Part shown: piece by piece, positions 1 through 64,000 of the stretch
How the letters are laid out: each line of letters begins with the position of its first letter
Numbering within the stretch: the first letter of the stretch is position 1
From: Paraburkholderia largidicola
GTDB lineage: Bacteria > Pseudomonadota > Gammaproteobacteria > Burkholderiales > Burkholderiaceae
Direction: 5' to 3'
NCBI RefSeq assembly: GCF_013426895.1
Contig: NZ_AP023176.1
Coordinates: forward strand, 1,736,001-1,800,000
Length of the DNA stretch: 64,000 nt
The notes under the pieces: generated by a model
Seen by the model: the letters and a program-made list of their open reading frames with translations, nothing else
What the model was told of the DNA's origin: nothing
Databases searched by the model: none
Program-made: the position numbers and the translations under genes

Positions 1-840
1 CAGCAACACGACGCTCACCGCACTCGCCGCGCCCCAACTGTTGTAGATCTCGACATTGCGGCTCACGACCATCGACACCATGATCGACTTGCCGCCGCCC
101 ATCAGCTCAGGCGTGATGTAAAAACCGAGGCACAGCACGAACACGAGCGTCACGCCCGCGACGACGCCGCTCATCGATAGCGGCAGGAACACGCGCCAGA
201 ACACATGCAACGGCGAGCCGCCAAGACTCGCGCCCGCTTGCGACAGGTTGCCGGGAATCTTCTGCATCGCGGAGTACAACGGCAGCACCATGAACGGCAA
301 CAGGATGTGCACCATCGCGACGATCGTGCCGAACTGGTTGTACGAAAGCTGCAACGGCCGGTCGATCAAACCCATCGACAGCAGCGCCTTGTTCACGAGC
401 CCCGTGCGTTGCAGCAGCACGAGCCATGCGTACGTGCGCACGAGCACACTGGTCCAGAACGGCAGAATCACCATGCCGAGTATCAGCGCGCTCCATTTCG
501 GCGGCACGGATGCGGCGAAATACGCCACGGGATAACCGAGCAGCAGCGTAATGCCTGTCACGATGATGCTCAGCTTGAACGTCATCAGAAACGTGTCGAG
601 ATACGTGCCCGTAAAAACGCGCCGATAGTTGACGAGGGTGAACGCGCCGTCGTGATAGATCGACTGCCACGAAAGCCACGCCAGCGGCACCACCAGCAAC
701 ACCACGACGACGAGCAGCGCGGGCGCCATCAGCAGCAGCATCGCGCGGTCTTCGCGCTGCTGGTGACGTACCGACGGATCGATCGTAGTGGCCTGCATCA
801 CAGTCTGTTCCTGGAAAACGTGTTTGGCTGTCGTCATCAT
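1..840 (-). CDS. ABC transporter permease, spermidine/putrescine (PotB/PotH) type, partial
   Basis: Inner-membrane permease of a polyamine/opine-type ABC importer. The reading begins at ATG 840 (MMTTAKHVFQEQ) and continues off the left edge, so 280 codons are present and the C-terminus is missing. The first hydrophobic segment (LLLMAPALLVVVVLLVVP) follows about 35 polar residues and further membrane spans follow. The arrangement around residues 185-230, with a short Gly/Ala-rich EAA-like loop (SQAGASLGGSPLHVFWRVFLP), matches the region that contacts the ATPase in this family. Its start overlaps the stop of the FAD oxidase by 4 bp (ATGA), indicating translational coupling. With the PotA-like ATPase two genes upstream it probably forms one importer; the second permease and binding protein should lie left of the window. 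The family assignment is firm, the substrate is inferred only. Confidence 0.85.
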   Translation of the reverse strand, partial: MMTTAKHVFQEQTVMQATTIDPSVRHQQREDRAMLLLMAPALLVVVVLLVVPLAWLSWQSIYHDGAFTLVNYRRVFTGTYLDTFLMTFKLSIIVTGITLLLGYPVAYFAASVPPKWSALILGMVILPFWTSVLVRTYAWLVLLQRTGLVNKALLSMGLIDRPLQLSYNQFGTIVAMVHILLPFMVLPLYSAMQKIPGNLSQAGASLGGSPLHVFWRVFLPLSMSGVVAGVTLVFVLCLGFYITPELMGGGKSIMVSMVVSRNVEIYNSWGAASAVSVVLL

Positions 841-2168
841 GCACCCACTGCGTCGAGAAACTGATACCACGCGGCGACGAGCCTGACGCCCGGCGCGCGC
901 AGCGAATGAAACGGCACCGGCCGCAAGCCTTGCTGCGCCAGCAACGCCAGCTCGGGCTTCTCGCCGAGCGCCAGCGCAGCGGCATGCTGGCCGATCAGGC
1001 TCGCCATCGCGACACCTGCTCCGTTATACCCGAGACAGAATGTCGTGACGTCGTCGCTGCGGCCGACATGCGGCAACGCGTTGAATGTCATGCCCACATA
1101 GCCCGACCAGCCGTACTCGACACGCACGCCCGCAAGATCCGGAAAGAGCGCGACCATCGCGCGCTGCAACGCATCGAAGCCCGTGGCCTGCCCTTCCTTG
1201 CCGAACGCATCGCGGCCGCCGAACAGCATGCGGCCATCCACCTTGCGAAACCACTTCATCATGCGGCGCGTTTCGGTGTAGCTGCGCCCGTTGACCATCA
1301 GCTTCGCGTCGAGTTCCGGCGACAATCTTTCCGTCGCTATCATCGCGCTGCGAAACGGCACGAGTTCGCGCTGATACGAAGACGTGGCCTGCGTGAGATT
1401 CGAGTAGGCATTGGTCGCGACGATCACCTGCTTCGCGCGCACGCTACCGCCCGGCGCGCGCAGCATCACACCGTCCTGCACGCGCGTCATGTCGAGGATC
1501 GGCGTCGATTCGTAGATCGGTACGCCGCGCGCCGTCAGCGCACGCGCGATGCCGCATACGTATTCGAGCGGCAGGATCGTGCCTGCATCGGCGCTCAGCA
1601 CGCCGCCGACAAAACCGTTCGAGCCTGTCTCATGCGTGATTTCCGCGCGCGACAGCACGCTCATCGAGCCGTCGCCGAGTTGCGTGCGAACCCAGTCGGC
1701 TTCCGCGCGAATCGACGCGAACGCGCGCTCGGTATGCGCGCAACGCAGGCTGCCCGTATGTTCGAAGCGCGCACGCTCGAGCTTGAATTCATCGACGAAC
1801 TGCTCGACCACGCGCACGCCGTCATGTGCGAGCCGGTGCATACGCCTCGCGGTATCGAGATCGTACGCGCTCGCAATCGACGGAAACGACAGTCTGAATT
1901 TCGACGACACCACGCCGCCATTGCGTCCGCTCGCGCCCCAGCCGACGGGATTCGCGTCGAACACCGCGCAATCGACACCGCGCTTTTGCAACGCATACGC
2001 GGCGGCGAGACCCGAGTAACCCGCGCCGATGATCGCGACATCGACGATCAGATCGCGCGCGAGCGGCGCGCCCGTGCTGACGGACGCATCCGCGACGGGC
2101 GAGCGCGCCGCCATCGCCCGCCAGAGCGAGTCCGGCTGCGGCCGGTGCGGTGTCGTCGGCGCGAGCAT
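837..2168 (-). CDS. FAD-dependent amine/amino-acid oxidase (DAO fold, PuuB/DadA-like)
   Basis: A 443-residue flavoprotein of the D-amino-acid-oxidase/glycine-oxidase superfamily, which oxidises C-N bonds of amines or N-substituted amino acids. The ADP-binding GAGYSG fingerprint lies near residue 48 after a roughly 40-residue leader, followed by the GWGASGRNGG signature seen in gamma-glutamylputrescine oxidase-like enzymes. Near the C-terminus GYNGAGVAMASL is the second flavin-contact segment. It sits between a HAD gene (2 bp gap upstream) and the polyamine-type permease (4 bp overlap downstream), so it is co-translated with an importer and probably acts on the imported substrate. A second oxidase of the same family occurs at 18322-19596, also next to a HAD gene. 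No signal peptide, so cytoplasmic. Substrate unknown. Confidence 0.85.
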   Translation of the reverse strand: MLAPTTPHRPQPDSLWRAMAARSPVADASVSTGAPLARDLIVDVAIIGAGYSGLAAAYALQKRGVDCAVFDANPVGWGASGRNGGVVSSKFRLSFPSIASAYDLDTARRMHRLAHDGVRVVEQFVDEFKLERARFEHTGSLRCAHTERAFASIRAEADWVRTQLGDGSMSVLSRAEITHETGSNGFVGGVLSADAGTILPLEYVCGIARALTARGVPIYESTPILDMTRVQDGVMLRAPGGSVRAKQVIVATNAYSNLTQATSSYQRELVPFRSAMIATERLSPELDAKLMVNGRSYTETRRMMKWFRKVDGRMLFGGRDAFGKEGQATGFDALQRAMVALFPDLAGVRVEYGWSGYVGMTFNALPHVGRSDDVTTFCLGYNGAGVAMASLIGQHAAALALGEKPELALLAQQGLRPVPFHSLRAPGVRLVAAWYQFLDAVGA

Positions 2169-2170
2169 GA

Positions 2171-2881
2171 TCAGGCGGCGCGCGCTTCGGCTTCGACGGC
2201 ATCCGCCAGCGCGGCGAGCGTCGCGAACTTGAACGTCGGTTCGGTGACGGCTTCGGGGACGGGTGTTGCGCCAAAACCCTTCAAACCCTGACGACGCTCG
2301 ATCCAGCAGGTCGCGTAGCCGAGCTTCGTCGCGATGCCGATGTCGTGATACTGGCTTTGCGCGGTATGCAGGATTTCGCCGAACTTGTAGCCGAATGCCG
2401 CCTGGCGTCCGCGGTTGTACGCGAAGAACTGCGGATCGGGTTTCGCCACACCCGTTTCGTCGCAGCAGACCGTGTCGTCGAACGGATCGCCGAGTGTGTG
2501 CGCATACGCCGACAGCGCGACGCGGTCCGCGTTCGTCATCGCGACGAGGCGATAGTGCTTGCGCAGCCGCTTCAGCGCCGCGACGGAATCTTCGAATGCG
2601 GGCCAGTCGAGCACGTCGCGCTGGAACGCAGCGGCCGATTGCGCGTCATCGGGCAGGCCGAGTTCTTTCGCGACGTACAGATAGACGTTGGCCATTTCAT
2701 GGCTCGAGCGGCCCGGATAGGTCGCGCGGCCGCGCATGTACGGCTCGAAGATTGCTTCGTCGGTCAGGTCTTTCGCTTTTGCGCCGCCCAGACGCCGTAT
2801 CGAGGCGAGCACGCCCTTTTCGAAGTTGATCAGCGTGCCGACGACATCGAACGTCAGAACCTTGAAATCGGTGAGCTTCAT
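2171..2881 (-). CDS. HAD superfamily hydrolase, haloacid dehalogenase type II-like
   Basis: A 236-residue protein with the HAD motif I variant LTFDVVGTL at residues 8-16 (nucleophile Asp and a following T-L), motif II MTNAD near residue 115 and a motif III Lys in GVAKPDPQFF. The start at ATG 2881 (MKLTDFKV) is preferred over an upstream in-frame ATG because AAAAGGAT precedes it at ribosome-binding distance. It is 2 bp upstream of the FAD oxidase gene and 69 bp after the PotA-like ATPase gene, in one minus-strand transcription unit. It resembles the HAD gene at 19623-20291 in length and context. In family members the reaction is hydrolysis of 2-haloacids or phosphoesters; here the recurring pairing with an amine oxidase suggests an unassigned step in amine catabolism. 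Confidence 0.8.
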   Translation of the reverse strand: MKLTDFKVLTFDVVGTLINFEKGVLASIRRLGGAKAKDLTDEAIFEPYMRGRATYPGRSSHEMANVYLYVAKELGLPDDAQSAAAFQRDVLDWPAFEDSVAALKRLRKHYRLVAMTNADRVALSAYAHTLGDPFDDTVCCDETGVAKPDPQFFAYNRGRQAAFGYKFGEILHTAQSQYHDIGIATKLGYATCWIERRQGLKGFGATPVPEAVTEPTFKFATLAALADAVEAEARAA

Positions 2882-2950
2882 TGCATCATCCTTTTGCAGT
2901 TTGCGTGAATCGCGTAAGAAGGCATGCCCGTGCACAGGCGGTGAGTGAAT

Positions 2951-4033
2951 TCAGGCGGGCACGACGATCGTGTCCTGAGGATCGAGCGCGACCGTCATCT
3001 GCGCGCCCGGCGATGGAATGCGCCGGCGCGCTTCGTGGCTGCCGGGTTGTCGAAGGCTGATGGCCGTGCCGTCGGCGAGCGCGGCGAACACGCGCAGGCT
3101 CTCGCCCTGATACAGCACTTCGGTGACGCGGCACGACAGGCGATTTGCGTGCGCGACGCCCTGCCCATCCGCGGCGTCGATTACGAGCTTCTCCGTCTGC
3201 ACCGCGAGCAGCAGTTTGTCGCCGCGTGGCAGCGGATGCGCGGTGCGCAACACGGCATCGCCGAGACGCACGGCGTCGTCGCCAGCGCGGCTGACGTTGA
3301 GCAGCGTCGCTTCGCCGATGAAGCTCGCGACGAACGCATCGCACGGGCGGTCATAGAGGCGTTCGGGTGTATCGATCTGCACGAGCTTGCCGTCCTTCAG
3401 CACGGCGACGCGGTCACTCATCGTCAGCGCTTCACGCTGGTCGTGCGTGACGTTGACGATGGTCGCGCCGAGCTTGCGATGCAGGCGGCGCAATTCGATC
3501 TGCATGGTTTCGCGCAGTTGCTTGTCGAGCGCGGAGAGCGGCTCGTCCATCAGGATCAGCTGCGGCTCGAACACCATCGCCCGCGCGAGCGCCACGCGCT
3601 GACGCTGGCCGCCCGACAACTGGCTGATGTTGCGCGACTCGTAGCCATTCAGTTCGACCATCGCGAGCGCGTCGGCGACCTTCTTCGCCCAGCCTGCTTT
3701 CGGCTCGCGGCGCGCACGCAGCGGAAAGGCGACGTTCTCGCCGACTGTCATATGAGGAAACAGCGCGTAGTTCTGGAACACGATGCCGATGTTGCGCTTG
3801 TGCGGCGGCGCAAATGTAATGTCGCGCTCACCGACCCAGACCGTACCGGAACTCGGCTGCACGAAGCCGCCGAGGATGCCGAGCAAGGTCGTCTTGCCCG
3901 ACCCGGACGGCCCGAGCAGCGACACGAATTCACCCGGCGCGATATCGAGCGATACGTCGTCCAGCGCGACCACTGGACCATAACGCTTCGCTGCCGACCT
4001 GATCGATACTCCCGTTTTCGCTCGTGCGTCCAT
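2951..4033 (-). CDS. ABC transporter ATP-binding protein, PotA type
   Basis: ATPase subunit (about 360 residues) of a spermidine/putrescine-type importer. Walker A is GPSGSGKTT near residue 45, the Q-loop is in VFQNYALFPHMTVGEN, the signature is LSGGQRQRVALARAM near residue 145 and Walker B is LILMDEPLSALD. After residue 240 there is a C-terminal TOBE-type beta region typical of PotA/FbpC. The start at ATG 4033 (MDARAKTGVSI) gives the normal family length; an in-frame ATG at 4105 would add 24 residues unlike the family. The gene is divergent from the LysR gene at 4134 across about 100 bp and is first in the unit potA-HAD-oxidase-permease. It energises the permease at the left edge. Confidence 0.9.
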   Translation of the reverse strand: MDARAKTGVSIRSAAKRYGPVVALDDVSLDIAPGEFVSLLGPSGSGKTTLLGILGGFVQPSSGTVWVGERDITFAPPHKRNIGIVFQNYALFPHMTVGENVAFPLRARREPKAGWAKKVADALAMVELNGYESRNISQLSGGQRQRVALARAMVFEPQLILMDEPLSALDKQLRETMQIELRRLHRKLGATIVNVTHDQREALTMSDRVAVLKDGKLVQIDTPERLYDRPCDAFVASFIGEATLLNVSRAGDDAVRLGDAVLRTAHPLPRGDKLLLAVQTEKLVIDAADGQGVAHANRLSCRVTEVLYQGESLRVFAALADGTAISLRQPGSHEARRRIPSPGAQMTVALDPQDTIVVPA

Positions 4034-4133
4034 GGTGCCTGTCTCGCTGGAAAGGGGTGTGTTGAGAAAAATATAAGTCCCGTTCTTTTTGACGGCAATT
4101 CCCAAATTGTTGGATCGGGCATAACATCAGGTC

Positions 4134-5105
4134 ATGCCCAACCTTCGCAAGAAACTACCGAGTGCGAATGCGCTGTTCGTGTTCGAAGCGGCCGCCCGCT
4201 GCGGCAACTTCACGCGCGCCGCGCAGGAGCTCTATGTGAGCCAGCCTGCCGTGAGCCGCATGCTCGCGCGCATGGAGGACCATATCGGCGTGCGCCTGTT
4301 CGAGCGGGTGCGCGGCGGTATCGAACTCACTGAAAGCGGCAAGATTCTGTATCGCGCGATCTCTGAGGGCTTCAATGGCGTAGAAAACGCAATCAGGGAA
4401 ATCGAGGCCCGTGCGACGGGCGTCGAGTCGGTGACGTTGTCGGTTTCGACGGGTTTCACCACGCATTGGCTGATGCCGCGCATGAGCCGGCTGAATCAGG
4501 CTTTCCCTAATATCGATTTGCGGTTTCAGCTGATATCGGGGCGGATCGGCGGACCGCTGAATGACGTCGATCTCGGGATGCGGTTTTTGCACGATGGCGA
4601 GATCGATGAGCACGCGGTGCTCGTGATGCCTGAAACGCTTTTGCCTGTTTGCAATGAGCGGTATCGGGAGAATGCGTCAAGCGATGCGGGGCGCGCGCAT
4701 GGGGATACGGTCATCGTCATGGATGACGAGGAGCGCGGCTGGCACGAGCGGTTCGGCGCGTTCGTCGGGCATGGGCGGCATGTCGCCGGGATGCTGAGCT
4801 TCAATGATTACGCGATTGTGGTGCAGGCAGCGCTGCTTGGGCAGGGGATCGCGCTTGGGTGGCTCAATGTCGTATCGCATTGGCTCGCGCAAGGAGCGCT
4901 TTTGCCTGCTGAGCAGGAAGTGATCGTGACGAATCGGCGATGCTGTCTGGTGCGGCCTGCTAACAAGCCTTTACGGCCTATCGTGGACGACGTCCGCGAT
5001 TGGCTCATCGAAGAGACTCGCAATGATATGCGGATCATCGAGAAGAAGTACCCTCGGCTTGGGTTGCGGGAGGCTATGGGGCAGACGGGGTTGAAGTTCG
5101 CGTAG
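4134..5105 (+). CDS. LysR-family transcriptional regulator (GcvA-like)
   Basis: A 323-residue LTTR. The N-terminal winged helix-turn-helix (LPSANALFVFEAAARCGN ... SQPAVSRMLARME) spans residues 8-65 and the effector-binding domain follows. The opening LPSANALFVFEA pattern is that of the GcvA/AmpR subgroup. Its start is GTC-ATG at 4134. It lies divergent to the potA-HAD-oxidase-permease unit, the classic position for a LysR regulator of the adjacent operon, so it most likely controls uptake and oxidation of that amine-like substrate. The last 200 bases have noticeably lower GC at third positions than neighbouring genes. Regulon assignment is inferred from position. Confidence 0.85.
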   Translation: MPNLRKKLPSANALFVFEAAARCGNFTRAAQELYVSQPAVSRMLARMEDHIGVRLFERVRGGIELTESGKILYRAISEGFNGVENAIREIEARATGVESVTLSVSTGFTTHWLMPRMSRLNQAFPNIDLRFQLISGRIGGPLNDVDLGMRFLHDGEIDEHAVLVMPETLLPVCNERYRENASSDAGRAHGDTVIVMDDEERGWHERFGAFVGHGRHVAGMLSFNDYAIVVQAALLGQGIALGWLNVVSHWLAQGALLPAEQEVIVTNRRCCLVRPANKPLRPIVDDVRDWLIEETRNDMRIIEKKYPRLGLREAMGQTGLKFA

Positions 5106-5135
5106 TCGCGCAAGACCTCTTGTGAAATACGGCCC

Positions 5136-5267
5136 TCACGACGTGTGACGTCGACAGAAGGCCAGGTCGTACACCCGACGACGTACCGCGAGCAGCAATG
5201 CGGCCTGCCGCGGCGTAGCGGCGCCGTCATACAACGCCTGCAGCAATCGTTCGTGTTCGGTGACCAT
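5136..5267 (-). pseudogene. possible C-terminal remnant of a transcription regulator
   Basis: Between the LysR gene and the decarboxylase gene, the minus strand has an open stretch of 43 codons beginning MVTEHERLLQAL and ending FCRRHTS, with no good ribosome-binding site. The pattern EHERLLQALYDG followed by a helix rich in Ala/Leu/Arg resembles the end of a GntR FCD ligand domain. If so it is the degraded tail of a regulator that once served the 5347-7796 operon. An upstream in-frame stop lies a few codons before it. The resemblance is weak and it may be chance coding. Confidence 0.2.
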
Positions 5268-5346
5268 CGTAGATCGCTCGCAGAATGATGGGGAAGATCA
5301 ACATGCGACGCCGGCGCGCCCGCATCGGCATCCATCGGCGGCCCGC

Positions 5347-6339
5347 TTACAGGCGAAGCAGCCGCGCGGCATTCGTGCGGCCGATCTTGATGCGGTCATT
5401 CTCGCTGAGCAGCGCCTGATCGAACCATTCGCAGCCGGTCTGCATGCTTTCGTACGGATAGTCCACCGAGAACAGCACGCGATCCATGCCGATCTCGCTT
5501 ATCGTGTCCAGCAGGCCTTTCGTGTGAAAGTGGCCGCTCGTCGTGACATAGAAATTGTCGCTGAAGTATTCGCCGACGCGCCGCTGCGCCTGACCGAGTC
5601 CTGCGCCATCGCGCTGCATGTGCAGCCGATGCTCGAGACGCGGCAGCATCAGCGGCAGCCCCTCGCCCAGGTGGCCGACGATAACCGTCAACGTCGGATA
5701 GCGATCGAACAATCCGCTGAGCATCAGACGTATCGCGTGGGTCGCGGTCTCGTGTGCGAAGCCCCATGCCGAGCCTACCAGCGACGCATAGCCTTCGTAA
5801 ATCCGCTGCTGGCCAGGCAAGGGCTCGCGGGGATGCAGGTAGACGGGAACGTCGAGCGCGGCGGCGCGCTCCCAGAACTCCCAGACGGGCGCTTCGTCGA
5901 GATATTGCGCGCTGTCGGCATGGCCGATATTCGTGTAGCCGTTGACGAGTGCGCCCAGCATGCCCAGTTCAGTGACCGCCCGTTCGAGTTCGTCCGCCGC
6001 ATCGCGCGGCGATTGCAGCGCAACGGTCGCGAACGCGCGCAAGCGCGTCGGATGCTTGCGCGTGAATCGCTCGGCGATCTCGTCGTTGGTGCGTTTCGCG
6101 AAGTCGACGGCTTTCGCGCGGTCGAGGATCGATTGCGCACCGGGCGACGTCAGCGACAGCACCGCGATGTCGATACCCCACCCGTCCATCTCGTCGATGC
6201 GCCCGTCCGGGTCGAGCAGGCGCGCATCGACGTCGTCCATGTAGGCCTTGCCGTTGCGGGCAGCCTCGCCGGAGGCATTCCACAGGCTATTGTTGAGGTC
6301 AGTGGTCAGATGCTCCTCGAGCACGATTTTGCCTTTCAT
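5347..6339 (-). CDS. amidohydrolase-family decarboxylase (2,3-dihydroxybenzoate / gamma-resorcylate decarboxylase-like)
   Basis: A 330-residue ACMSD-type metal-dependent TIM barrel. The N-terminal metal motif ExH is present as VLEEH at residues 6-10; an interior His is in VYLHPREP; a later His is in VIVGHLGEGLP; the terminal metal Asp is in FSVDYPYES. These are the marks of the reversible nonoxidative aryl decarboxylases. Start is ATG 6339 (MKGKIVLEEH), overlapping the stop of the aldehyde dehydrogenase by 4 bp (ATGA), so the two are translationally coupled. The pair suggests a short pathway: aromatic aldehyde oxidised to the acid, then decarboxylated to a phenol. The exact aromatic substrate cannot be read from sequence. 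Confidence 0.8.
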   Translation of the reverse strand: MKGKIVLEEHLTTDLNNSLWNASGEAARNGKAYMDDVDARLLDPDGRIDEMDGWGIDIAVLSLTSPGAQSILDRAKAVDFAKRTNDEIAERFTRKHPTRLRAFATVALQSPRDAADELERAVTELGMLGALVNGYTNIGHADSAQYLDEAPVWEFWERAAALDVPVYLHPREPLPGQQRIYEGYASLVGSAWGFAHETATHAIRLMLSGLFDRYPTLTVIVGHLGEGLPLMLPRLEHRLHMQRDGAGLGQAQRRVGEYFSDNFYVTTSGHFHTKGLLDTISEIGMDRVLFSVDYPYESMQTGCEWFDQALLSENDRIKIGRTNAARLLRL

Positions 6340-7796
6340 TGCGCTTCTCCCGCGGTGAACGTGATGTGCTTGTATTCGATGAAGTCGTCGATCGCCGCCG
6401 CCCCGTTGAGCCGGCCCAACCCGGACTGCCGATAACCGCCTTCCTCGAACTCGTCGTAGACCTTCGCCCAGTCGTTGATCCACACCGTGCCGGCGTCCAG
6501 TTCCCGCGCCACGCGAAACGGGCGCTGCACGTCGCGCGTCCAGATCGCGGCGGCGAGTCCGTACTCGCTGTCGTTGGCGAGCGCGATAGCCTGCGCCTCG
6601 GTATCGAACATCTGCATCGTCATCACGGGGCCAAAGGTTTCCTGCTGCACGATGTCCAGCTTTGAATCGTCGACCTCCAGCAAGGTCGGACGATAGAAGG
6701 CGCCGCGCGCGAGCTTGCCGTCGGTGGCGGGGCCGCCGCGCAACACGACTCGCGCGCCCGCCGCGATCGCCCGCTCGACCGCGCCGTTGACGCGCTCGAC
6801 GTTCGCCTTGTCGATGAGCGGCCCCATGTCGCTGGCAGGATCGGCGGCGGGCCCGACGCGTACTGCGCGAAGACGCGCAGCGAGACCGTCGCGCACCGTG
6901 TCCGCAATGCCGCGCTGAACCAGCAGCCGCGAACCCGTCATGCAGAACTGCCCGGCGAACACGGTCAGCGACTTCTCGATGATGGGCAGTGCGTCATCGA
7001 GCTTCGCATCGTCGAATACCAGATGAGGCGTCTTGCCGCCCAACTCCAGACCGAAGCGCTTCAACCGCTGCGCGCCCACGGCGGAGATCGCGCGGCCCGT
7101 GGCGGATGAGCCGGTGAAGCTGATGACGGGCACGTCCGGCGATGCAACGAGAAATCTGGACCCTGCCGAGCCCGACTCGCTGAACAGGTTGATCACGCCG
7201 CGCGGCAACGATCTCGCTTGCGAGAGCGCGTCGGCGATCAACGCGTTGGTCTGCGCCGTCTGGCCCGGCATCTTGATCGCGACCGTCGTCCCCGCCGCCA
7301 GCGCCGGTGCGAGCGAGCGCGCCAGCAGGACCACGGGAGAATTCCACGGCACGATGATGCCCGCGACGCCCATCGGTTCGCGCAGCACGAGGGAAACGAC
7401 ATCCCGGCGCGGCGTGCCGCTGCCCCCTCGTTCCGCGAGCGCGAGTGCGGCGTAGTAACGGAATTTCGACGGCACCATCTCGACCTCGAAGCGCGCTTCG
7501 GGCCGCGTTTTTCCGTTTTCGAGCGAGAGCAGGTCGATGATCGCCTCGGTCCGCTGCTCGAATGCGGCCGCGATTTCCTCGAGCACGCGTGCGCGCAGCG
7601 CGGCATCGCGCTTCCATGATTTCCCGTCGAACGCGCGCAGCGCTGCGGCAACGGCCGCGCGTGCTTCGGGTTCGCCGCCGTCGGCATAGCTGCCGATCAC
7701 TGTGCCCGTCGCAGGATCGATGGAATCGCGATGAACGGCGGAATCCGTCCATTGCCCGTCGATCCAGTGTTTCGCCGGCGTGGTGCGCTTCATCAT
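6336..7796 (-). CDS. NAD(P)-dependent aldehyde dehydrogenase
   Basis: A 486-residue ALDH. Cofactor-binding PWNSPVVLLA lies near residue 147, the catalytic general base Glu is in GLELGGKTPHLVF near residue 250 and the nucleophile Cys is in FAGQFCMTGSRLLV near residue 285; a C-terminal EEGGYRQSGLGR segment is typical. Start chosen at the tandem ATG 7796 (MMKRTTPAKHWIDG); the longer in-frame extension to 8147 has no domain content. It is the first gene of a two-gene operon with the decarboxylase. Likely oxidises an aromatic or short aldehyde to the acid. Confidence 0.85.
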   Translation of the reverse strand: MMKRTTPAKHWIDGQWTDSAVHRDSIDPATGTVIGSYADGGEPEARAAVAAALRAFDGKSWKRDAALRARVLEEIAAAFEQRTEAIIDLLSLENGKTRPEARFEVEMVPSKFRYYAALALAERGGSGTPRRDVVSLVLREPMGVAGIIVPWNSPVVLLARSLAPALAAGTTVAIKMPGQTAQTNALIADALSQARSLPRGVINLFSESGSAGSRFLVASPDVPVISFTGSSATGRAISAVGAQRLKRFGLELGGKTPHLVFDDAKLDDALPIIEKSLTVFAGQFCMTGSRLLVQRGIADTVRDGLAARLRAVRVGPAADPASDMGPLIDKANVERVNGAVERAIAAGARVVLRGGPATDGKLARGAFYRPTLLEVDDSKLDIVQQETFGPVMTMQMFDTEAQAIALANDSEYGLAAAIWTRDVQRPFRVARELDAGTVWINDWAKVYDEFEEGGYRQSGLGRLNGAAAIDDFIEYKHITFTAGEAQ

Positions 7797-8159
7797 GGTC
7801 CTCACTTGAATGACGGGGAGATCGTGATGGCCCCGATCACGCAGGGCACTGCCGGCAGAGTAGAAGCGCAAGCCGTCCGGCAACAGTGCGCGGCAATCGA
7901 ATCTGCGGTTCCGCTTTTTCGAACACGCGGGTCCTGGCCCCCGCATCCATGCATTCGCGCACGGCCCGAGCGCCGTACACGGTCGCGTTCGACTGGATCG
8001 AACCTCGGGTTCGACATCCGCGGCCTGTTCGAAGGCGTGCGACATGGCTACCGTGACTACCTGTAGAGGCCATGAACGGAGATCGTGATGGAACAGCACA
8101 GTGCCAGGCGTTACCGCGATTGATTTGCGCTGCTGATGAATCGTCAAAAGGAGAGGTCA
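7797..8159. other. intergenic region, divergent promoters
   Basis: Separates the aldehyde dehydrogenase operon (minus) from the SnoaL gene (plus). Open frames here have no recognisable content. A 14-bp direct repeat (GGAGATCGTGATGG) occurs at 7817-7830 and 8077-8090, one copy near each end, which could be a binding site pair or chance. Confidence 0.4.
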
Positions 8160-8558
8160 ATGAACGCAGATGAAAGAGCGATCAACGATGTATTGAGTCA
8201 ATACGAGGCCGCGCTGAATGCGTCGGATGCCAATGCCGTCATGCGGCTATATGCCGGCGACGGCGTGTTCCTGCCGCAACACTTCCAGCCAGGCGTCGGC
8301 GCCGCGGAGATCAGGCGCACGTATGACAGCGTGTTCAGTGCGATCCAGTTGAGCGTGACGTTCGAGGTACAGGAAATTCTCCAGCTCTCGCCTTTCTGGG
8401 CGATAGCGCGGACCCGCTCGAACGGAACGGTAAAGGTACACGCCACTGGCGAGAGCAAAGAGGAAGCGAATCAGGAACTCTTCCTGTTCCAGAAGGTTGA
8501 GGGAACATGGAAGATTGCCCGTTACGCGTTTTCGACTACCAATCCAGCTACCGCGTGA
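8160..8558 (+). CDS. SnoaL/NTF2-like (SgcJ/EcaC) protein
   Basis: A 132-residue protein of the nuclear-transport-factor-2 cone fold: N-terminal helices (INDVLSQYEAALNASDANAVMRLY) then beta strands containing FLPQHFQPGVG and TFEVQEI, ending with FQKVEGTWKIARYAF, the typical SgcJ/EcaC terminal strand. Members act as small isomerases, cyclases or as binding proteins of unknown function. Start is ATG 8160, preceded by AAAAGGAGAGG. The stop is 8 bp before the DoxX gene, so the two are co-transcribed. No signal peptide. Exact function unknown. Confidence 0.8.
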   Translation: MNADERAINDVLSQYEAALNASDANAVMRLYAGDGVFLPQHFQPGVGAAEIRRTYDSVFSAIQLSVTFEVQEILQLSPFWAIARTRSNGTVKVHATGESKEEANQELFLFQKVEGTWKIARYAFSTTNPATA

Positions 8559-8566
8559 GGTGCGCG

Positions 8567-8998
8567 ATGGATGACGACTACGCGTGGATCGATCTGCCCG
8601 TGCGGCTGCTGATGGCGTCGCTGTTTCTGGAGTCGGGCATCGGCAAGCTCTTCAATAGCGCAGCCATGGAAACCTACATGCGCTCCTTCGGCGTTCCCGG
8701 CATTCTGCTATGGCCGGCGGCGGCATGGGAAATCGGCAGCAGCCTGCTGCTGGCGCTCGGCCTGGGTACCAGACGGATTGCTCCGCTGCTCGCCGGCTGG
8801 TGCCTTCTCACCGCAACCATCTTCCACACAAACTTCTCCGACCACGTCATGGTGATCATGTTCTTCAAGAACATGGTGATGGCGGGCGGCTTCCTCATGC
8901 TGGCGAAATACGGCGCAACGGGACTCAGCCTCGACGGCTGGATCGAGCAGAAGCGCGATCCGGACAGGGTTCGCGACGCGCGCTTCAGCGGCAGGTAG
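8567..8998 (+). CDS. DoxX-family membrane protein
   Basis: A 143-residue integral membrane protein with about four hydrophobic segments (for example PVRLLMASLFLESGIGKLF at residues 8-27, IAPLLAGWCLLTATIF, MFFKNMVMAGGFLMLAKYG). The ESGIGKLFN motif after the first segment and FHTNF/FFKNM towards the end are typical of DoxX/YphA family proteins, some of which are subunits of quinone-linked or redox complexes. Start ATG 8567 has a GTGAGG at close distance. It follows the SnoaL gene by 8 bp and precedes a secreted NTF2-like gene. Confidence 0.8.
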   Translation: MDDDYAWIDLPVRLLMASLFLESGIGKLFNSAAMETYMRSFGVPGILLWPAAAWEIGSSLLLALGLGTRRIAPLLAGWCLLTATIFHTNFSDHVMVIMFFKNMVMAGGFLMLAKYGATGLSLDGWIEQKRDPDRVRDARFSGR

Positions 8999-9072
8999 GC
9001 AACGGACAACACCTTACCGAAACGATACTCGCCGCCCGGCACGGAGTGGGTCGGCGGCGATGGGAGCACGCC

Positions 9073-9546
9073 ATGTTCAACTTGCGAAACCTTTTGTCGG
9101 CCTGTTTCTGTCTCGCGCTGCTTGCATTCGGCATGACCGATGCAACAGCCGATCCGGGCGATGCGCCGGCGTTATCGACGACCACGCGCTGGATCGACGG
9201 CTGGAATGCGCATGATGCCGCCACGCTCGGGAACCTGATGACGCCCGACGTCGACTTCGTGCTCGTGAGCGGCATGCTGCTGCATGGACGGCAGGACTTT
9301 GTCCACTGGCATGCGCAACTGTTTGCCGGCAGGTATGCGAAGAGCGTGTTCAAGCAGGACGGCAAAGCCGATTTCAGCCTGATCCAGCCCGATGTTGCGC
9401 TGATTCACTGGCGCTGGTCGATCAGCGGCGTCGATAACCCCGATGGCAGTCCTGCCCCCGTATATCGCGGCATCTTCACATGGGTGCTCGTCAGGACGGA
9501 CGGCAACTGGCTGATCCGGGCGGCGCAGAATACGATTGGCCAGTAA
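9073..9546 (+). CDS. exported SnoaL/NTF2-like protein
   Basis: A 157-residue protein with an N-terminal Sec-type signal (MFNLRNLLSACFCLALLAF, cleavage probably after DATA) followed by an NTF2-like domain (STTTRWIDGWNAHDAATLG, then FVLVSGMLLHGRQDF and a terminal VRTDGNWLIRAAQNT). It therefore probably acts in the periplasm, unlike the cytoplasmic SnoaL protein two genes upstream. It follows DoxX by 74 bp on the same strand. Catalytic activity is unknown; the three-gene group suggests membrane-linked handling of a small hydrophobic metabolite. Confidence 0.75.
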   Translation: MFNLRNLLSACFCLALLAFGMTDATADPGDAPALSTTTRWIDGWNAHDAATLGNLMTPDVDFVLVSGMLLHGRQDFVHWHAQLFAGRYAKSVFKQDGKADFSLIQPDVALIHWRWSISGVDNPDGSPAPVYRGIFTWVLVRTDGNWLIRAAQNTIGQ

Positions 9547-9572
9547 GGCACGAGGCGCTGTGCGCGAGTCGC

Positions 9573-9917
9573 CTACTTCACCATGTTCGCGTTTTGCAGA
9601 AACACGCTCGGCGTCATCCCGCAGAACCGCTTGAAGTGCCGTGCCAGATGGCTCTGATCAAAGAACCCGACTTCCGTGGCCACCACCGCCCCCGGCATGC
9701 CTGCCAGCAACAACGTCTGCGCACGGCGCACCCGCACACCGCAAAGATACCGGTAAGGCGAAAGCCCGACCTGCTGCCGGAACACAGTGGCAAACCGCGA
9801 CACGCTGAGCGCCGACAACTCGGCCAGTTGCGCGAGGCTCACCGCCTTGTCGAAGTTCGTTTCGATGTAGGTCAGCGCATCCCGCAGCGCGACAGACGAT
9901 GATTCAATGGCACTCAT
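9573..9917 (-). CDS. AraC-family HTH protein lacking a sensor domain
   Basis: Only 114 residues: the whole protein is the double helix-turn-helix of AraC/XylS regulators (helices around LAQLAELSALSVSRFATVFRQ and the conserved second motif VGFFDQSHLARHFKRFCGMTPSVF). No N-terminal ligand-binding domain is present. Its start (ATG 9917) overlaps the stop of the FAD oxidase gene by 4 bp, so it is the last gene of the long catabolic operon and is translationally coupled to it. It may report operon expression back to its own promoter; targets unknown. Confidence 0.8.
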   Translation of the reverse strand: MSAIESSSVALRDALTYIETNFDKAVSLAQLAELSALSVSRFATVFRQQVGLSPYRYLCGVRVRRAQTLLLAGMPGAVVATEVGFFDQSHLARHFKRFCGMTPSVFLQNANMVK

Positions 9918-11083
9918 GGAGAAGCCTCGCTAGTAAGTGGCGCGCCCTGAACCGCCTCGCCCTGCTGAAACCGCCCAATCGAAAACGCATCCAGCGAAAT
10001 CGGCGTGCTGCCCGTACCGATCAGTTCGGCCAGCGTTTCGCCGACACCCGGCCCGATCTGAAACCCCGATCCACAAAAACCGAATGCGTAGAAAAGACCA
10101 TCGGTCGTAGAACTCGCCCCGATCACCGGCTCGGAATCCGGCAAATAACTTTCGACGCCGCTCCACACGCGTATCACATGCAAGGCCGCGAGCGCCGGCA
10201 CGAGCCGACGAAACTGCGCCATCTGCTGTACCGTGTTCTCCGGCAACACCGAAGCGCGGCACGTCACGGCATCGGCGGGACCGGCAGGGCCGCCACCCAG
10301 CACGATATTGCCGCGCGGAATCTGCCGGAAATAGACGCTCTCTTCCTTGATCGACGTATACACACCCATCGACGATCCGAACACATACGGAACCGGCTCC
10401 GTCACCGCCATCTGCGGCCCGCGTGCGACGAGCGGCACCGGCTCGCCGAACTGCGTCGACAGCGCGTTCGCCCACGCGCCCGCGCAGATCAACACCTGTT
10501 CCGCGCGATAGACGTCGCCCGCCGCGCTCTCGACGCGAAATCCACCCGCTTCCTTCTCGACACGCACGATCTCCGTGTTCTCGACGATGCGCGCGCCCAG
10601 GCGTGCCGCCGCACGGCCAAAAGCAGGCGAAGCAAGCCGCGGATTCGCATGCCCATCGCGCGGCGAAATGGACGCCGCCAATACTTCGCGCCCCAGAAAC
10701 GGATAGCGCCGGAACATCGCCGCGCCATCCAGCACTTCGAGATCGAGACCGTACGCGCGCGCCTCGGCGGCGTAGCGATGAAAATACTCGGCATCGTGCG
10801 CGTGATAGCAGACCCGCGTATGCCCGGACGGTAGAAATTCCACGTCTTCGCCAAGCAGTTCCTTCGAACGATGCCACGTTTCGAGCGCGCGATTGGACAT
10901 CGCGAGTTGCGTCAGCGCGCGGCCCTGGCGGCGCACGCCGCCGAAGTTGACACCGCTCGCCTGCTGCCCTGTCAAACCGCGCTCGAGCAGAATCACCGAA
11001 CGCTGTCTGCGCCGCAGAAAAAACGCCGTCGACGTCCCGACGATCCCGCCGCCGATCACGATCACATCGGCACGATCACTCAT
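9914..11083 (-). CDS. FAD-dependent oxidoreductase, HcnC / opine oxidase subunit B-like
   Basis: A 389-residue DAO-fold flavoprotein, catalytic subunit of a three-part dehydrogenase. The ADP-binding GGGIVGTSTAFFL is at residues 11-23, followed by LERG and the substrate-side SGVNFGGVRRQG; the C-terminal flavin motif is FGFCGSGFQIGPGVGETLAE. Members of this branch include hydrogen cyanide synthase HcnC, octopine/nopaline oxidase B subunits and D-hydroxyproline dehydrogenase beta. Its start overlaps the stop of the HcnB-like gene by 4 bp. Directly adjoining dipeptide-type transporter genes argue for oxidation of an imported opine or amino-acid derivative rather than cyanide formation. Confidence 0.85.
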   Translation of the reverse strand: MSDRADVIVIGGGIVGTSTAFFLRRRQRSVILLERGLTGQQASGVNFGGVRRQGRALTQLAMSNRALETWHRSKELLGEDVEFLPSGHTRVCYHAHDAEYFHRYAAEARAYGLDLEVLDGAAMFRRYPFLGREVLAASISPRDGHANPRLASPAFGRAAARLGARIVENTEIVRVEKEAGGFRVESAAGDVYRAEQVLICAGAWANALSTQFGEPVPLVARGPQMAVTEPVPYVFGSSMGVYTSIKEESVYFRQIPRGNIVLGGGPAGPADAVTCRASVLPENTVQQMAQFRRLVPALAALHVIRVWSGVESYLPDSEPVIGASSTTDGLFYAFGFCGSGFQIGPGVGETLAELIGTGSTPISLDAFSIGRFQQGEAVQGAPLTSEASP

Positions 11084-12519
11084 TCGCTGAACTCCTGTGC
11101 GCGTGTGTTGGCTTCCTCTGGATCACGCTGAGCCGCGCACGTCGATTCCAGCGCCATCGGCAGCGGCTTGACGGGCGCCTGCCCGCGCAATCTTCCGACG
11201 GCTTCGAGCGGCACGCGCGCTTCGGCTGCAATCACTTCCGCGCCTGCATGCGCACAGAAACGTCCCTGGCAACGGCCCATGCCGACGCGCGAGAACGCCT
11301 TCGCACGGTTCGCTTCCTGCGCGCCCATGTCCCGCACGACACGCCGCAATTCGCCCGCTGTGATTGCTTCACAGCGGCACACGATGGTGTCGTCAGGTAG
11401 CGTCGCCGCAAAACGTGCGGGCCACGGAAACGCTGCCCGCAAGCCCGCCGCAAAACGCGTATAGCGCGCGAGTTCGGCGCGCAATCCTTCAGCGCCTTCA
11501 CGCTCGATGCCCGCGTCGCGCAATGCGGCCAACGCGGCCAGCCGTCCCGCGCGCTCGGCGGCATCGGCGCCGCGCACGCGCGCGCCGTCGCCTGCCAGAT
11601 AAACGCCCGCGACGCTGCTGCGACCATCCGCATCGATATACGGGAGCCACGTTTGCGTCGCATCGTCGAAACGGAATTCGCAACCCGCCAGATCGGCAAG
11701 CTGCGTCTCGGCGCGCAAGTGGTAGCCGAGCGCGACGGCGTCGCACTTCACGTCGAGCGTCGCGCCGTTGGCGAGCTTCACGCGCACGCCCGTCACGCCA
11801 TGCTCAGGCGAGCCGTCGATCGCAACGGGCGTCACGCCGCGATGCACCGGTACACGCGCATGGCGCAGCACGTTCATCAATGCCACGCCCTTGCGCAGCG
11901 CCGTGGGTATCGCGAGCAGTTGCGGCAACGCGCGCACCCGCTGCGCGAATGTCGATGTATCGAGCACGGCGCTCACCGTCGCGCCCGCCTTCACGTATTG
12001 CGCGGCCACCAGATACAGCAGCGGCCCCGTGCCCATCACGACGGTCCGCGCGCCCACCGCGCAGCCCTGCGATTTCAACGCGACCTGCGCGCCGCCAAGG
12101 CTGAACGCGCCCGCATGGTGCCAGCCCGGCACGGGCATCAGCCGGTCCGTCGCGCCGCTGCAAATGATCAGCGAATCGAATGCGAGTTCATCATGACGCG
12201 TACCGCTGACGACATGCACGGCCTTCGGCCCGATATTCCACACCAACGTGTCGGGCAGATAGTCGATCTGCGAGCGCAGCGCATCGAAGTCGCGATGCAG
12301 CGACGCGGCGCGCGCCGCCTCAGTCCCATACAACGTAGCGTACGAACGCGAGAAACCGTCCGGCTGACGCCGATAAATCTGCCCGCCGTCACGCCGTCCT
12401 TCATCGATCACCAAAGGACGCAGCCCCGCTTCGACGAGCGCCTGCGCGGCGCGCACGCCCGCCGGCCCCGCGCCGATCACGATCACCTTCGGCTGCTTCA
12501 CGTCCCGATGCGCGGCCAT
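11080..12519 (-). CDS. FAD/NAD(P) oxidoreductase with C-terminal BFD-type [2Fe-2S] domain, HcnB / opine oxidase subunit A-like
   Basis: A 479-residue electron-transfer subunit. An FAD-binding GAGPAGVRAAQAL lies at residues 14-26, a second nucleotide fold begins VVMGTGPLLYLVA near residue 165, and the C-terminal third has a BFD-like cluster domain with cysteines in VCRCE and GRCQGRFC. This matches HcnB, OoxA/NoxA and LhpE. The start at ATG 12519 (MAAHRDVKQPKV) has GGGGAGGG upstream and overlaps the 2Fe-2S gene by 22 bp. Electrons from the HcnC-like subunit probably pass through this protein to the ferredoxin-like subunit or the quinone pool. Confidence 0.87.
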   Translation of the reverse strand: MAAHRDVKQPKVIVIGAGPAGVRAAQALVEAGLRPLVIDEGRRDGGQIYRRQPDGFSRSYATLYGTEAARAASLHRDFDALRSQIDYLPDTLVWNIGPKAVHVVSGTRHDELAFDSLIICSGATDRLMPVPGWHHAGAFSLGGAQVALKSQGCAVGARTVVMGTGPLLYLVAAQYVKAGATVSAVLDTSTFAQRVRALPQLLAIPTALRKGVALMNVLRHARVPVHRGVTPVAIDGSPEHGVTGVRVKLANGATLDVKCDAVALGYHLRAETQLADLAGCEFRFDDATQTWLPYIDADGRSSVAGVYLAGDGARVRGADAAERAGRLAALAALRDAGIEREGAEGLRAELARYTRFAAGLRAAFPWPARFAATLPDDTIVCRCEAITAGELRRVVRDMGAQEANRAKAFSRVGMGRCQGRFCAHAGAEVIAAEARVPLEAVGRLRGQAPVKPLPMALESTCAAQRDPEEANTRAQEFSE

Positions 12520-12818
12520 ACGCCCTCCCCGGCAAGCGCGATGCGCGTGACGATCGACATGCCCGGCGCAGCGGGCGTCGTGCAGGCACGCACGCGCTCG
12601 CCTTGCGCTGTCCACACCCAGCAGTCCTGACACGCGCCCATCAGACAGAAACCCGCGCGGCGGCCGACGCCGAATTCGGAATCGCGCAGCGTGTCTTGTG
12701 CCGTCAGCAGCGCGACCATCAGCGTGTCGCCTTCAGCCGCCTGCGTGACGATGCCGTCGACGGTGATGTCGAAGGTCTTGCGCCCCGTCTCCGCCACTCT
12801 CACGAAGCGTGCGTTCAT
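12498..12818 (-). CDS. (2Fe-2S)-binding protein, HcnA / SoxX-like small subunit
   Basis: A 106-residue ferredoxin-like subunit. It carries the cluster motif C-x4-C-x2-C in GFCLMGACQDCW, followed 12 residues later by the fourth Cys (RACTTP), as in HcnA and the small subunits of opine oxidases. The start at ATG 12818 (MNARFVRVAE) overlaps the end of the ATPase gene by 4 bp. The order 2Fe-2S, FAD/BFD, FAD oxidase is exactly that of hcnABC. A long open frame extends upstream in antiphase with the ATPase gene and is not coding. Confidence 0.85.
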   Translation of the reverse strand: MNARFVRVAETGRKTFDITVDGIVTQAAEGDTLMVALLTAQDTLRDSEFGVGRRAGFCLMGACQDCWVWTAQGERVRACTTPAAPGMSIVTRIALAGEGVWPRIGT

Positions 12819-14644
12819 GCCGCCACCGTATCGGCCGTCTGCATGCGGGTCAGATCGGCAGCCGAGTGATGGCAGCGAATCTCCGCGCCCGATGGCAGCC
12901 TCTTCATCGACGGCGGCGTGACATTGCACTTGCCGTCGATACGCGCCGTACACCGCGCGCGGAAACTGCACAGTTCGTGCGAATCCGAAGCGGGCCCCAT
13001 GGCGGGCAATGCGCCCGCTGTGAGCGCGCGCCGCGAGTCGAGCCAGCCCGGCCGCAGCGCAGGCACGGAATCGATCAGCAGCCCCGTGTACGGGTGATAC
13101 GGCGGCGCCGACAACGCATCGCGCTGGCCCGCTTCGACGCACTGCCCCGCATACAGCACGATCACTTCGTCGCAGATCGCGCGCACGGTCGAAATGTCGT
13201 GGCTGATGAACATGTACGACACACCCAGTTCGCGCCGCAATTCGCCCAGCAGATCGAGGATCGCCGCCCCGACCACGGTATCGAGCGCGGACGTCACTTC
13301 GTCGCAGAGAATCAGCGCCGGGTTCGCGGCGAGCGCGCGCGCCAGATTCACGCGCTGTTTCTGTCCGCCCGACAATCCGCCCGGCTGACGCTTCGCCACC
13401 GATGCGGGCAGCTTCACGAGATCGAGCAGTTCGAGCATGCGCTTCTGCGCCGCAGCGCCGCGCAGACCGTGATAGAAGTTCATCGGCCGCGCGAGAATGT
13501 CGGCGATCGTGCGGCTCGGATTGAGCGCCGTGTCCGCGTTCTGGAACACGATCTGCACGCGCCGGTATTGATCGAGGGTGCGTTCGGAGAGCTTCGCGGG
13601 CAGCGGCTTGCCATCCAGCAACACCTCGCCGCGCGCGCGATCCACCAGTCCCGCCACCACACGCGCGAGCGTCGTCTTGCCCGAGCCCGACTCGCCGATC
13701 ACGCCAAGCGTGCTGCCGCGCGCGATCTTCAGGCTCACGTCGTCGAGCACGCGCACGGCCGGCACGCCGTTCGAGTCGATCCGTCCATAGCCCGCGCTCA
13801 GATTGCGGATTTCGAGCAGCGGCGGCGGATCGCTCGCGATGCTCGACACAAGCTCGGGCTCCGGACGCATCGTCGCCGCGAGCAGCTGGCGCGTGTAGGC
13901 ATCGACGGGCGCATCGAGCACTTGCGCCGTCGCGCCGTTCTCGCGCACCGTCCCGCCGTTCAACACGACGATGCGGTCCGCCATCTGCGCGACCACGGCC
14001 AGATCGTGCGACACATAGACGGCCGTGGTGCCGAGTTCGCGCACCACGCGCTTGAACGCGGCGAGCACTTCGATCTGCGTGGTGACGTCGAGCGCCGTGG
14101 TCGGTTCGTCGAACACGACGACGGCAGGATCGGTAATCAGCGCCATGGCGGCCATCAAGCGCTGCAATTGCCCGCCCGACACCTGATGCGGATAGCGTGC
14201 ACCGATCGTCTCCGGTGCGGGCAGCGCGAGCGCGCGGAACAGATCGACGGCCTTCGTGCGCGCGGCGGCGGGCGTCATCAGCTTGTGCAGCAGCGCGGGT
14301 TCCGTCACCTGATCCATGATCGTGCGCGCCGGATTGAAGCCCGCCGATGCGCTCTGCGCGACATACGCCACCGTGCGTGAGCGCAACGCGCGCCGCCCTT
14401 TCTCGTCGAGCGACAGCACATCCACGCCGCCGATCTTCACCGAGCCGCCCGCAATCGAGCATCCGCCGCGCGCGTGACCGAGCAGCGACAGCGCAATCGT
14501 CGTCTTGCCCGATCCCGACTCGCCAATCAGCGCGAGCACTTCGCCTTTCTTTACGGTGAAGTCGACGCCCTTCACGATTTCGACGACAGGGTCGGGGGCC
14601 GCGCCCGCGACCACGCGCAGGCCTTTCACTTCGATCATGTTCAT
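12815..14644 (-). CDS. dipeptide/oligopeptide-type ABC transporter ATPase, fused DppD-DppF (GsiA/YejF-like)
   Basis: A 609-residue double ATPase. The first half has Walker A GESGSGKTT near residue 40, signature VSGGQLQRLMAAMAL and Walker B VVVFDEPTTALD; the second half repeats GESGSGKTT near residue 325, LSGGQKQRVNLARAL and LILCDEVTSALD. A Cys-containing oligopeptide/dipeptide C-terminal region (CSFRARCTARIDGKC) ends it. One polypeptide thus supplies both nucleotide-binding sites. It overlaps both neighbours by 4 bp (permease upstream, 2Fe-2S gene downstream), coupling uptake to oxidation. Confidence 0.92.
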   Translation of the reverse strand: MNMIEVKGLRVVAGAAPDPVVEIVKGVDFTVKKGEVLALIGESGSGKTTIALSLLGHARGGCSIAGGSVKIGGVDVLSLDEKGRRALRSRTVAYVAQSASAGFNPARTIMDQVTEPALLHKLMTPAAARTKAVDLFRALALPAPETIGARYPHQVSGGQLQRLMAAMALITDPAVVVFDEPTTALDVTTQIEVLAAFKRVVRELGTTAVYVSHDLAVVAQMADRIVVLNGGTVRENGATAQVLDAPVDAYTRQLLAATMRPEPELVSSIASDPPPLLEIRNLSAGYGRIDSNGVPAVRVLDDVSLKIARGSTLGVIGESGSGKTTLARVVAGLVDRARGEVLLDGKPLPAKLSERTLDQYRRVQIVFQNADTALNPSRTIADILARPMNFYHGLRGAAAQKRMLELLDLVKLPASVAKRQPGGLSGGQKQRVNLARALAANPALILCDEVTSALDTVVGAAILDLLGELRRELGVSYMFISHDISTVRAICDEVIVLYAGQCVEAGQRDALSAPPYHPYTGLLIDSVPALRPGWLDSRRALTAGALPAMGPASDSHELCSFRARCTARIDGKCNVTPPSMKRLPSGAEIRCHHSAADLTRMQTADTVAA

Positions 14645-15597
14645 TGGGCGCCTCCGTGAGCACGCGCGCCATGACGGCGCAGGCTGTCGATCAGCAGATT
14701 CACGCCGACCGTCAACGTCGCAATCGCGACAGCGGGCATCAGCACGGCGGGCGCGCCTTCCGAGAGACCACCGATGTTTTCGCGCACCAGCGAGCCCCAG
14801 TCGGCGTTCGGCGGCTGCACGCCGAGGCCGAGAAAGCTCAGGCCGCTCAGCAACAGCACGATGAACACGAAGCGCAAGCCGAAGTCCGCAAGCATCGGAT
14901 GAATCATGTTGGGCAGCACTTCGACGCGCGCGATATAGAACAGCCCTTCGCCGCGCGCCTTCGCGACCTGCACGTATTCGAGCGTCATCAGATTGACGGC
15001 GAGCGAGCGCGAGATGCGAAACGCACCCGGAATGTAGGCGAGCGCGGCGACCATGATGAGCATCGGCACCGACGATCCGAACGCGGCGATCACGACGAGC
15101 GCGAGCACCTTGCTCGGAATCGAAATCAGCGCGTCGAACAGACGGCTCAGCGTTTCATCGACCCAGCGTCCGGACACGGCCGCGACGAGGCCGAAGAACG
15201 TGCCGATGCAACTCGCCAGCAACGTCGCGGCGAGCGCCAGTCCGACCGTGTATTGCGTGCCGTACAGCACGCGGCTCAGCATGTCGCGGCCCAGGTAATC
15301 GGTGCCGAGCGGATGCGCGGCGCTATACAGGCCGAAGATTTCCGTCGACGTCACCGCGCCGCCCTTGTACGGCGCAACGAGCGGACCGAAGAACGCGACG
15401 CACAGCCAGAACACGACGATCGCCAGTCCGATCAGGCCGAGCACGGAAGAGCGCTTCACGAAGCGGCGCAGCGGCCCGCACGTGGCAACCTGGGTTTCAA
15501 CGGGCGTTTCCTGCACGGCGTCGGCGCACAGCTTGCCGTCTTCGTCGGGCGTCGCGTACAGCACGGTCGTTGCATGAGGTGTGGCGGGTCGGTTCAT
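14641..15597 (-). CDS. ABC transporter permease, DppC type
   Basis: A 318-residue inner-membrane permease. After a polar N-terminal region of about 50 residues comes the first hydrophobic span (VLGLIGLAIVVFWLCVAFFGP), then the OppC-type segment with GTDYLGRDMLSRVLYG near residue 105 that marks DppC proteins. The EAA-like loop is in YVQVAKARGEGLF. Start ATG 15597 (MNRPATPHATTV) overlaps the DppB stop by 4 bp; a longer open frame to 15975 is antiphase. It pairs with the DppB-type permease to form the channel. Confidence 0.9.
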   Translation of the reverse strand: MNRPATPHATTVLYATPDEDGKLCADAVQETPVETQVATCGPLRRFVKRSSVLGLIGLAIVVFWLCVAFFGPLVAPYKGGAVTSTEIFGLYSAAHPLGTDYLGRDMLSRVLYGTQYTVGLALAATLLASCIGTFFGLVAAVSGRWVDETLSRLFDALISIPSKVLALVVIAAFGSSVPMLIMVAALAYIPGAFRISRSLAVNLMTLEYVQVAKARGEGLFYIARVEVLPNMIHPMLADFGLRFVFIVLLLSGLSFLGLGVQPPNADWGSLVRENIGGLSEGAPAVLMPAVAIATLTVGVNLLIDSLRRHGARAHGGAQ

Positions 15598-16550
15598 CGT
15601 TGACGCAGCCTCGGGTTGGAGATGATTTGACACAGATCGGCGATCAGCACCAGCGCGAGATACGCCGCGCAGAACACCATCACGCAGCCCTGCACGAGCG
15701 GCATGTCGCGATTCGTCACGGCATCGACCATCAGGCTTGCGAGACCCGGATAGTTGAAGATCGACTCGACGATCACCACGCCGCCGAACAGATACGACAG
15801 GCTCAACGCAACCGCATTGGCGATCGGGCCGATCGTGTTGGGCAACACGTGGCGCAACACGATGCGCATCGGCGACGCGCCCTTGAGCAACGCCATCTCG
15901 ACATATGAAGCATTCAACTGATCGAGCACGGCAGCACGCGTCATGCGCGCCATCTGCGCGACGATCACGCAGCACAGCGTCATCACGGGCATTGCATAGA
16001 TGCGCAGTAGCGCGCCGAACGACGTCACCTCGGACAGGTAGGACAGCGCCGGCAGCCAGCGCAGCTTCACCGCGAAAATCAGCACGGCGATGGTCGCGAT
16101 CAGGAACTCGGGCACGGCTACAGTCGACAGCGTCAGCACGTTGAGCGCGCGGTCGAGCAGCGAGCCGCGATACATCGCCGACAGAATGCCGATGAAAAGC
16201 GCGACGGGCACGGACACCAGCGTCGTCAATCCCGCCAGCACCAGCGAATTGGGCAGGCGCGTAGCAATCAGCTCGCTGACGGGCAGGTTATTCGACAGCG
16301 ACGTGCCGAAGTTGCCGTTCACCACATGCATGAGCCATTGAAAGTAACGCTGCAGCGCGGGCTGATCGAGGCCGAACTGATGGCGCAGGGCCGCGACCTG
16401 TTCGGGTGTCGCTGCCTGACCGAGCGCCTGTTGCGCCGCGTCGCCAGGCAACAGGCCCGTGATCGCGAATACGATCGCCGACACCAGCAGCAGCGTGAGC
16501 AGCGCGAGACCGAGGCGCGCGGCGATGAGTCGTTGCGCGTGGGCTTTCAT
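15594..16550 (-). CDS. ABC transporter permease, DppB type
   Basis: A 318-residue inner-membrane permease. The N-terminal membrane span (LGLALLTLLLVSAIVFAITGLL) is followed by the DppB hallmark LPGDAAQQALG and LGLDQP-like segment (FGLDQPALQRYFQWL). The EAA loop is in YVEMALLKGASPMRIVLRHVLPN. The start at ATG 16550 has an excellent ribosome-binding site (GAAGGAGG). It follows the binding-protein gene by 67 bp, a gap that contains a stable hairpin. Confidence 0.9.
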   Translation of the reverse strand: MKAHAQRLIAARLGLALLTLLLVSAIVFAITGLLPGDAAQQALGQAATPEQVAALRHQFGLDQPALQRYFQWLMHVVNGNFGTSLSNNLPVSELIATRLPNSLVLAGLTTLVSVPVALFIGILSAMYRGSLLDRALNVLTLSTVAVPEFLIATIAVLIFAVKLRWLPALSYLSEVTSFGALLRIYAMPVMTLCCVIVAQMARMTRAAVLDQLNASYVEMALLKGASPMRIVLRHVLPNTIGPIANAVALSLSYLFGGVVIVESIFNYPGLASLMVDAVTNRDMPLVQGCVMVFCAAYLALVLIADLCQIISNPRLRQR

Positions 16551-16576
16551 CGGATATCGCCTCCTTCGTTGAAACC

Positions 16577-16600
16577 GCGCGCCGCCTGTCAGCGGCGCGC
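16577..16600 (-). promoter_or_regulatory. intercistronic hairpin between binding-protein and permease genes
   Basis: A perfect 9-bp GC stem (GCGCGCCGC / GCGGCGCGC) with a 6-nt loop lies just after the binding-protein stop. Such stems in ABC operons often protect the upstream mRNA or attenuate read-through so that binding protein is made in excess. No U-tract follows it, so it is not a standard terminator. Confidence 0.45.
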
Positions 16601-16617
16601 GCAGTGGCAAGGCATGC

Positions 16618-18240
16618 TCACGCTTCGAGCCAGACGTTCTCCGCGAACATGAAGCCCATCAGGCCCGCGAGCGGAATCGAGCCGAGGCCCTTGAGCTTCG
16701 ACGAGTGCGCGTCGAGCGAACTCTGGAACATCGGAATGCCGATGCCGCCGTCATCGTGCACGAGCTGCTGCATGTCGCCGTAGATCTGCTTGCGCTTCGC
16801 GTCGTCCGGCTCGCCGCGCGCGGCGACCAGCATCTGATCGAACTTGGGGTTCTTCCAGTTCGCTTCGTTCCATGGCGCATCCGACTTGAAGAACTGCGTG
16901 AACAGCACGTCGGCGCTCGGGCGGGCGTTGATGTTGCCGTAGCCGAGCGGGTGCTTCATCCAGTGGTTCGACCAGTAGCCATCGGACGGCACGCGCACCA
17001 CCTGCAGGTTCAGGCCCGCTTGCGGCGCGACCTGTTGCAGCAGCATCGCCATCTCGACGGAACCTTCGGCTGCTGGCGACGCGTAGAGCTGCACGGGCGC
17101 GCTGCCGAGCTTGGCCTTCTGGAAGTAGAACTTCGCCTTCTCCGGATCGAACGCGCGTTGCGGCAGGCCCTTCAGGTAGTACTTGTTGGTCGGGTCGATC
17201 GGCTGGTCGTTGCCGATCGATCCATAGCCGAGAAACACCGCGCGGCGAATCTGCTCGCGATCCATCAGGTGCGTCAGGCCACGGCGGAAATCCGCGGTGC
17301 CCGTGATGCCGCCTTCGTCGCGCATGATCAGGTCCGTGTACTGGCCGGTCTTCGTTTCGAGCACCGAGAAGCCGGGCGTGCCCTTGATGCGCGCCGTCGA
17401 ACGCGGGCTGACGGCGTTGATCAGTTGCACGTCGCCGGACAACAGCGCGTTCACACGTGCGGATTCGTCGCCGATGCCGATCAGTTCCACTTCGTCGAGA
17501 TGCGGCATGCCGGACTTCCAGTACTTCTCGTTGCGCACGCCGACCGTGCGCACGCCCGGCGCGAACTCCTTGAGTTTGAACGGCCCGGTGCCGACGGCCG
17601 TCTTGAAGTCGGTCGTGCCGTCCTTGACGATCAGGAAATGCGACGTCGCGAGAATCACGGGCAGGTCCGCGTTCGCGCCTTCGAGTGTGATCGTCACTTC
17701 GTTCGGGCCGGTCGCCTTCGCGTCCTTGATCTGATCGGCGAGCGTCTTCGCTTTCGATGCAACGGCCGGGTCCTTGTGACGCATCAGCGAATAGATCACG
17801 TCGTTCGGCGTCAGCGACTTGCCGTCGTGAAACTGCACGCCGCTGCGCAGCTTGACGACCCACACGGTCGCGTCCTTCGTGTCCAGCGACTCCGCCAGCG
17901 CCATCTTCGCGCCGAGGTGCGGGTCGAGTTCCGTCAGGCCGTTGTAGAACATGTTGGCGCGCACATAGTCGGTGCCGAGCGCGCCCTTGGCGGGATCGAG
18001 CGTATCCGCCGATGACGACGATTGCGTCGCCACGCGAATCTTGCCGCCCTGCTTCGGCTTGCCTTGCTGCTGCGCGAATGCGCCGCTGCTGGACGCGAGC
18101 AGGCCTGCGCCCGTCAGCGACATCAGTCCGCCCGCCGCCATCGCGCGCAGGACCTCGCGCCGCGATGCGCCGCGCCGCGTCAACTCTTCGAGCCGGATGC
18201 CGGCGTGGGCGACTGCTTCAGGCGATTTATCGATGCTCAT
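16618..18240 (-). CDS. ABC transporter substrate-binding protein, DppA/OppA family (SBP_bac_5), Tat signal
   Basis: A 540-residue periplasmic solute receptor. An N-terminal twin-arginine signal is visible (RRGASRREVLRAMAAGG near residues 22-38, hydrophobic stretch and AFAQQ cleavage region). The mature part begins GKPKQGGKIRVATQ and contains the family pattern VVKLRSGVQFHDGKSLTPNDVIYSL near residue 130 and ADFRRGLTHLMDREQI near 335. This cluster-5 family binds peptides, opines, glutathione or amino-acid derivatives. It stands between an FAD oxidase (81 bp upstream) and the two permeases. Export as a folded protein via Tat is unusual but known for this family. Confidence 0.9.
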   Translation of the reverse strand: MSIDKSPEAVAHAGIRLEELTRRGASRREVLRAMAAGGLMSLTGAGLLASSSGAFAQQQGKPKQGGKIRVATQSSSSADTLDPAKGALGTDYVRANMFYNGLTELDPHLGAKMALAESLDTKDATVWVVKLRSGVQFHDGKSLTPNDVIYSLMRHKDPAVASKAKTLADQIKDAKATGPNEVTITLEGANADLPVILATSHFLIVKDGTTDFKTAVGTGPFKLKEFAPGVRTVGVRNEKYWKSGMPHLDEVELIGIGDESARVNALLSGDVQLINAVSPRSTARIKGTPGFSVLETKTGQYTDLIMRDEGGITGTADFRRGLTHLMDREQIRRAVFLGYGSIGNDQPIDPTNKYYLKGLPQRAFDPEKAKFYFQKAKLGSAPVQLYASPAAEGSVEMAMLLQQVAPQAGLNLQVVRVPSDGYWSNHWMKHPLGYGNINARPSADVLFTQFFKSDAPWNEANWKNPKFDQMLVAARGEPDDAKRKQIYGDMQQLVHDDGGIGIPMFQSSLDAHSSKLKGLGSIPLAGLMGFMFAENVWLEA

Positions 18241-18321
18241 GAAACTCTCCGCGTGAGATGGCTTGTGGGAAATCAATCGGCAGCTTCGGGCTGTCTGTGT
18301 GCGTGACGTCAGCAAGCAACG

Positions 18322-19596
18322 TCAATAGAAAACGTCTTTGATCTGGTAGTACGCGCCGACCAGCGGCAAGAACCACGGCTTGCCCGTATGTCCCGGAATC
18401 GCGGGCCAGTCGAAATCGCGCCACGGGTTCGCCGCCGCATTGCCGCCGATCACATCCGCCATCACCTGGCCCATGTGCGTCGACATCTGCGTGCCGTGGC
18501 CGCTGTAGCCCATCGAAAAGTACAGGCCGTCGTGTTGCCCCGCGCGCGGCAGACGGTCCGCTGTGATATCGACGAGTCCGCCCCAGCAGTAATCGATGCG
18601 CGCGTTGGAGAGACCCGGAAACGTCGCCGCGAGATTCGCTTGCAGGATGCGGCCGCTCTTTGCATCGGACGGCTGCTCGGAGGCGGTGAAGCGCGCGCGT
18701 CCGCCGAACAGCAAACGTGAATCGGGCGTGACGCGGAAATAGTTGTGCATCAGGCGGCTCGTCGTGTACGAGCGGCGCTGCGGCAGCAGGCGTGAAAGGT
18801 GTTCCGCGGGCAGCGGTTCCGTCACGACGATGAACGAGCCGACGGGTGCGAGCCTGCGTCGATACCACCCAAACGGCCCATGCCGCGAAGGCCCCGTCGC
18901 GATCAGCACCTGCTGCGCGCGCAACGTGCCGCGCGACGAATCGATGCGATACGCGCCGCGATCCTTCGCGATCGACGTGACGGTTGCGTGTTCGAATAGC
19001 CGCGCGCCGTTGCGTGCTGCCGCGTTCGCGAGGCCAACCGCGAATTTGCCCATGTGCATCTGGCCGCCGCGCTTCTGCAGCAGGCCGCCGAAAAAACTGT
19101 CCGAGTCGACTTCGCTGCGAATCCTGTCACGCGCGATGATCTCGACGTGCGGATCGACTTCACGCTGGATCAATTCGGCTGTCTGTTCGAGATGCGCGAG
19201 ATGGTGCGGCTTCGCGGCGAGCTTCAGCTTGCCCGACGCGAGATAGTCGCAATCGATCTGCTCCTCGCGGATCAACCGTTCGACCGTATCGACGGCGGCC
19301 GCATACGCACGATAACAACCCTGCGCGCGCTCGATACCGAGTTGCGCGCGCAGTGCCGCGTAGTCCTGCGCGACGCCCGTGTTGCACTGGCCGCCATTGC
19401 GTCCCGACGCGCCGCCGCCGATGCGTCCGGCGTCGAGCACCGCCACCGACGCGCCGCGTTTGCCGAGCGCCAACGCAGCGGACAGCCCGGTGAACCCGCC
19501 ACCGATCACGGCGACGTCGACATGGCCTTCGACGGGCCCCTCGCTCACCTGAATGCCGGTGGGCGCGGTGTCGAGCCAGTAGGAGTCGAGTTTCAT
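18322..19596 (-). CDS. FAD-dependent amine/amino-acid oxidase (DAO fold)
   Basis: A 424-residue flavoprotein with the ADP-binding GGGFTGLSAALAL near residues 32-44 and GGASGRNGGQCNTG about 25 residues further, the pattern of gamma-glutamylputrescine oxidase-like enzymes; the C-terminal flavin segment is MGYSGHGTQMSTHMGQ. Start chosen at ATG 19596 (MKLDSYWLDTAP); the longer open frame is antiphase. It lies 26 bp after a HAD gene and 81 bp before the binding-protein gene. It is the second member of its family in the window and probably performs an additional oxidation step on the imported compound or its product. Confidence 0.87.
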   Translation of the reverse strand: MKLDSYWLDTAPTGIQVSEGPVEGHVDVAVIGGGFTGLSAALALGKRGASVAVLDAGRIGGGASGRNGGQCNTGVAQDYAALRAQLGIERAQGCYRAYAAAVDTVERLIREEQIDCDYLASGKLKLAAKPHHLAHLEQTAELIQREVDPHVEIIARDRIRSEVDSDSFFGGLLQKRGGQMHMGKFAVGLANAAARNGARLFEHATVTSIAKDRGAYRIDSSRGTLRAQQVLIATGPSRHGPFGWYRRRLAPVGSFIVVTEPLPAEHLSRLLPQRRSYTTSRLMHNYFRVTPDSRLLFGGRARFTASEQPSDAKSGRILQANLAATFPGLSNARIDYCWGGLVDITADRLPRAGQHDGLYFSMGYSGHGTQMSTHMGQVMADVIGGNAAANPWRDFDWPAIPGHTGKPWFLPLVGAYYQIKDVFY

Positions 19597-19622
19597 CGGG
19601 TGCCTTTGCGCGGATGCGTGGA

Positions 19623-20291
19623 TCAGAGGCCGAGCTTCGACGCGAGGTCGCCGATCGTGTCGACTTCGTAGTACTCGTAGTACGGCGTGCTGGGCTCGTG
19701 GCCGCGCTTGACGAAGGCCTTGTGCTTGATACCCATGTCGTGGGCCGTCATCAGGTCGTAGCGCAGGCTCGACGACACATGCAGCACGTCTTGCGGATTG
19801 CAGTTCAACTGGTCGAACATGTATTCGAAGCCCTGCATGCGCGGCTTGTACGACTGCGCCTGCTGCGCGGTGAACACACGATGGAACGGCGCACCGAGCT
19901 TGTCGACGTTGCTCTGGATCTGGTCGTTCGAAGCATTCGACAGGATCACGAGCTTGTACTTCTTCGCCAGACGCGACAGACCTTCCGGCACGTCCGGATG
20001 CGGGCCCCACGTCGGCACGGCGAGGTAGAACTTTTCGGCTTCCGCTTCATTGAACTCGATGTTCATGCGCTTGCACGCGCGGCGCACCGAGTTCACGATC
20101 ACATCGCGATACGGCTTCCATGCGCCGAGCACTTCATCGCGGCGATAGCCCGCGAAGAACGCGACGAATTGCTCCAGTTCCGCGCCGTGCAGGCGGTCGG
20201 CGTACATCTCGCGCGCCATGTCGGCCATACGGAATTTCGTCAGCGTGCCGTAGCAGTCGAATGTGATGTACTTCGGCTCGAAATCGATCAT
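19623..20291 (-). CDS. HAD superfamily hydrolase, haloacid dehalogenase type II-like
   Basis: A 222-residue HAD protein: motif I ITFDCYGTL at residues 9-17, motif II LSNASND near 118, a conserved Lys in SYKPRMQGFEY near 150 and motif III region HVSSSLRYDLMTAHDMG. Start ATG 20291 (MIDFEPKY). It is the first gene of the long minus-strand unit that continues to 9573. Together with the oxidase that follows it repeats the arrangement at 837-2881. Biochemical role in amine catabolism is not established; a phosphatase or dehalogenase reaction is the family expectation. Confidence 0.83.
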   Translation of the reverse strand: MIDFEPKYITFDCYGTLTKFRMADMAREMYADRLHGAELEQFVAFFAGYRRDEVLGAWKPYRDVIVNSVRRACKRMNIEFNEAEAEKFYLAVPTWGPHPDVPEGLSRLAKKYKLVILSNASNDQIQSNVDKLGAPFHRVFTAQQAQSYKPRMQGFEYMFDQLNCNPQDVLHVSSSLRYDLMTAHDMGIKHKAFVKRGHEPSTPYYEYYEVDTIGDLASKLGL

Positions 20292-20505
20292 GGTGTCAGT
20301 CCTATCGTGTTGTGAACCCATACGGAGTTCAGTGGCGAATACAGGAAACGCATCCCTGTGGAAAATTTAAACAGTGCAAAAACTTCGGTTGTCGTTGATT
20401 CGAGTGGCTCCGACGATACAAACCACGCGTTTTGAGGGGCGTCGGCAGCAGACTATGCGGCGGCTTTTCCGGCGTTGTCGCAGCGTAGGTAGTTGCCCTG
20501 ATTCG

Positions 20506-21984
20506 TCAGGTGCGAACGTCGATCAGCACGCTCTTGAAACGCAGATTCGCTTCGTACGCCTGCCGCCCGAGATCCTTGCCCAGACCCGAGCGCTTGTAGC
20601 CACCCGTCGGGATCATGAAATCGCTGGTGCGGCCGTAACGGTTGACCCATACCGTGCCCGCCTCGATGCCGCGCACCATGCGCAGCGCGCGGCCGAGATC
20701 CGCTGTATGCACGCCCGCCGCGAGGCCGTAGTCGGGATGCGCGGCGAGCTCGAGCGCTTCGTCTTCTGTGTCGAAGGTTTGTAAGGTCAGCACGGGCCCG
20801 AAGATTTCCTCGCGCACGGCTTCCGTTTGCGGTGTGACATGGGTGAGCAGCGTCGGCGTGTAGAAGGCGCCCGGCGTGGCTGCATCCGCGCGTTGGCCGC
20901 CGCAACGCAGGGTGGCGCCGCTCGCGACGCTGCGCTCCACGATCGCTTCGATGCGCGCCGCTTGCGGCCCGGAAATGATCGGAGGCAGCGTCGTGCCCGG
21001 CGTCCAGGTTGCGCCCGGCTTCAGTTCGCGGAAGATGCGCTGGATGCGCCCGGCCAGTTCGTCCGCGATCGACCGCTCGACCAGCAGCCGCGAGCCCGCG
21101 ACGCATACCTGTCCCGCGTTGGTCGTGATCGCGCCGGCAATGCGGCGCGCGACATCGTCGATACGCGGTGCGTCGGCGAATACGATCTGCGGACTCTTGC
21201 CGCCCAGTTCGAGCGTGACTGGCTTCGTGCCCGTTTCGGCGCACGCGGCCATGATCGCCGCGCCCGTGCGCGTCGAGCCGGTGAACGTCACCTTCGCGAT
21301 GCGCGGATGACGCACGAGTGCGTCGCCCGTCGTGCGTCCGTCGCCTTGCACAACGTTGAAGATGCCGGGCGGGACGCCTGCTTCGACCGCGAGTTCGGCT
21401 AGCCGCAGCACGGAAAAGGGCGTCATCTCCGAGGGTTTCAGCACGACCGCGTTGCCCGCCGCCAGTGCGGGCGCGATCTTCCACGACGCCATCACGAGCG
21501 GAAAATTCCACGGCGCGATGGCGGCGATCACGCCGTACGGTTCGGCGATCGTCATGCCGAGATGGTCGTGATCGGTCGCGACCACGTCGCCGCCGATCTT
21601 GTCGGCAAACTCCGCGTAGAAGCGGATGCCTTCCGCGGTGAACGGCACGTCCCAGTTGAACGCATCGCGAATGGGCCGCGTCGAGCCAAGTGCTTCGAGC
21701 GGCGCGAGCATTTGCGCGTCCGCGGCGACGAGCTCGGCGAACCGCCGCAGCACCCGCGCACGTTCGCGCGGTGCGATGCGTGCCCAGCCGCTCGTCCGCC
21801 AAGCCGTCCAGGCGTTCTGCACGGCGCGGTCGATCATGGCCGCGTCGGCGATGGGCACCGATGCGTAGACCACGCCGTCGGATGGGCGTGCTACGTCGAT
21901 TCGCGGGCCATGTTCATCGACATATGATCCGCCGATGAAATGTCCACTGCGCACGTCGATCGTCGTGGGATCGAAACGGTCCAT
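20506..21984 (-). CDS. NAD(P)-dependent aldehyde dehydrogenase (PuuC/AldA-like)
   Basis: A 492-residue ALDH. PWNFPLVMASWKIAPALAAGN is the cofactor-binding strand near residue 160, the catalytic Glu is in LELGGKSPQIVF near 260 and the nucleophilic Cys is in TNAGQVCVAGSRLL near 298; the terminal GGYKRSGLGKDLG is typical. Start ATG 21984 (MDRFDPTTIDV). It is 214 bp upstream of the HAD-oxidase-transporter unit on the same strand, in a position to oxidise aldehydes released by the amine oxidases. The gap probably contains a separate promoter for the downstream operon. Confidence 0.87.
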   Translation of the reverse strand: MDRFDPTTIDVRSGHFIGGSYVDEHGPRIDVARPSDGVVYASVPIADAAMIDRAVQNAWTAWRTSGWARIAPRERARVLRRFAELVAADAQMLAPLEALGSTRPIRDAFNWDVPFTAEGIRFYAEFADKIGGDVVATDHDHLGMTIAEPYGVIAAIAPWNFPLVMASWKIAPALAAGNAVVLKPSEMTPFSVLRLAELAVEAGVPPGIFNVVQGDGRTTGDALVRHPRIAKVTFTGSTRTGAAIMAACAETGTKPVTLELGGKSPQIVFADAPRIDDVARRIAGAITTNAGQVCVAGSRLLVERSIADELAGRIQRIFRELKPGATWTPGTTLPPIISGPQAARIEAIVERSVASGATLRCGGQRADAATPGAFYTPTLLTHVTPQTEAVREEIFGPVLTLQTFDTEDEALELAAHPDYGLAAGVHTADLGRALRMVRGIEAGTVWVNRYGRTSDFMIPTGGYKRSGLGKDLGRQAYEANLRFKSVLIDVRT

Positions 21985-22222
21985 TTGCGTGAGTCCTCGA
22001 TTGCCTTCGATGCTGGAAATCGTAGGCTCACGGACGCGGCATATTGCACCGACAAAAAAGTGCCCACAGCACAATTGACGCGTTATCGTTGCCCGAACCC
22101 CGCGTTTTGCGTTGCATCATCTACCGCGCGTTTGCGACGGACGCGACAGGAGGATCGTCCTAGTCAGACGCGCAAGACAGTGAGAGAGTCACGGTATGTG
22201 TCTTCACAACGAGGAGGCCGGC

Positions 22223-23092
22223 GTGTCCGACCCAAACAGGAACGATGTGATCGACTATCGCCCTTTCACCTCCGACGACATCGCCGCAGGGCATGCGTTA
22301 TCCAGCGCCGTCCGATGGCGGCATCGTCCCGACGACTGGCGCTTCGCGGCGCGCATCGGCCAGGGCTTCGTCGCCGAAGACGCGAGCGGCGTGATCGGCA
22401 CCGCGCTTGCCTGGCGCTTCGGGCGCGAGGCGGCGACGCTCGGCATGATCATCGTCGCGCCCGAGCGGCAGCGGCGCGGCGTGGGACGCAAGCTGATCGA
22501 GCTGCTGATCAATGAACTCGGCCCGCGCACGTTGCTGATTCATGCGAGCCCGGCGGGCGTGTCACTGTGTGAGAACCTCGGCTTTCAGCGCATCGGCACG
22601 ATCAACCAGCATCAGGGCGCGGCGTTCCAGCCGCCGCTCGTTTCGCTGCCACCGGGCGAGCGGCTGCGCCCGCTCGGTGTCAACGACGCGCCGCGTCTCG
22701 TCGAACTCGCTTCGCGCGCAAGCGGACTGGACCGGCGTGAGCTACTGCCTGCGCTGCTCGATATCGCGAGCGGCATCGCGCTCGATCGCGACGGGGAATT
22801 GATCGGCTTTGCACTGTTCAGGCGTTTTGGCGACGGGCATGTGATCGGCCCCGTCGTCGCGCCCGATTCGCCCGACGCCAGCCGCGCCAAGGCGCTGATC
22901 AGTCACTGGCTCGCGCTGCATGCGGGAATGTTCGTGCGGATCGATACGCCCGTCGAGTTCGGGCTGTCGTCGTGGCTCGAAGGACTTGGGCTGCCGCATG
23001 TGGACAGCATCGAGAAGATGATGCGCAATGGACCGCTGCCTGTCGATGCGCAGTTGAAGCAGTTTGCGATTACGAGTCAGGCGGTGTGGTGA
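22223..23092 (+). CDS. GNAT-family N-acetyltransferase with two GNAT-like halves
   Basis: A 289-residue protein. The N-terminal half has the acetyl-CoA loop in IVAPERQRRGVGRKLIELL near residues 80-98 and a GFQRIG-like terminal strand; the C-terminal half (from about residue 150, LRPLGVNDAPRLVELA) is a second, degenerate GNAT-like fold, as in several YitI-type proteins. The start is taken as GTG 22223 because GAGGAGG lies five bases upstream; an in-frame ATG at 22196 has no such site. Divergent to the aldehyde dehydrogenase gene. Substrate unknown. Confidence 0.8.
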   Translation: MSDPNRNDVIDYRPFTSDDIAAGHALSSAVRWRHRPDDWRFAARIGQGFVAEDASGVIGTALAWRFGREAATLGMIIVAPERQRRGVGRKLIELLINELGPRTLLIHASPAGVSLCENLGFQRIGTINQHQGAAFQPPLVSLPPGERLRPLGVNDAPRLVELASRASGLDRRELLPALLDIASGIALDRDGELIGFALFRRFGDGHVIGPVVAPDSPDASRAKALISHWLALHAGMFVRIDTPVEFGLSSWLEGLGLPHVDSIEKMMRNGPLPVDAQLKQFAITSQAVW

Positions 23093-23104
23093 AGTACGGC
23101 GCGT

Positions 23105-23148
23105 AAAAAAGCCCGCTACGCTCGATACAGCAATCGAGCAGAGCGGGC
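23105..23148 (-). terminator. rho-independent terminator after the MFS gene
   Basis: On the minus strand a stem GCCCGCT/AGCGGGC extended by CTCGAT/ATCGAG is followed by TTTTTT. It lies 10 bp past the stop of the MFS gene at 23158 and also separates it from the convergent GNAT gene. Confidence 0.8.
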
Positions 23149-23157
23149 CATATGAGC

Positions 23158-24534
23158 TTACTTCAATTCAACGCGCTTGATTTCTCCAACGATCACCAGG
23201 TAGCTGACGATCGCAACGAGCGCATTGCAGGCGACGAATACCAGCGCACCGCTAAACGACCCCGTCGCCTTGACGATGTAGCCGATGATGATCGGCGTCG
23301 TGATGGCGGCGACGTTGCCGAACATATTGAACATGCCGCCGCTCAGACCCGCGATCTGCTTTGGCGAGGTATCCGCAACGACCGCCCAGCCGAGCGCGCC
23401 CAGGCCCTTGCCGAAGAACGCAAACGCCATGATCGCAACCACGACGGCCGACGAATCCACGTAGTTGCACGCGATCATGCTGGTCGACAGCAGCATGCCC
23501 ACGACGATCGGCACCTTGCGCGCGACGGTCAGCGAGCAGCCCTTGCGGATCAGGAAGTCGGAGAAGATGCCGCCGAGCACGCCGCCGACGAATCCGCACA
23601 CGGCCGGCAATGCGGCGACAAAGCCCGCATTGAGAATGGACATGCCACGCTCTTTGACGAGATAGACGGGGAACCACGTCAGGAAGAAGTACGTGAGCGT
23701 GGTAATGCAATACTGGCTGATGTACACGCCGAGCAGCATCCGGTTGCTCAGCAATTGCTTGACGTAGGACGCTTTCGGCGCTTCGTTCGCGCTTTGCGCC
23801 GGAGCACTGGCGATCGTTGCGGCCTGATTCGCGGCGCGGCTCTTCTTCGGCTGGTCCATATCGATGAGCGCGCCGCCTTCCTTGATATGGTCGAGTTCTG
23901 CGCGGCTGATGCGGGGATGGTCCTTCGGGCTGTAGACCGTCTTCATCCAGACGAGGCTCACGACGATGCCCACTGCCCCCATGAAATAGAACACATACGG
24001 CCAGCCGAAACGATGCGTGACCCAGCCCATGATCGGCGCGAACAACACTGTCGCGAAGTACTGCGCGGAGTTGAAAATGGCCGACGCCGTGCCGCGCTCC
24101 GCAGCGGGAAACCACGAAGCGACGATGCGGCCATTGGCAGGAAATGACGGCGCTTCGGCGAGGCCCACCAGAAAGCGCAGCGCAAACAGCGTGGTGACGG
24201 CGACTGAGACGCTCAGAAAGGTCACCGTGCCCTGCATGACCGTGAACAGCGACCAGATGAAAATGCTGGCCGCGTAGACGCGCTTCGATCCGAAGCGGTC
24301 GAGCAGCCACCCGCCCGGCAACTGGCCGATCACATACGACCAGCCGAACGCGGAGAAGATGAAGCCCATGGCCACTGCATCCAGACCGAGGTCTTTCGAC
24401 ATCGATGTGCCCGCCATCGATAGCGTTGCACGGTCTGCATAGTTGACGGCCGTGACGAAGAACAGCATCGCGACGATCCCGTAGCGGATGCGGGTTCGCC
24501 GCTCAGCGGTCACGCCTTGCACAACGTTGGCCAT
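23158..24534 (-). CDS. MFS transporter, anion:cation symporter (ACS) family, hexuronate/glucarate-like
   Basis: A 458-residue major facilitator with about 12 membrane spans. Early motif FVTAVNYADRATLSMAG (residues 23-39) is the ACS-family N-terminus; GWLLDRFGSKRVY near residue 78 is the conserved loop 2-3 motif. A cytosolic central loop of about 60 residues (YSPKDHPRISRAELDHIKEGG) separates the halves. Start ATG 24534 is backed by AGAGGAG. Members import sugar acids such as glucarate, galactonate or hexuronates with protons. It stands alone, with a terminator behind it, so its substrate is not indicated by neighbours. Confidence 0.87.
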   Translation of the reverse strand: MANVVQGVTAERRTRIRYGIVAMLFFVTAVNYADRATLSMAGTSMSKDLGLDAVAMGFIFSAFGWSYVIGQLPGGWLLDRFGSKRVYAASIFIWSLFTVMQGTVTFLSVSVAVTTLFALRFLVGLAEAPSFPANGRIVASWFPAAERGTASAIFNSAQYFATVLFAPIMGWVTHRFGWPYVFYFMGAVGIVVSLVWMKTVYSPKDHPRISRAELDHIKEGGALIDMDQPKKSRAANQAATIASAPAQSANEAPKASYVKQLLSNRMLLGVYISQYCITTLTYFFLTWFPVYLVKERGMSILNAGFVAALPAVCGFVGGVLGGIFSDFLIRKGCSLTVARKVPIVVGMLLSTSMIACNYVDSSAVVVAIMAFAFFGKGLGALGWAVVADTSPKQIAGLSGGMFNMFGNVAAITTPIIIGYIVKATGSFSGALVFVACNALVAIVSYLVIVGEIKRVELK

Positions 24535-24862
24535 GTCATGTCTCCTCTTCGCGCACCAGCGTTCAGCCGGCAAGATTGCGCAACCCGGCGAGTGCAACGA
24601 ATGCGGAAACGCACTCCTCGCCTCATAGGTTGTCTGACGACAGATTGAAGCGCTGCACCATTTTTGGCAATCCGGCGTTTACCCTGGCGGGCCTCCGTAG
24701 CCTTGGCTATTCATGCACTGACTGGCATATTCAGGCCGTGGGCTGCTCGCCCGCAAAGACTTAAAAATTGCATCCCCAGACGAATGTTGTACGACGACGT
24801 ATTTCGATTCGCGAGTCACGCCAATGAAGCCCACATCACCGCCCGTGCCTTAAAATTGCGCG
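24535..24862. other. intergenic region, divergent promoters
   Basis: Lies between the MFS gene (minus) and a GNAT gene (plus). No coding content, repeat or structured RNA recognised. Confidence 0.4.
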
Positions 24863-25378
24863 ATGGAATCGACCAGCCCTATCATTCGCCCCTTATGCGC
24901 CAGCGACGCCGCCGCCTACGCGTCGCTGCGCTTGTGCGCGATCGGCGAAGCGCCGGAAACCTTTCTGTCGACACGCGAAGAAGAAGAAAAACGAACGATC
25001 GGTGAGATCGAGGCGCGCATCTGTGCGACGGCGAATCAGGTGGTGTTCGGCGCTTTTGCCGGCGAGACGCTCGTGGCCGTTGCGGGATTGCGGCGTTATC
25101 CGCTGCGTCCGGTGCAGCAAAAGGGCTTTCTGTGGGGGCTGTTCGTCGTGCATGCGCACCGAAGGAGCGGCATCGCGCGGCGACTGATCTCGACTGCCGT
25201 CGATCAGGCACGCGCGATGGGCCTGACCCAGATCGCGCTCAATACGGGCGTGGAGAACGCCAGCGCAATTGCGTTGTACCGCGCGACGGGCTTTGAAGCG
25301 GTGGAAGTCGAACCCTGCGAAGATGCGATCGACGATGACACGGATCGCGAAGTCGAGATGATTTTGCGGATCGGTTGA
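24863..25378 (+). CDS. GNAT-family N-acetyltransferase
   Basis: A 171-residue single-domain GNAT protein. It begins MESTSPIIRPLCASDAAAY, has the acetyl-CoA-binding beta4/alpha3 segment WGLFVVHAHRRSGIARRLISTAV at residues 91-113 (R/Q-x-x-G-x-A/G variant RRSGIA) and ends with NASAIALYRATGFEAV, a classical motif B. Such proteins acetylate small amines, antibiotics or protein N-termini. It is monocistronic and convergent with an alpha/beta hydrolase gene. Substrate unknown. Confidence 0.85.
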   Translation: MESTSPIIRPLCASDAAAYASLRLCAIGEAPETFLSTREEEEKRTIGEIEARICATANQVVFGAFAGETLVAVAGLRRYPLRPVQQKGFLWGLFVVHAHRRSGIARRLISTAVDQARAMGLTQIALNTGVENASAIALYRATGFEAVEVEPCEDAIDDDTDREVEMILRIG

Positions 25379-25395
25379 ACGGGTTGTGGTGCGCG

Positions 25396-26247
25396 TCAGT
25401 TGTCGATAAACGACCGCAGCATTCGGTTGAACGCGCCCGGATTCGCGACGTTCATGCCGTGCGAGGCGCCCGCTATCGTGCCTCGTTGCGCGAGATAGAT
25501 CCAGCCTTCGAGGCTCTCGACGTTATTGCGAAACATGCGCGGACTCTTCTGGCCGTCGATCAGCAGTGTCCGGCAGGTCACCTGTGACGCCGTATCGCGC
25601 GAATAGGCGGGCAGCGGATCGAGAAACTGCTTGGGCAGCGTGCTGGCGTTGTCGATTGCCATCATACGGAATGCGTCGGTACTCTTTTTCCAGGCACCCG
25701 GCGCACTGACGGAATCGACGAACAGTTCGAGGCCAGGCTCCACGACGCCCTCCTGAATCATGCCCGCCACCTTGGCACGCAATGCGTTCATCGCCGAGGG
25801 CAATGACGCTTCGCGCATGCCGTCCAGTTGCAACGGCCCCCCCGGATCGGCGAGCGTCAAGGTTTTGACGAGACGCGGATAGTCGCGCGCAAGCTGGAAT
25901 GCGATGCATCCGCCGCGCGAATGGCCGACGAGGTGGACGGGCGCGAGATCCATCGCCACGATGAATTCCGCCAGCTCGCTGACGTGTTCCTGCCAGCCGA
26001 ACTCGTTCTGGATGCACGCTTCGGCCGCGGGCCAATAGTGACTGAGGCTCGGCGCGATACAGCGAAAATGCGCGGACAACGGCGCGATCTGCGCGTCCCA
26101 ATAGCGGTAATCGCAGAGTGAACCATGCACGAACACGACGGGCTCGCCCACGCCCCGCTCGACGTAGGGAATGCAGATGCCCGATGCGACGGTCGCAAAA
26201 CTCAGCTGGGGATCGGCGAGCAATGCGGGATCGGTTCGCATGTTCAT
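25396..26247 (-). CDS. alpha/beta hydrolase
   Basis: A 283-residue alpha/beta hydrolase. Oxyanion strand PVVFVHGSLCDYRYW is at residues 35-49, the nucleophile elbow GHSRGG near residue 105, an acid residue in DGQKSP near 225 and the catalytic His in AGASHGMNV near 265. The start ATG 26247 (MNMRTDPALL) is suggested by GAGGT about ten bases upstream; a GTG nine bases earlier is also possible. Probably an esterase or lactonase; no neighbour suggests a substrate. Confidence 0.83.
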   Translation of the reverse strand: MNMRTDPALLADPQLSFATVASGICIPYVERGVGEPVVFVHGSLCDYRYWDAQIAPLSAHFRCIAPSLSHYWPAAEACIQNEFGWQEHVSELAEFIVAMDLAPVHLVGHSRGGCIAFQLARDYPRLVKTLTLADPGGPLQLDGMREASLPSAMNALRAKVAGMIQEGVVEPGLELFVDSVSAPGAWKKSTDAFRMMAIDNASTLPKQFLDPLPAYSRDTASQVTCRTLLIDGQKSPRMFRNNVESLEGWIYLAQRGTIAGASHGMNVANPGAFNRMLRSFIDN

Positions 26248-26576
26248 GGCAGTCACTACCTCGCGTGTATCGTGGTGTGGCTACTATGCAGGATTTTCTG
26301 GCGTAAGAAAAACGCGTAATCTGGATCGGAACGATCAGGTTTTCTGATAGCGCGATCGGGGCGAGCGATGCCGCGCGAATCGGCGTCGTTTGCAGGCTAG
26401 CAGAAGCGCTTGTGTGCAGTTGTCGGCGCTCGCGCGCTCAGGTTCAAGCGCAGCCACACCATGACCATCGTGATGTGTTCGAATTCGTCCTTCCGTGGTT
26501 TCCCGATATCGACACTATGTGCCGCGCGTTAGCAGGCAAGACACTCAACGAGTAGCCACGAACACTGATCGTCGCT
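26248..26576. other. intergenic region
   Basis: Between the alpha/beta hydrolase start and the tpsB stop. No open frame with recognisable content and no clear terminator hairpin seen. Confidence 0.35.
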
Positions 26577-28331
26577 TCAGAATTGGGCCGTCATCTGAAA
26601 TCCCACTGTCACGCGAGCTGTTGGGAACCCGGCCGGCTTGTAAATGGGCGTACCTGCAAACAGGTCATACGCAAAGCCTGCAATACGTGTCGGCAGGCTG
26701 CCGCGAATGCCGATTACAGCACCCGCCAGTTGTGTGCCGGCGAGAAACGCCGTGTTAGGCCCATACACGTGCCCATAGTCGATTCCCGCATAGAGCGCCT
26801 GCCCCGTCTGTCCGATAGCCCATTGCAGTTCATTTCGCCAGTAAAACCCCTTTTCCGCCGCGAGCATCGTCTCGCCATCGAAACCGCGAACCGTATACCG
26901 GCTGCCGATAGTCAGGTCGTCGATATAGAACAAGGTGTCGTTCGTGAACTGGCCGTGCACTGTGCTCACGTACCGGAAGTTCTGCTTTGCAACGGCGAAA
27001 GGTACGGAAAGATTCGCGTCGACCACGGCCATATGGAAGCGATACGTCGGACCATCAGGATACGGATCCGACGTCGCGCCCAGACCGCCGACGCCCTGAC
27101 GATACGCAAGCGTGCCGTCGAATTGCGCAGCACCAAAGTAATGACGATCTGTCAGGCCCGCTTCGATGAAGGTGTTGTCGCGCTTCTGTGTCGGGATGCT
27201 TGTGTCGTCGATGAAGCTCTCGCCGAAGCGCTTCGATAACTGAAGCTGCATACCGAACACATCGTTCTGGCTGCGAGACAGAACTCGCGCCAGCCTGAAC
27301 GCTGCAGTCTGCGAATTGCCGCTCGACACGAACGTCTGGTTCACGCCAGCGATCTGCTCGTAGTAGGTATTGGTGTTGCCCGAGAGCGTCGCTGTCCAGT
27401 AACCCCATGGCACGGAGTAAGAGCCATTGAATCCATGCGAGCCCAAACGCTTGTCGCCCAACTCGAGATCCTGATTGGCACTCAATGCGAGCACGTCGTT
27501 AAGACCCAGTGGATTGTCGAGGCCCAGGCTCAGATTGCCCTGCAGTTTGCCCGTCGCGCGCGTGCCCGAGTTGTCGACGGATGCGACGACACTCCATGGC
27601 TTGGTGCGCTTTACGTCGATCACCACATCGCTTTCTCCAGGCGATGAAGTTGGCTCGATCTTCATGTTCACGTCCTGACTCGCGACGCGCTTCATCTGTT
27701 CGAGGCCCTGTTCGAGATCGCGCAGATTCAACATATCGCCATCGCGAGCGGGGAATGCAGATTTCCATGTCCCACGCGTGTCCGGACTGGCGAAGCGCAG
27801 GTGACGCACGACTCCGGGTACGAGTGCGACCCTTAGCGTGCCTTTCGATACGTCCTGCTCGGGCAGCAACACGCGGGTCGTGATGTACCCGCGACTCAGG
27901 AGGAGTTGCTGCACGCCCTTGGTGAGAATGTCGAAGCCCTGCTTTCCGATGCATTGACCCGCGTAGTGATTGAGCCATTCCCGCGCGAATGCAAAGCGGT
28001 CGAGTGGCAAAGCTGATGCGCCCTGCTTGCGGATCGCATCGGGTAATGTGTCGGGCACGTCGAGCGCGAATGTATCGATACGAAAGCATGGCGATTCGGC
28101 GGGAAGCACGGGAAAGCCGTCGGCCTTCGGCGCAGTCGAGCGTACTGCCGGCGCGTTGACCGCCTGGGCTCGCTGTTGTGCGTCGCGTTGCTGCTGCACC
28201 TGCTGATTCTGTTCAGCGTTCGCGCGTGCAGCGGCAACCGTGTCTGCAGGAGTTGGCGCCTGCTGCGCCTGGCCCGTTAGTGATATCAGGGCTGTGAGCG
28301 GGAGTGCCGCCAGCCTCTTTCTGGTTTTCAT
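26577..28331 (-). CDS. two-partner secretion outer-membrane transporter TpsB (ShlB/FhaC/BcpB family)
   Basis: A 584-residue Omp85-superfamily pore that exports a large TpsA exoprotein. Signal peptide at residues 1-22; then a polar Gln-rich plug helix (EQNQQVQQQRDAQQRAQ, about 38-54); two POTRA domains from about 80 to 235 (CFRIDTFAL, LLLSRGYITTRVLLPEQ); then a 16-stranded barrel with the conserved tip motif VRGFDGE near residue 485 and a C-terminal Phe needed for Bam recognition. Length matches BcpB/CdiB. It is the last gene of a minus-strand run whose order (exoprotein stub, small protein, lipoproteins, TpsB) mirrors Burkholderia bcpAIOB. Its cognate exoprotein is almost wholly missing, so it may have no substrate in this strain. 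Confidence 0.9.
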   Translation of the reverse strand: MKTRKRLAALPLTALISLTGQAQQAPTPADTVAAARANAEQNQQVQQQRDAQQRAQAVNAPAVRSTAPKADGFPVLPAESPCFRIDTFALDVPDTLPDAIRKQGASALPLDRFAFAREWLNHYAGQCIGKQGFDILTKGVQQLLLSRGYITTRVLLPEQDVSKGTLRVALVPGVVRHLRFASPDTRGTWKSAFPARDGDMLNLRDLEQGLEQMKRVASQDVNMKIEPTSSPGESDVVIDVKRTKPWSVVASVDNSGTRATGKLQGNLSLGLDNPLGLNDVLALSANQDLELGDKRLGSHGFNGSYSVPWGYWTATLSGNTNTYYEQIAGVNQTFVSSGNSQTAAFRLARVLSRSQNDVFGMQLQLSKRFGESFIDDTSIPTQKRDNTFIEAGLTDRHYFGAAQFDGTLAYRQGVGGLGATSDPYPDGPTYRFHMAVVDANLSVPFAVAKQNFRYVSTVHGQFTNDTLFYIDDLTIGSRYTVRGFDGETMLAAEKGFYWRNELQWAIGQTGQALYAGIDYGHVYGPNTAFLAGTQLAGAVIGIRGSLPTRIAGFAYDLFAGTPIYKPAGFPTARVTVGFQMTAQF

Positions 28332-28397
28332 TACTTGCGTGTATGGCGTGTAGCGGAAAGGCGGGAGATACGTGTGCCCGCCTTACCTATGCGTCGT

Positions 28398-29039
28398 TCA
28401 GGGACCAGTCTTGACCGGCCGGGCGGCTCGCACGGCGTCATCATCCGGGCATTTCGATGCAGGTGAGAGCTTCACGGGTTCGTCCATGCCGTGACCATCG
28501 ATGCGGCGAGCCGAAAGCCAGCACTGTCTGCCGTTGGAATCCTGGAAGACGTCGTAGTCCTGGCCCGCGACGGGTGTGAAGGTCATCGCAGGCGGTGAGC
28601 AGGAGTAGGAAACGGTCCCAGTCGACGAATGTACATTCGACGAAATCGTGAGTGGCTTTCCTGCTTCAACGACATATTCCTTGATCATGTCCTTGAAGTT
28701 CAAACCCTCTACACGCATAAAGGAACGTGGACTGGATGGCATGCCGATGGTCACGCTATGTGACGAGTACTTCCAGGCAGCGAGATATCCATCGTCTACC
28801 TCAATTGCATCAGGGTCATTCTCCCAGGCACTGCGGTAGCAGACGCTGTTCGGTCGGAAAGACGTGCTTTTCGTGCCGTTTCCGGTTAGAAATCGGATGC
28901 GAGATGAAACCGCTGGATCGTACCTCGGACTTGTTTCCGTCACGTGATGCGCGGGTTGGAGAAACGTGCACGCTGAGACTGAGGCGACGACAGCTACTGT
29001 GAAGAGCGCCGCGGCTGCTCTGTGCGATGCGAAAAACAT
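28398..29039 (-). CDS. putative lipoprotein (BcpO position), paralogue of the next
   Basis: A 213-residue protein with a lipoprotein signal: hydrophobic AALFTVAVVASVSAC ending in a lipobox-like SVSAC, lipidation expected at Cys 24. The mature part has paired cysteines and ends in a Lys/Asp-rich tail. The block KPLTISSN ... YSCSPPAMTFTPVAGQDY ... RQCWLSARRIDGHG ... PVKL recurs in the lipoprotein at 29426-29920, so the two are ancient duplicates. It lies 66 bp upstream of tpsB, the position of bcpO in Burkholderia contact-dependent inhibition loci. Function of this lipoprotein class is not established. Confidence 0.7.
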   Translation of the reverse strand: MFFASHRAAAALFTVAVVASVSACTFLQPAHHVTETSPRYDPAVSSRIRFLTGNGTKSTSFRPNSVCYRSAWENDPDAIEVDDGYLAAWKYSSHSVTIGMPSSPRSFMRVEGLNFKDMIKEYVVEAGKPLTISSNVHSSTGTVSYSCSPPAMTFTPVAGQDYDVFQDSNGRQCWLSARRIDGHGMDEPVKLSPASKCPDDDAVRAARPVKTGP

Positions 29040-29425
29040 TATTCTTCCCCGAAACTTGGTTTATTTGTATAAAGTGGCTTTGGGTCACTTTGTTGTCGTG
29101 CGTGCGTCATTCGCTTCGACATTGACGTAAGAGGTGTCGGCAGCGGAACAGAACAGCTGGCGACGCTCACATGCCCGCGCTGTCCCAATGTCAGAAACGA
29201 TCGATTAACTTACTTTACGACGCTAAACTCGTCTGCACTTAGGATTGAAACCCGGTGAGTGGCTGATGACACCGTATTCCACGCGCGACAAAGTCGCGGT
29301 AAAAAAGAGAGATTCTTACTCGCAAGGACACGCTCCGAGTCGTAGTCTTCGCAGCGCCGGCCATTCTTTTTCATCGTGGGTAATTCATTAATCTACGGCA
29401 AGATCGAGCGATTCTTTAAGCGGCT
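29040..29425. other. intergenic region, lower GC
   Basis: A gap between the two lipoprotein genes that is clearly more AT-rich than the flanks. It probably holds a promoter for 28398-29039. No coding content recognised. Confidence 0.35.
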
Positions 29426-29920
29426 TTAGCGAAATTTGATGCAAGTAATACCGGCTTGCTGTGGGCGCAATTCCTTTAACTTGACCGGTTTGACCGGCAG
29501 ACCATCTGCATCGACCTCCACCACACTCACGATGCATTGTCGGTCATGTATGTGGATCATCGACTGCAGGAAAGGGACACCCGGATCGGATGGCTTGTGA
29601 CCCTCCACAGCCACCAGCCGGTAATGAACGTCTCTCTGCGGCGTGAACGTAGCAGGCAGCATGCATACGTTCTCCTCGTAGGAGATCACGAGTGGTTTGT
29701 CAGGGACAACCTTCACAGGCATCGCACCCGGGCTGCCATCGACGTAGGTCTTGCCTGCGTAGCAACCTTTCTCGTTCAAGGTCAGGAGATAGACGGCCTT
29801 GCTTTGAATCTGAAGTTCTGCAGATGGCTCCGAGTCCTTGGGAAAAGGATACGGATGGCCTACAGTGCTGCATCCAGTCAGCGACAAGGCTGCATAAAAT
29901 GTAAATAATTTCCAGTGCAT
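29426..29920 (-). CDS. putative lipoprotein (BcpO position)
   Basis: A 164-residue lipoprotein: short signal MHWKLFTFYAALSLTGC with a textbook lipobox LTGC (lipid on Cys 17). The mature region contains KPLVISYEENVCMLPATFTPQRDVHYRLVAV-like and RQCIVSVVEVDADG segments shared with the lipoprotein at 28398-29039. It lies between the candidate immunity gene and that paralogue in the remnant contact-dependent inhibition locus. GC content is lower than the chromosome around it, consistent with horizontal origin. Role unknown. Confidence 0.7.
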   Translation of the reverse strand: MHWKLFTFYAALSLTGCSTVGHPYPFPKDSEPSAELQIQSKAVYLLTLNEKGCYAGKTYVDGSPGAMPVKVVPDKPLVISYEENVCMLPATFTPQRDVHYRLVAVEGHKPSDPGVPFLQSMIHIHDRQCIVSVVEVDADGLPVKPVKLKELRPQQAGITCIKFR

Positions 29921-30045
29921 TGTATCTTATAGATTGATCGAAATTCTTCTTCTCGCACCGTGCGTCACACGCCCCCACGAGCTTCTTTCGCGAATCACAT
30001 TTTTCTTCAGTTATCGGACATCATTGAGCAACCCAATACTTCCCC

Positions 30046-30438
30046 TCAAAAATCTTTAAGATAATGCGTTCCGTGGCGGTCGCGCATGGCGCACACCGAC
30101 TCGTACTGAAATGAAAGCACCCACCTGGAGAAAACGATCTCATCTATGGTACGCAGAAAGTCGTGCAGTTGCGAACTACAATCTGCAAGTCGGTCATTGA
30201 CATAGACAAATACGATCCTGCTTCCCACTGCCCAATCTCCATGGAAATCCTCTGCTTTGGGTTTTCCCTCTAACGCCGAACATTCTTCGTACGAGTAAAA
30301 CATATTGGAAATAGGAAAATTTCCGTGGATTTTCGGCTGCTTGTCCAGAATCGCAGTCGCACCTGTACTTTCGAGGATCCTGACAATTTTCGCGGATTCG
30401 ACTCCACGCTCGATTTCAAGCACCATCATGATCGACAT
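30046..30438 (-). CDS. candidate contact-dependent-inhibition immunity protein (CdiI/BcpI position)
   Basis: A 130-residue soluble acidic protein without signal peptide or membrane segment and with no family that I recognise. It starts at ATG 30438 (MSIMMVLEIERG), overlapping the 3' end of the exoprotein stub by 13 bp, exactly where a cdiI gene sits behind cdiA. AT-rich codon use is typical of immunity genes. The lack of recognisable homology also fits, since these proteins are highly polymorphic. If so it is an orphan immunity gene, kept after loss of its toxin. Other small cytoplasmic roles are not excluded. Confidence 0.5.
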   Translation of the reverse strand: MSIMMVLEIERGVESAKIVRILESTGATAILDKQPKIHGNFPISNMFYSYEECSALEGKPKAEDFHGDWAVGSRIVFVYVNDRLADCSSQLHDFLRTIDEIVFSRWVLSFQYESVCAMRDRHGTHYLKDF

Positions 30439-30875
30439 ACCCTATTCCCCCAATACCGTAACAACACCATTTTTGCCTGCTGCGTGTTGACAATGGTCGG
30501 CGAGTTGTTCAGGACCACGCCTGCCTTCGGCACGTCGAACCGGGTGTAGCCATTGATCGACACCCCCGCTGCCGAAGGGAGCGTGACGTTGACCTGCTGG
30601 ATGCCGTTCGCGGTCTGGATGACCGTCGGCCGATGCGCGCCCGCGTTCGGGTCGGCGACGACCTGTGCGAACGCGGTCGACATGCCGACGACAATCACAC
30701 CCGTCGCTGCGGCGACAGCTCGTAGCAACCACGGCGAAGAACTTCGCTCCGCGACGGATGCGACAGCAGTTGTTTCGCCCTGGTTCTTTTTTCCAGTCGC
30801 AGCGGCGGTTTCCTCGACTGCGACCAGCATTCCCCGGATCCGGCTGAATACCAGCCGGAAAGCTCTCTTGTTCAT
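30426..30875 (-). pseudogene. truncated two-partner secretion exoprotein (CdiA/BcpA, ESPR plus start of TPS domain)
   Basis: Only 149 codons of what is normally a gene of 8-10 kb. Residues 1-30 (MNKRAFRLVFSRIRGMLVAVEE...) are a classic extended signal peptide region, followed by a hydrophobic signal core (LLRAVAAATGVIVVGMSTAFAQ) and the opening of the haemagglutination-activity/TPS domain (VIQTANGIQQVNV, RFDVPKAGVVLNNSPTIVNTQQ). Homology stops there; about 16 unrelated residues (KMVLLRYWGNRVC) lead to the stop. In another frame the same bases read KNGVVTVLGE and stop 4 bp before the immunity start, which could be the last codons of the lost toxin. An internal deletion is the simplest explanation. 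Confidence 0.85.
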
Positions 30876-31237
30876 TTTTTATGCGTGCGGTAGTTCTGGA
30901 AAGCGCGCGCAATGTATCAGAAACATTTAGTAACAACTGTCAAATCATGCAAGCAATGCAACATCTCATGCGGATTGCATTTGGGAATCTAGAAGCGCTC
31001 TGGATGGCGCGGCGCAGCCCTTCGGGAGGAAAAGGCCGTAATTGATGGCGATGCCGTTCGGCCTCGCCGGTGGTCTGTTCGCGTGCGAGCCCGAACCGCG
31101 AATTGCGCGGAACTCAGGCGAAGGTCTGCTCGTTTTTAGATTGACGATGGTCCGCGCATTGACGCCGACGTTGGCGAGCCCTACTTCTGCGCTTCGCGCG
31201 TCGAAGTGATCGCTTCTACGATTCGTCGCGATGGTGT
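30876..31237. other. intergenic region upstream of the exoprotein stub
   Basis: Should hold the promoter of the bcpAIOB-type locus. The first 100 bases are AT-rich. The remainder is GC-rich and may contain degraded coding sequence, but no family could be recognised in any frame. Confidence 0.35.
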
Positions 31238-31648
31238 TTATGCACCGACTTCGTACGGCAACACCTGCTCCGTCTCATCAGGACGATTACGCGCAACAAC
31301 CGCCCGCGCCGGCTCCGTCGTGCTGAGATTGAACGGCTGATGCGGCACGCCGGGCGGAATGAACAGAAAGTCCCCGGCTTCCGTCACGATCGACTGACGC
31401 AGGCCCGGCCCGTAACGCGTCTCCACACGCCCTTCGAGCACATAGATTCCCGTTTCATAACCGCAGTGAATGTGCGGCTCGGCGTGTCCGCCGGGCGGAA
31501 CGACGACGAGATGCATCGACAGTCCCTGCGCGCCCGCCGTCGTTGAAGAAATGCCGACGAAGTACGGCAAGCGCTGCGTCGTGGCAATTTCCCTGTCGGG
31601 ACGCACGACGACGAGTTGCGCGAGTTCGCGTTGTGAATCGTCTTCCAT
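31238..31648 (-). CDS. cupin-domain protein
   Basis: A 136-residue single cupin. Motif 1 is in GGHAEPHIHCGYETGIYVLEG near residues 63-83 (two His and a Glu in the H-x-H-x(n)-E pattern) and motif 2 is DFLFIPPGVPHQPFN near 103-117, giving a likely metal site. Start ATG 31648 (MEDDSQREL) follows GGGAGAA at good distance; the upstream in-frame ATG at 31744 overlaps the neighbouring divergent region. Small cupins of this kind are sugar-binding, dioxygenase-like or regulatory proteins; function here unknown. Confidence 0.8.
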   Translation of the reverse strand: MEDDSQRELAQLVVVRPDREIATTQRLPYFVGISSTTAGAQGLSMHLVVVPPGGHAEPHIHCGYETGIYVLEGRVETRYGPGLRQSIVTEAGDFLFIPPGVPHQPFNLSTTEPARAVVARNRPDETEQVLPYEVGA

Positions 31649-31834
31649 ATGCGATTCTCCCGGTTCGGTGGGACGCTGGGTACTGAGAGATTCTACGCCG
31701 GAGCGTGACCGGAAAAGCCACGCAAGCCAAGCCTCATGAAGCATTCACTGAACATGCCACCGACAACGCCAGAGACTTGTTGCCGGTGTATAAGATTCGA
31801 AAAACAATCGAGGACATCCGCGGAGCCATCCAAC

Positions 31835-32431
31835 ATGAACAAACGACAGTTCCTGACCAGCGCCGCTGCCATCGGCGTCAGCGTCACGCCCGCACTCGGC
31901 GCGACGAATGCGAAAGCCACTGCATGCGCTGCGGCGCCCGCGCTACTCACCGTGTCCGGCGCGATCAAGCGCTCGAATCGCGGCCCACTCGATCCGGCAT
32001 TCGATCCATTGATGGCCAAGCAACTCGTCAAATTCACGTCGGCTTATACCTTCGACTATCCGTCGCTCACGAGTCTGCCCGCCGTCACCATCAGGCCAAT
32101 CATCGAATACGACGCGAAGCCGCACACGCTAAGCGGTCCATTGCTCGCCAATGTACTCGAGCAGGCCGGCGCACCCAGCGCGGGCGACACGAAGATTTCC
32201 TTGCGCGCCGTCGACGGCTATGTCGTGCTGACTACGCTCGACAACATTCGCGCATGGCGCTTCATCGTCGCGACGCATATGGACGGCAAGCCGATGCCGC
32301 TGGGCGGCCTCGGTCCGCTATGGGCGATCTACGATGCCGACAAGATCCCGGACCTCGCACCAAAGCCGCTCAAGGATCGCTTCGTATTGTCTCCGTGGGG
32401 CCTTTACCAGATCCAGGTATCCGAGACATAG
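31835..32431 (+). CDS. exported molybdopterin-oxidoreductase-fold protein (YedY/sulfite-oxidase Moco-domain-like)
   Basis: A 198-residue protein. The N-terminus MNKRQFLTSAAAIGVSVTPALG is a signal sequence. The rest resembles the small Moco-domain-like proteins: PAVTIRPIIEYDAKPHTLSGPLLANVLEQAGA near residues 90-120 and IVATHMDGKPMPLGGLGPLWAIYD near 145-168 match the sulfite-oxidase superfamily core. The usual Moco Cys ligand is not evident, so it may bind another ligand or be inactive in Moco binding. Convergent with psuG. Function unknown. Confidence 0.65.
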   Translation: MNKRQFLTSAAAIGVSVTPALGATNAKATACAAAPALLTVSGAIKRSNRGPLDPAFDPLMAKQLVKFTSAYTFDYPSLTSLPAVTIRPIIEYDAKPHTLSGPLLANVLEQAGAPSAGDTKISLRAVDGYVVLTTLDNIRAWRFIVATHMDGKPMPLGGLGPLWAIYDADKIPDLAPKPLKDRFVLSPWGLYQIQVSET

Positions 32432-32439
32432 GGACATGT

Positions 32440-33381
32440 TCATGCCGCTGCCTGCCCTGCATTGGCCAACGCGAGTGCGAGCCGCGCGCCGACCTCGGCG
32501 TTGTGCTTCACCAGCGCGATATTGGTCGCGAGACTGCGCCCGCCTGTCAGCGCCTTGATACGCGACAGCAGGAACGGCGTTACGGCTTTTCCCGTGATGC
32601 CTTGCGCAGCCGCTTCTTCGAGCGCCTGCCGGGTCAACGTGTCGATTTCTGCCGACGGCATCGCAGCGGCCTCGGGCACGGGCGTGCTCAACACGACGCC
32701 GCCCGCGAGGCCCAGGTCCCACTTGGCGCGAAGGAAACGCGCTTGCTCCGCTGCGTCATCGAGTCTGAAATCCGCGCGAAAGCCGCTGTCGCGCGTATAA
32801 AACGCAGCGAAATTGTCCTGCTCGCAACTGAGTACCGGCACGCCATGCGTTTCCAGATATTCCAGCGTGAGCCCGATGTCGAGAATCGATTTCGCGCCCG
32901 CGCAGACCACTGCGACCGACGTTTTCGCCAGTTCCTGCAGGTCGGCTGATATGTCGAAGGTTTCCGGCGCGCCGCGATGCACGCCGCCAATGCCGCCCGT
33001 GACGAACACTTCGATTCCCGCCAGCGCGGCGCAGATCATCGTGCCGGCCACCGTCGTCGCGCCGAGTTCGCCGCTTGCCAGCACGGCCGGCAGATCTCGG
33101 CGGCTGACCTTGTGCACATTGTCGGAGCGCGCAATCAGTTCGAGTTCGTCGTCCGACAGTCCAATGCGGATACGCCCGCCGATCAACGCGATCGTCGCGG
33201 GTTGCGCGCCGAGATCGCGGATCACCTGCTCCACTTCGCGCGCCGTGCGCACGTTCTGCGGATAAGGCATGCCGTGAGCGATGATCGTCGACTCCAGCGC
33301 GACTATCGGGCGGCCGGCCGCCCGCGCGGCGGCTACGGGTGCACTGAACGTCAACCACGAGCGTGCGGGGTTCGCATCCAT
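32440..33381 (-). CDS. psuG: pseudouridine-5'-phosphate glycosidase
   Basis: Cleaves pseudouridine 5'-phosphate to uracil and ribose 5-phosphate. The 313-residue protein has the family landmarks: catalytic/metal Glu in IVALESTIIAHGMPYPQN near residue 30, Lys in VHKVSRRDLP near 93, FVTGGIGGVHRGAPETFDISADL near 130-152 and an Asp in CAGAKSILDIGLTLEYLET near 165-180. Length matches the family. Start ATG 33381 (MDANPARSWLTF). The partner kinase psuK is not adjacent in this window. Divergent from the GH63-type glycosidase gene. Confidence 0.92.
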   Translation of the reverse strand: MDANPARSWLTFSAPVAAARAAGRPIVALESTIIAHGMPYPQNVRTAREVEQVIRDLGAQPATIALIGGRIRIGLSDDELELIARSDNVHKVSRRDLPAVLASGELGATTVAGTMICAALAGIEVFVTGGIGGVHRGAPETFDISADLQELAKTSVAVVCAGAKSILDIGLTLEYLETHGVPVLSCEQDNFAAFYTRDSGFRADFRLDDAAEQARFLRAKWDLGLAGGVVLSTPVPEAAAMPSAEIDTLTRQALEEAAAQGITGKAVTPFLLSRIKALTGGRSLATNIALVKHNAEVGARLALALANAGQAAA

Positions 33382-33609
33382 GTCGATATGTTCCGCAATG
33401 TGATGCGCTCCAGTATGCAGCAGAATGCGCGCGCAGAATGACGGTGCAATATCGATGCCGCACGACCGATAGCCGCGCCCTTTGATCGCCATGCAACGCG
33501 TTGGCGCATATCATCATGATTCCGTCCATGCACGCCGCACGCGAGACGGAAAAGCACAGACGTTCATATGCAGAACGTGTCGGACGATCGATCTCGGCCG
33601 GGAGGTGCC

Positions 33610-36354
33610 ATGCAGCCTGCAAGCGCAATCAATCTGCTCCAGACGAAAGAAGGTTCGCGCCTCCATGGCCCGGACCTCGCGCATTGGCGCCGCTGGGGAC
33701 CGTATCTGAGCGACCGTCAATGGGGCACCGTGCGCGAGGACTACAGCGAATACGGCACTGCATGGGACTACTTTCCGCACGACCATGCGCGCAGCCGGAT
33801 GTATCGCTGGGGCGAGGACGGCATCGCCGGCTTCGGCAACGATCCGCTCGACTGGTGCGTGTCGCTCGCACTCTGGAACGGACGCGACGCAATCATCAAG
33901 GAACGACTCTTCGGCCTGACGAACGCGCAGGGCAATCACGGCGAGGACGTGAAGGAGCTTTACTTCTATCTGGACGGCACGCCGACGCATTCGTACATGA
34001 AGATGCTCTACAAGTATCCTCACGACGCGTACCCGTACCAGGATCTGCTCGACGAAAACGCGCGGCGCGGTGCCGATCAGCCGGAATACGAAGTGCTCGA
34101 TACGGGCGTGTTCGACGACGACCGCTATTTCGACGTGTGGGTCGAGTATGCGAAGCACACCCATGACGACATCGTCATGCGTGTGACCGTCGAGAACCGC
34201 TCGGATGTGCCCGGCACCCTGCACGTGCTGCCGCAGTTCTGGGCGCGCAACCGCTGGGCGTGGTCAGGCAAGCCCGGCAAGCCATCGCTGACGCTGGAGC
34301 CGAGTGCGGCAGAAGGCGCGCGGGTCATCGCCCGCAATCCCGCGCTGGACACGATGATCGTGACGGCAGCGGCGCAGCAGCCCATCGAATGGCTCTTCTG
34401 CGAAAACGAAACCAACGCGCGCCGCATTTTCGGCATCGACGGTGACGGGCCGTTCAAGGACGGTTTCAACGATTATCTCGTCGATGGCAATGAACACGCG
34501 ATCCGGCGCGACAAAGGCACGCGCGCCGCCGCGCACGTGATTCTCCAGCTTGGCCCGCATGAACAGTCGGTGCTGTATCTGCGCTGGCGCCCCGAAGCCG
34601 CTGTCGAGACTGCGCCGCTCGACATGCCGGCGCTCTTTACGCGCCGCCAGGCGGAGGCCGATGAATTCTATGCAGCACTTCAGCACGATATTGCCGATGC
34701 CGACGCGCGTCTCGTGCAACGTCAGGCGCTTGCCGGAATGCTATGGTCGAAGCAGTACTACCAGTTCGACGTGACACGCTGGCACGACGGCGATCCCGGC
34801 CAGCCGGTGCCGCCGAAAGGCCGCAGGCGCGGCCGCAATGCGGACTGGCGACACATGTGCAATGGCGACATCGTGTCGATGCCCGACAAATGGGAGTACC
34901 CATGGTATGCATCATGGGACCTCGCGTTTCATGCGGTCGCGTTCGCCATCGTCGATCCCGACTTCGCGAAGAAGCAATTGCAACTGCTCGTGAAAGAGCG
35001 CTACATGCATCCGAATGGGCAACTGCCCGCCTACGAGTGGGCGTTCGGCGATGCGAATCCGCCTGTGCATGCGTGGGCAACGTGGCGCGTCTATGAACTG
35101 GATCGCGAGATTACGGGTGTCGGCGATCACGAGTTTCTCGAAGTGATGTTTCATAAGCTGCTGCTCAATTTCTCGTGGTGGGTCAACCGCAAGGACGCCG
35201 ACGACCGCAATATCTTCCAGGGCGGGTTTCTCGGGCTCGACAACATCGGCATCTTCGATCGCTCTTCCCCGCTGCCGACGGGCGGCCGCATCGATCAGGC
35301 GGATGGCACCGCGTGGATGGCCTCCTATGCGCTCGACCTGATGCAGATCGGACTCGAACTCGCGATGACGAACACCGCCTATGTCGAAATTGCGGTGAAG
35401 TTCTTCGAGCACTTTCTGTATATCGCGGAAGCCGTCAGTTGCGGCGAGGTCTGCAATACAGGGCTATGGGACGGACGCGACGAATTCTTCTATGACGTGC
35501 TGCATTTGCCCGATGGAACGCGCGTACCGATGCGTATTCGTTCGATCGTCGGATTGATTCCGCTGTTCGCGGTGCACGTCCTCGACGAGCAGATACATGG
35601 CCATTTGCCGGGATTGCGCGAACGGCTCGCATGGTTTCTCGATCACCGGCCCAATCTGGCGAAACTCGTCTCGCGCTGGACGGAATCCGGCAAAGGCAAC
35701 ACGTCATTACTCTCGCTCTTGCGCGGACACAGAATGAAATCGCTGCTCAAGCGGGCGCTCGATGAAAACGAGTTTCTCTCTTCGTATGGCGTGCGGGCGC
35801 TCTCGCGTGTGCATCTCCATGAGCCGTATGTGTTCGATCATGATGGCGTGCATGTCTGCATCGAATATCAACCTGCTGAATCCGACTCGCGCGTGTTCGG
35901 CGGCAACTCCAACTGGCGCGGACCGGTGTGGATACCCGTCAACTATTTGCTGATCGAATCGCTATACGAGTTCCATCGCTACTATGGTGACGAGTTCCGC
36001 ATCGAGCATCCGACAGGCTCAGAGCACTACTCTTCGCTCAGCGAAGTCGCCGACGATCTCGCGCGCCGCGTCACCACGCTCTTCATGAAGAACGAGCAAG
36101 GCGTGCGCCCCGTAATGGCCGCGTATCCGATGCTGCAAACGGACCCGCGTTCGCAGGATCTGATCCTGTTCCACGAGTACTTTCACGGCGACAACGGGCG
36201 CGGTGTGGGCGCCTCGCATCAGACGGGGTGGACGGGACTCGTTGCGTTACTGCTGCAACCGCGCATGATGAGGCTGTCTCATGTCTCGCCCGATGCGATG
36301 CCCGTTGCAACACCAATGAAGGAAGACACGATGGCTGCGGCGATGGGGCGTTAG
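33610..36354 (+). CDS. GH63/MGH1-like glycoside hydrolase (glucosidase)
   Basis: A 914-residue cytoplasmic (alpha/alpha)6-barrel glycosidase. It opens with LHGPDLAHWRRWGPYLSDRQWGTVREDYS, typical of the MGH1-like/YgjK-related bacterial proteins, has a beta-sandwich region up to about residue 370, then the catalytic barrel with YPWYASWDLAFHAVAFA near 430-445 (carrying the expected Asp acid) and FQGGFLGLDNIG near 540; a late NSNWRGPVWIPVNYLL near 760-775 is the second catalytic segment. Start ATG 33610 has GGAGGT seven bases upstream, favouring it over ATG 33568. Likely trims alpha-glucosides or mannosylglycerate-like compatible solutes. Substrate not determined. Confidence 0.85.
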   Translation: MQPASAINLLQTKEGSRLHGPDLAHWRRWGPYLSDRQWGTVREDYSEYGTAWDYFPHDHARSRMYRWGEDGIAGFGNDPLDWCVSLALWNGRDAIIKERLFGLTNAQGNHGEDVKELYFYLDGTPTHSYMKMLYKYPHDAYPYQDLLDENARRGADQPEYEVLDTGVFDDDRYFDVWVEYAKHTHDDIVMRVTVENRSDVPGTLHVLPQFWARNRWAWSGKPGKPSLTLEPSAAEGARVIARNPALDTMIVTAAAQQPIEWLFCENETNARRIFGIDGDGPFKDGFNDYLVDGNEHAIRRDKGTRAAAHVILQLGPHEQSVLYLRWRPEAAVETAPLDMPALFTRRQAEADEFYAALQHDIADADARLVQRQALAGMLWSKQYYQFDVTRWHDGDPGQPVPPKGRRRGRNADWRHMCNGDIVSMPDKWEYPWYASWDLAFHAVAFAIVDPDFAKKQLQLLVKERYMHPNGQLPAYEWAFGDANPPVHAWATWRVYELDREITGVGDHEFLEVMFHKLLLNFSWWVNRKDADDRNIFQGGFLGLDNIGIFDRSSPLPTGGRIDQADGTAWMASYALDLMQIGLELAMTNTAYVEIAVKFFEHFLYIAEAVSCGEVCNTGLWDGRDEFFYDVLHLPDGTRVPMRIRSIVGLIPLFAVHVLDEQIHGHLPGLRERLAWFLDHRPNLAKLVSRWTESGKGNTSLLSLLRGHRMKSLLKRALDENEFLSSYGVRALSRVHLHEPYVFDHDGVHVCIEYQPAESDSRVFGGNSNWRGPVWIPVNYLLIESLYEFHRYYGDEFRIEHPTGSEHYSSLSEVADDLARRVTTLFMKNEQGVRPVMAAYPMLQTDPRSQDLILFHEYFHGDNGRGVGASHQTGWTGLVALLLQPRMMRLSHVSPDAMPVATPMKEDTMAAAMGR

Positions 36355-36418
36355 CACGTCAGCGTTACAGCTATTAAAGAAACAAGGTTCTCCGATACTT
36401 CAAATCAAGGAGCAATGG

Positions 36419-36970
36419 ATGGGTACTGAATCTCCTCCGGGTGAACTGGGTACTGCAGCGCCCGCGTTTTCGCTGCCCGCTACCGACGGCCGCACCTGTG
36501 CACTCGACGACGTACGCGGTCCGAAGGGACTCGTCGTGATCTTCATGTGCAACCATTGTCCGTACGTACGAGCCGCGTTGCCGCGCATCGTCCGCGAAGC
36601 GCGAGATCTGGCGACGCTGGGTATCGGCACCGTCGGGATCAATTCGAACGACAGCAAGACGTATCCGGAAGATTCGTTCGAGCGCATGGTCGCGCTGTCG
36701 GCCGAATGGCAACTGCCTTTCCCCTATCTGTTCGATGAAACGCAGCAGGTGGCGCGCGCCTATGACGCCGTCTGCACGCCGGAGTTTTACGGCTTCGATT
36801 CCGGGCTGCTACTGCGGTATCGCGGCAGACTGGATGCCTCGCGCAAGGACCCCGTTCCCGATGCGCGCCGCGACCTGTACGAAGCAATGCAACAGATCGC
36901 GCAGACGGGTGCCGCACCTGACACGCAGTATCCGGCCTTCGGATGTTCGATCAAGTGGAAGATGGAGTGA
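36419..36970 (+). CDS. thioredoxin-family / AhpC-TSA-like protein
   Basis: A 183-residue thioredoxin fold protein of the peroxiredoxin-like class: FSLPATDGRTCALDDV at residues 17-32, then VVIFMCNHCPYVRAAL with the C-x-x-C motif CNHC (residues 44-47), then IGINSND-like strand and PFPYLFDETQQVARAYDA. The CNHCPYV motif defines a small group of cytoplasmic thiol proteins found next to many regulators. No signal peptide. It ends 80 bp before the MarR-GNAT gene and its operators. Confidence 0.85.
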   Translation: MGTESPPGELGTAAPAFSLPATDGRTCALDDVRGPKGLVVIFMCNHCPYVRAALPRIVREARDLATLGIGTVGINSNDSKTYPEDSFERMVALSAEWQLPFPYLFDETQQVARAYDAVCTPEFYGFDSGLLLRYRGRLDASRKDPVPDARRDLYEAMQQIAQTGAAPDTQYPAFGCSIKWKME

Positions 36971-36998
36971 CCTTGCGTTCTACATCCAGACTTGCATA

Positions 36999-37036
36999 AG
37001 TTGCGCTTCGCAACTATAGTGGTTGCGAAGCGCAAC
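36999..37036. promoter_or_regulatory. twin palindromes upstream of the MarR-GNAT gene
   Basis: Two palindromes, AGTTGCGCTTCGCAACT (36999-37015) and GTTGCGAAGCGCAAC (37022-37036). The half-sites TTGCG/CGCAA are the same and the two are inverted relative to one another. Their centres are 22 bp apart, about two helical turns. They end 13 bp before the start codon of the MarR-GNAT gene, fitting an autoregulatory operator. Confidence 0.75.
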
Positions 37037-37049
37037 TACAGCAAAGATC

Positions 37050-38051
37050 ATGGATATCATCGACACACCTACCCAATCGCGCGACTCGACCATCCTCGAA
37101 CTGCGGGAGTTCTCGCGCAAGCTCGTGCGCGAACTGGGCTTCATGCGCTCCACGCTGGCGGACAGCGATCTAGCGCCGTCGGCCGTGCACGCCATTCTTG
37201 AGATCGGCGCGACGCCAGGCATTCAGGCGCGCGATCTCGCGCATCTGCTGCGGCTCGACAAGTCGAACGCGAGCAGGCAGGTCGCCAAGCTCGAAACAGC
37301 CGGACTGATCGAGCGCACTGCATCGAGCGGCGACGCGCGCTCGTCGGAGCTTTACCTGACCAAAGCGGGCCAGCAACTGCGCAAGAAGATCGACAAGTTC
37401 GCGACCGATCAGGTCTCGAGCGCGTTGCGCAAGCTTGCTCCATCCGATCAGCAGTCGTTGGTGCGCGCGCTCTCGCTGTACGCAAGCGCGCTCGAGCAGG
37501 ACAACGACGCCAAAGAGCCGCAGCACGCTGCTGTATCTGGCCCGCAAATCGTCGAGGGCTATCAGCCCGGCTGCATTGGCGACGTTGCGAGTCTTCACGC
37601 GCGCTACTATTCGGAGCATTCCGGCTTTGGCGTGTACTTCGAAAAGCTCGTTGCAACAGGGCTCGCCGAGTTTGCCGAATTGCTGCCCGATCCGGACAGA
37701 CAACTGTGGCTCGTGGTCGACAACGGGCGAACGCTGGCATCGATCGCCATCGACGGAAACGCGAAGACACGCGTTGCACATTTGCGCTGGTTCATCGTCG
37801 ACGATTCGCTGCGCGGCTTGGGCATCGGCAGGCAACTGATGACGCGCGCGATGGCGTTCGTCGACGAACGCTTCGACGAAACCTACTTGTGGACGTTCAA
37901 GGGCCTCGATGCCGCGCGTCATTTGTATGAAGCATTCGGCTTCCAGTTGGCCGAGGAGGCCGAGGGCACGCAATGGGGAGAGGCTGTCGTCGAGCAGCAC
38001 TTCGTCCGGCGCAAAGCGTCGGCTAAACGGTCGCGCGCTAAAGCAGATTGA
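37050..38051 (+). CDS. MarR-GNAT fusion: HTH regulator with N-acetyltransferase domain
   Basis: A 333-residue two-domain protein. Residues 1-150 form a MarR winged helix (DLAHLLRLDKSNASRQVAKLETAGLIERTASSGDARSSELYLTKAG). Residues 165-325 form a GNAT acetyltransferase with the acetyl-CoA segment FIVDDSLRGLGIGRQLMTRAM near 247-267 and a terminal YEAFGFQLAEE. Such fusions regulate genes in response to a small acetylatable compound or acetyl-CoA. Start ATG 37050 (MDIIDTPTQSRD) follows the palindromic operator pair. Its stop overlaps the convergent HAD gene by 14 bp. Confidence 0.88.
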   Translation: MDIIDTPTQSRDSTILELREFSRKLVRELGFMRSTLADSDLAPSAVHAILEIGATPGIQARDLAHLLRLDKSNASRQVAKLETAGLIERTASSGDARSSELYLTKAGQQLRKKIDKFATDQVSSALRKLAPSDQQSLVRALSLYASALEQDNDAKEPQHAAVSGPQIVEGYQPGCIGDVASLHARYYSEHSGFGVYFEKLVATGLAEFAELLPDPDRQLWLVVDNGRTLASIAIDGNAKTRVAHLRWFIVDDSLRGLGIGRQLMTRAMAFVDERFDETYLWTFKGLDAARHLYEAFGFQLAEEAEGTQWGEAVVEQHFVRRKASAKRSRAKAD

Positions 38052-38652
38052 AGCGCGCAAGTTCTTCCGACAGTGCGTCAGCGCTCGTGAACTTGTAGGC
38101 ATGCAGCCCTGCATCGATGGCGCCCGTGACGTTGGCATCGGAGTCGTCGATAAAGAGCGTTGCGTCCGCATCGACGCCAAGCTGACGAACGCAGCCCAGA
38201 TACGCCTGCGCAGCGGGTTTCGCGGCGCCGAATGCCGCCGACGGATAAACGTGCGGGCCGAATAGCCGCGCGACGGGCGGATTGAGATAGCCGATATGGT
38301 CGGTGACGAGCCGGCAATTGTTGGTCAACACGGCGATCGAATGGTGATCCGCCACTTGAGCCGCAAGCGCTAACGTTTCCGCATCCGGCGTGATCGATGC
38401 ATGCCGCGCCGTCAGCCAGTCGTCACGGCTGACGGCGCAGCCCAGCATATTGCCCAGTTCGCGCAGATACGCGTCATCGGTAATCTCACCGGCATCGGCA
38501 CGCGCTTCGAGGCCCGACTCCCAGATCGCATGGCGCACGGCTTCGGGCGGCTTGCCCGTCAGTTGCGCCATACGTTGCGCGCGTGCCGCGCGATCGTAAT
38601 GCGACAGCACACCTTCCATATCGAATAGCACGAGCTTGATCGATGACCGCAT
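38038..38652 (-). CDS. HAD superfamily hydrolase, class IA
   Basis: A 204-residue HAD protein: motif I VLFDMEGVLSHYD at residues 8-20 (nucleophile Asp, the usual second Asp replaced by Glu), motif II VLTNN near 108, motif III Lys in FGAAKPAAQAYLGC near 143 and terminal acid pair FIDDSDANV near 168. A helical cap lies at 20-95. The Glu in place of the second motif-I Asp is unusual for phosphatases of this class. Convergent with the MarR-GNAT gene, overlapping by 14 bp. Substrate unknown. Confidence 0.82.
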   Translation of the reverse strand: MRSSIKLVLFDMEGVLSHYDRAARAQRMAQLTGKPPEAVRHAIWESGLEARADAGEITDDAYLRELGNMLGCAVSRDDWLTARHASITPDAETLALAAQVADHHSIAVLTNNCRLVTDHIGYLNPPVARLFGPHVYPSAAFGAAKPAAQAYLGCVRQLGVDADATLFIDDSDANVTGAIDAGLHAYKFTSADALSEELARFNLL

Positions 38653-38796
38653 GGTGCCGGCTCCGCGTCAAAAGGATCCACACAGTGAGCGCATCCCGCC
38701 GTGCGGCGCGAATGCGCGACGCTCTGATTGTGCCTTGATGTGCAGGCGGCCTGCTAGTCGTCAAAAAATGCGCTACGGCACCCGATATAACTCGAG

Positions 38797-39747
38797 CTAG
38801 ATCAATACCGTGACCGACTCCATCGCGCGGCGGATCTCAGCGATATGACTCCACTTGTCGTCGCGCACTGCATCGATCAGGCAATCGATAAAGCAACGTG
38901 AAGCCACATCGGACGGCTCACCGGCGCGCGTTATGATCCCGACCATCGATTCATCGAGCGGTTCGCGCAACGGCAATGCGCACAACCCGTCGCGTGCGGC
39001 GCACAACTCGACGAGCGGCCACGGAAAGATGCTCAGCATATCGCTGTTCTTAAGAAGCGGAATGGCCACAGACAGCGAATGCAAATAGTGAATGCTCGCA
39101 GGGGCGGGCAAGCCGTATCGCTGGAACATGCGGTACGGCGCTTGCCCTTCTGTTTCGGGGTCGACTGCAACGAGCCAGTCGAGATCGAGCAGTTCCGAAA
39201 GCGTGCGGCAATCTGCTTGAGGGTGGCCGCGGCGGGCGACGACCGCACGACTCGATGCGAAAAGAGGCTGGTAGGCGAACTCTGGTGTCACGACTCCCGG
39301 CGTCTGTCTGCCTATATAGATATCGAGGCTGCCATCACGGAGCCGCGGATTCGCGATCGCGAGCAAACCTTCGAAGAGTTCCAGTTGAACATCCGGCATG
39401 CGTTGTCGAAACCGCGCGACTGTGTCCGGCAAGAACGTGAGCGCCACCCACGCAGTCACGGCCACTGAAAGGCGCTTGCGGCCTAGCCCACGCCGCGCAT
39501 CGACGGCTTCATAGGCACGGGCCATCTGCGAAACGATCAGGCGCGCATGAACGAGCAGCGCCTGTCCCGCTCCCGTCAGTGTCACGCCCGATGGCGTACG
39601 TAGAACGAGCTGTACCTGGACAGTCTGTTCGAGCAATTGAAGGCTTTGCGTAACGGCCGCTGGTGATGAATCGAGTAAGCGCGCCGCGCCGCGAATGCTA
39701 CCCGTATCCGCTATCGCGACGAGCGCGCGCAACTGGTGAGTCTTCAT
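38797..39747 (-). CDS. LysR-family transcriptional regulator
   Basis: A 316-residue LTTR with the winged HTH at residues 3-62 (HQLRALVAIADTGSIRGAARLLDSSPAAVTQSLQLLEQTV) and a periplasmic-binding-protein-like effector domain from about 90. Start ATG 39747 is supported by CGGAGAT; an ATG 15 bases upstream is weaker. It points away from the AT-rich segment and has no obvious divergent target apart from the decayed gene at 40253. Target genes unknown. Confidence 0.85.
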   Translation of the reverse strand: MKTHQLRALVAIADTGSIRGAARLLDSSPAAVTQSLQLLEQTVQVQLVLRTPSGVTLTGAGQALLVHARLIVSQMARAYEAVDARRGLGRKRLSVAVTAWVALTFLPDTVARFRQRMPDVQLELFEGLLAIANPRLRDGSLDIYIGRQTPGVVTPEFAYQPLFASSRAVVARRGHPQADCRTLSELLDLDWLVAVDPETEGQAPYRMFQRYGLPAPASIHYLHSLSVAIPLLKNSDMLSIFPWPLVELCAARDGLCALPLREPLDESMVGIITRAGEPSDVASRCFIDCLIDAVRDDKWSHIAEIRRAMESVTVLI

Positions 39748-40252
39748 GCAATCTCCGAGCAATGGGCTTGATAGGGTGAACCGTTCAGGGTTGCTTTACG
39801 CGTTCACCTTTAACACCCGTTTACCAATGCCCTCTTCTGTTTTATGTTCTTGCGCGATTAAACGACTCGCAAGTTCGCGCGTCTTTTCCCTCTAACGACT
39901 GTAAGAGGTTCTTATCTGCGCGTTTTTTATCCTACGTCAAATTCTGAGTGCCATTTCAAGAATTGATATTGCACAAGAATAACTTCGTCGCCAATGGTTT
40001 GCTCATGAGTTAGTGGATATTTGTAGTTGTTTGACAATAAGGAACTGGTTAGTCCAGATTCAACGTGTCATAGTGTGCCATATTTCAACGTCAATTAATC
40101 AATGTACGGACAATACATTCTTATTAAGCATTCCCCTAAAAATCACAGAGTTAAAGAAATTAAATCCCCTGGTGATTCTTAGAGTTTCGTCTGAATTCTC
40201 ATTTTTCAGTTTATTGCCCACTTGCGTCGTGGCTGATATGGGGTGTACTGAA
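39748..40252. other. long AT-rich intergenic region
   Basis: Roughly 500 bases, much more AT-rich than its surroundings, with no convincing gene. Just upstream of the LysR gene there is an interrupted inverted repeat, GGTGAAC (39775-39781) and GTTCACC (39802-39808), that could be an autoregulatory site. Open frames in the rest have atypical composition. Probably horizontally acquired or decaying DNA. Confidence 0.4.
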
Positions 40253-40752
40253 ATGAAATGGCTTCTTACGCTGATGATGTGCGCGTTTCTGGCTGCCGGT
40301 GACGGACGCGATTCATCACCCGTAAAGTCCGGAAGTAATCTGCCTTCTATCCTGGCATCAAGCGGAGTCACAGGGAATCCCGTCACGCTCGCTTTTTTCG
40401 GACACGTCTTTCAGGCCGCCGTCACCAACGATGACAAACATGCGTTTGTCTCACTCAGCAAGGTCTCGTCGTCCGACATATCGGGCGGCGCCGCGCAACC
40501 GGGATCGACGGGATTGACGGGCACAGTTCAATCCACGACTGCGACAACGAAGATTGGCGCAATTGCGGTACTCGAAAAGTCGCCTGCTGGCTGGAAGAGA
40601 TGCCGGGATAGCTATTCGGGAGGAACCCAACCTGTGGGAATCGTGCTGAAGCGAGCGGCCTGTTTCCCCGCGACATATCGGTGCCCCCCGATGGCAGGAG
40701 CCTTCTCATTCCCAATTTCGCTTCCGATACCTTGCAGATCGCACCGATCTGA
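40253..40752 (+). pseudogene. decayed exported beta-propeller (YncE-like) gene
   Basis: Starts MKWLLTLMMCAFLAAG like a signal or lipoprotein leader, continues with PVTLAFFGHVFQAAVTNDDKHAFVSLS and IGAIAVLEKSP, the first blades of a YncE-type beta-propeller. About 120 codons later the frame becomes nonsense. In another frame the last bases read FPRDISVPPDGRSLLIPNFASDTLQ then stop at 40752, an unmistakable propeller blade end. So the 5' and 3' ends of one gene are present but out of frame and most blades (hundreds of residues) are missing. An internal deletion with frameshift is inferred. Confidence 0.65.
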
Positions 40753-40777
40753 ATGACCGTGTGCCCGCACGACCCGC

Positions 40778-41581
40778 TTAAACGAAATTCAGCGCAATAC
40801 CGCCGAGCGGGCCATAGTCGACATGAAACGTATCGCCCGCGCGCGCAGGAATGGGACTCGTGAACGAGCCGCTGAGGATCACATCGTTCGCATTGAGCGC
40901 TTCGTCATAAGGGGCGATCTTGTTCGCGAGCCACGCGACGCCCGTTGCCGGGTGATTGAGCACGGCAGCGGCAAGACCGCTCTCTTCGACAGCGCCATTC
41001 TTGTAAAGCAACGCGCCGACCCAACGCAGGTCGACACCCAATGGACGTACGGGACGACCGCCCATCACGATCCCCGCATTCGCCGCAAAGTCGGAAATCG
41101 TATCGAAGACCTTGCGCGGCGCTTTAGTCTCGCGATCGAACTGCTCGATACGCGCGTCGATGATCTCGACGGCGGGCGTCACATAGGCCGTCGCATCGAG
41201 TACGTCGATGAGCGTCACGCCCGGCCCTTTGAGCGGCCGCGCGAGAATGAACGCCAGTTCCACTTCGACACGCGGCGCGATGAAGCGATCGGCGCGAATG
41301 TCCTGGCCGTTTTCGATGAACATGTAGTCGAGAAGCGGCGCGTAGTCCGGCTCGTCGATCTGCGACGATCGCTGCATGGCACGCGACGTCAAGCCGATCT
41401 TGCGTCCCTTGATCACGTGGCCTTCCGCCAGCTTCATCTTGACCCATTCGCGCTGGATCGCGTAGCCGTCCTCGATTGTCATCTCGGGATAGGCAGCAGA
41501 AAAGTGCCGCAATTGCGTGCGCGTTTTCTCGGCCTGGTCGAGTTTCGCGGCGAGTTCGCGGATAGTCGTCTGGTCTAACAT
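40778..41581 (-). CDS. hpaH: 2-oxo-hept-4-ene-1,7-dioate hydratase
   Basis: Hydrates 2-oxohept-4-enedioate to 4-hydroxy-2-oxoheptanedioate in the homoprotocatechuate meta pathway. The 267-residue protein has the FAA-hydrolase/hydratase features [30 protein letters not shown] at about residues 57-87 (metal-binding acids around) and [17 protein letters not shown] near 105-121, as in HpaH/MhpD. Length matches. It is the last gene of the hpa operon here; the hpaI aldolase gene that normally follows is absent, replaced by the decayed beta-propeller gene. Confidence 0.9.
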
Positions 41582-41614
41582 GTCGAGTTCCCGATGATCA
41601 CACTCAGCTCTTCA

Positions 41615-42013
41615 TCAACCTTGTAGCCGCGCGTGCAGATTGTTGTGTTTCCAGGTGCCCGCTTCGCTGAACTCATTGATCTCCAGTGAAAGCGCCAGCC
41701 CGTGTTTGTCGAATGCATCGGCAAAATGCTGCTTGATGACGTCGAACAACGCGTCGCCAGTCGCCGTCTTTGCACTCTCCGAGCGCCCCGCGCCGATCTT
41801 CAGGTTCGCATGCAGAAACGCGGCGTCCGGCCTGCCGTCGGCAATGCAGTACTGTTCGCAACGCACCGCGCGCACGCGTATTCCACCGAGCGGATAGACG
41901 CGTTGATCGTTCTCGCGTTGCGCATCGAGACATTGCGCGAGCTTCCGGCAAAGCGTTCCGATGCTGTCATCATTCGCCAGATTGGCGCTGTATTCGAGCG
42001 TGAGATGCGGCAC
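41615..42013 (-). CDS. hpaF: 5-carboxymethyl-2-hydroxymuconate delta-isomerase
   Basis: Isomerises 5-carboxymethyl-2-hydroxymuconate in the 4-hydroxyphenylacetate pathway. The 132-residue protein of the tautomerase superfamily starts MPHLTLEYSANL, so Pro 2 becomes the N-terminal catalytic Pro after Met removal. The GIRVRAVRCEQYCIADG segment near 45-61 is family-typical. Start ATG 42013 lies 20 bp after the hpaD stop. Upstream of hpaH by 33 bp. Confidence 0.9.
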   Translation of the reverse strand: MPHLTLEYSANLANDDSIGTLCRKLAQCLDAQRENDQRVYPLGGIRVRAVRCEQYCIADGRPDAAFLHANLKIGAGRSESAKTATGDALFDVIKQHFADAFDKHGLALSLEINEFSEAGTWKHNNLHARLQG

Positions 42014-42033
42014 GTCAACTCTCCCTTGATCGA

Positions 42034-42897
42034 TCAGGCAGGCAGCGGCGTCACGGGAAAGATCGCATTGATCTGTCCTGTGCCCGAGCTACCGAAATAA
42101 GGCGTCACGACTTCAACCTTGCCTTCATAGCGATCCCAGCCGAGTGCGCCGAGCAGCATCGCGGTGTCGTGCATACCGCCCTCGCCCCAGCATTTTTCGT
42201 TATAGAGCGGCAGCATGCCGCAGAACGTTTTCCACTCGCCCTTTTCCCACAGCGACACCACATGCCGGTCAGTCTGTTCGAGAAACGGGTCCCACACCTT
42301 GTGCATGAATTGCTCGGCCGTGCCGTTGTTCGCGAAGTGATGGCTCAGCGAGCCGCTGGCGAGAATCGCAACCGTCCCGTCATAGCGCTCCTCGATAGCC
42401 TTGCGCACGGCGAGCCCGAAGCGCGCGCTGGTCGGCAGGTCGTGCCACATGCACCAGCCGGCGACTGATATCGTCTTGAAGCGCTGATCCGCATTCATGT
42501 AGCGCATCGGCACCAGCGTGCCGTATTCGAGTTCGAGCGAGGTCTCGCTATGCGGGCGGCTTTTCACGCCCATTTCATTCGCGACTTCGGCGATCAGCTT
42601 GCCAAGCTGCACGTTGCCGGGATACGCATAGGCCATGTTGTTGATGAAATGCGGCAGTTCGTTACTCGTATAAACGCCTTCGAATTGCGGCGCGCAATTG
42701 ATGTGGTATTCGCTATTCACCAGCCAGTGCACGTCGAACACGATGATCGTATCGACGCCGAGTTCGCGGCAACGACGTCCGATTTCATGATGTCCGTCGA
42801 TCGCAGCCTGGCGGCAGCCTTTGTGCGGGCCATCCAGTTCCGACAAGTACATCGAAGGCACGTGGGTCACTTTGGCGGCCAGTGCGAGCTTGCCCAT
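42034..42897 (-). CDS. hpaD: 3,4-dihydroxyphenylacetate 2,3-dioxygenase (LigB-type extradiol dioxygenase)
   Basis: Opens the ring of homoprotocatechuate to 5-carboxymethyl-2-hydroxymuconate semialdehyde using Fe(II). The 287-residue protein has early His in KVTHVPSMYLSELDGPH (residues 9-25) and DVHWLVNSEYHIN near 56-68, and a later Glu/His region in SGSLSHHFANNGTAEQ near 177-192, matching the class III extradiol ligand set. Start ATG 42897 (MGKLALAAK) is preceded by GGAAAGGAGAACG; an in-frame ATG at 42915 would place that SD inside the gene. Located between hpaE and hpaF. Confidence 0.92.
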   Translation of the reverse strand: MGKLALAAKVTHVPSMYLSELDGPHKGCRQAAIDGHHEIGRRCRELGVDTIIVFDVHWLVNSEYHINCAPQFEGVYTSNELPHFINNMAYAYPGNVQLGKLIAEVANEMGVKSRPHSETSLELEYGTLVPMRYMNADQRFKTISVAGWCMWHDLPTSARFGLAVRKAIEERYDGTVAILASGSLSHHFANNGTAEQFMHKVWDPFLEQTDRHVVSLWEKGEWKTFCGMLPLYNEKCWGEGGMHDTAMLLGALGWDRYEGKVEVVTPYFGSSGTGQINAIFPVTPLPA

Positions 42898-42948
42898 CGC
42901 GTTCTCCTTTCCCATCCAGATGGCTGAAACGCGCGTCGAACGGAAAGA

Positions 42949-44406
42949 TCAGACGCCCCAGCGCGGAATATGATGCGAGCCGAGCGATACGCAAATGTTC
43001 TTCGGTTCGAGAAACACTTCATAACTCCAGGTGCCGCCTTCGCGTCCAACGCCCGACGCCTTCGTGCCGCCAAACGGCTGGCGCAGATCGCGCACGTTCT
43101 GGCTGTTCACGAAGCACATGCCTGCTTCGACAGCGGCCGCCACGCGATGCGCGCGGCCCGTGTTCTCGGTCCACACGTAGCTGGAGAGCCCATATGAAAT
43201 ATCGTTGGCGAGGCGTATCGCTTCGGCTTCGTCGTCGAATGGAATCAGGCATGCGACTGGCCCGAAGATTTCTTCCTGCGCGATACGCATGCGGTTATCG
43301 ACATCGACGAACACGGTCGGCGTGACGAAGTTGCCGCGCTTCAATGCAGCCGGCAGAGACGGCGCGTCGAGTCCACCGCATGCGAGCGTCGCGCCTTCTT
43401 TCGGACCGAGCTCGATATAGCTGCGTACTTTCGCCAGATGCGCCTGGCTGATCATCGGGCCGATGATCGTCTGCTCGCTGAGCGGATCGCCGACGCTCAA
43501 ACGCTTCGCACGCTCGATGAACCGTTCCGCGAATGTCGCGTAGATCGACTTCTGCACGAGAATGCGCGAACCTGCCGTGCAGCGTTCGCCATTGTTCGAG
43601 AAGATCATGAACACCGCGGCATCGAGTGCGCGTTCGAAATCCGCGTCGTCGAAAATCACGAATGGCGACTTGCCGCCCAGTTCCATCGAGAACTTTTTCA
43701 AACCCGCTGTCTTGACGATCCGGTTGCCCGTCGCGGTCGAGCCGGTAAAGGAAATCGCCTGCACGTCAGGATGCGCGACGAGCGGCTCGCCGGCATCCTT
43801 GCCGTAGCCATGCACGACATTCAGCACGCCCGCAGGAATGCCCGCTTCCAGCGCGAGGTTGCCGAGCATCGACGCCGTCAGCGGCGACAGTTCGCTCATC
43901 TTCAACACGGCTGTATTGCCGAATGCAAGACACGGCGCGACTTTCCATGTCGCCGTCATGAACGGCACATTCCACGGCGAAATCAGCGCGCACACGCCGA
44001 CGGGATGAAACAGCGTGTAGTTCAGATGCGAGTCGGTCGGGTACGTATGACCGTCGACGCGCGTGCACATCTCGGCAAAGTACGTAAAGTTGTCGGCGGC
44101 ACGCGGCACCAGTTGCTTGCGCGTTTGCGAAATGGTTTGCCCCGTATCGCGTGTTTCCGTATCGGAGAGTTCCGGCACGTGCTTCGCGATCAACTCACCG
44201 AGCTTGCGCACGAGTTTCGCCCGTTCGCTCGCAGGTTTGGCGGCCCATGCGGGAAACGCGTCTTTCGCGGCACGCACGGCGGCGTCGATATCTTCCGCCG
44301 TACCGCTCGCGACTTCGGCGAGTACTTCCTGCGTGGCCGGGTTCACTGTTTCGAAGTAATCGCGCGCTGCCTTCGGTTTGCCGTTGATCAGATGGTCGAT
44401 TCGCAT
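42949..44406 (-). CDS. hpaE: 5-carboxymethyl-2-hydroxymuconate-semialdehyde dehydrogenase
   Basis: NAD-dependent ALDH that oxidises the ring-fission semialdehyde to the dicarboxylate. The 485-residue protein has PWNVPFMTATWKVAPCLAFGN near residue 145, the catalytic Glu in MELGGKSPFVIFDDADFERAL near 250 and the nucleophilic Cys in FSNNGERCTAGSRIL near 284; the C-terminus GGTKASGVGREGGTWSYEVFLEPKNICV is characteristic of HpaE. Starts at ATG 44406 (MRIDHLINGKPK), 16 bp after the hpaG1 stop. Confidence 0.93.
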   Translation of the reverse strand: MRIDHLINGKPKAARDYFETVNPATQEVLAEVASGTAEDIDAAVRAAKDAFPAWAAKPASERAKLVRKLGELIAKHVPELSDTETRDTGQTISQTRKQLVPRAADNFTYFAEMCTRVDGHTYPTDSHLNYTLFHPVGVCALISPWNVPFMTATWKVAPCLAFGNTAVLKMSELSPLTASMLGNLALEAGIPAGVLNVVHGYGKDAGEPLVAHPDVQAISFTGSTATGNRIVKTAGLKKFSMELGGKSPFVIFDDADFERALDAAVFMIFSNNGERCTAGSRILVQKSIYATFAERFIERAKRLSVGDPLSEQTIIGPMISQAHLAKVRSYIELGPKEGATLACGGLDAPSLPAALKRGNFVTPTVFVDVDNRMRIAQEEIFGPVACLIPFDDEAEAIRLANDISYGLSSYVWTENTGRAHRVAAAVEAGMCFVNSQNVRDLRQPFGGTKASGVGREGGTWSYEVFLEPKNICVSLGSHHIPRWGV

Positions 44407-44422
44407 GGCGAGTCCTGAATAG

Positions 44423-45181
44423 TCAAACGCGGTTGAAGTCCGCGTCGGAAACGATCGTGTTGACGAGACGGCCCAAACCGTCTATTTCGCAGACGACTTC
44501 ATCGCCCGCATTCACATTGACGACGCCCTCGGGCGTGCCCGTCAGAATGATGTCGCCGGGTGCGAGTGTCATGAAGCTGCTGAGGTACTCGATCAGCGCG
44601 GGAATGTCTGTCACCAGATCGCGCGTATTGCCGTTCTGATGCAGCGTGCCGTTCACATACGTGCGCAATTCGAGTTGCGCGACATCGGAGATATCGGCGG
44701 CATCGACGAACCAGGGGCCGAGAACCGTGCCGCCGTCGCGGTTCTTCACGCGCAGATTCGGCCGATAGTAGTTCTCCAGATAATCGCGAATCGCATAGTC
44801 GTTCGCGATCATATAGCCGACCACGTAGTGCATCGCGTCGTCGCGCGTCACCTCTTTCGCCGGCCGGCCGATCACGACGGCAAGCTCGCACTCGTAGTGC
44901 ATGAACGTCACGTCGGAAGGACGCCGTGTGACGCCGCGATGACCGATCACACCGCCCGCGCCCTTGAGAAAAACGAGCGGCTCGTCCTGTTTCGAGAATT
45001 GCAGTTCCTTTGCGTGCTCCGCGTAATTCAGTCCGAGCGCGAAGATCGTGCCGGGCTGAATCGGCGCAAGCCAGACGACTTCGTCCTCGCGGCACACACG
45101 GCCATCGGCGAGACGCACGCCATATTCGTGCGGATACGCTTCATGAATCGCGCCTGCGTAGGCAACACGGCCGCGCATCAT
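44423..45181 (-). CDS. hpaG1: HpaG-type isomerase/decarboxylase, C-terminal subunit (FAH family)
   Basis: One half of the bifunctional 4-hydroxyphenylacetate-degradation isomerase/decarboxylase, encoded separately here. The 252-residue FAH-fold protein has FALGLNYAEHAKEL near residues 47-60, LVFLKGAGGVIGHRG near 68-82, the metal-binding YECELAVVIGRPAKEV near 95-110 and LAPGDIILTGTPEGV near 213-227. Start ATG 45181 (tandem ATG, MMRGRVAYAG) overlaps the stop of the upstream half by 4 bp, ensuring equal synthesis. In E. coli HpaG both halves form one polypeptide; in many Proteobacteria they are split, as here. Confidence 0.88.
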   Translation of the reverse strand: MMRGRVAYAGAIHEAYPHEYGVRLADGRVCREDEVVWLAPIQPGTIFALGLNYAEHAKELQFSKQDEPLVFLKGAGGVIGHRGVTRRPSDVTFMHYECELAVVIGRPAKEVTRDDAMHYVVGYMIANDYAIRDYLENYYRPNLRVKNRDGGTVLGPWFVDAADISDVAQLELRTYVNGTLHQNGNTRDLVTDIPALIEYLSSFMTLAPGDIILTGTPEGVVNVNAGDEVVCEIDGLGRLVNTIVSDADFNRV

Positions 45182-45942
45182 CGTCCGCCTCCTTCTTTTG
45201 CCGTCATCGAGAAACGCAGCGGCAGCCAGTCGCCAATCGCAATGCTGATTTGGTCGCCCGCGTGCGCGATCGGCACACCATGCGGAACGCCCAGCGTCAG
45301 CACGTCGCCGGGCGCGAGCGTCATGAAGTCGGTAACGTCGGCAATCAGGCGCGCGACGTTGCGAACGAAGGTCGACGTGTTCGCCATGAACGGCGCTTTG
45401 CCTTCGATACTGATTGCGACGCGCAGCGCATCGGGATCGACCACATGCCGACGCGCGACAAGGGCAGGACCCATCACGCAAAAACCATCGCGCGCACGGA
45501 ATCGCACCGAGGGCCGATAAACGCTTTCGTGAGGCACGCACAGGTCGGCCACGATCGTGTAGCCCGCGACATACGAAAGAGCGCTCTCGACGCTGACACG
45601 GCAAGCCGTACGCCCGATCACGACACCGAGCGAGCCGCCCACCTGCACGCCTTGTTCATCATCCGGAACAACGACCTTTGCACGATGACCGGCGAACGTA
45701 TTGCGCGGCTTCACATACAGCACGGGTGCTTTCGGCGGCGCTTTATAAGGCGCCGCGTTGACCGCGTCTCCGAGTGCATCGAGCGCGGCGCGATCGTTCA
45801 ACAGCGTTCCGTAGACCGTGCCATCCACGGGCGCCCTGCATGCCGTTCCACTCGCAAGCAATGCGCCCACGGTCTGCGCATCGACGTCACGTGCGAACGG
45901 CTCGGCTTCCAGATGAATCCGGTGATCGTCGAGTGCGAACAT
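45178..45942 (-). CDS. hpaG2: HpaG-type isomerase/decarboxylase, N-terminal subunit (FAH family)
   Basis: The other half of the HpaG activity, 254 residues, FAH fold. It contains VLYVKPRNTFAGHRA near residues 62-76 and VQVGGSLGVVIGRTACRV near 88-105, and LAPGDVLTLGVPHGVPIAHAGD near 212-233. Start ATG 45942 (MFALDDHRIHLEA) is the first gene of the hpa operon; a longer open frame to 46152 crosses the promoter region. A 14-bp inverted repeat lies 23 bp upstream. Confidence 0.87.
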   Translation of the reverse strand: MFALDDHRIHLEAEPFARDVDAQTVGALLASGTACRAPVDGTVYGTLLNDRAALDALGDAVNAAPYKAPPKAPVLYVKPRNTFAGHRAKVVVPDDEQGVQVGGSLGVVIGRTACRVSVESALSYVAGYTIVADLCVPHESVYRPSVRFRARDGFCVMGPALVARRHVVDPDALRVAISIEGKAPFMANTSTFVRNVARLIADVTDFMTLAPGDVLTLGVPHGVPIAHAGDQISIAIGDWLPLRFSMTAKEGGGR

Positions 45943-45964
45943 GGGCTGCCTGTATCCGTCATTC

Positions 45965-45978
45965 ACTAATATCTTAGT
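45965..45978. promoter_or_regulatory. inverted repeat, candidate MarR-type (HpaR-like) operator
   Basis: ACTAATATCTTAGT: ACTAA and TTAGT arms with a 4-bp centre, 23 bp upstream of the first hpa start codon. HpaR of E. coli is a MarR-family repressor that binds AT-rich dyads in this position. No hpaR gene is in this window. Confidence 0.45.
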
Positions 45979-46083
45979 AGTATTCGCGCCGTGCTCTTCC
46001 CGGTCAAGCGCATTGGCTTCTTGCGCGGGTTTTCCCTGGCGCAACGCCTCCAGGCGCCCGGCGCCGAAAAAAGAATGAGAAAA

Positions 46084-46098
46084 ACTGGTATGACCAGT
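46084..46098. promoter_or_regulatory. GntR/FadR-subfamily operator (TGGT-NNN-ACCA) upstream of glcG
   Basis: ACTGGTATGACCAGT is a perfect 6-bp dyad with 3-bp centre and contains TGGTATGACCA, the core recognised by PdhR/GlcC/LldR-type regulators. It is about 175 bp upstream of the glcG start. GlcC controls glycolate genes in E. coli, so the site fits glcG-glcB. Confidence 0.65.
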
Positions 46099-46273
46099 GT
46101 TCCACCGGGTCGACAAGTCGCCTGGAACCCGGAACAATGGACACCAAGTCATATATAAGACTGGACCTCGCGTGCACGTTTGCAGTGCGCGCGGACGTCG
46201 GCTGACATGTGCATGCGCGGCTTGCGGCCGGTCTGTCGGTGGTATTCACTTCAATCGTTTCAGGAATCGCAAC

Positions 46274-46690
46274 ATGCAGACAAAATCCGTGCTGACGGTC
46301 GCCGAGTCGACGAAAATCATCGAAGCGGCGCGCGCCGAAGCCGAACGCAACCAGTGGGCCGTCACGATCGCGGTGGTGGACGACGGCGGCCATCTGCTGT
46401 CGTTGCTGCGCCTCGACAACTGCGCGCCCGTCGGCGCCTACATCGCGACGGATAAAGCCCGCACCGCCGCGCTCGGCCGCCGCGAATCGAAGCAGTACGA
46501 GGACATGATCAACAACGGCCGCACCGCGTTCCTGAGCGCGCCGCTGTCGGGCACGCTGGAAGGCGGCGTACCCGTTGTGGTAAATGGTCAGGTGGTCGGC
46601 GCCGTCGGTGTTTCCGGCGTCAAGGCCGATCAGGATGCGCAAGTGGCAAAGGCCGGTGCCGCGGCCGTTGCCAGCCAAGCGAACGGCTGA
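46274..46690 (+). CDS. glcG: GlcG/HbpS-family heme-binding protein
   Basis: A 138-residue single-domain GlcG/HbpS fold: [25 protein letters not shown] at residues 26-50, [23 protein letters not shown] near 56-78 and [34 protein letters not shown] near 97-130, all characteristic. In E. coli glcG belongs to the glcDEFGB glycolate operon. Start ATG 46274 ([12 protein letters not shown]). It precedes glcB by 55 bp, the same order as in E. coli. Function is thought to be heme sensing or binding; not proven. Confidence 0.88.
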
Positions 46691-46745
46691 ACGCCGCGCT
46701 AACAAGAAAAATTTGCCCCCCGAATTTGCCACTCTTGGAACAGCC

Positions 46746-48926
46746 ATGACTCAATTGACCCAACGCGGCGGATTGCAGGTCGCCGCAAACCTCGAACAGT
46801 TCATCGAGAAGGAAGCCCTGCCTGGAACCGGTGTCGATAGCGCCGCGTTCTGGGCCGGTTTCGATGCCCTCGTGCACGATCTCGCGCCGAAGAACCGCGC
46901 GCTGCTCGCCGAACGCGACCGCCTGCAGGTCGAACTGGACACATGGCATCGCGCGAATCCGGGCCCGGTGCGCGATCTGCGCGCATACCGCGGCTTCCTC
47001 GAAAGCATCGGCTATATCGTGCCGACGCCCGCCGGCGTGAAAGCGACGACCGACAATGTCGACCGCGAAATCGCCGAACAGGCGGGCCCGCAGCTCGTCG
47101 TGCCGCTGTCGAACCAGCGTTACGCGCTGAACGCCGCGAACGCGCGCTGGGGCAGCCTGTATGACGCGCTGTACGGCACCGATGCGATCGACGAAACCGA
47201 CGGCGCGGAACGCACCGCGAAGTTCAACCCGGTGCGCGGCGCGCGCGTGATCGCATTCGCGCGCAAGTTCCTCGACGACGCCGCGCCGCTCGCGAATGCC
47301 TCGCATAAGGACGCAACGGGCTATCGCGTCGAGAACGGCAAGCTGAGCGTTGCGCTGAAGAATGGCACGGCCGCGCTGCAGGACGAAGCGCAATTCATCG
47401 GCTATCAGGGCGACGCGAATGCGCCGACGGCCGTGCTGCTCAAACACAACGGCCTGCACTTCGAAATCCAGATCGACGCCGACGACTCGATCGGCAAGAC
47501 CGACCCCGCGCACGTCAAGGACGTGCTGATGGAAGCGGCTGTCAGCACGATCATCGATTGCGAAGACTCGGTGGCCGCCGTCGATGCCGACGACAAGGTA
47601 CTGCTCTACCGCAACTGGCTCGGCCTGATGGTCGGCAATCTGACGGAAGAAGTGACGAAGGGCGGCAAGACCTTCACGCGCCGCCTGAACGCGGACCGCG
47701 AGTATCAAGGCGCGAACGGCCAGCCGGTGAAGCTGCATGGGCGCTCGCTGCTGTTCATCCGCAACGTCGGCCATCTGATGACGAACCCGGCCGTGCTCGA
47801 CCGCGACGGCAACGAGATTCCCGAAGGCATTCTCGACGGCGTCGTCACGACGCTGTGCGCGCTGCACGACCGCACGCACAAGCTCAATTCGCGCACGGGC
47901 TCGATCTATATCGTCAAGCCGAAGATGCATGGCCCGGCTGAAGTCGCGTTCGCGAGCGAGCTGTTCTCGCGCGTCGAAGACCTGCTCGGCCTCGCGCGCA
48001 ACACGATCAAGATGGGCATCATGGACGAGGAGCGCCGCACCAGCGTGAACCTCGCCGCATGCATCGGCCAGGCTGCGGAGCGCGTCGCGTTCATCAACAC
48101 GGGCTTCCTCGACCGCACGGGCGACGAGATGCACAGCTCGATGGAAGCGGGCCCGATGATGCGCAAGGGCGATATGAAGTCGAGCAAGTGGATCGCCGCC
48201 TATGAGCGCAGCAACGTGCTCGTCGGCCTCGCGGCAGGCCTGCGCGGCCGCGCGCAGATCGGCAAGGGCATGTGGGCGATGCCCGACCTGATGAAAGCGA
48301 TGCTCGAACAGAAGATCGCGCATCCGAAAGCAGGCGCGAACACGGCATGGGTGCCCTCGCCCACGGCCGCGACGCTGCACGCGCTGCATTATCACCAGGT
48401 CGACGTGCAGGCCGTTCAGAAGGAACTGGAGCGCACGGATTTCGCCGGCGTTCGCGATGAACTGCTGGACGGACTGCTGACGATTCCCGTCGTCGAACGC
48501 GCGCAATGGAACGAGCAGGAGATCCGCAGCGAAGTCGAGAACAACGCGCAAGGCATTCTCGGCTATGTGGTGCGCTGGATCGATCAGGGCGTCGGTTGCT
48601 CGAAGGTGCCGGACATCCACAACGTCGGCCTGATGGAAGACCGCGCGACGCTGCGCATTTCGAGCCAGCACATCGCGAACTGGCTGCGCCACGGCGTGAT
48701 CCAGCCGGAGTTCGTGCGCGAGACGATGGAGCGCATGGCAGCCGTGGTCGATCAGCAAAACGCAAGCGACCCGCACTACAAGCCGATGGCGCCGAACTTC
48801 GATGGTTCGATCGCGTTCAAGGCCGCGTGCGCGCTGGTGTTCGAAGGTTGCGCGCAGCCTAGCGGTTACACGGAACCGCTGCTGCACAAGTTCCGTTTGC
48901 AATTGAAGGCAGCAGGCAAAGCGTAA
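46746..48926 (+). CDS. glcB: malate synthase G
   Basis: Condenses glyoxylate with acetyl-CoA to malate, completing glyoxylate/glycolate assimilation. The 726-residue length is typical of the G isoform, with [28 protein letters not shown] near residues 375-402, the acidic catalytic block [17 protein letters not shown] near 262-278, and [22 protein letters not shown] near 623-645. Start ATG 46746 ([11 protein letters not shown]) lies 55 bp after glcG. An antisense open frame of similar length is a GC-rich shadow. A strong terminator follows. Confidence 0.95.
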
Positions 48927-48956
48927 TTTCACGCGTTTAGTCGCTGCACGAAGTCA

Positions 48957-48998
48957 AAACGCCGGCCGGGTCTTTCGAGATCCGGCCGGCGTTTCTGT
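48957..48998 (+). terminator. bidirectional rho-independent terminator after glcB
   Basis: A long stem, AAACGCCGGCCGGGTC against GATCCGGCCGGCGTTT with a small loop, followed by TTTCTGTTTT on the plus strand and by a T-rich run on the minus strand. It serves glcB and the convergent MFS gene whose stop is at 49001. Confidence 0.85.
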
Positions 48999-49000
48999 TT

Positions 49001-50440
49001 TCAGTGGCACAGCTCTTCGAGCCGCATGCCGTTCGTCTTAGGCCCGAATCCGCCGATCGAAATCATCACCACGAGCATGCACGCCGTAATCCCGACGAAC
49101 ACGCCCGCCACGCCGAACTCACGCAACAGATGCGCGATCATGAAACCCGACATCATCGCGCCGACGCGGCTCGCGGAATAAACGATCCCATTTGCGCGGC
49201 AACGGATGCGCGTCGGAAACAGCTCGGCCTGGTACGCGTGATAGCACACGGAAATGGTCTGCCCCGCGAGGCTGATGAGCACGCCCAGCACGATCAGCGG
49301 CATCACCGTTTTCACCTGGCCGAACATCAGCCCGAACACGACGACCGCAAACGCGGAACCGACGATCAGCCATTTGCGCTGCACCTTGTCGGCGAACAGC
49401 ATCGCGAGCAATGGCCCGCAAGGCAGCGCAATCGCGATGATGAACGAATACAGCAGGCTCTTCGTCACGGTGATGCCCTGACCGATCAGCAGCGTCGGCA
49501 CCCAGTTCGCGAACCCGTAGTAACCGATCGCCTGGCAGAAGTTGAACACGATCAGCATGATGAGGCGCGACCGGTACGGCGGCTGCCACAATTCCGCTAG
49601 CGATGCGCGGCGATGCACGGGTTGCTCGACGACGGGCAGCGGCGCGGGTAGCGCACGGCCCGTCTGCTCGATAGCCATCTCCTCCATCTTTCTGACCACG
49701 CGCTCGCCTCGCTCGACGTGTCCGTGACTGGCGAGCCAACGCGGACTCTCCGGCACGACGAGCCGGATGAACCACACGATCACCGCGCCAGCCGAGCCCA
49801 GCAGCACGACCCAGCGCCAGCCGTCGATACCCGCCAGCGTAACCGGCACGAGCCAGTACGAGAGAATCGCGGCGGCGGGCGCGGCAGCGAACATCACGGC
49901 CTGATTGAACGCCATCGCGCGGCCCCGCATATGCTGGGGTACGAGTTCGGTGATATAGCTGTCGATCGTCACGATCTCGATCCCCACGCCGATTCCCGTG
50001 ATGAAGCGCCACAGGATCAACCCTTCCGGCGAGGTCTGAAACGCCATGATCGCGGAGCCGATCGAATACCACAGCAGCGAAACCGTGAAGACCTTGCGCC
50101 GCCCGAAGCGGTCCGGCAACCAGCCGAAGCAGAACGTGCCGACGAACAGGCCCGCAAACGTCGATGCAATGAATCCCGCAATGCCCTGAAGGCCGAAGAA
50201 CGATTCCGTCGTGGTCTTGAGCAGCCCGCTCTTCGCCATGCCCGGCGCGATATAGCCGGTGAAGATGAGGTCGTAGACCTCGAAGAAACCGCCGAGCGAA
50301 ATCAGCAGCACGAGCATCCATAGATGCCGCGTGACGGGCAAGCGGTCCATCCGCGCCGACAACGCCGCAGCCGCGCGCAAATGGGTCTGTGCATCGGAAG
50401 GCGCAAACGGGGGATTGTCTGCGGTGATAGTACGCTGCAT
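49001..50440 (-). CDS. MFS transporter (metabolite:H+ symporter type)
   Basis: A 479-residue major facilitator with about 12 spans, the conserved loop-2 motif GWLPDRFGRRKVF near residue 109 and VPESPRWLASHGH near 228 as in the sugar/aromatic-acid:H+ symporter group, and a large cytosolic loop in the middle. C-terminal half contains FPTRIRCRANGIVYSASRVGAMMSG, typical of metabolite:H+ symporters. Starts at ATG 50440 (MQRTITADNPPF). It lies downstream of the CoA-transferase and lyase genes with a 96-bp gap and probably imports the acid that they degrade. Confidence 0.87.
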   Translation of the reverse strand: MQRTITADNPPFAPSDAQTHLRAAAALSARMDRLPVTRHLWMLVLLISLGGFFEVYDLIFTGYIAPGMAKSGLLKTTTESFFGLQGIAGFIASTFAGLFVGTFCFGWLPDRFGRRKVFTVSLLWYSIGSAIMAFQTSPEGLILWRFITGIGVGIEIVTIDSYITELVPQHMRGRAMAFNQAVMFAAAPAAAILSYWLVPVTLAGIDGWRWVVLLGSAGAVIVWFIRLVVPESPRWLASHGHVERGERVVRKMEEMAIEQTGRALPAPLPVVEQPVHRRASLAELWQPPYRSRLIMLIVFNFCQAIGYYGFANWVPTLLIGQGITVTKSLLYSFIIAIALPCGPLLAMLFADKVQRKWLIVGSAFAVVVFGLMFGQVKTVMPLIVLGVLISLAGQTISVCYHAYQAELFPTRIRCRANGIVYSASRVGAMMSGFMIAHLLREFGVAGVFVGITACMLVVMISIGGFGPKTNGMRLEELCH

Positions 50441-50536
50441 GAATGTCTCCTGAAGTTCACCATCGGTCTTTAATTAGTTCGGATACCTGATGGTTGATGA
50501 TTCGTTCGCGTCTTTGCTTTCTCGCCTGCCAGACGT

Positions 50537-51688
50537 TCAGGCGGCCGCCCTGCCCGTCAGCCGCGCCAGAATCTCCTGCGTATGCTCGCCGACCTTCGCC
50601 AGTGCCTGACGCACGCCGGGGCGGCGACCGCCCATCGTCAGCGGAAGCAGCACGACTTCCGTGGTGTCGCCGTCGTCGGTCTGCATCGGCACGAGGCCGC
50701 CGCTTTGCTTCAGATGCGGATCGTCGAACAGTTGATCGGGACGCACGATCGGCGCGTAAGGAATGCCCGCCGCTTCCAGCTTCGGCGCGAGTTCGTCCAC
50801 GCGGTGGTGCTCAAGGATCTCGCCGAGCCGCGCGAGCAGTTCAGGACGCACGGCGACACGCATCGCGTTGTCCGCGAAGTGCGGTTCATCGGCGAGATCG
50901 GGGCGACCGATCACGTCGCAGAGCGTGACGAACTGCTTGTCGCTCACGGCGCCGATGAACAGTTGCTCGTCATTCGCCAGCGTGAACACGTCGTACACGC
51001 TCCATGCCGAGACGCGCGACGGCATCGGCGGCGGCGCTTCGTGCGTCATCGCGTATTGCTGCATATGCTGACCAGCGAGAAACACGCAGTTCTCGAACAG
51101 CGCACTTTGCACTTCCTGTCCGCGCCCCGTGAAATCGCGCTCGCGCAGCGCTGCCAGCACGCCGATCGCGCCGAACATGCCGCCCATGATGTCGTTGACC
51201 GACGTACCCGCGCGCAATGGCCGCCCCACCGGCCCCGTCATGTATGAGAGCCCGCCCATCATCTGCACGACTTCATCCAGTGCGAGACGCTTTTCATATG
51301 GCCCCGGCAAAAAGCCCTTGTGAGACACGTAAATCAGGCGCGGAAACTTCTTCGACAAGGTGTCGTAGTCGAGCCCGAGTTTCGTCATCAGGCCGGGCCG
51401 GAAGTTTTCGAGCATCACGTCGCACTGACCGATCAGTTCTTCGGCGGCTGCGTGGCCTTCGGGCGTGTTGATATCGAGCACGACGCTCTTCTTGTTGCGA
51501 TTGAACGTGCGGAAAAAGCCGATGCCGAGCCCCGGCAGCTTGCGCGTCTTGTCGCCGCCTGGCGGCTCGATCTTGATGACCTCTGCGCCGAGATCCGCGA
51601 GGATCATCCCGCACGTCGGGCCCATGACCATGTGAGTGAATTCGACGACGCGCACGCCGTCGAGAGGCAGTCGAGTGGAAGTGCTCAT
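50537..51688 (-). CDS. CaiB/BaiF-family (class III) CoA-transferase
   Basis: A 383-residue class III CoA-transferase. N-terminal LDGVRVVEFTHMVMGPTCGMILADLGAEVIKIEPP at residues 8-43 is the CoA-binding opening; GFFRTFNRNKKSVVLDINTPEG and DVMLENFRPGLMTKLGL around 58-105 are hallmark segments, including the acidic residue that forms the enzyme-CoA intermediate. Start ATG 51688 (MSTSTRLPLDG), 8 bp after the lyase stop. It would activate a carboxylic acid to its CoA ester, which the neighbouring lyase then cleaves. Confidence 0.9.
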   Translation of the reverse strand: MSTSTRLPLDGVRVVEFTHMVMGPTCGMILADLGAEVIKIEPPGGDKTRKLPGLGIGFFRTFNRNKKSVVLDINTPEGHAAAEELIGQCDVMLENFRPGLMTKLGLDYDTLSKKFPRLIYVSHKGFLPGPYEKRLALDEVVQMMGGLSYMTGPVGRPLRAGTSVNDIMGGMFGAIGVLAALRERDFTGRGQEVQSALFENCVFLAGQHMQQYAMTHEAPPPMPSRVSAWSVYDVFTLANDEQLFIGAVSDKQFVTLCDVIGRPDLADEPHFADNAMRVAVRPELLARLGEILEHHRVDELAPKLEAAGIPYAPIVRPDQLFDDPHLKQSGGLVPMQTDDGDTTEVVLLPLTMGGRRPGVRQALAKVGEHTQEILARLTGRAAA

Positions 51689-51696
51689 GGTGGCCC

Positions 51697-52635
51697 TCAG
51701 GCAATAGCAGTGTGATTGGCAAAGGTTTTGGGCAAGCCCGCGCGCCACAGCGAGCCGTGCAGCGTTTCGTCCGGCAGCCACAGCGCGACCTTCGCGCGCA
51801 ACGCGAGAAGCCGTTCGATATCGATGCCCGTTTCAATGCCCATGTCCGCGAGCATGAACGCGAGGTCTTCGCTCGACGCGTTGCCGCTCGCGCCCGGCGC
51901 ATGCGGACAGCCGCCGATGCCCGCGAGCGTGGCATCGAAGCGAGCAACGCCCGCCTCCAGCGCCGCATAGACGTTCGCGAGCGCGAGGCCGCGCGTGTCG
52001 TGAAAATGGCCGCAGCAGAAGCGCCCGCCCGCGATGCGCCGCGCTTTCTCGAACAGATCGCGCACGGCGGCAGGGCTCGCGTAGCCGACGGTATCCGCGA
52101 TGCTCACGACATCCGCGCCCGCATCGAGCAGCGCCTGCATGCAGCGCAGCACCTCGGACTGATCGACGGTGCCTTGAATCGTGCAGCCGAACGCGGTGCC
52201 GATGCCGCCTTCGATCAGCGTCTTCGAACCCGAAGCGTCGCGCGCGGCACGCATGCGCGCGACTTCCGCGATCACTTCATCGGGCGTCTTGCGCAGGTTC
52301 GCAACGCTATGCGCGTGGCTCGCGGACAGCGGCACGAGCATCAGGTCGGCGTGTGAATCGATGGCGCGCTCGGCGCCCTTCAGATTCGGCACGAGCACCG
52401 ACACGCGCAACTCCGGCAGCGTCTTCGCAAACGCGACGAGTTCCGCCGTGTCCGCCAGTTGCGGCAACAGACGCGCGGGCACGAAGGAACCGACTTCGAT
52501 TTCGCGCTGACCGGCTGCATATGCATCGGCGATCCATTCGATTTTCCGATGCGTCGGCAGAAGGGTCTGGATGCTTTGCAGCCCGTCGCGCAAGCCGACT
52601 TCGCGGATCACGACGCTCGATGGGAATGGGGGCAT
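51697..52635 (-). CDS. hydroxymethylglutaryl-CoA lyase-like protein
   Basis: A 312-residue DRE-TIM barrel lyase. The opening VIREVGLRDGLQSIQ (residues 8-22) has the R-D and Q of the active site; the loop LAGIGGCPHAPGASGNASSEDL near 240-260 has the catalytic Cys motif of HMG-CoA lyases; FCCGHFHDTRGLALANVYAAL near 205-225 gives the metal His pair. Starts at ATG 52635. It is first in an operon with the CoA-transferase and MFS genes. It may cleave HMG-CoA or a similar hydroxyacyl-CoA (citramalyl-type). Confidence 0.88.
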   Translation of the reverse strand: MPPFPSSVVIREVGLRDGLQSIQTLLPTHRKIEWIADAYAAGQREIEVGSFVPARLLPQLADTAELVAFAKTLPELRVSVLVPNLKGAERAIDSHADLMLVPLSASHAHSVANLRKTPDEVIAEVARMRAARDASGSKTLIEGGIGTAFGCTIQGTVDQSEVLRCMQALLDAGADVVSIADTVGYASPAAVRDLFEKARRIAGGRFCCGHFHDTRGLALANVYAALEAGVARFDATLAGIGGCPHAPGASGNASSEDLAFMLADMGIETGIDIERLLALRAKVALWLPDETLHGSLWRAGLPKTFANHTAIA

Positions 52636-52737
52636 GGAAGGTGTCTCCAGGTTTGCGTGCCGGTCGTTGTGAGTGCCGGCGTTGTGCTAACTTTAGACAT
52701 TCCATCCGATACATAAAGCGCTATTTTGGAAGCGCCA

Positions 52738-52756
52738 GGTTTCCGAACGGGAAACC
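52738..52756. promoter_or_regulatory. inverted repeat upstream of LysR gene
   Basis: GGTTTCC (52738-52744) and GGAAACC (52750-52756) with a 5-bp spacer, ending 18 bp before the LysR start codon and inside the 140-bp gap to the divergent lyase operon. Likely a regulator-binding dyad. Confidence 0.45.
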
Positions 52757-52774
52757 CACAAGGAGACACCGCGA

Positions 52775-53692
52775 ATGCGCGACATCGATCTGAAAACCTT
52801 GCGGCTGGTCGTGGCCGTGTGCGAGCACAAGAACATGGCGCGCGCCGCGCACGACGAGCACATCGAGCCGTCCGCCGTCAGCAAGCGGATCGCGCAACTG
52901 GAAAGCGACCTCGGCGTGCCGCTCTTCACGCGCTCGCGACGCGGCGTGCAGCCCACACCCGCGGGCGTCGCGCTGCTCGAACATGCGCGCAACATGCTGT
53001 TCACGATGGACCGGATTGCGAGCGACGTCGCCGCATTCGGCAGCGGCCTGCGCGGCAGCGTCAGCGTGTGCGCGTCGGCATCGGCGATTGCGGAAAGCCT
53101 GCTGGACGACGTCGCGTCGTTCATGAGCATGCCCGCGCACGAGAACATCCGCGTGCATGTCGAAGAGTGGCTGTCGCACGATCTGGTGCGGCGCTTGCGC
53201 GAAGGCACCGCGTCCGTCGGTGTGTGCTGGGACAACGTGGATCTGGAAGGACTCGAGCATCGGCCGTATCGCGAGGACCGGCTTGCGCTCGCCGTGCATC
53301 CCGAACATCCGCTGGCGAAGCGTTCGACGCTCCGCTTCACGGAAACGCTCGGGTACGAGCACGTGGGACTGCCGCCGACCACCTCGGTGCACATGATGTT
53401 GCAGCGCGCCGCGGCGCGCGCGGGCGGCACGGTGTCGTACAGGGCGGTGGTGTCGAACTTCGACGCCGCGTTTCGCGTGGTGGCCGCGAAGCTCGGCATC
53501 AGCGTGATTCCGCAGGTGGTCGGCGACACTTACGCGCACATTCTGAACGTGCGTGTCATTCCGTTGACGGACGAATGGGCGAAGCGGAATTTCGTGGTGT
53601 GCTTTCGCGATTTCGAATCGCTACAGCCTGCCGCGCAACGCATGGTCGATCATCTCGTCGAGCGGGCGCAGCGCACGCATGCGCCAGCTTAA
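52775..53692 (+). CDS. LysR-family transcriptional regulator
   Basis: A 305-residue LTTR with N-terminal HTH (LKTLRLVVAVCEHKNMARAAHDEHIEPSAVSKRIAQLE, residues 5-42) and an effector domain from about 90. A ribosome-binding CAAGGAGAC precedes ATG 52775 (MRDIDLKTLR). It is divergent to the lyase/CoA-transferase/MFS operon, so it most likely activates that operon in response to its acid substrate. Convergent with the efflux gene downstream. Confidence 0.88.
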   Translation: MRDIDLKTLRLVVAVCEHKNMARAAHDEHIEPSAVSKRIAQLESDLGVPLFTRSRRGVQPTPAGVALLEHARNMLFTMDRIASDVAAFGSGLRGSVSVCASASAIAESLLDDVASFMSMPAHENIRVHVEEWLSHDLVRRLREGTASVGVCWDNVDLEGLEHRPYREDRLALAVHPEHPLAKRSTLRFTETLGYEHVGLPPTTSVHMMLQRAAARAGGTVSYRAVVSNFDAAFRVVAAKLGISVIPQVVGDTYAHILNVRVIPLTDEWAKRNFVVCFRDFESLQPAAQRMVDHLVERAQRTHAPA

Positions 53693-53700
53693 AGCGCGAA

Positions 53701-55092
53701 TCAGCGCGCGGTCCGCGCCGCGACAGCGGGCCTTGCGGCGGGCGAAACATCGAGCCGTCTGAACACGAGCGCCGACAACAGTGTGATCACGCCGACGCAG
53801 ACAAAGCTCAACATGAACCCCGTCGATGACGACCCAGCGCCCGCGGAAAACAGGTTGACGAGCCCTCCGCCGATCGACACGCCCATCGCGATCGCCAGCA
53901 TCTGCACCATCGAAAACAGGCTGTTGCCGCTGCCCGCGTCCGCATGCGACAGGCCCTTGAGCGTCACACTGTTCATCGCGGCGAACTGCATCGAGTTGGC
54001 CGCGCCGAACACGGCGAGCAGCGTGATTTCCAGCAACGGCGTCGACTGTTTCGACACGAGCGCGAACGCAACGATCGTCGAGCCGACGATCACCGTATTG
54101 ACGAGCAGAAACGCCGAATAGCCGAAGCGCTTGATGAGCGGCGCGATCCATTGCTTCGACACGGTGCCCGCGATGGCGGCGGGCAGCATCATCAGCCCGG
54201 AACGCAGCGGCGAATAACCGAGCTGCACCTGCATCAACAGCGGCAGCATGAACGGCACCGCGCTCGATCCGATCCGGCACAGCAGGTTGCCGACCAAGCC
54301 GACGCTGAAATTCGGTTCGCTGAATAGCGCGAGCCTGAACAGCGGCCGCTCGCTCGAACGTGCGTGCGGAATGTAGGCCAGCGCTGCGACGACACCCGCC
54401 AACGCGAGACCCACGGACCATTCGACACGATAGGTGCTCATTGGCGGATCGATCGCGAGCGACAGCAGGATCATCGCGAGCGACAGCAGCCCGCAGCCGA
54501 TGAAATCGAACGGCGGCGGATGGCTTGCATTGTCGTGCGGCAGGAAGCGCTGCACGGCGATCAGGCCGATCGCGCCGACGGGCACGTTGACGAGGAAAAT
54601 CCAGTGCCACGAGATGGCTTGTGTGAGCCAGCCGCCCAACGTCGGCCCGACGATCGGCCCGACCTGCCCCGCAATCGAAACGAACGCGAGCGCCGAAACA
54701 TACTGCTCGCCCGGCACGCTGCGCAACACGGCGAGCCGCCCGATGGGCAGCAGCATCGAGCCGCCGACGCCCTGCAGCACGCGCGCGATCACGAGTTGAT
54801 CCAGCGTGTGCGCGCCCGCGCAGCACACCGAGCCGAGCACGAACACGAGAATCGCGGCGAAGTACACGCGGCGTGTGCCGAAGCGGTCAGCGAACCAGCC
54901 TGAGGCGGGCGTGAGAAGCGCCATCGTCAGCGAGTACGAGACGACGACCGGCTGCATGGCGAGCGGCGATGCGTGAAGGCTTTGCGCCATCGAAGGCAGC
55001 GCGGTGTTGACGATGGTCGTGTCGAGCGCCTGCATGAAGAATGCAGCAGCGACGATCCAGAGCAGCGCGGTATGTGAGGAATCGCGGGTCAT
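53701..55092 (-). CDS. MFS drug efflux transporter, DHA2 (EmrB/QacA) family
   Basis: A 463-residue DHA2-type exporter. N-terminal LLWIVAAAFFMQALDTTIVNTALPSMAQSLH (residues 9-39) holds motif D1 LDxTIVNxALP of the 14-TM family; GWFADRFGTRRVYF near 66-79 is motif A and VLQGVGGSMLLPIGRLAVLRSVP near 106-128 motif B. Start ATG 55092 (MTRDSSHTALL). Expected to export toxic compounds or metabolites with a proton motive force. Divergent from a LysR gene that may control it; no membrane-fusion partner is adjacent. Confidence 0.88.
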   Translation of the reverse strand: MTRDSSHTALLWIVAAAFFMQALDTTIVNTALPSMAQSLHASPLAMQPVVVSYSLTMALLTPASGWFADRFGTRRVYFAAILVFVLGSVCCAGAHTLDQLVIARVLQGVGGSMLLPIGRLAVLRSVPGEQYVSALAFVSIAGQVGPIVGPTLGGWLTQAISWHWIFLVNVPVGAIGLIAVQRFLPHDNASHPPPFDFIGCGLLSLAMILLSLAIDPPMSTYRVEWSVGLALAGVVAALAYIPHARSSERPLFRLALFSEPNFSVGLVGNLLCRIGSSAVPFMLPLLMQVQLGYSPLRSGLMMLPAAIAGTVSKQWIAPLIKRFGYSAFLLVNTVIVGSTIVAFALVSKQSTPLLEITLLAVFGAANSMQFAAMNSVTLKGLSHADAGSGNSLFSMVQMLAIAMGVSIGGGLVNLFSAGAGSSSTGFMLSFVCVGVITLLSALVFRRLDVSPAARPAVAARTAR

Positions 55093-55259
55093 GATGAAGT
55101 TCGGAGAGGCACGACGCAAGCCGCTGAAACACGGTGTCGCGATCGCATAGCCTCGGAAACGGGCGTTTCGCCGAACCGGCGATCAGGCCGATTCGTCCAG
55201 ATGCAGCGATCATGGTATCGATTTCACCAGCAATCGGGAAGTCACCTGAAAGCATTGAC

Positions 55260-55282
55260 TGTCATCGCCAATGCCGATGACA
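55260..55282. promoter_or_regulatory. 8-bp inverted repeat in the efflux/LysR divergent promoter
   Basis: TGTCATCG (55260-55267) and CGATGACA (55275-55282) with a 7-bp centre: a perfect dyad 8 bp before the LysR start codon. It fits a LysR recognition site and would let the regulator repress its own translation or transcription. Confidence 0.6.
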
Positions 55283-55289
55283 ATGCCGC

Positions 55290-56150
55290 ATGCTCAATCC
55301 TCTCTGGCTCAGGACGTTCGCCACCGTCACCACCTGCCGCAGCTTCACCGAAGCGGGCAAGCGGCTCGGCCTGAATCAGTCGAGCGTCAGCGAACACATT
55401 CGCCGCCTCGAAGAGAGCGTCGGCAGACGGCTATTCGTGCGCGACACGCATTCGCTCGCGATGACCGCCGACGGCGAAGCGCTGCTCGTGCATGCCAACG
55501 TGATCCTGCAGGCCATCAATCGCGCCGAATCGCAGTTCCGCAAACCGAGGCTGAAGGGGCGCGTGCGCCTGGGCACATCCGACGATATCGCGCTCGGTGC
55601 ATTGCCGAACGTGCTGGCCGCATTTCGCGCGGCCCATCCCGATGTGGAACTGGAGATCAGCATCGGCATGACGAGCCGCCTCTATGAACTGCTCGATGCC
55701 GGTTCGATCGATCTGCTGGTCGGCAAGCGGCGCCTGGGCGAGCGACGCGGCACGCCGCTGCTGCGCTCGCGGCTCGAATGGATTGCGCGGCCCGGCACGG
55801 TCGTCGATCTCGAACAGCCGTTGCCGCTGGTGCTCGTCGCGGAGCCGAGCGTGACACGCGCCGTCGTGCTGAATGCACTCGCCGAAAAAGGTTTCGGCTG
55901 GGAAGTGGTGTGCACGAGCAGCAGCCACGCGGGCTGCATCGCCGCCGCGCGCGGCGGCCTGGGATTGACGGCGAAATCGCAATACGTGTCCGCGCGCGGG
56001 CTCGCGCCGCCCGTGAACAGCGCGAGCCTGCCCGCACTGCCCGACGTCGAATTCATTGCGCTGGGCGCAAAGCGCCTCAGTCAGCCAGCAGGCACGCTGC
56101 TCGAGTTGCTGCAAAGCAGCGATCTGAGCGGCGAATGGATGAGCGAATAG
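55290..56150 (+). CDS. LysR-family transcriptional regulator
   Basis: A 286-residue LTTR: HTH at residues 3-61 (LWLRTFATVTTCRSFTEAGKRLGLNQSSVSEHIRRLEES) then effector domain (RVRLGTSDDIALGALPNVLAAFRAAHPDVELEI near 91-123). No convincing Shine-Dalgarno precedes ATG 55290, but the next in-frame starts would remove the HTH. Divergent to the DHA2 efflux gene across about 200 bp containing a perfect dyad, so it probably regulates that pump. Confidence 0.87.
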   Translation: MLNPLWLRTFATVTTCRSFTEAGKRLGLNQSSVSEHIRRLEESVGRRLFVRDTHSLAMTADGEALLVHANVILQAINRAESQFRKPRLKGRVRLGTSDDIALGALPNVLAAFRAAHPDVELEISIGMTSRLYELLDAGSIDLLVGKRRLGERRGTPLLRSRLEWIARPGTVVDLEQPLPLVLVAEPSVTRAVVLNALAEKGFGWEVVCTSSSHAGCIAAARGGLGLTAKSQYVSARGLAPPVNSASLPALPDVEFIALGAKRLSQPAGTLLELLQSSDLSGEWMSE

Positions 56151-56175
56151 CGGCGTTCGCGTGCTGTCGATTCGT

Positions 56176-56865
56176 CTATCGACGCCCCTTTGTCGTCAAC
56201 GCGTCGAAGTCGATCGACGTCAGCTCGCCGATTCTTTCGATCGTAATGTCAGGGTCCGGGTACTTCGCGATCTCCTTGGCATCGAGCGCGTAGTGGCCCT
56301 GACGCGGGAAGATCGTCGTCAGCCGGTCGCCCCATTGCTCTTTCATCGCGGTGAGGATGCGCAGCTTGTCATCGACCATCACATAGTGGCGCGCGGGGTA
56401 ATGCGCGATCACGTCGTTGAGCATCAGCTCCTTGTGAATGTAGATCAGCACGCGTCCTTCGACTTCGTCCCACAGGCCCGAGCGCGAGACCTTGCGCGGC
56501 TGGAACACGACGTCGCCATCGGAGAGAATCGCCGTCTTGCCGAACCCGCTCGCATAGCGCAGCGCATCGAGCGCGCCTGGGAATACGCGGTTCGCAAACG
56601 GATAATCGATCAGGTAGCACGACATCAACAGAAGCTGCGTGTCGTCGTGGTGCTCGTTTCGATAGCGCTGCAATGCGCCAAGATAGTCCGCATAGCCGAG
56701 CTCGCTGCGTAGATTTTCGAAGATCTCCCAGTAGCGCGCACTATTTTCTTCGCCGAACTGCCGCGTCATGTGCGTGCGCAGATCGGTCAGCACGTGATCG
56801 TTGTCGAGCAGCGTGTTATCGACGTCGAACAGAAAGACAACGTCGTTGTTTGATGGTGTGTTCAT
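56176..56865 (-). CDS. HAD superfamily hydrolase
   Basis: A 229-residue HAD protein with motif I VVFLFDVDNTLLDND at residues 8-22 (both Asp present), motif II ILSDGD near 113, Lys-containing RKVSRSGL near 123 and motif III region YVMVDDKLRILTAMKEQWG near 160-178. The helical cap (THMTRQFGEENSARYWEIF) follows motif I. Convergent with the LysR gene, 25 bp apart. Probable phosphatase; substrate not indicated by neighbours. Confidence 0.83.
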   Translation of the reverse strand: MNTPSNNDVVFLFDVDNTLLDNDHVLTDLRTHMTRQFGEENSARYWEIFENLRSELGYADYLGALQRYRNEHHDDTQLLLMSCYLIDYPFANRVFPGALDALRYASGFGKTAILSDGDVVFQPRKVSRSGLWDEVEGRVLIYIHKELMLNDVIAHYPARHYVMVDDKLRILTAMKEQWGDRLTTIFPRQGHYALDAKEIAKYPDPDITIERIGELTSIDFDALTTKGRR

Positions 56866-57305
56866 TCACGTTACCTCGCCTCGGTCGTCTGTGCCCGTCG
56901 AGCACGGTGGACGGCGCGGCGCCAGGGCACGGATGCGGCCCACGACGCGTCGCCGTTTGCGCTAAGAGCCGCGAAGCGCGATGAAGTTCGCGACGGCCGG
57001 TATGCGCGATCAGCGCAAAGACTAGCACTGTCGATCGACGCGCGCCGCCGATGGTGCGTGAAGGCGTTGTGCAGCCGCCTTTTGGCGGGTTGGCGCTTGC
57101 ATCTGTGGGGAATCGGGTATATCCCCGTGGGCCTGTAGACCGCGGTTTGGGCGGCAGCCCTGGTGGGCGTCGGTGGCGGCAGACAGTTAGTTGCGAATGT
57201 TCGGGCAACACGCGCGGGCACAGACGACGTTCGTCACCGCCCGATCGCCCGGCCTACACTGTCTCCATGGCTTTACACCGGCCGCTTCCTGAAAGGAGAT
57301 GTGCG
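56866..57305. other. intergenic region
   Basis: About 440 bp between two divergent genes (HAD on minus, cupin on plus). Open frames here show no family resemblance. The AAAGGAG at 57293-57299 is the ribosome-binding site of the next gene. Confidence 0.4.
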
Positions 57306-57704
57306 ATGGCCATGTCCCCTACCGTCAGTTACCTGCGGCTCTATGCCGACCGCGTTGGCGAATCGCATTTCGAAGCGGCATTCATCGAAACGATTACACG
57401 TAACTTCGCGCCGCCCGCACCGGCCTTCAACGTTTCAGGATTCGTACCCGCCGTACGGAATGGCTTCCTGGTGGTACCTGCCGAATGGATCGGTGATCTG
57501 CATCCATCTCCGCTTCGCATGTGGATATTCGTTCTCGACGGAGAGATGGAATTCGAGGCGACAGATGGAGAGCGGCACTGCGTGCAGGCCGGCGATGCGC
57601 TGCTTCTCGAAGACACAACCGGACGAGGACATCGAAGCCGTGTGATTGGCGACACGGCTGCGAAACTTGCAGTCGTTGAACTCGAACCGGCTCGTGAACA
57701 GTGA
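57306..57704 (+). CDS. cupin-fold protein
   Basis: A 132-residue single-domain beta-barrel. MRMWIFVLDGEMEFEATDGERHCVQAGDALLLEDTTGRGH-like spacing (residues about 78-118) is the cupin core, ending with a His in GRGHRSRVIG; classical first-motif His residues are reduced, so metal binding is uncertain. Start ATG 57306 (MAMSPTVSYLRL) has AAAGGAG nearby upstream. Convergent with the AraC gene. Function unknown; it could be a small-molecule binder. Confidence 0.75.
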   Translation: MAMSPTVSYLRLYADRVGESHFEAAFIETITRNFAPPAPAFNVSGFVPAVRNGFLVVPAEWIGDLHPSPLRMWIFVLDGEMEFEATDGERHCVQAGDALLLEDTTGRGHRSRVIGDTAAKLAVVELEPAREQ

Positions 57705-57711
57705 CGTATCC

Positions 57712-57756
57712 GCCGGTTAGCGCGCGTTAACGACGTCAACAAACACGCTAACCGGC
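57712..57756. terminator. possible bidirectional terminator stem between cupin and AraC genes
   Basis: GCCGGTTAGCG (57712-57722) and CGCTAACCGGC (57746-57756) form an 11-bp perfect stem with a 23-nt loop. It spans the AraC stop codon and lies 8 bp past the cupin stop. No T-tract, so it may instead be a chance or rho-assisted stem. Confidence 0.4.
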
Positions 57757-58815
57757 CACGAAACGCTCTTCGGACGAATCATCACCGATTCGCGTATCGG
57801 CGTCTGCGTCGATCGAATCGCGGTCATTCGCGAGACCTTTGCTGCGTCGCCAACTGGCAGGCGGCATGCCGAATTCCCGCTTGAACGCGCGATTGAATGC
57901 AGCCTCCGATTCATACCCGACCTGCTCGGCCACTGCCGCAAGCGTCTGGTTTCCGTCGCGCAAGGCCTGCGCTGCGACCTGCAGGCGCCATCGAGCGAGG
58001 TACTGCATGGGTGGCTGGCCGAGCAGTTCCGTGAAGCGCTGCGCAAGCGCCGAACGCGAGAGACCGACCTTGCGCGCGAGCTCTTCGACGGTCCAGCCAT
58101 AGGCGGGCTGCGCATGCAGCATGGCGAGCGCGCGGCCGACGAAGCGATCGCCTACGCCCGCCAGCCAACCCTTGCGATCGGCCGGCAGCGTCTCGATGCA
58201 ACGCTGCACCGCCTTCACGAACAGCAACTCCGAAAGCCGTGCGAGCACGATCGCGCTACCCACGCGCCAGTCCGCTGCTTCGCTGGCGGCCAGTTTCAGC
58301 GACGATTCGAGCCACGCCGATTGCGGATCGTTGCGCATGTCGACCTTGAAGATGCGCGGCAGTGCCGACAGGACCGGATTCGTCAGCGAATCGTCGCAAG
58401 CAAGAAAGCCGCAGATGATCCGCGTATGCGCGCCACCGCCGCCGTAATTCAACGTCATCACTTCACCCGGTGAAGTATTCAGGTACTTCGACATCAGGTC
58501 GCCTGAAGGCGCGGGCTCGATGTCGAGTGCACTGCCCATCAGATGCGCCTCGCCTTGCGGCACGACGAGCAGTTCTCCCGCATCGACACGCATGGCAGAA
58601 GCTGGATCGTCGACGAGCGCAGCCCAACAACTGCCTTCCGTGATGAGGTGATACGAAACGATACGTTCAGCGCGTGGCAGGAACGTGGCGCACAAATCCG
58701 ACGTGACTTCCCCGACCACACACCAGGGTGCGGTTAAGTCGGCGTTTAGATACACCGCCCCGCCGAGACGCACCACGCGAAGGACATCTGAGAAAGCATC
58801 CATGACAGCGCTCAT
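57748..58815 (-). CDS. AraC-family transcriptional regulator with cupin (cupin_6) sensor domain
   Basis: A 355-residue regulator. N-terminal half is a cupin_6-type sensor (DVLRVVRLGGAVYLNADLTAPWCVVGE near residues 8-34; VPQGEAHLMG near 88). C-terminal 100 residues are the double HTH (WTVEELARKVGLSRSALAQRFTELLGQPPMQYLARWRL and VAEQVGYESEAAFNRAFKREFGMPPASWR). Start taken at ATG 58815 (MSAVMDAFSDVL), with ATG 58803 as an alternative. Such proteins commonly activate neighbouring oxidoreductase or efflux genes; the divergent GFA gene at 58970 is the nearest candidate. Confidence 0.85.
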   Translation of the reverse strand: MSAVMDAFSDVLRVVRLGGAVYLNADLTAPWCVVGEVTSDLCATFLPRAERIVSYHLITEGSCWAALVDDPASAMRVDAGELLVVPQGEAHLMGSALDIEPAPSGDLMSKYLNTSPGEVMTLNYGGGGAHTRIICGFLACDDSLTNPVLSALPRIFKVDMRNDPQSAWLESSLKLAASEAADWRVGSAIVLARLSELLFVKAVQRCIETLPADRKGWLAGVGDRFVGRALAMLHAQPAYGWTVEELARKVGLSRSALAQRFTELLGQPPMQYLARWRLQVAAQALRDGNQTLAAVAEQVGYESEAAFNRAFKREFGMPPASWRRSKGLANDRDSIDADADTRIGDDSSEERFVAG

Positions 58816-58969
58816 CAGTTTCGGCGTCCTGCGCAAAACATCTGGACGCCTGGTCATTCCTCGATCCTGCCTGCGTGCCGATACTAGCACTCAGCCATTC
58901 TGCAATAAAGAACGATGAAGCGCTCATGAAACGTCAAACGCGCGGACACCGCTCTATCCGGAGACAAAC

Positions 58970-59404
58970 ATGAGTCACATGGATATCTATCGAGGCCAAT
59001 GCTTTTGCGGCGCCGTGCAGTTCACGTTGAGTGGAGAGCCCGCGGGAATGGGCTATTGCCATTGCGAGTCGTGCCGACGCTGGTCCGCCAGCCCGGTCAA
59101 TGCATTCACGCTGTGGTACCCCGGCGCGCTGCACGTCACGCATGGTGCCGAGGACATCAGCACCTACAACAAGACACCGCACAGTTATCGCAAGTGGTGC
59201 CGGTTGTGCGGTGGACACCTCTTTACCGAGCATCCGGGACTCGGCCTCATCGATGTCTACGCCGCAGTAGTCGAAGACTTTCCGTATGCGGCGGGTGTGC
59301 ACGTTCACTACCCGGAATCCGTGCTGCCGATGCACGATGGCCTGCCAAAACTCAGGGACCTGCCGAGTGAAATGGGCGGCTCGGGCATCAGCGCCATCGA
59401 GTAG
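58970..59404 (+). CDS. GFA-family (CENP-V/GFA domain) protein
   Basis: A 144-residue zinc-binding protein of the glutathione-dependent formaldehyde-activating type. Zn ligands are seen in GQCFCGAVQF (residues 9-18), YCHCESCRRW (29-38) and WCRLCGGHLF (75-84). Most members do not act on formaldehyde and their true substrates are unknown. Start ATG 58970 (MSHMDIYRGQ). It is divergent from the AraC/cupin regulator, which may control it. Confidence 0.88.
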   Translation: MSHMDIYRGQCFCGAVQFTLSGEPAGMGYCHCESCRRWSASPVNAFTLWYPGALHVTHGAEDISTYNKTPHSYRKWCRLCGGHLFTEHPGLGLIDVYAAVVEDFPYAAGVHVHYPESVLPMHDGLPKLRDLPSEMGGSGISAIE

Positions 59405-59551
59405 CTGCCGGGCAACCGTCGCGTCTTCCGATCAATCCGATTTGCCCGTTCGCCGCGCGGGCATGCTCGCAGCAAGTATTCGCGGCGCCATCAGACACGC
59501 AGCACAACCCTGCATTTGCGTATCGCTGCACTGGACTTACAGGAGTTCTTC

Positions 59552-60385
59552 ATGTCCGCTGTTGATTCCGCTCTCGCACCCGTTGCAGACTTCACCGCCG
59601 TCAAGGTTCGCCAACAGGCGGCCTGGTCGACAGGCAACTATGCCGTCGTCGGCACCACGCTGCAAATCGTCGGAGAGACCCTCTGCGAAGCACTCGATCT
59701 GCGTGCCGGCAGTCGCGTGCTCGACGTTGCCGCCGGCAATGGCAACGCGACCCTCGCCGCGGCGCGCCGCTGGTGCGACGTCACGTCGACCGATTACGTC
59801 GCCTCGCTGCTCGATTCCGGACGTGTGCGCGCACAAGCCGAAGGACTCGCGGTGCAGTTCGAGCAAGCGGACGCTGAAGCGCTGCCGTATGCGGATGCCT
59901 CATTCGACATCGTGATGTCGACCTTCGGCGTGATGTTCACGCCCGACCAGCAGAAAGCGGCCGACGAACTCGTGCGTGTGTGCAAACCGGGCGGACGGAT
60001 TGGTCTCGCGAACTGGACGCCGGAGAGTTTCATCGGGCAGATCTTCAAGACGATCGGCAAGTACATCCCGCCGCCGGCAGGCGTGAAGTCGCCAGCACTC
60101 TGGGGCACGAAGACGCGCCTCGAAGAGCTGTTCGGCGGCAACGCCCGGAAGATCATTGCGACGAGCCGAGATTTCACGTTCCGCTACCGTTCGGCGGAGC
60201 ATTTCATCGAAGTGTTCCGTACCTTCTATGGGCCGATGAACAAGGCGTTTGCCGCACTCGAAGGCGAGCCGCAGGCGGCGTTTCTACGCGACCTGATGAC
60301 ACTGATCGAGAGCCGCAACCGGTCGAACGATGCGACGCTCGTTCTGCCGAGCGAGTACCTCGAAGTCGTGGTGGAACGACGCTGA
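59552..60385 (+). CDS. class I SAM-dependent methyltransferase
   Basis: A 277-residue Rossmann-fold methyltransferase. Motif I is RVLDVAAGNGNATLAAAR at residues 54-71, motif II VTSTDYVASLLD near 77-88, motif post-I/III EQADAEALPYADASFDIVMSTFGVMFTPDQ near 105-134. A helical extension at 150-190 follows. Start ATG 59552 is preceded by AGGAG ten bases upstream. The UbiE/COQ5-like pattern (DAEALPY-FD) suggests a small-molecule substrate, unidentified. Monocistronic. Confidence 0.87.
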   Translation: MSAVDSALAPVADFTAVKVRQQAAWSTGNYAVVGTTLQIVGETLCEALDLRAGSRVLDVAAGNGNATLAAARRWCDVTSTDYVASLLDSGRVRAQAEGLAVQFEQADAEALPYADASFDIVMSTFGVMFTPDQQKAADELVRVCKPGGRIGLANWTPESFIGQIFKTIGKYIPPPAGVKSPALWGTKTRLEELFGGNARKIIATSRDFTFRYRSAEHFIEVFRTFYGPMNKAFAALEGEPQAAFLRDLMTLIESRNRSNDATLVLPSEYLEVVVERR

Positions 60386-60688
60386 ATCGGGTTGGACGCG
60401 GGGCGTCTGGCCGTTTCGTTCAGACACCGCGTTTCTTGTGTCAACCGGCTTCGCTGCGCTCATGCGCAGCGAAGTTCATTCCACAGTACGTCGCGACATG
60501 GATGTCTGTTTCATTCCAACTCCGCTCGGTGATCTGTCGGCCCCATCACGACGCTTCGTCCGATCCTAATCCGCAGAGACAGCTGAAAACTCCGCCAGAC
60601 AAGGCTCGCAGCAATGTGGCATGGACTCTGCAAGTACCCGGCGTTCATGCCGCTACGCAATCGGTCATGCGACCGGCCAGAGGACATC
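60386..60688. other. intergenic region
   Basis: About 300 bases between the methyltransferase gene and the DUF3563 gene. No coding content or repeat recognised. Confidence 0.35.
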
Positions 60689-60823
60689 ATGCTCATCTAT
60701 CTGTTCCAGCTGTTGAGAAAGGCGCTTGACCGCGCCGAACATAGTCGCCGTGACGCGTACCTGGCATCCGCGGTCGACATGGTCGAACTCGAACGCCGCA
60801 TGCATTCGAGCGATATCGACTGA
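60689..60823 (+). CDS. DUF3563 small protein
   Basis: A 44-residue protein, MLIYLFQLLRKALDRAEH then RRDAYLASAVDMVELERRM: the compact DUF3563 pattern (aromatic N-terminal helix, SRRDxYLA, then DLxxLERRM) that is widespread in Burkholderiales, where these proteins are present in several copies. Start ATG 60689 follows AGAGG; an upstream in-frame ATG at 60614 would add unrelated residues. Function of DUF3563 is unknown. Confidence 0.8.
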   Translation: MLIYLFQLLRKALDRAEHSRRDAYLASAVDMVELERRMHSSDID

Positions 60824-60871
60824 GGCGCACGCGCCGACGTCCCGATCCAACTTTCGAACTCACTGAACAAC

Positions 60872-61681
60872 ATGGACAGCACAGTCATGTCGCACGCCTT
60901 TTCCTCTCCAACGTCGGTGATCGCACTGCATTGCTCTGGCTCGGGAGCAGCGCAATGGCGCAAGCTCGGCGAAGCACTTGGCTCGCGCCACGCGTTCGTC
61001 GCGCCCGAGCACTACGGCTGCGATAGCACGGGACCATGGAGCGGCGAACGCGCATTCACGCTCGCGGACGAGGCCGCAAGGACCGTCGGCATCATCGACG
61101 CATCGCGCGGCAAGGTGCATCTCGTCGGTCACTCGTATGGCGGTGGCGTGGCGTTGCGCGCAGCCGTCGAGCGGCCCGAGCGTATCGCGAGCCTGACGCT
61201 ATACGAGCCCTCGGCGTTTCATCTGCTCAAAATGATGGGCTCGTATGGAGCGCACGCGCTGGCGGAGATCGTCGCGATTTCGAAGCGCACCGCCGATGGC
61301 GTGAGCAGCGGCGACTATCGCGGCGCGGCGGCTTCATTCGTCGATTACTGGGGCGGCCGGGGCGCGTGGGAAGCACTGCGGCCTTCGGTGCAGGACGCGC
61401 TCACGCGCTGGGCACCGAAGGCGCCACTCGACTTCCGCGCGTTGCTGGAAGAGCGCACGCCCGCAAGCGCATACACGGGTCTACGTGTCCCGGCGCTGAT
61501 CATGCGCGGCCAGCACGCGCCCGTTCCGACGCGCGCGATTGCCGAGCGCTTGCCGATGTTGCTGCCAGCGGCGCGCCTTGCCATCGTCGAGGGTGCAGGA
61601 CACATGGGACCGCTCACGCACGCGGACAAGGTCAATGCGGCCATCGTGCGGCATATCGCGGACGCTGATGCGGCCACCTGA
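60872..61681 (+). CDS. alpha/beta hydrolase
   Basis: A 269-residue alpha/beta hydrolase. Strand VIALHCSGSGAAQWRKLGEAL at residues 16-36 supplies the oxyanion region, the nucleophile is in HLVGHSYGGGVALRAAV near 87-103, the acid probably in VPALIMRGQHAPVPT near 207-221 and the His in IVEGAGHMGPLTHAD near 240-254. Start ATG 60872 (MDSTVMSHAFSS). It follows the DUF3563 gene by 48 bp and ends with a terminator hairpin. Natural substrate unknown. Confidence 0.85.
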   Translation: MDSTVMSHAFSSPTSVIALHCSGSGAAQWRKLGEALGSRHAFVAPEHYGCDSTGPWSGERAFTLADEAARTVGIIDASRGKVHLVGHSYGGGVALRAAVERPERIASLTLYEPSAFHLLKMMGSYGAHALAEIVAISKRTADGVSSGDYRGAAASFVDYWGGRGAWEALRPSVQDALTRWAPKAPLDFRALLEERTPASAYTGLRVPALIMRGQHAPVPTRAIAERLPMLLPAARLAIVEGAGHMGPLTHADKVNAAIVRHIADADAAT

Positions 61682-61721
61682 ATGCGTCAACGTTAGTGTT
61701 GAGCGGTTGCGACCTTAAATG

Positions 61722-61748
61722 AAAAGCGGCGCACGCTGCGCCGCTTCT
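61722..61748. terminator. bidirectional terminator between converging genes
   Basis: AAGCGGCGCA and TGCGCCGCTT form a 10-bp stem with a 3-nt loop. An A-run precedes it and TTCTC follows, so it can terminate on both strands: alpha/beta hydrolase (plus) and the Cys-rich membrane protein gene (minus). Confidence 0.7.
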
Positions 61749-61772
61749 CATGTCACGAAGAGACATCCACGC

Positions 61773-62711
61773 TCAGGGCTGCCGCGCCTGTGCCGCCGCC
61801 GGACAATGCGGGTCCTTGCCCCAATGCCCATCGCACACGCGCCAGCGGCACAGTTGCTCTTCGAAGAAACCGTGCTGGCCACATTCATTGATGCGCTCGG
61901 CGAGTGTCGCGGTCGGATTGCCCGTTGCGCTCACCTTCTTCGACGCAACCTGGTCGGCGGGTTGACCAGGTTTGGATGAAGCCGGCTTGGTGCGCGCGAC
62001 CAGTGCTGCGAGCAGATCGGCATCGGAATCGTCCTTCGGGTCCTGCTTGCCGTTCTGCTTCTTTGCGCGCGATGCGACGGCCGCTTTGCTTTCCTTCGAA
62101 TGGCGCTCTTCCGCGAGCTGCCGCTTGTCGTGTTTGCCGTGCGACGCTTTCGATGCCGTGTCGGCATGCTTCGGGTTCGCGGCACTAGCAGACTTCGCAG
62201 CATCGTCTTCTTTAGCGCTCGCAACGATCGCAGCCGACGCAGGCCCTTCCGATGCGCCCGCGCCATCCGCCAACGCGCGCGACAGGCGGCTGCCGTCATC
62301 GGTCGACGCCTGGGCGCGCGGCGCGTCCTTGCTCGTATCGTCAGCGGCGACGATCGTGGCGGGCGCAGTCGCCGGCAGGGAAGCAGAAGGAGCGGGCGCG
62401 CTCGCCGTCACGCTGCTCGCGAGCGTGACGCTCGACGCCACGACCGTGGAGGCGCCGTTCGCGGCAGCCGTTGCCACCTTCTCTGCAGACGAACGATGCT
62501 GTAGCTGATAAGCACCCACGCCGCCCGCAACGATCACCAGCGCCGCCACGACGACGGGCAGCGTGCGCGAACGCTTCGGCTTCTGGTTCGCGGAAGGATC
62601 GACGCGTCCTTCGAGATTGGCAAGAATGCGCGAACCACCCGCCTGCCCGTCTTTAGCCGGCTCCGATAGCAGGCTTGGCGGGACTTTTGAGTTCGATTCA
62701 GGCGCACTCAT
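61773..62711 (-). CDS. single-TM protein with Ala/Ser/Lys-rich stalk and Cys-rich C-terminus
   Basis: A 312-residue protein of no recognised family. A polar N-terminus of about 48 residues is followed by one transmembrane span (TLPVVVAALVIVAGGVGAYQL, about 49-69), then a low-complexity Ala/Ser/Lys-rich stalk to about residue 250, then a compact tail with four cysteines and aromatic residues (INECGQHGFFEEQLCRWRVCDGHWG). The topology suggests an inner-membrane protein with a periplasmic stalk and a disulfide-stabilised tip. It diverges from the M15 peptidase and tssM genes, so it may belong to the T6SS locus as an accessory gene, but this is not proven. Confidence 0.65.
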   Translation of the reverse strand: MSAPESNSKVPPSLLSEPAKDGQAGGSRILANLEGRVDPSANQKPKRSRTLPVVVAALVIVAGGVGAYQLQHRSSAEKVATAAANGASTVVASSVTLASSVTASAPAPSASLPATAPATIVAADDTSKDAPRAQASTDDGSRLSRALADGAGASEGPASAAIVASAKEDDAAKSASAANPKHADTASKASHGKHDKRQLAEERHSKESKAAVASRAKKQNGKQDPKDDSDADLLAALVARTKPASSKPGQPADQVASKKVSATGNPTATLAERINECGQHGFFEEQLCRWRVCDGHWGKDPHCPAAAQARQP

Positions 62712-62760
62712 TCACTGTCTCTTGGAAACTGGTTAATATTCGCGAGGGAAATATGTAAAA

Positions 62761-62775
62761 GCCCCTCCTCGGGGC
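62761..62775 (-). other. short GC hairpin in the T6SS-edge divergent region
   Basis: GCCCC-TCCTC-GGGGC, preceded by AAAA on the plus strand, so on the minus strand it reads as a terminator-like stem followed by TTTTA. It lies upstream of the gene starting at 62711 and could attenuate it or block antisense transcription from the peptidase side. Confidence 0.35.
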
Positions 62776-62838
62776 ACGCCTGATTCTAAGATCAAGCATT
62801 ACAAAAAACAATTGCTGTGAATTTCCGGGGTCTTTCCT

Positions 62839-63684
62839 TTGATTGCCGTCGCACTCGTCACCTATTTCGCCATTGCTGTGCTCATTGCAGCAATCGCTCT
62901 ATTGCCGCCTGTCCGTTTGACAATCTTTGGCGGCATAGCCGATTTGCATGCGCGATTCATGCGACGCGCATCGAATAACGCATTGAAAGCTAAAGCGCAA
63001 TTAAGTTATTCGGCAAAAATGTCTCAAGCGACAATTGCCGATATGCAAAACTTACTGGCTCGCCGGCGCTTGCTGATTTTAACCACGACAGGTATTCTTG
63101 CGACGCCGCCATTAGTGGCCGTTGCATTGCGCGGCAAACAGTTATTCCAGTTCGATGACGTTTCCAGGTCACCGGACGAAAAAATCGCTCAATTGCTCAA
63201 TGGCGAACAACTGGTGCCGCCTCCGCCGCTGCCGCCCGAAGCCTTTGCCACGCAGGAGGTCGAGCAGATCCGGCCGGCGCTGAAAGACGCGAGCCGCGAC
63301 TGGAACATGCTCGACGCCGATTTCCGGACGCGTCTATTGCTCGTTTATAAAATCATGCGCGAGCAACATGGCTATGAGATGGCTTTGCTGGAGGGTTATC
63401 GGAGTCCGGAAAGGCAAAACCGTCTTGCGCAAATGGGTAGCAATGTCACAAATGCAGCCGCATTCCAAAGCTATCATCAATACGGTCTCGCGGCCGACAA
63501 TGCCTTTTTGCGCGACGGCAAGATCGTCATTTCCGAAAAAGATCCGTGGGCCATGCAAGGCTACCAGTTATACGGACAAGTCGCCGAGCAAGTGGGGCTG
63601 ACATGGGGCGGACGATGGAAAATGATGGACCTCGGACACGTCGAATATCACAAGCCCGGTTTCGTGCTCGGTCGCAACAGATAA
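62839..63684 (+). CDS. M15-family metallopeptidase (VanY/TagX-like) at T6SS border
   Basis: A 281-residue membrane-anchored peptidoglycan peptidase. N-terminal span (IAVALVTYFAIAVLIAAIALLPP, residues 2-24), a linker with a second hydrophobic segment near 80-96, then the M15 catalytic domain: EGYRSPERQ near 188-196, the SxHxxGxAxD motif SYHQYGLAADNAF near 213-225 (Zn His and Asp) and GHVEYHKPG near 267-275 (catalytic Glu, Zn His). Such peptidases (Acinetobacter TagX) cut peptidoglycan to let T6SS assemble. Start is a TTG at 62839; no ATG gives the membrane anchor. It precedes tssM by 166 bp. Confidence 0.85.
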   Translation: MIAVALVTYFAIAVLIAAIALLPPVRLTIFGGIADLHARFMRRASNNALKAKAQLSYSAKMSQATIADMQNLLARRRLLILTTTGILATPPLVAVALRGKQLFQFDDVSRSPDEKIAQLLNGEQLVPPPPLPPEAFATQEVEQIRPALKDASRDWNMLDADFRTRLLLVYKIMREQHGYEMALLEGYRSPERQNRLAQMGSNVTNAAAFQSYHQYGLAADNAFLRDGKIVISEKDPWAMQGYQLYGQVAEQVGLTWGGRWKMMDLGHVEYHKPGFVLGRNR

Positions 63685-63704
63685 AATGTTAAATCGCACT
63701 TTTG

Positions 63705-63737
63705 AGCCGCCAATCGAGACATGAATCGCGGCTTTTT
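63705..63737 (+). terminator. weak terminator after the M15 peptidase gene
   Basis: AGCCGC and GCGGCT arms with a long loop, followed by TTTTT, 21 bp past the stop of the peptidase gene. It separates that gene from tssM, suggesting tssM has its own promoter. Confidence 0.5.
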
Positions 63738-63850
63738 CAATTTTATTCAAGACGCATTGAAACGCTCGGCCGAATGACCGTTAAAGGCTGATTGCGCCGC
63801 ATTAGACGTCTTTTCACACGCTATTCCTATCATCAAGACCTGACAGGCTT

Positions 63851-64000
63851 ATGCAACGCTTCCTCAACGGGTTGACCTCCAGACGCACGCTGACCGTGAT
63901 CGGCGTGCTCGCGCTCGCGGCCGTGCTATTCGTCGGCGCGGACTTTTTCCAGATCGATCCCGTTTGGCCGGCCATTGCGGTCGGCGTGCTGATCGCGCTA
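63851..64000 (+). CDS. tssM: type VI secretion system membrane subunit TssM (IcmF), 5' end
   Basis: The first 50 codons of tssM run off the right edge. MQRFLNGLTSRRTLTVIG followed by a hydrophobic span (VLALAAVLFVGADFF) and a second beginning near residue 40 (PAIAVGVLIAL) is the TssM/IcmF N-terminal arrangement, in which a membrane hairpin anchors a large periplasmic and cytoplasmic protein of the TssJLM complex. The preceding peptidase supports the assignment. The rest of the cluster must lie right of the window. Confidence 0.7.
   Translation, partial: MQRFLNGLTSRRTLTVIGVLALAAVLFVGADFFQIDPVWPAIAVGVLIAL

Follow-up and report, generated by a model that had tools for sequence, protein, structure and literature searches.

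In the bcpAIOB loci of Burkholderia (PMC3415462), an exoprotein gene is followed by an immunity gene, small ORFs and the gene for a TpsB-type transporter, and the exoprotein carries ESPR and TPS regions. We analyzed a 64,000-nt stretch of the Paraburkholderia largidicola genome (contig NZ_AP023176.1, positions 1,736,001 to 1,800,000; hereafter the window) containing a locus that shares this order, exoprotein start and transporter type, but its exoprotein spans 134 codons and it encodes lipoproteins of 164 and 213 aa in place of one BcpO of 73–74 aa. In Burkholderia dolosa AU0158 bcp-4 (PMC10449530), truncated bcpB and bcpA copies lie beside intact ones, in a strain with several BcpBs and with transporter identities comparable to those reported here; there the truncated copies sit inside a complete locus, whereas the window locus has no other exoprotein. 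In orphan cdiA-CT/cdiI modules (PMC3150448), too, the immunity gene has no toxin of its own that could be delivered, but the orphans normally keep the toxin domain and lack the N-terminus, while the window locus keeps the N-terminus and loses the toxin. The fourth system is the CdiA-CT/CdiI pair of PDB entry 4G6V (PD-(D/E)XK family; PMC9086364). A toxin of the congener G117 matches its chain A by sequence, and the model of the window's immunity protein resembles its partner, chain B, by fold, in a tie with unrelated folds and with no sequence similarity found for the immunity protein.

Results

All five minus-strand ORFs were found where the initial annotation had placed them, in its order of exoprotein N-terminus, small protein, lipoproteins and TpsB, which on a single strand is the A-I-(O)-B arrangement of bcpAIOB loci. 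The exoprotein had been described as only 149 codons long. This is correct for the ORF (30875–30426, minus strand, 149 aa), but only 134 codons, 30474–30875, are homologous to exoprotein. They encode an ESPR signal (Pfam, 9.8e-12) and the first quarter of a TPS domain (4.2e-9, positions 1–66 of 252), and are 84% identical to residues 1–134 of the BcpA of congener G134. The last 15 codons and stop (30426–30473, minus strand), which overlap the immunity start, result from reading, in the wrong frame, the end of a toxin gene and the beginning of the immunity gene.

In a frame other than that of the stub, positions 30442–30474 of the minus strand encode the last 10 codons and stop of a CdiA-CT toxin, KNGVVTVLGE, which ends 3 nt ahead of the immunity ATG. 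A near-identical tail lies ahead of the immunity homologs in two congeners (G117 and G075); it reads KNGVVTVIGK plus stop before the homologs in L046 and L047. Among all 106,049 10-mers free of stops in the six frames of the window, 1 scores equally high. A BcpA comprises ESPR, TPS domain, long beta-helix and toxin C-terminus; here, beyond TPS positions 1–66, only these 10 toxin codons remain. Searching the window by tblastn (E≤1) with the exoproteins of two congeners and of a paralog returned the stub and one weak match (E 0.34), and the same search with the G117 toxin ORF returned no match. When we made the proposed comparison with intact loci in relatives, two congeners were found to carry open exoproteins of 3,155 and 3,169 aa. 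The decay of a bcpAIOB-type locus is thus borne out by open full-length relatives, by the scar of a toxin C-terminus beside the immunity gene, and by the intact immunity, lipoprotein and TpsB frames.

The exoprotein gene would have lost about 9 kb internally, from TPS codon 134 to a point ten codons before the end of the toxin; both ends are visible in the window, and we infer the size, from the relatives, and a single event. An upstream block (30876–30975, minus strand) that aligns with, and is conserved in, the bcpA of three congeners contains TTGACA and is a candidate promoter, though a sigma-70 consensus scan listed no minus-strand site. The deletion would have spared this block, the immunity start with its leader, and all downstream genes, and because these are intact, the immunity, lipoprotein and TpsB genes would now lie about 9 kb nearer to the operon start. 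The whole insert of 4,885 bp (26353–31237) corresponds to a 4.9-kb block missing from the same site in five congeners, and the locus was probably acquired by insertion.

The 130-aa CdiI/BcpI-type immunity protein (30046–30438, minus strand) overlaps the end of the stub ORF. It is encoded directly behind bcpA and, by position and homology, is a putative cognate of the toxin. Its homolog in G117, the one congener in which the toxin was tested, is encoded behind a PF18451 CdiA_C toxin, the position of a 4G6V-type CdiI; the link of the window's gene to this toxin runs only through the common 10-residue tail. Searches with the immunity protein in Pfam (E≤1), NCBIfam and PDB profiles gave nothing usable, 4g6v_B was not listed by the PDB profile search at E≤1, and a scan of genome contigs showed no relative. 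A weak match in G141 was set aside, as no CDI context was recognised around it. The predicted immunity protein is probably functional.

The two lipoproteins, LP164 (29426–29920, minus strand, 164 aa, lipobox LTGC) and LP213 (28398–29039, minus strand, 213 aa, lipobox VSAC), are related, the profile match of LP213 to LP164 exceeding 30 shuffles. Neither was assigned a Pfam family at E≤1, nor was the immunity protein. LP164 matched 18 database proteins at E≤0.001 and has a counterpart in G021 (96% over 148 aa); model NF045617 scored 14.5 bits against it, far under the 43-bit cut-off, and was rejected. LP213 is 88–94% identical in G021, G107 and G134, and of its 24 genus matches at E≤1e-20, 15 have a TpsB match no more than 1 kb away. 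The initial annotation had put these lipoproteins in the bcpO slot. Published BcpO is a lipoprotein of 73–74 aa, or an allele-specific protein of 57–172 aa without a signal, and proteins of 164 and 213 aa with lipoboxes do not fit either form, in a comparison made by length and signal against published descriptions rather than BcpO sequences. A PADLOC search with all five proteins (E≤0.1) found nothing.

TpsB/BcpB (26577–28331, minus strand, 584 aa) has an intact frame. Pfam recognised POTRA_2, POTRA_3 and ShlB (1e-102), as in a BcpB, and the translation contains VRGF and the final Phe. It is 95–97% identical to its counterparts in three congeners, with dN/dS of 0.05–0.08 against those.

At E≤0.01, the genome contains six TPS-domain and four ShlB matches. 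About 300 kb from the window locus lies a second one, with an open 2,941-aa exoprotein (BcpA) in whose C-terminus Pfam found no toxin domain, and its own TpsB, 79% identical to that of the window. The POTRA and TPS similarities between the two loci are those of partly interchangeable B. dolosa transporters. In that species, one of four BcpBs was inactive, one was active only if overproduced, and efficiency could not be predicted from TPS similarity. The earlier guess that TpsB exports another TpsA gains a concrete candidate in this open BcpA, though one equipped with its own TpsB. A search for TpsA genes lacking a TpsB, as had been suggested, identified two on contig C1 with none nearby.

We also surveyed 144 genomes of the genus, using all 150 exoprotein rows and 134 of 150 transporter rows (16 rows with 47–50% identity were left out), with both searches scoring only each genome's best candidates. 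Full-length transporters numbered 115 of 134, and 84 of the 115 were paired with an exoprotein start ≤25 kb away; among the 31 unpaired, contig breaks and diverged starts are counted together. The exoprotein was truncated in 15 of the 84 paired loci. In nine of these, A and B lay closer together than in any of the 69 long loci, whose minimum distance is 8,677 bp; frameshifts or sequencing errors may account for the remaining six. Among the nine, those in G119 (1,781 aa) and on contig 88 of G107 (1,334 aa) are shortened and open through to the C-terminus, and may be working exoproteins. Of seventeen stretches, three lay at contig ends (both of G025, and G068) and were left out. In-frame TpsA-TpsB fusions were found beside truncated pairs, and partial TpsBs also occur in the genus.

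The layout in G038 is similar to that of the window stub, and the left deletion ends of the window, G038 and G123 are no more than one or two codons apart and follow a TQ-x-AG motif; G038 and G123 are related alleles. A test then set, for an excess of ends at codons 135–139, covered 398 genomes of the family. From among the matches listed, 13 short-frame stretches were taken, four of them cut by contig ends (two in G242, two in G321); nine were judged by eye, seven as deletion-like and two as frameshift-like. Only one deletion (G266, about codon 137) fell within the span, so the hotspot was not confirmed and is kept as a lead.

Discussion

The locus is another case of CDI decay in which antidote and exporter have outlived the toxin. 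We consider it reasonably probable that a Burkholderia-type CDI locus underwent an internal bcpA deletion, and that it now provides immunity against a 4G6V-type toxin of neighbours and a TpsB that helps secrete the second BcpA. With its own toxin gone, the immunity protein would neutralise the toxin of neighbours (PF18451, PD-(D/E)XK nuclease family), and TpsB would stay a working pore, able to help secrete the open BcpA. As judged from sequence, a weapon has most likely been turned into a shield, and TpsB is possibly a spare exporter, perhaps a redundant one, because the paralog is equipped with a TpsB of its own. The stub probably goes unsecreted and is broken down.

A plain recent decay, in which a young deletion has left the other genes too little time to degrade and none is now under selection, strikes us as unlikely but deserving serious weight. 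The stub stays in frame for 134 codons with no stop, and its dN/dS of 0.19–0.25 (over 136 codons, 134 homologous and two not) is like that between relatives, indicating no extra decay; several kinds of decay are also seen repeatedly across the genus, as the truncated pairs and partial TpsBs show, and no test that we ran contradicts this reading. Against it stand about 7 non-synonymous versus 51 synonymous changes on the window's own TpsB branch, obtained by three-point arithmetic on counts, though that branch may mostly predate the deletion. The lack of extra decay in the stub gives no means of placing the purifying selection later than the deletion, and therefore retention is not demonstrably selected.

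We give little credence to the idea that TpsB was retained for the two C1 TpsA genes: the nearest ShlB match on C1 is 1.3 Mb from the pair, but their TPS domains share only 17–26% with the BcpA type, and CdiA TPS domains published as non-interchangeable share 46%. BcpA genes are long and repetitive, and the junction is known from the assembly alone, so that a full-length gene could have collapsed at about 30470. Such a collapse is unlikely, and in our view very much so, because other genomic DNA resembling window positions 29000–31200 is only 70–80% identical over 75–135 bp; moreover, the contig is 2.34 Mb in an assembly of 5 contigs, and the right side of the junction is a toxin tail unlike the paralog's C-terminus. 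That the 149-aa product works in its own right, for example by occupying TpsB or as a secreted peptide, is the least credible reading, despite its in-frame ESPR, signal and TPS start and the like layout in G038, given that only 66 of 252 TPS positions and no beta-helix are left and that, in B. dolosa, TpsA fragments that stayed unsecreted seemed to be degraded (PMC10449530).

Beyond the favoured reading of deletion with kept immunity and export, we raise as a conjecture, and a rather doubtful one, that exoprotein loss is adaptive. In Paraburkholderia with several CDI loci, deletions just short of the immunity gene would repeatedly create an immunity-plus-exporter unit; the freed BcpB and lipoproteins would raise secretion of the remaining BcpA while the antidote is kept, and the truncated pairs and TpsA-TpsB fusions would be stages of this process.

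CDI loci are usually found via their exoproteins. The window locus and the genus count point to transporters and antidotes surviving the toxin in enough cases to affect the prediction of which strain inhibits which, and to strains that may be able to secrete more than their number of toxins implies. With its two BcpBs and single open BcpA of that type, the genome would let the shared-transporter model of B. dolosa be tested in a natural setting.

Results

Positions 26577-30875 hold, on the minus strand, a series of five ORFs: a 149-aa stub, a 130-aa protein, lipoproteins of 164 and then 213 aa (LP164 and LP213) and, last, a 584-aa TpsB with an intact frame. The initial annotation read this series as a decayed bcpAIOB-type locus that had lost its exoprotein and kept immunity, lipoproteins and transporter. 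The ORFs, their order and strand were confirmed, and the decay reading was supported in that the stub keeps only the ESPR and the first quarter of the TPS domain, while the exoproteins of two congeners, G107 and G134, are open at 3,155 aa (counted from the homologous ATG) and 3,169 aa. The 130-aa protein probably has an immunity role. Kilobases 26-31 are poorer in G+C (51-59%) than the stretches before (21-26 kb, 60-67%) and after (31-35 kb, 61-63%). A block of about 100 bp 5' of the stub is conserved in three congeners and contains TTGACA; no minus-strand promoter was listed when 26300-31300 was scanned for sigma-70 consensus sites.

To place the truncation, 144 genomes of the genus were searched with the stub and with TpsB, and matches were paired when a full-length TpsB and an exoprotein start shared a strand and were no more than 25 kb apart. 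Among the matches listed, 84 full-length TpsBs were paired, with an exoprotein frame of at least 2,000 aa in 69 (median A-to-B distance, 10.8 kb) and a shorter one in 15. The window had the shortest frame and the shortest distance of the 84 listed pairs, with 2.5 kb from exoprotein start to TpsB start versus 11.6-11.9 kb in G134 and G107. Where TpsB was at least 88% identical to the window's (among the matches listed: G000, the window's genome, and G021, G134, G107, G077 and G071), the frame was short in 3 of 6 loci. Genome G038 has a similar layout, a stub and short tail followed two bases on by an ORF; its tail had no match in the exoproteins compared. Three truncated genes (the window's, at 30474, and those of stretches L063 and L074) stop at nearly one TPS codon, after TQ-x-AG; a deletion hotspot there is a tentative idea that a pre-stated test in the family did not confirm.

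We also observed single ORFs in which the TpsA ESPR and TPS part is fused in frame to a TpsB barrel, by Pfam in L071:821-6079 (G041; 1,752 aa) and L072:723-4889 (G003; 1,388 aa), and by eye in L083 (G102). These are autotransporter-like chimeras that apparently arose by deletion between adjoining genes.

Pairwise dN/dS against three congeners was 0.05-0.08 (TpsB), 0.15-0.28 (LP213) and 0.19-0.25 (stub); that of LP164 against G021 was 0.23. These comparisons gave no sign of faster decay of the stub. On this scale the deletion therefore probably happened recently, and retention of the remaining genes cannot be called selected.

LP213 relatives (E<=0.001) are encoded in 24 of the 144 genomes, the window's included. 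Among LP213 matches at E<=1e-20, a TpsB match lay within 1 kb in 15 of 24 rows; two of the other nine are at contig starts. In profile alignment, mature LP213 scored 39.1 against LP164, with column-shuffled controls (n = 30) at most 18.0; with signals kept, the profile comparison gave a probability of 96%. PMC3415462 reports that full CDI in B. thailandensis requires bcpO and that BcpO of lipobox alleles has 73-74 aa. Judged by length, LP213 is a different protein, but it may take BcpO's part.

In the three genomes closest by LP213 (88-94%; G107, G134 and G021), the locus sits at other sites. TpsB is 95-97% identical between these and the window, and the window's immunity protein had no match within their loci, the familiar pattern in which toxin and immunity are exchanged and the frame around them is conserved. 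The G021 exoprotein is broken, matching residues 1-718 of that of G134 and resuming from 1681 in a different frame; downstream of it come Imm49 and a YezG-like match below threshold. In G117, stretch L046 carries a series of exoprotein C-terminal pieces and then small ORFs, a layout that looks like arrayed orphan toxin/immunity modules.

Five congeners (G047, G106, G134, G107 and G077) lack the 4,885-bp block 26353-31237 at the site it occupies in the window; their matching flanks are separated by 36 to 1,068 bp. Loss of the block from these congeners is a possible explanation; its absence from all five makes insertion the most likely route by which the CDI locus reached this site. The gap in G047, G106 and G134 (L056, L057 and L058) holds a 0.8-1.07 kb element, mostly a long imperfect inverted repeat.

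The genome (9.47 Mb, 5 contigs), in which the window spans G000:C3 1736001-1800000, has six TPS-domain and four ShlB matches (E<=0.01). A second CDI locus on the window's contig (G000:C3 1455595-1466948) comprises an open 2,941-aa BcpA with ESPR, TPS and haemagglutinin repeats, two small proteins and a second TpsB. Pfam recognised no toxin domain in this BcpA, and no lipoprotein was seen between it and TpsB. The small proteins there (88 and 136 aa; L016:14417-15090) are candidate immunity proteins and, from sub-threshold Pfam matches, possibly membrane proteins. On contig C1, a 682-aa ORF (L018:4626-6674, minus strand) with ESPR, TPS 1-114, HMW1 domain 2 and a piece of glycosyltransferase 41 adjoins a 1,566-aa TpsA, with no ShlB match nearby.

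Discussion

The two TpsBs are 79% identical overall (POTRA domains, 76% and 91%), and the paralogous TPS domain is 75% identical to those of G134 and G107, which served as proxy for the one lost from the window. According to PMC10449530, B. dolosa BcpBs are about 80% alike (POTRA domains, 74% and 93%) and the TPS domains of BcpA-1 and BcpA-2 76%; BcpB-2 and BcpB-3 secrete all four BcpAs, one transporter is inactive and another works when overproduced, CDI is weaker in strains without the full set, and TPS similarity is not strongly linked to secretion. By analogy with these identities and mixed transporter results, cross-export between the window's TpsB and the paralogous BcpA is plausible. 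That this TpsB might act as a spare exporter we suggest tentatively.

Precedents include orphan cdiA-CT/cdiI modules and orphan immunity that is produced (PMC3150448), truncated bcp genes (PMC10449530) and, in three strains of Stenotrophomonas, CdiA cut short at its C-terminus (PMC11893273). A search of mostly non-subscription literature showed, among the top matches listed, no survey of Paraburkholderia loci that have lost the exoprotein and kept the transporter. The kind of locus is already known and the present case is new, and this one genome offers a useful natural experiment.
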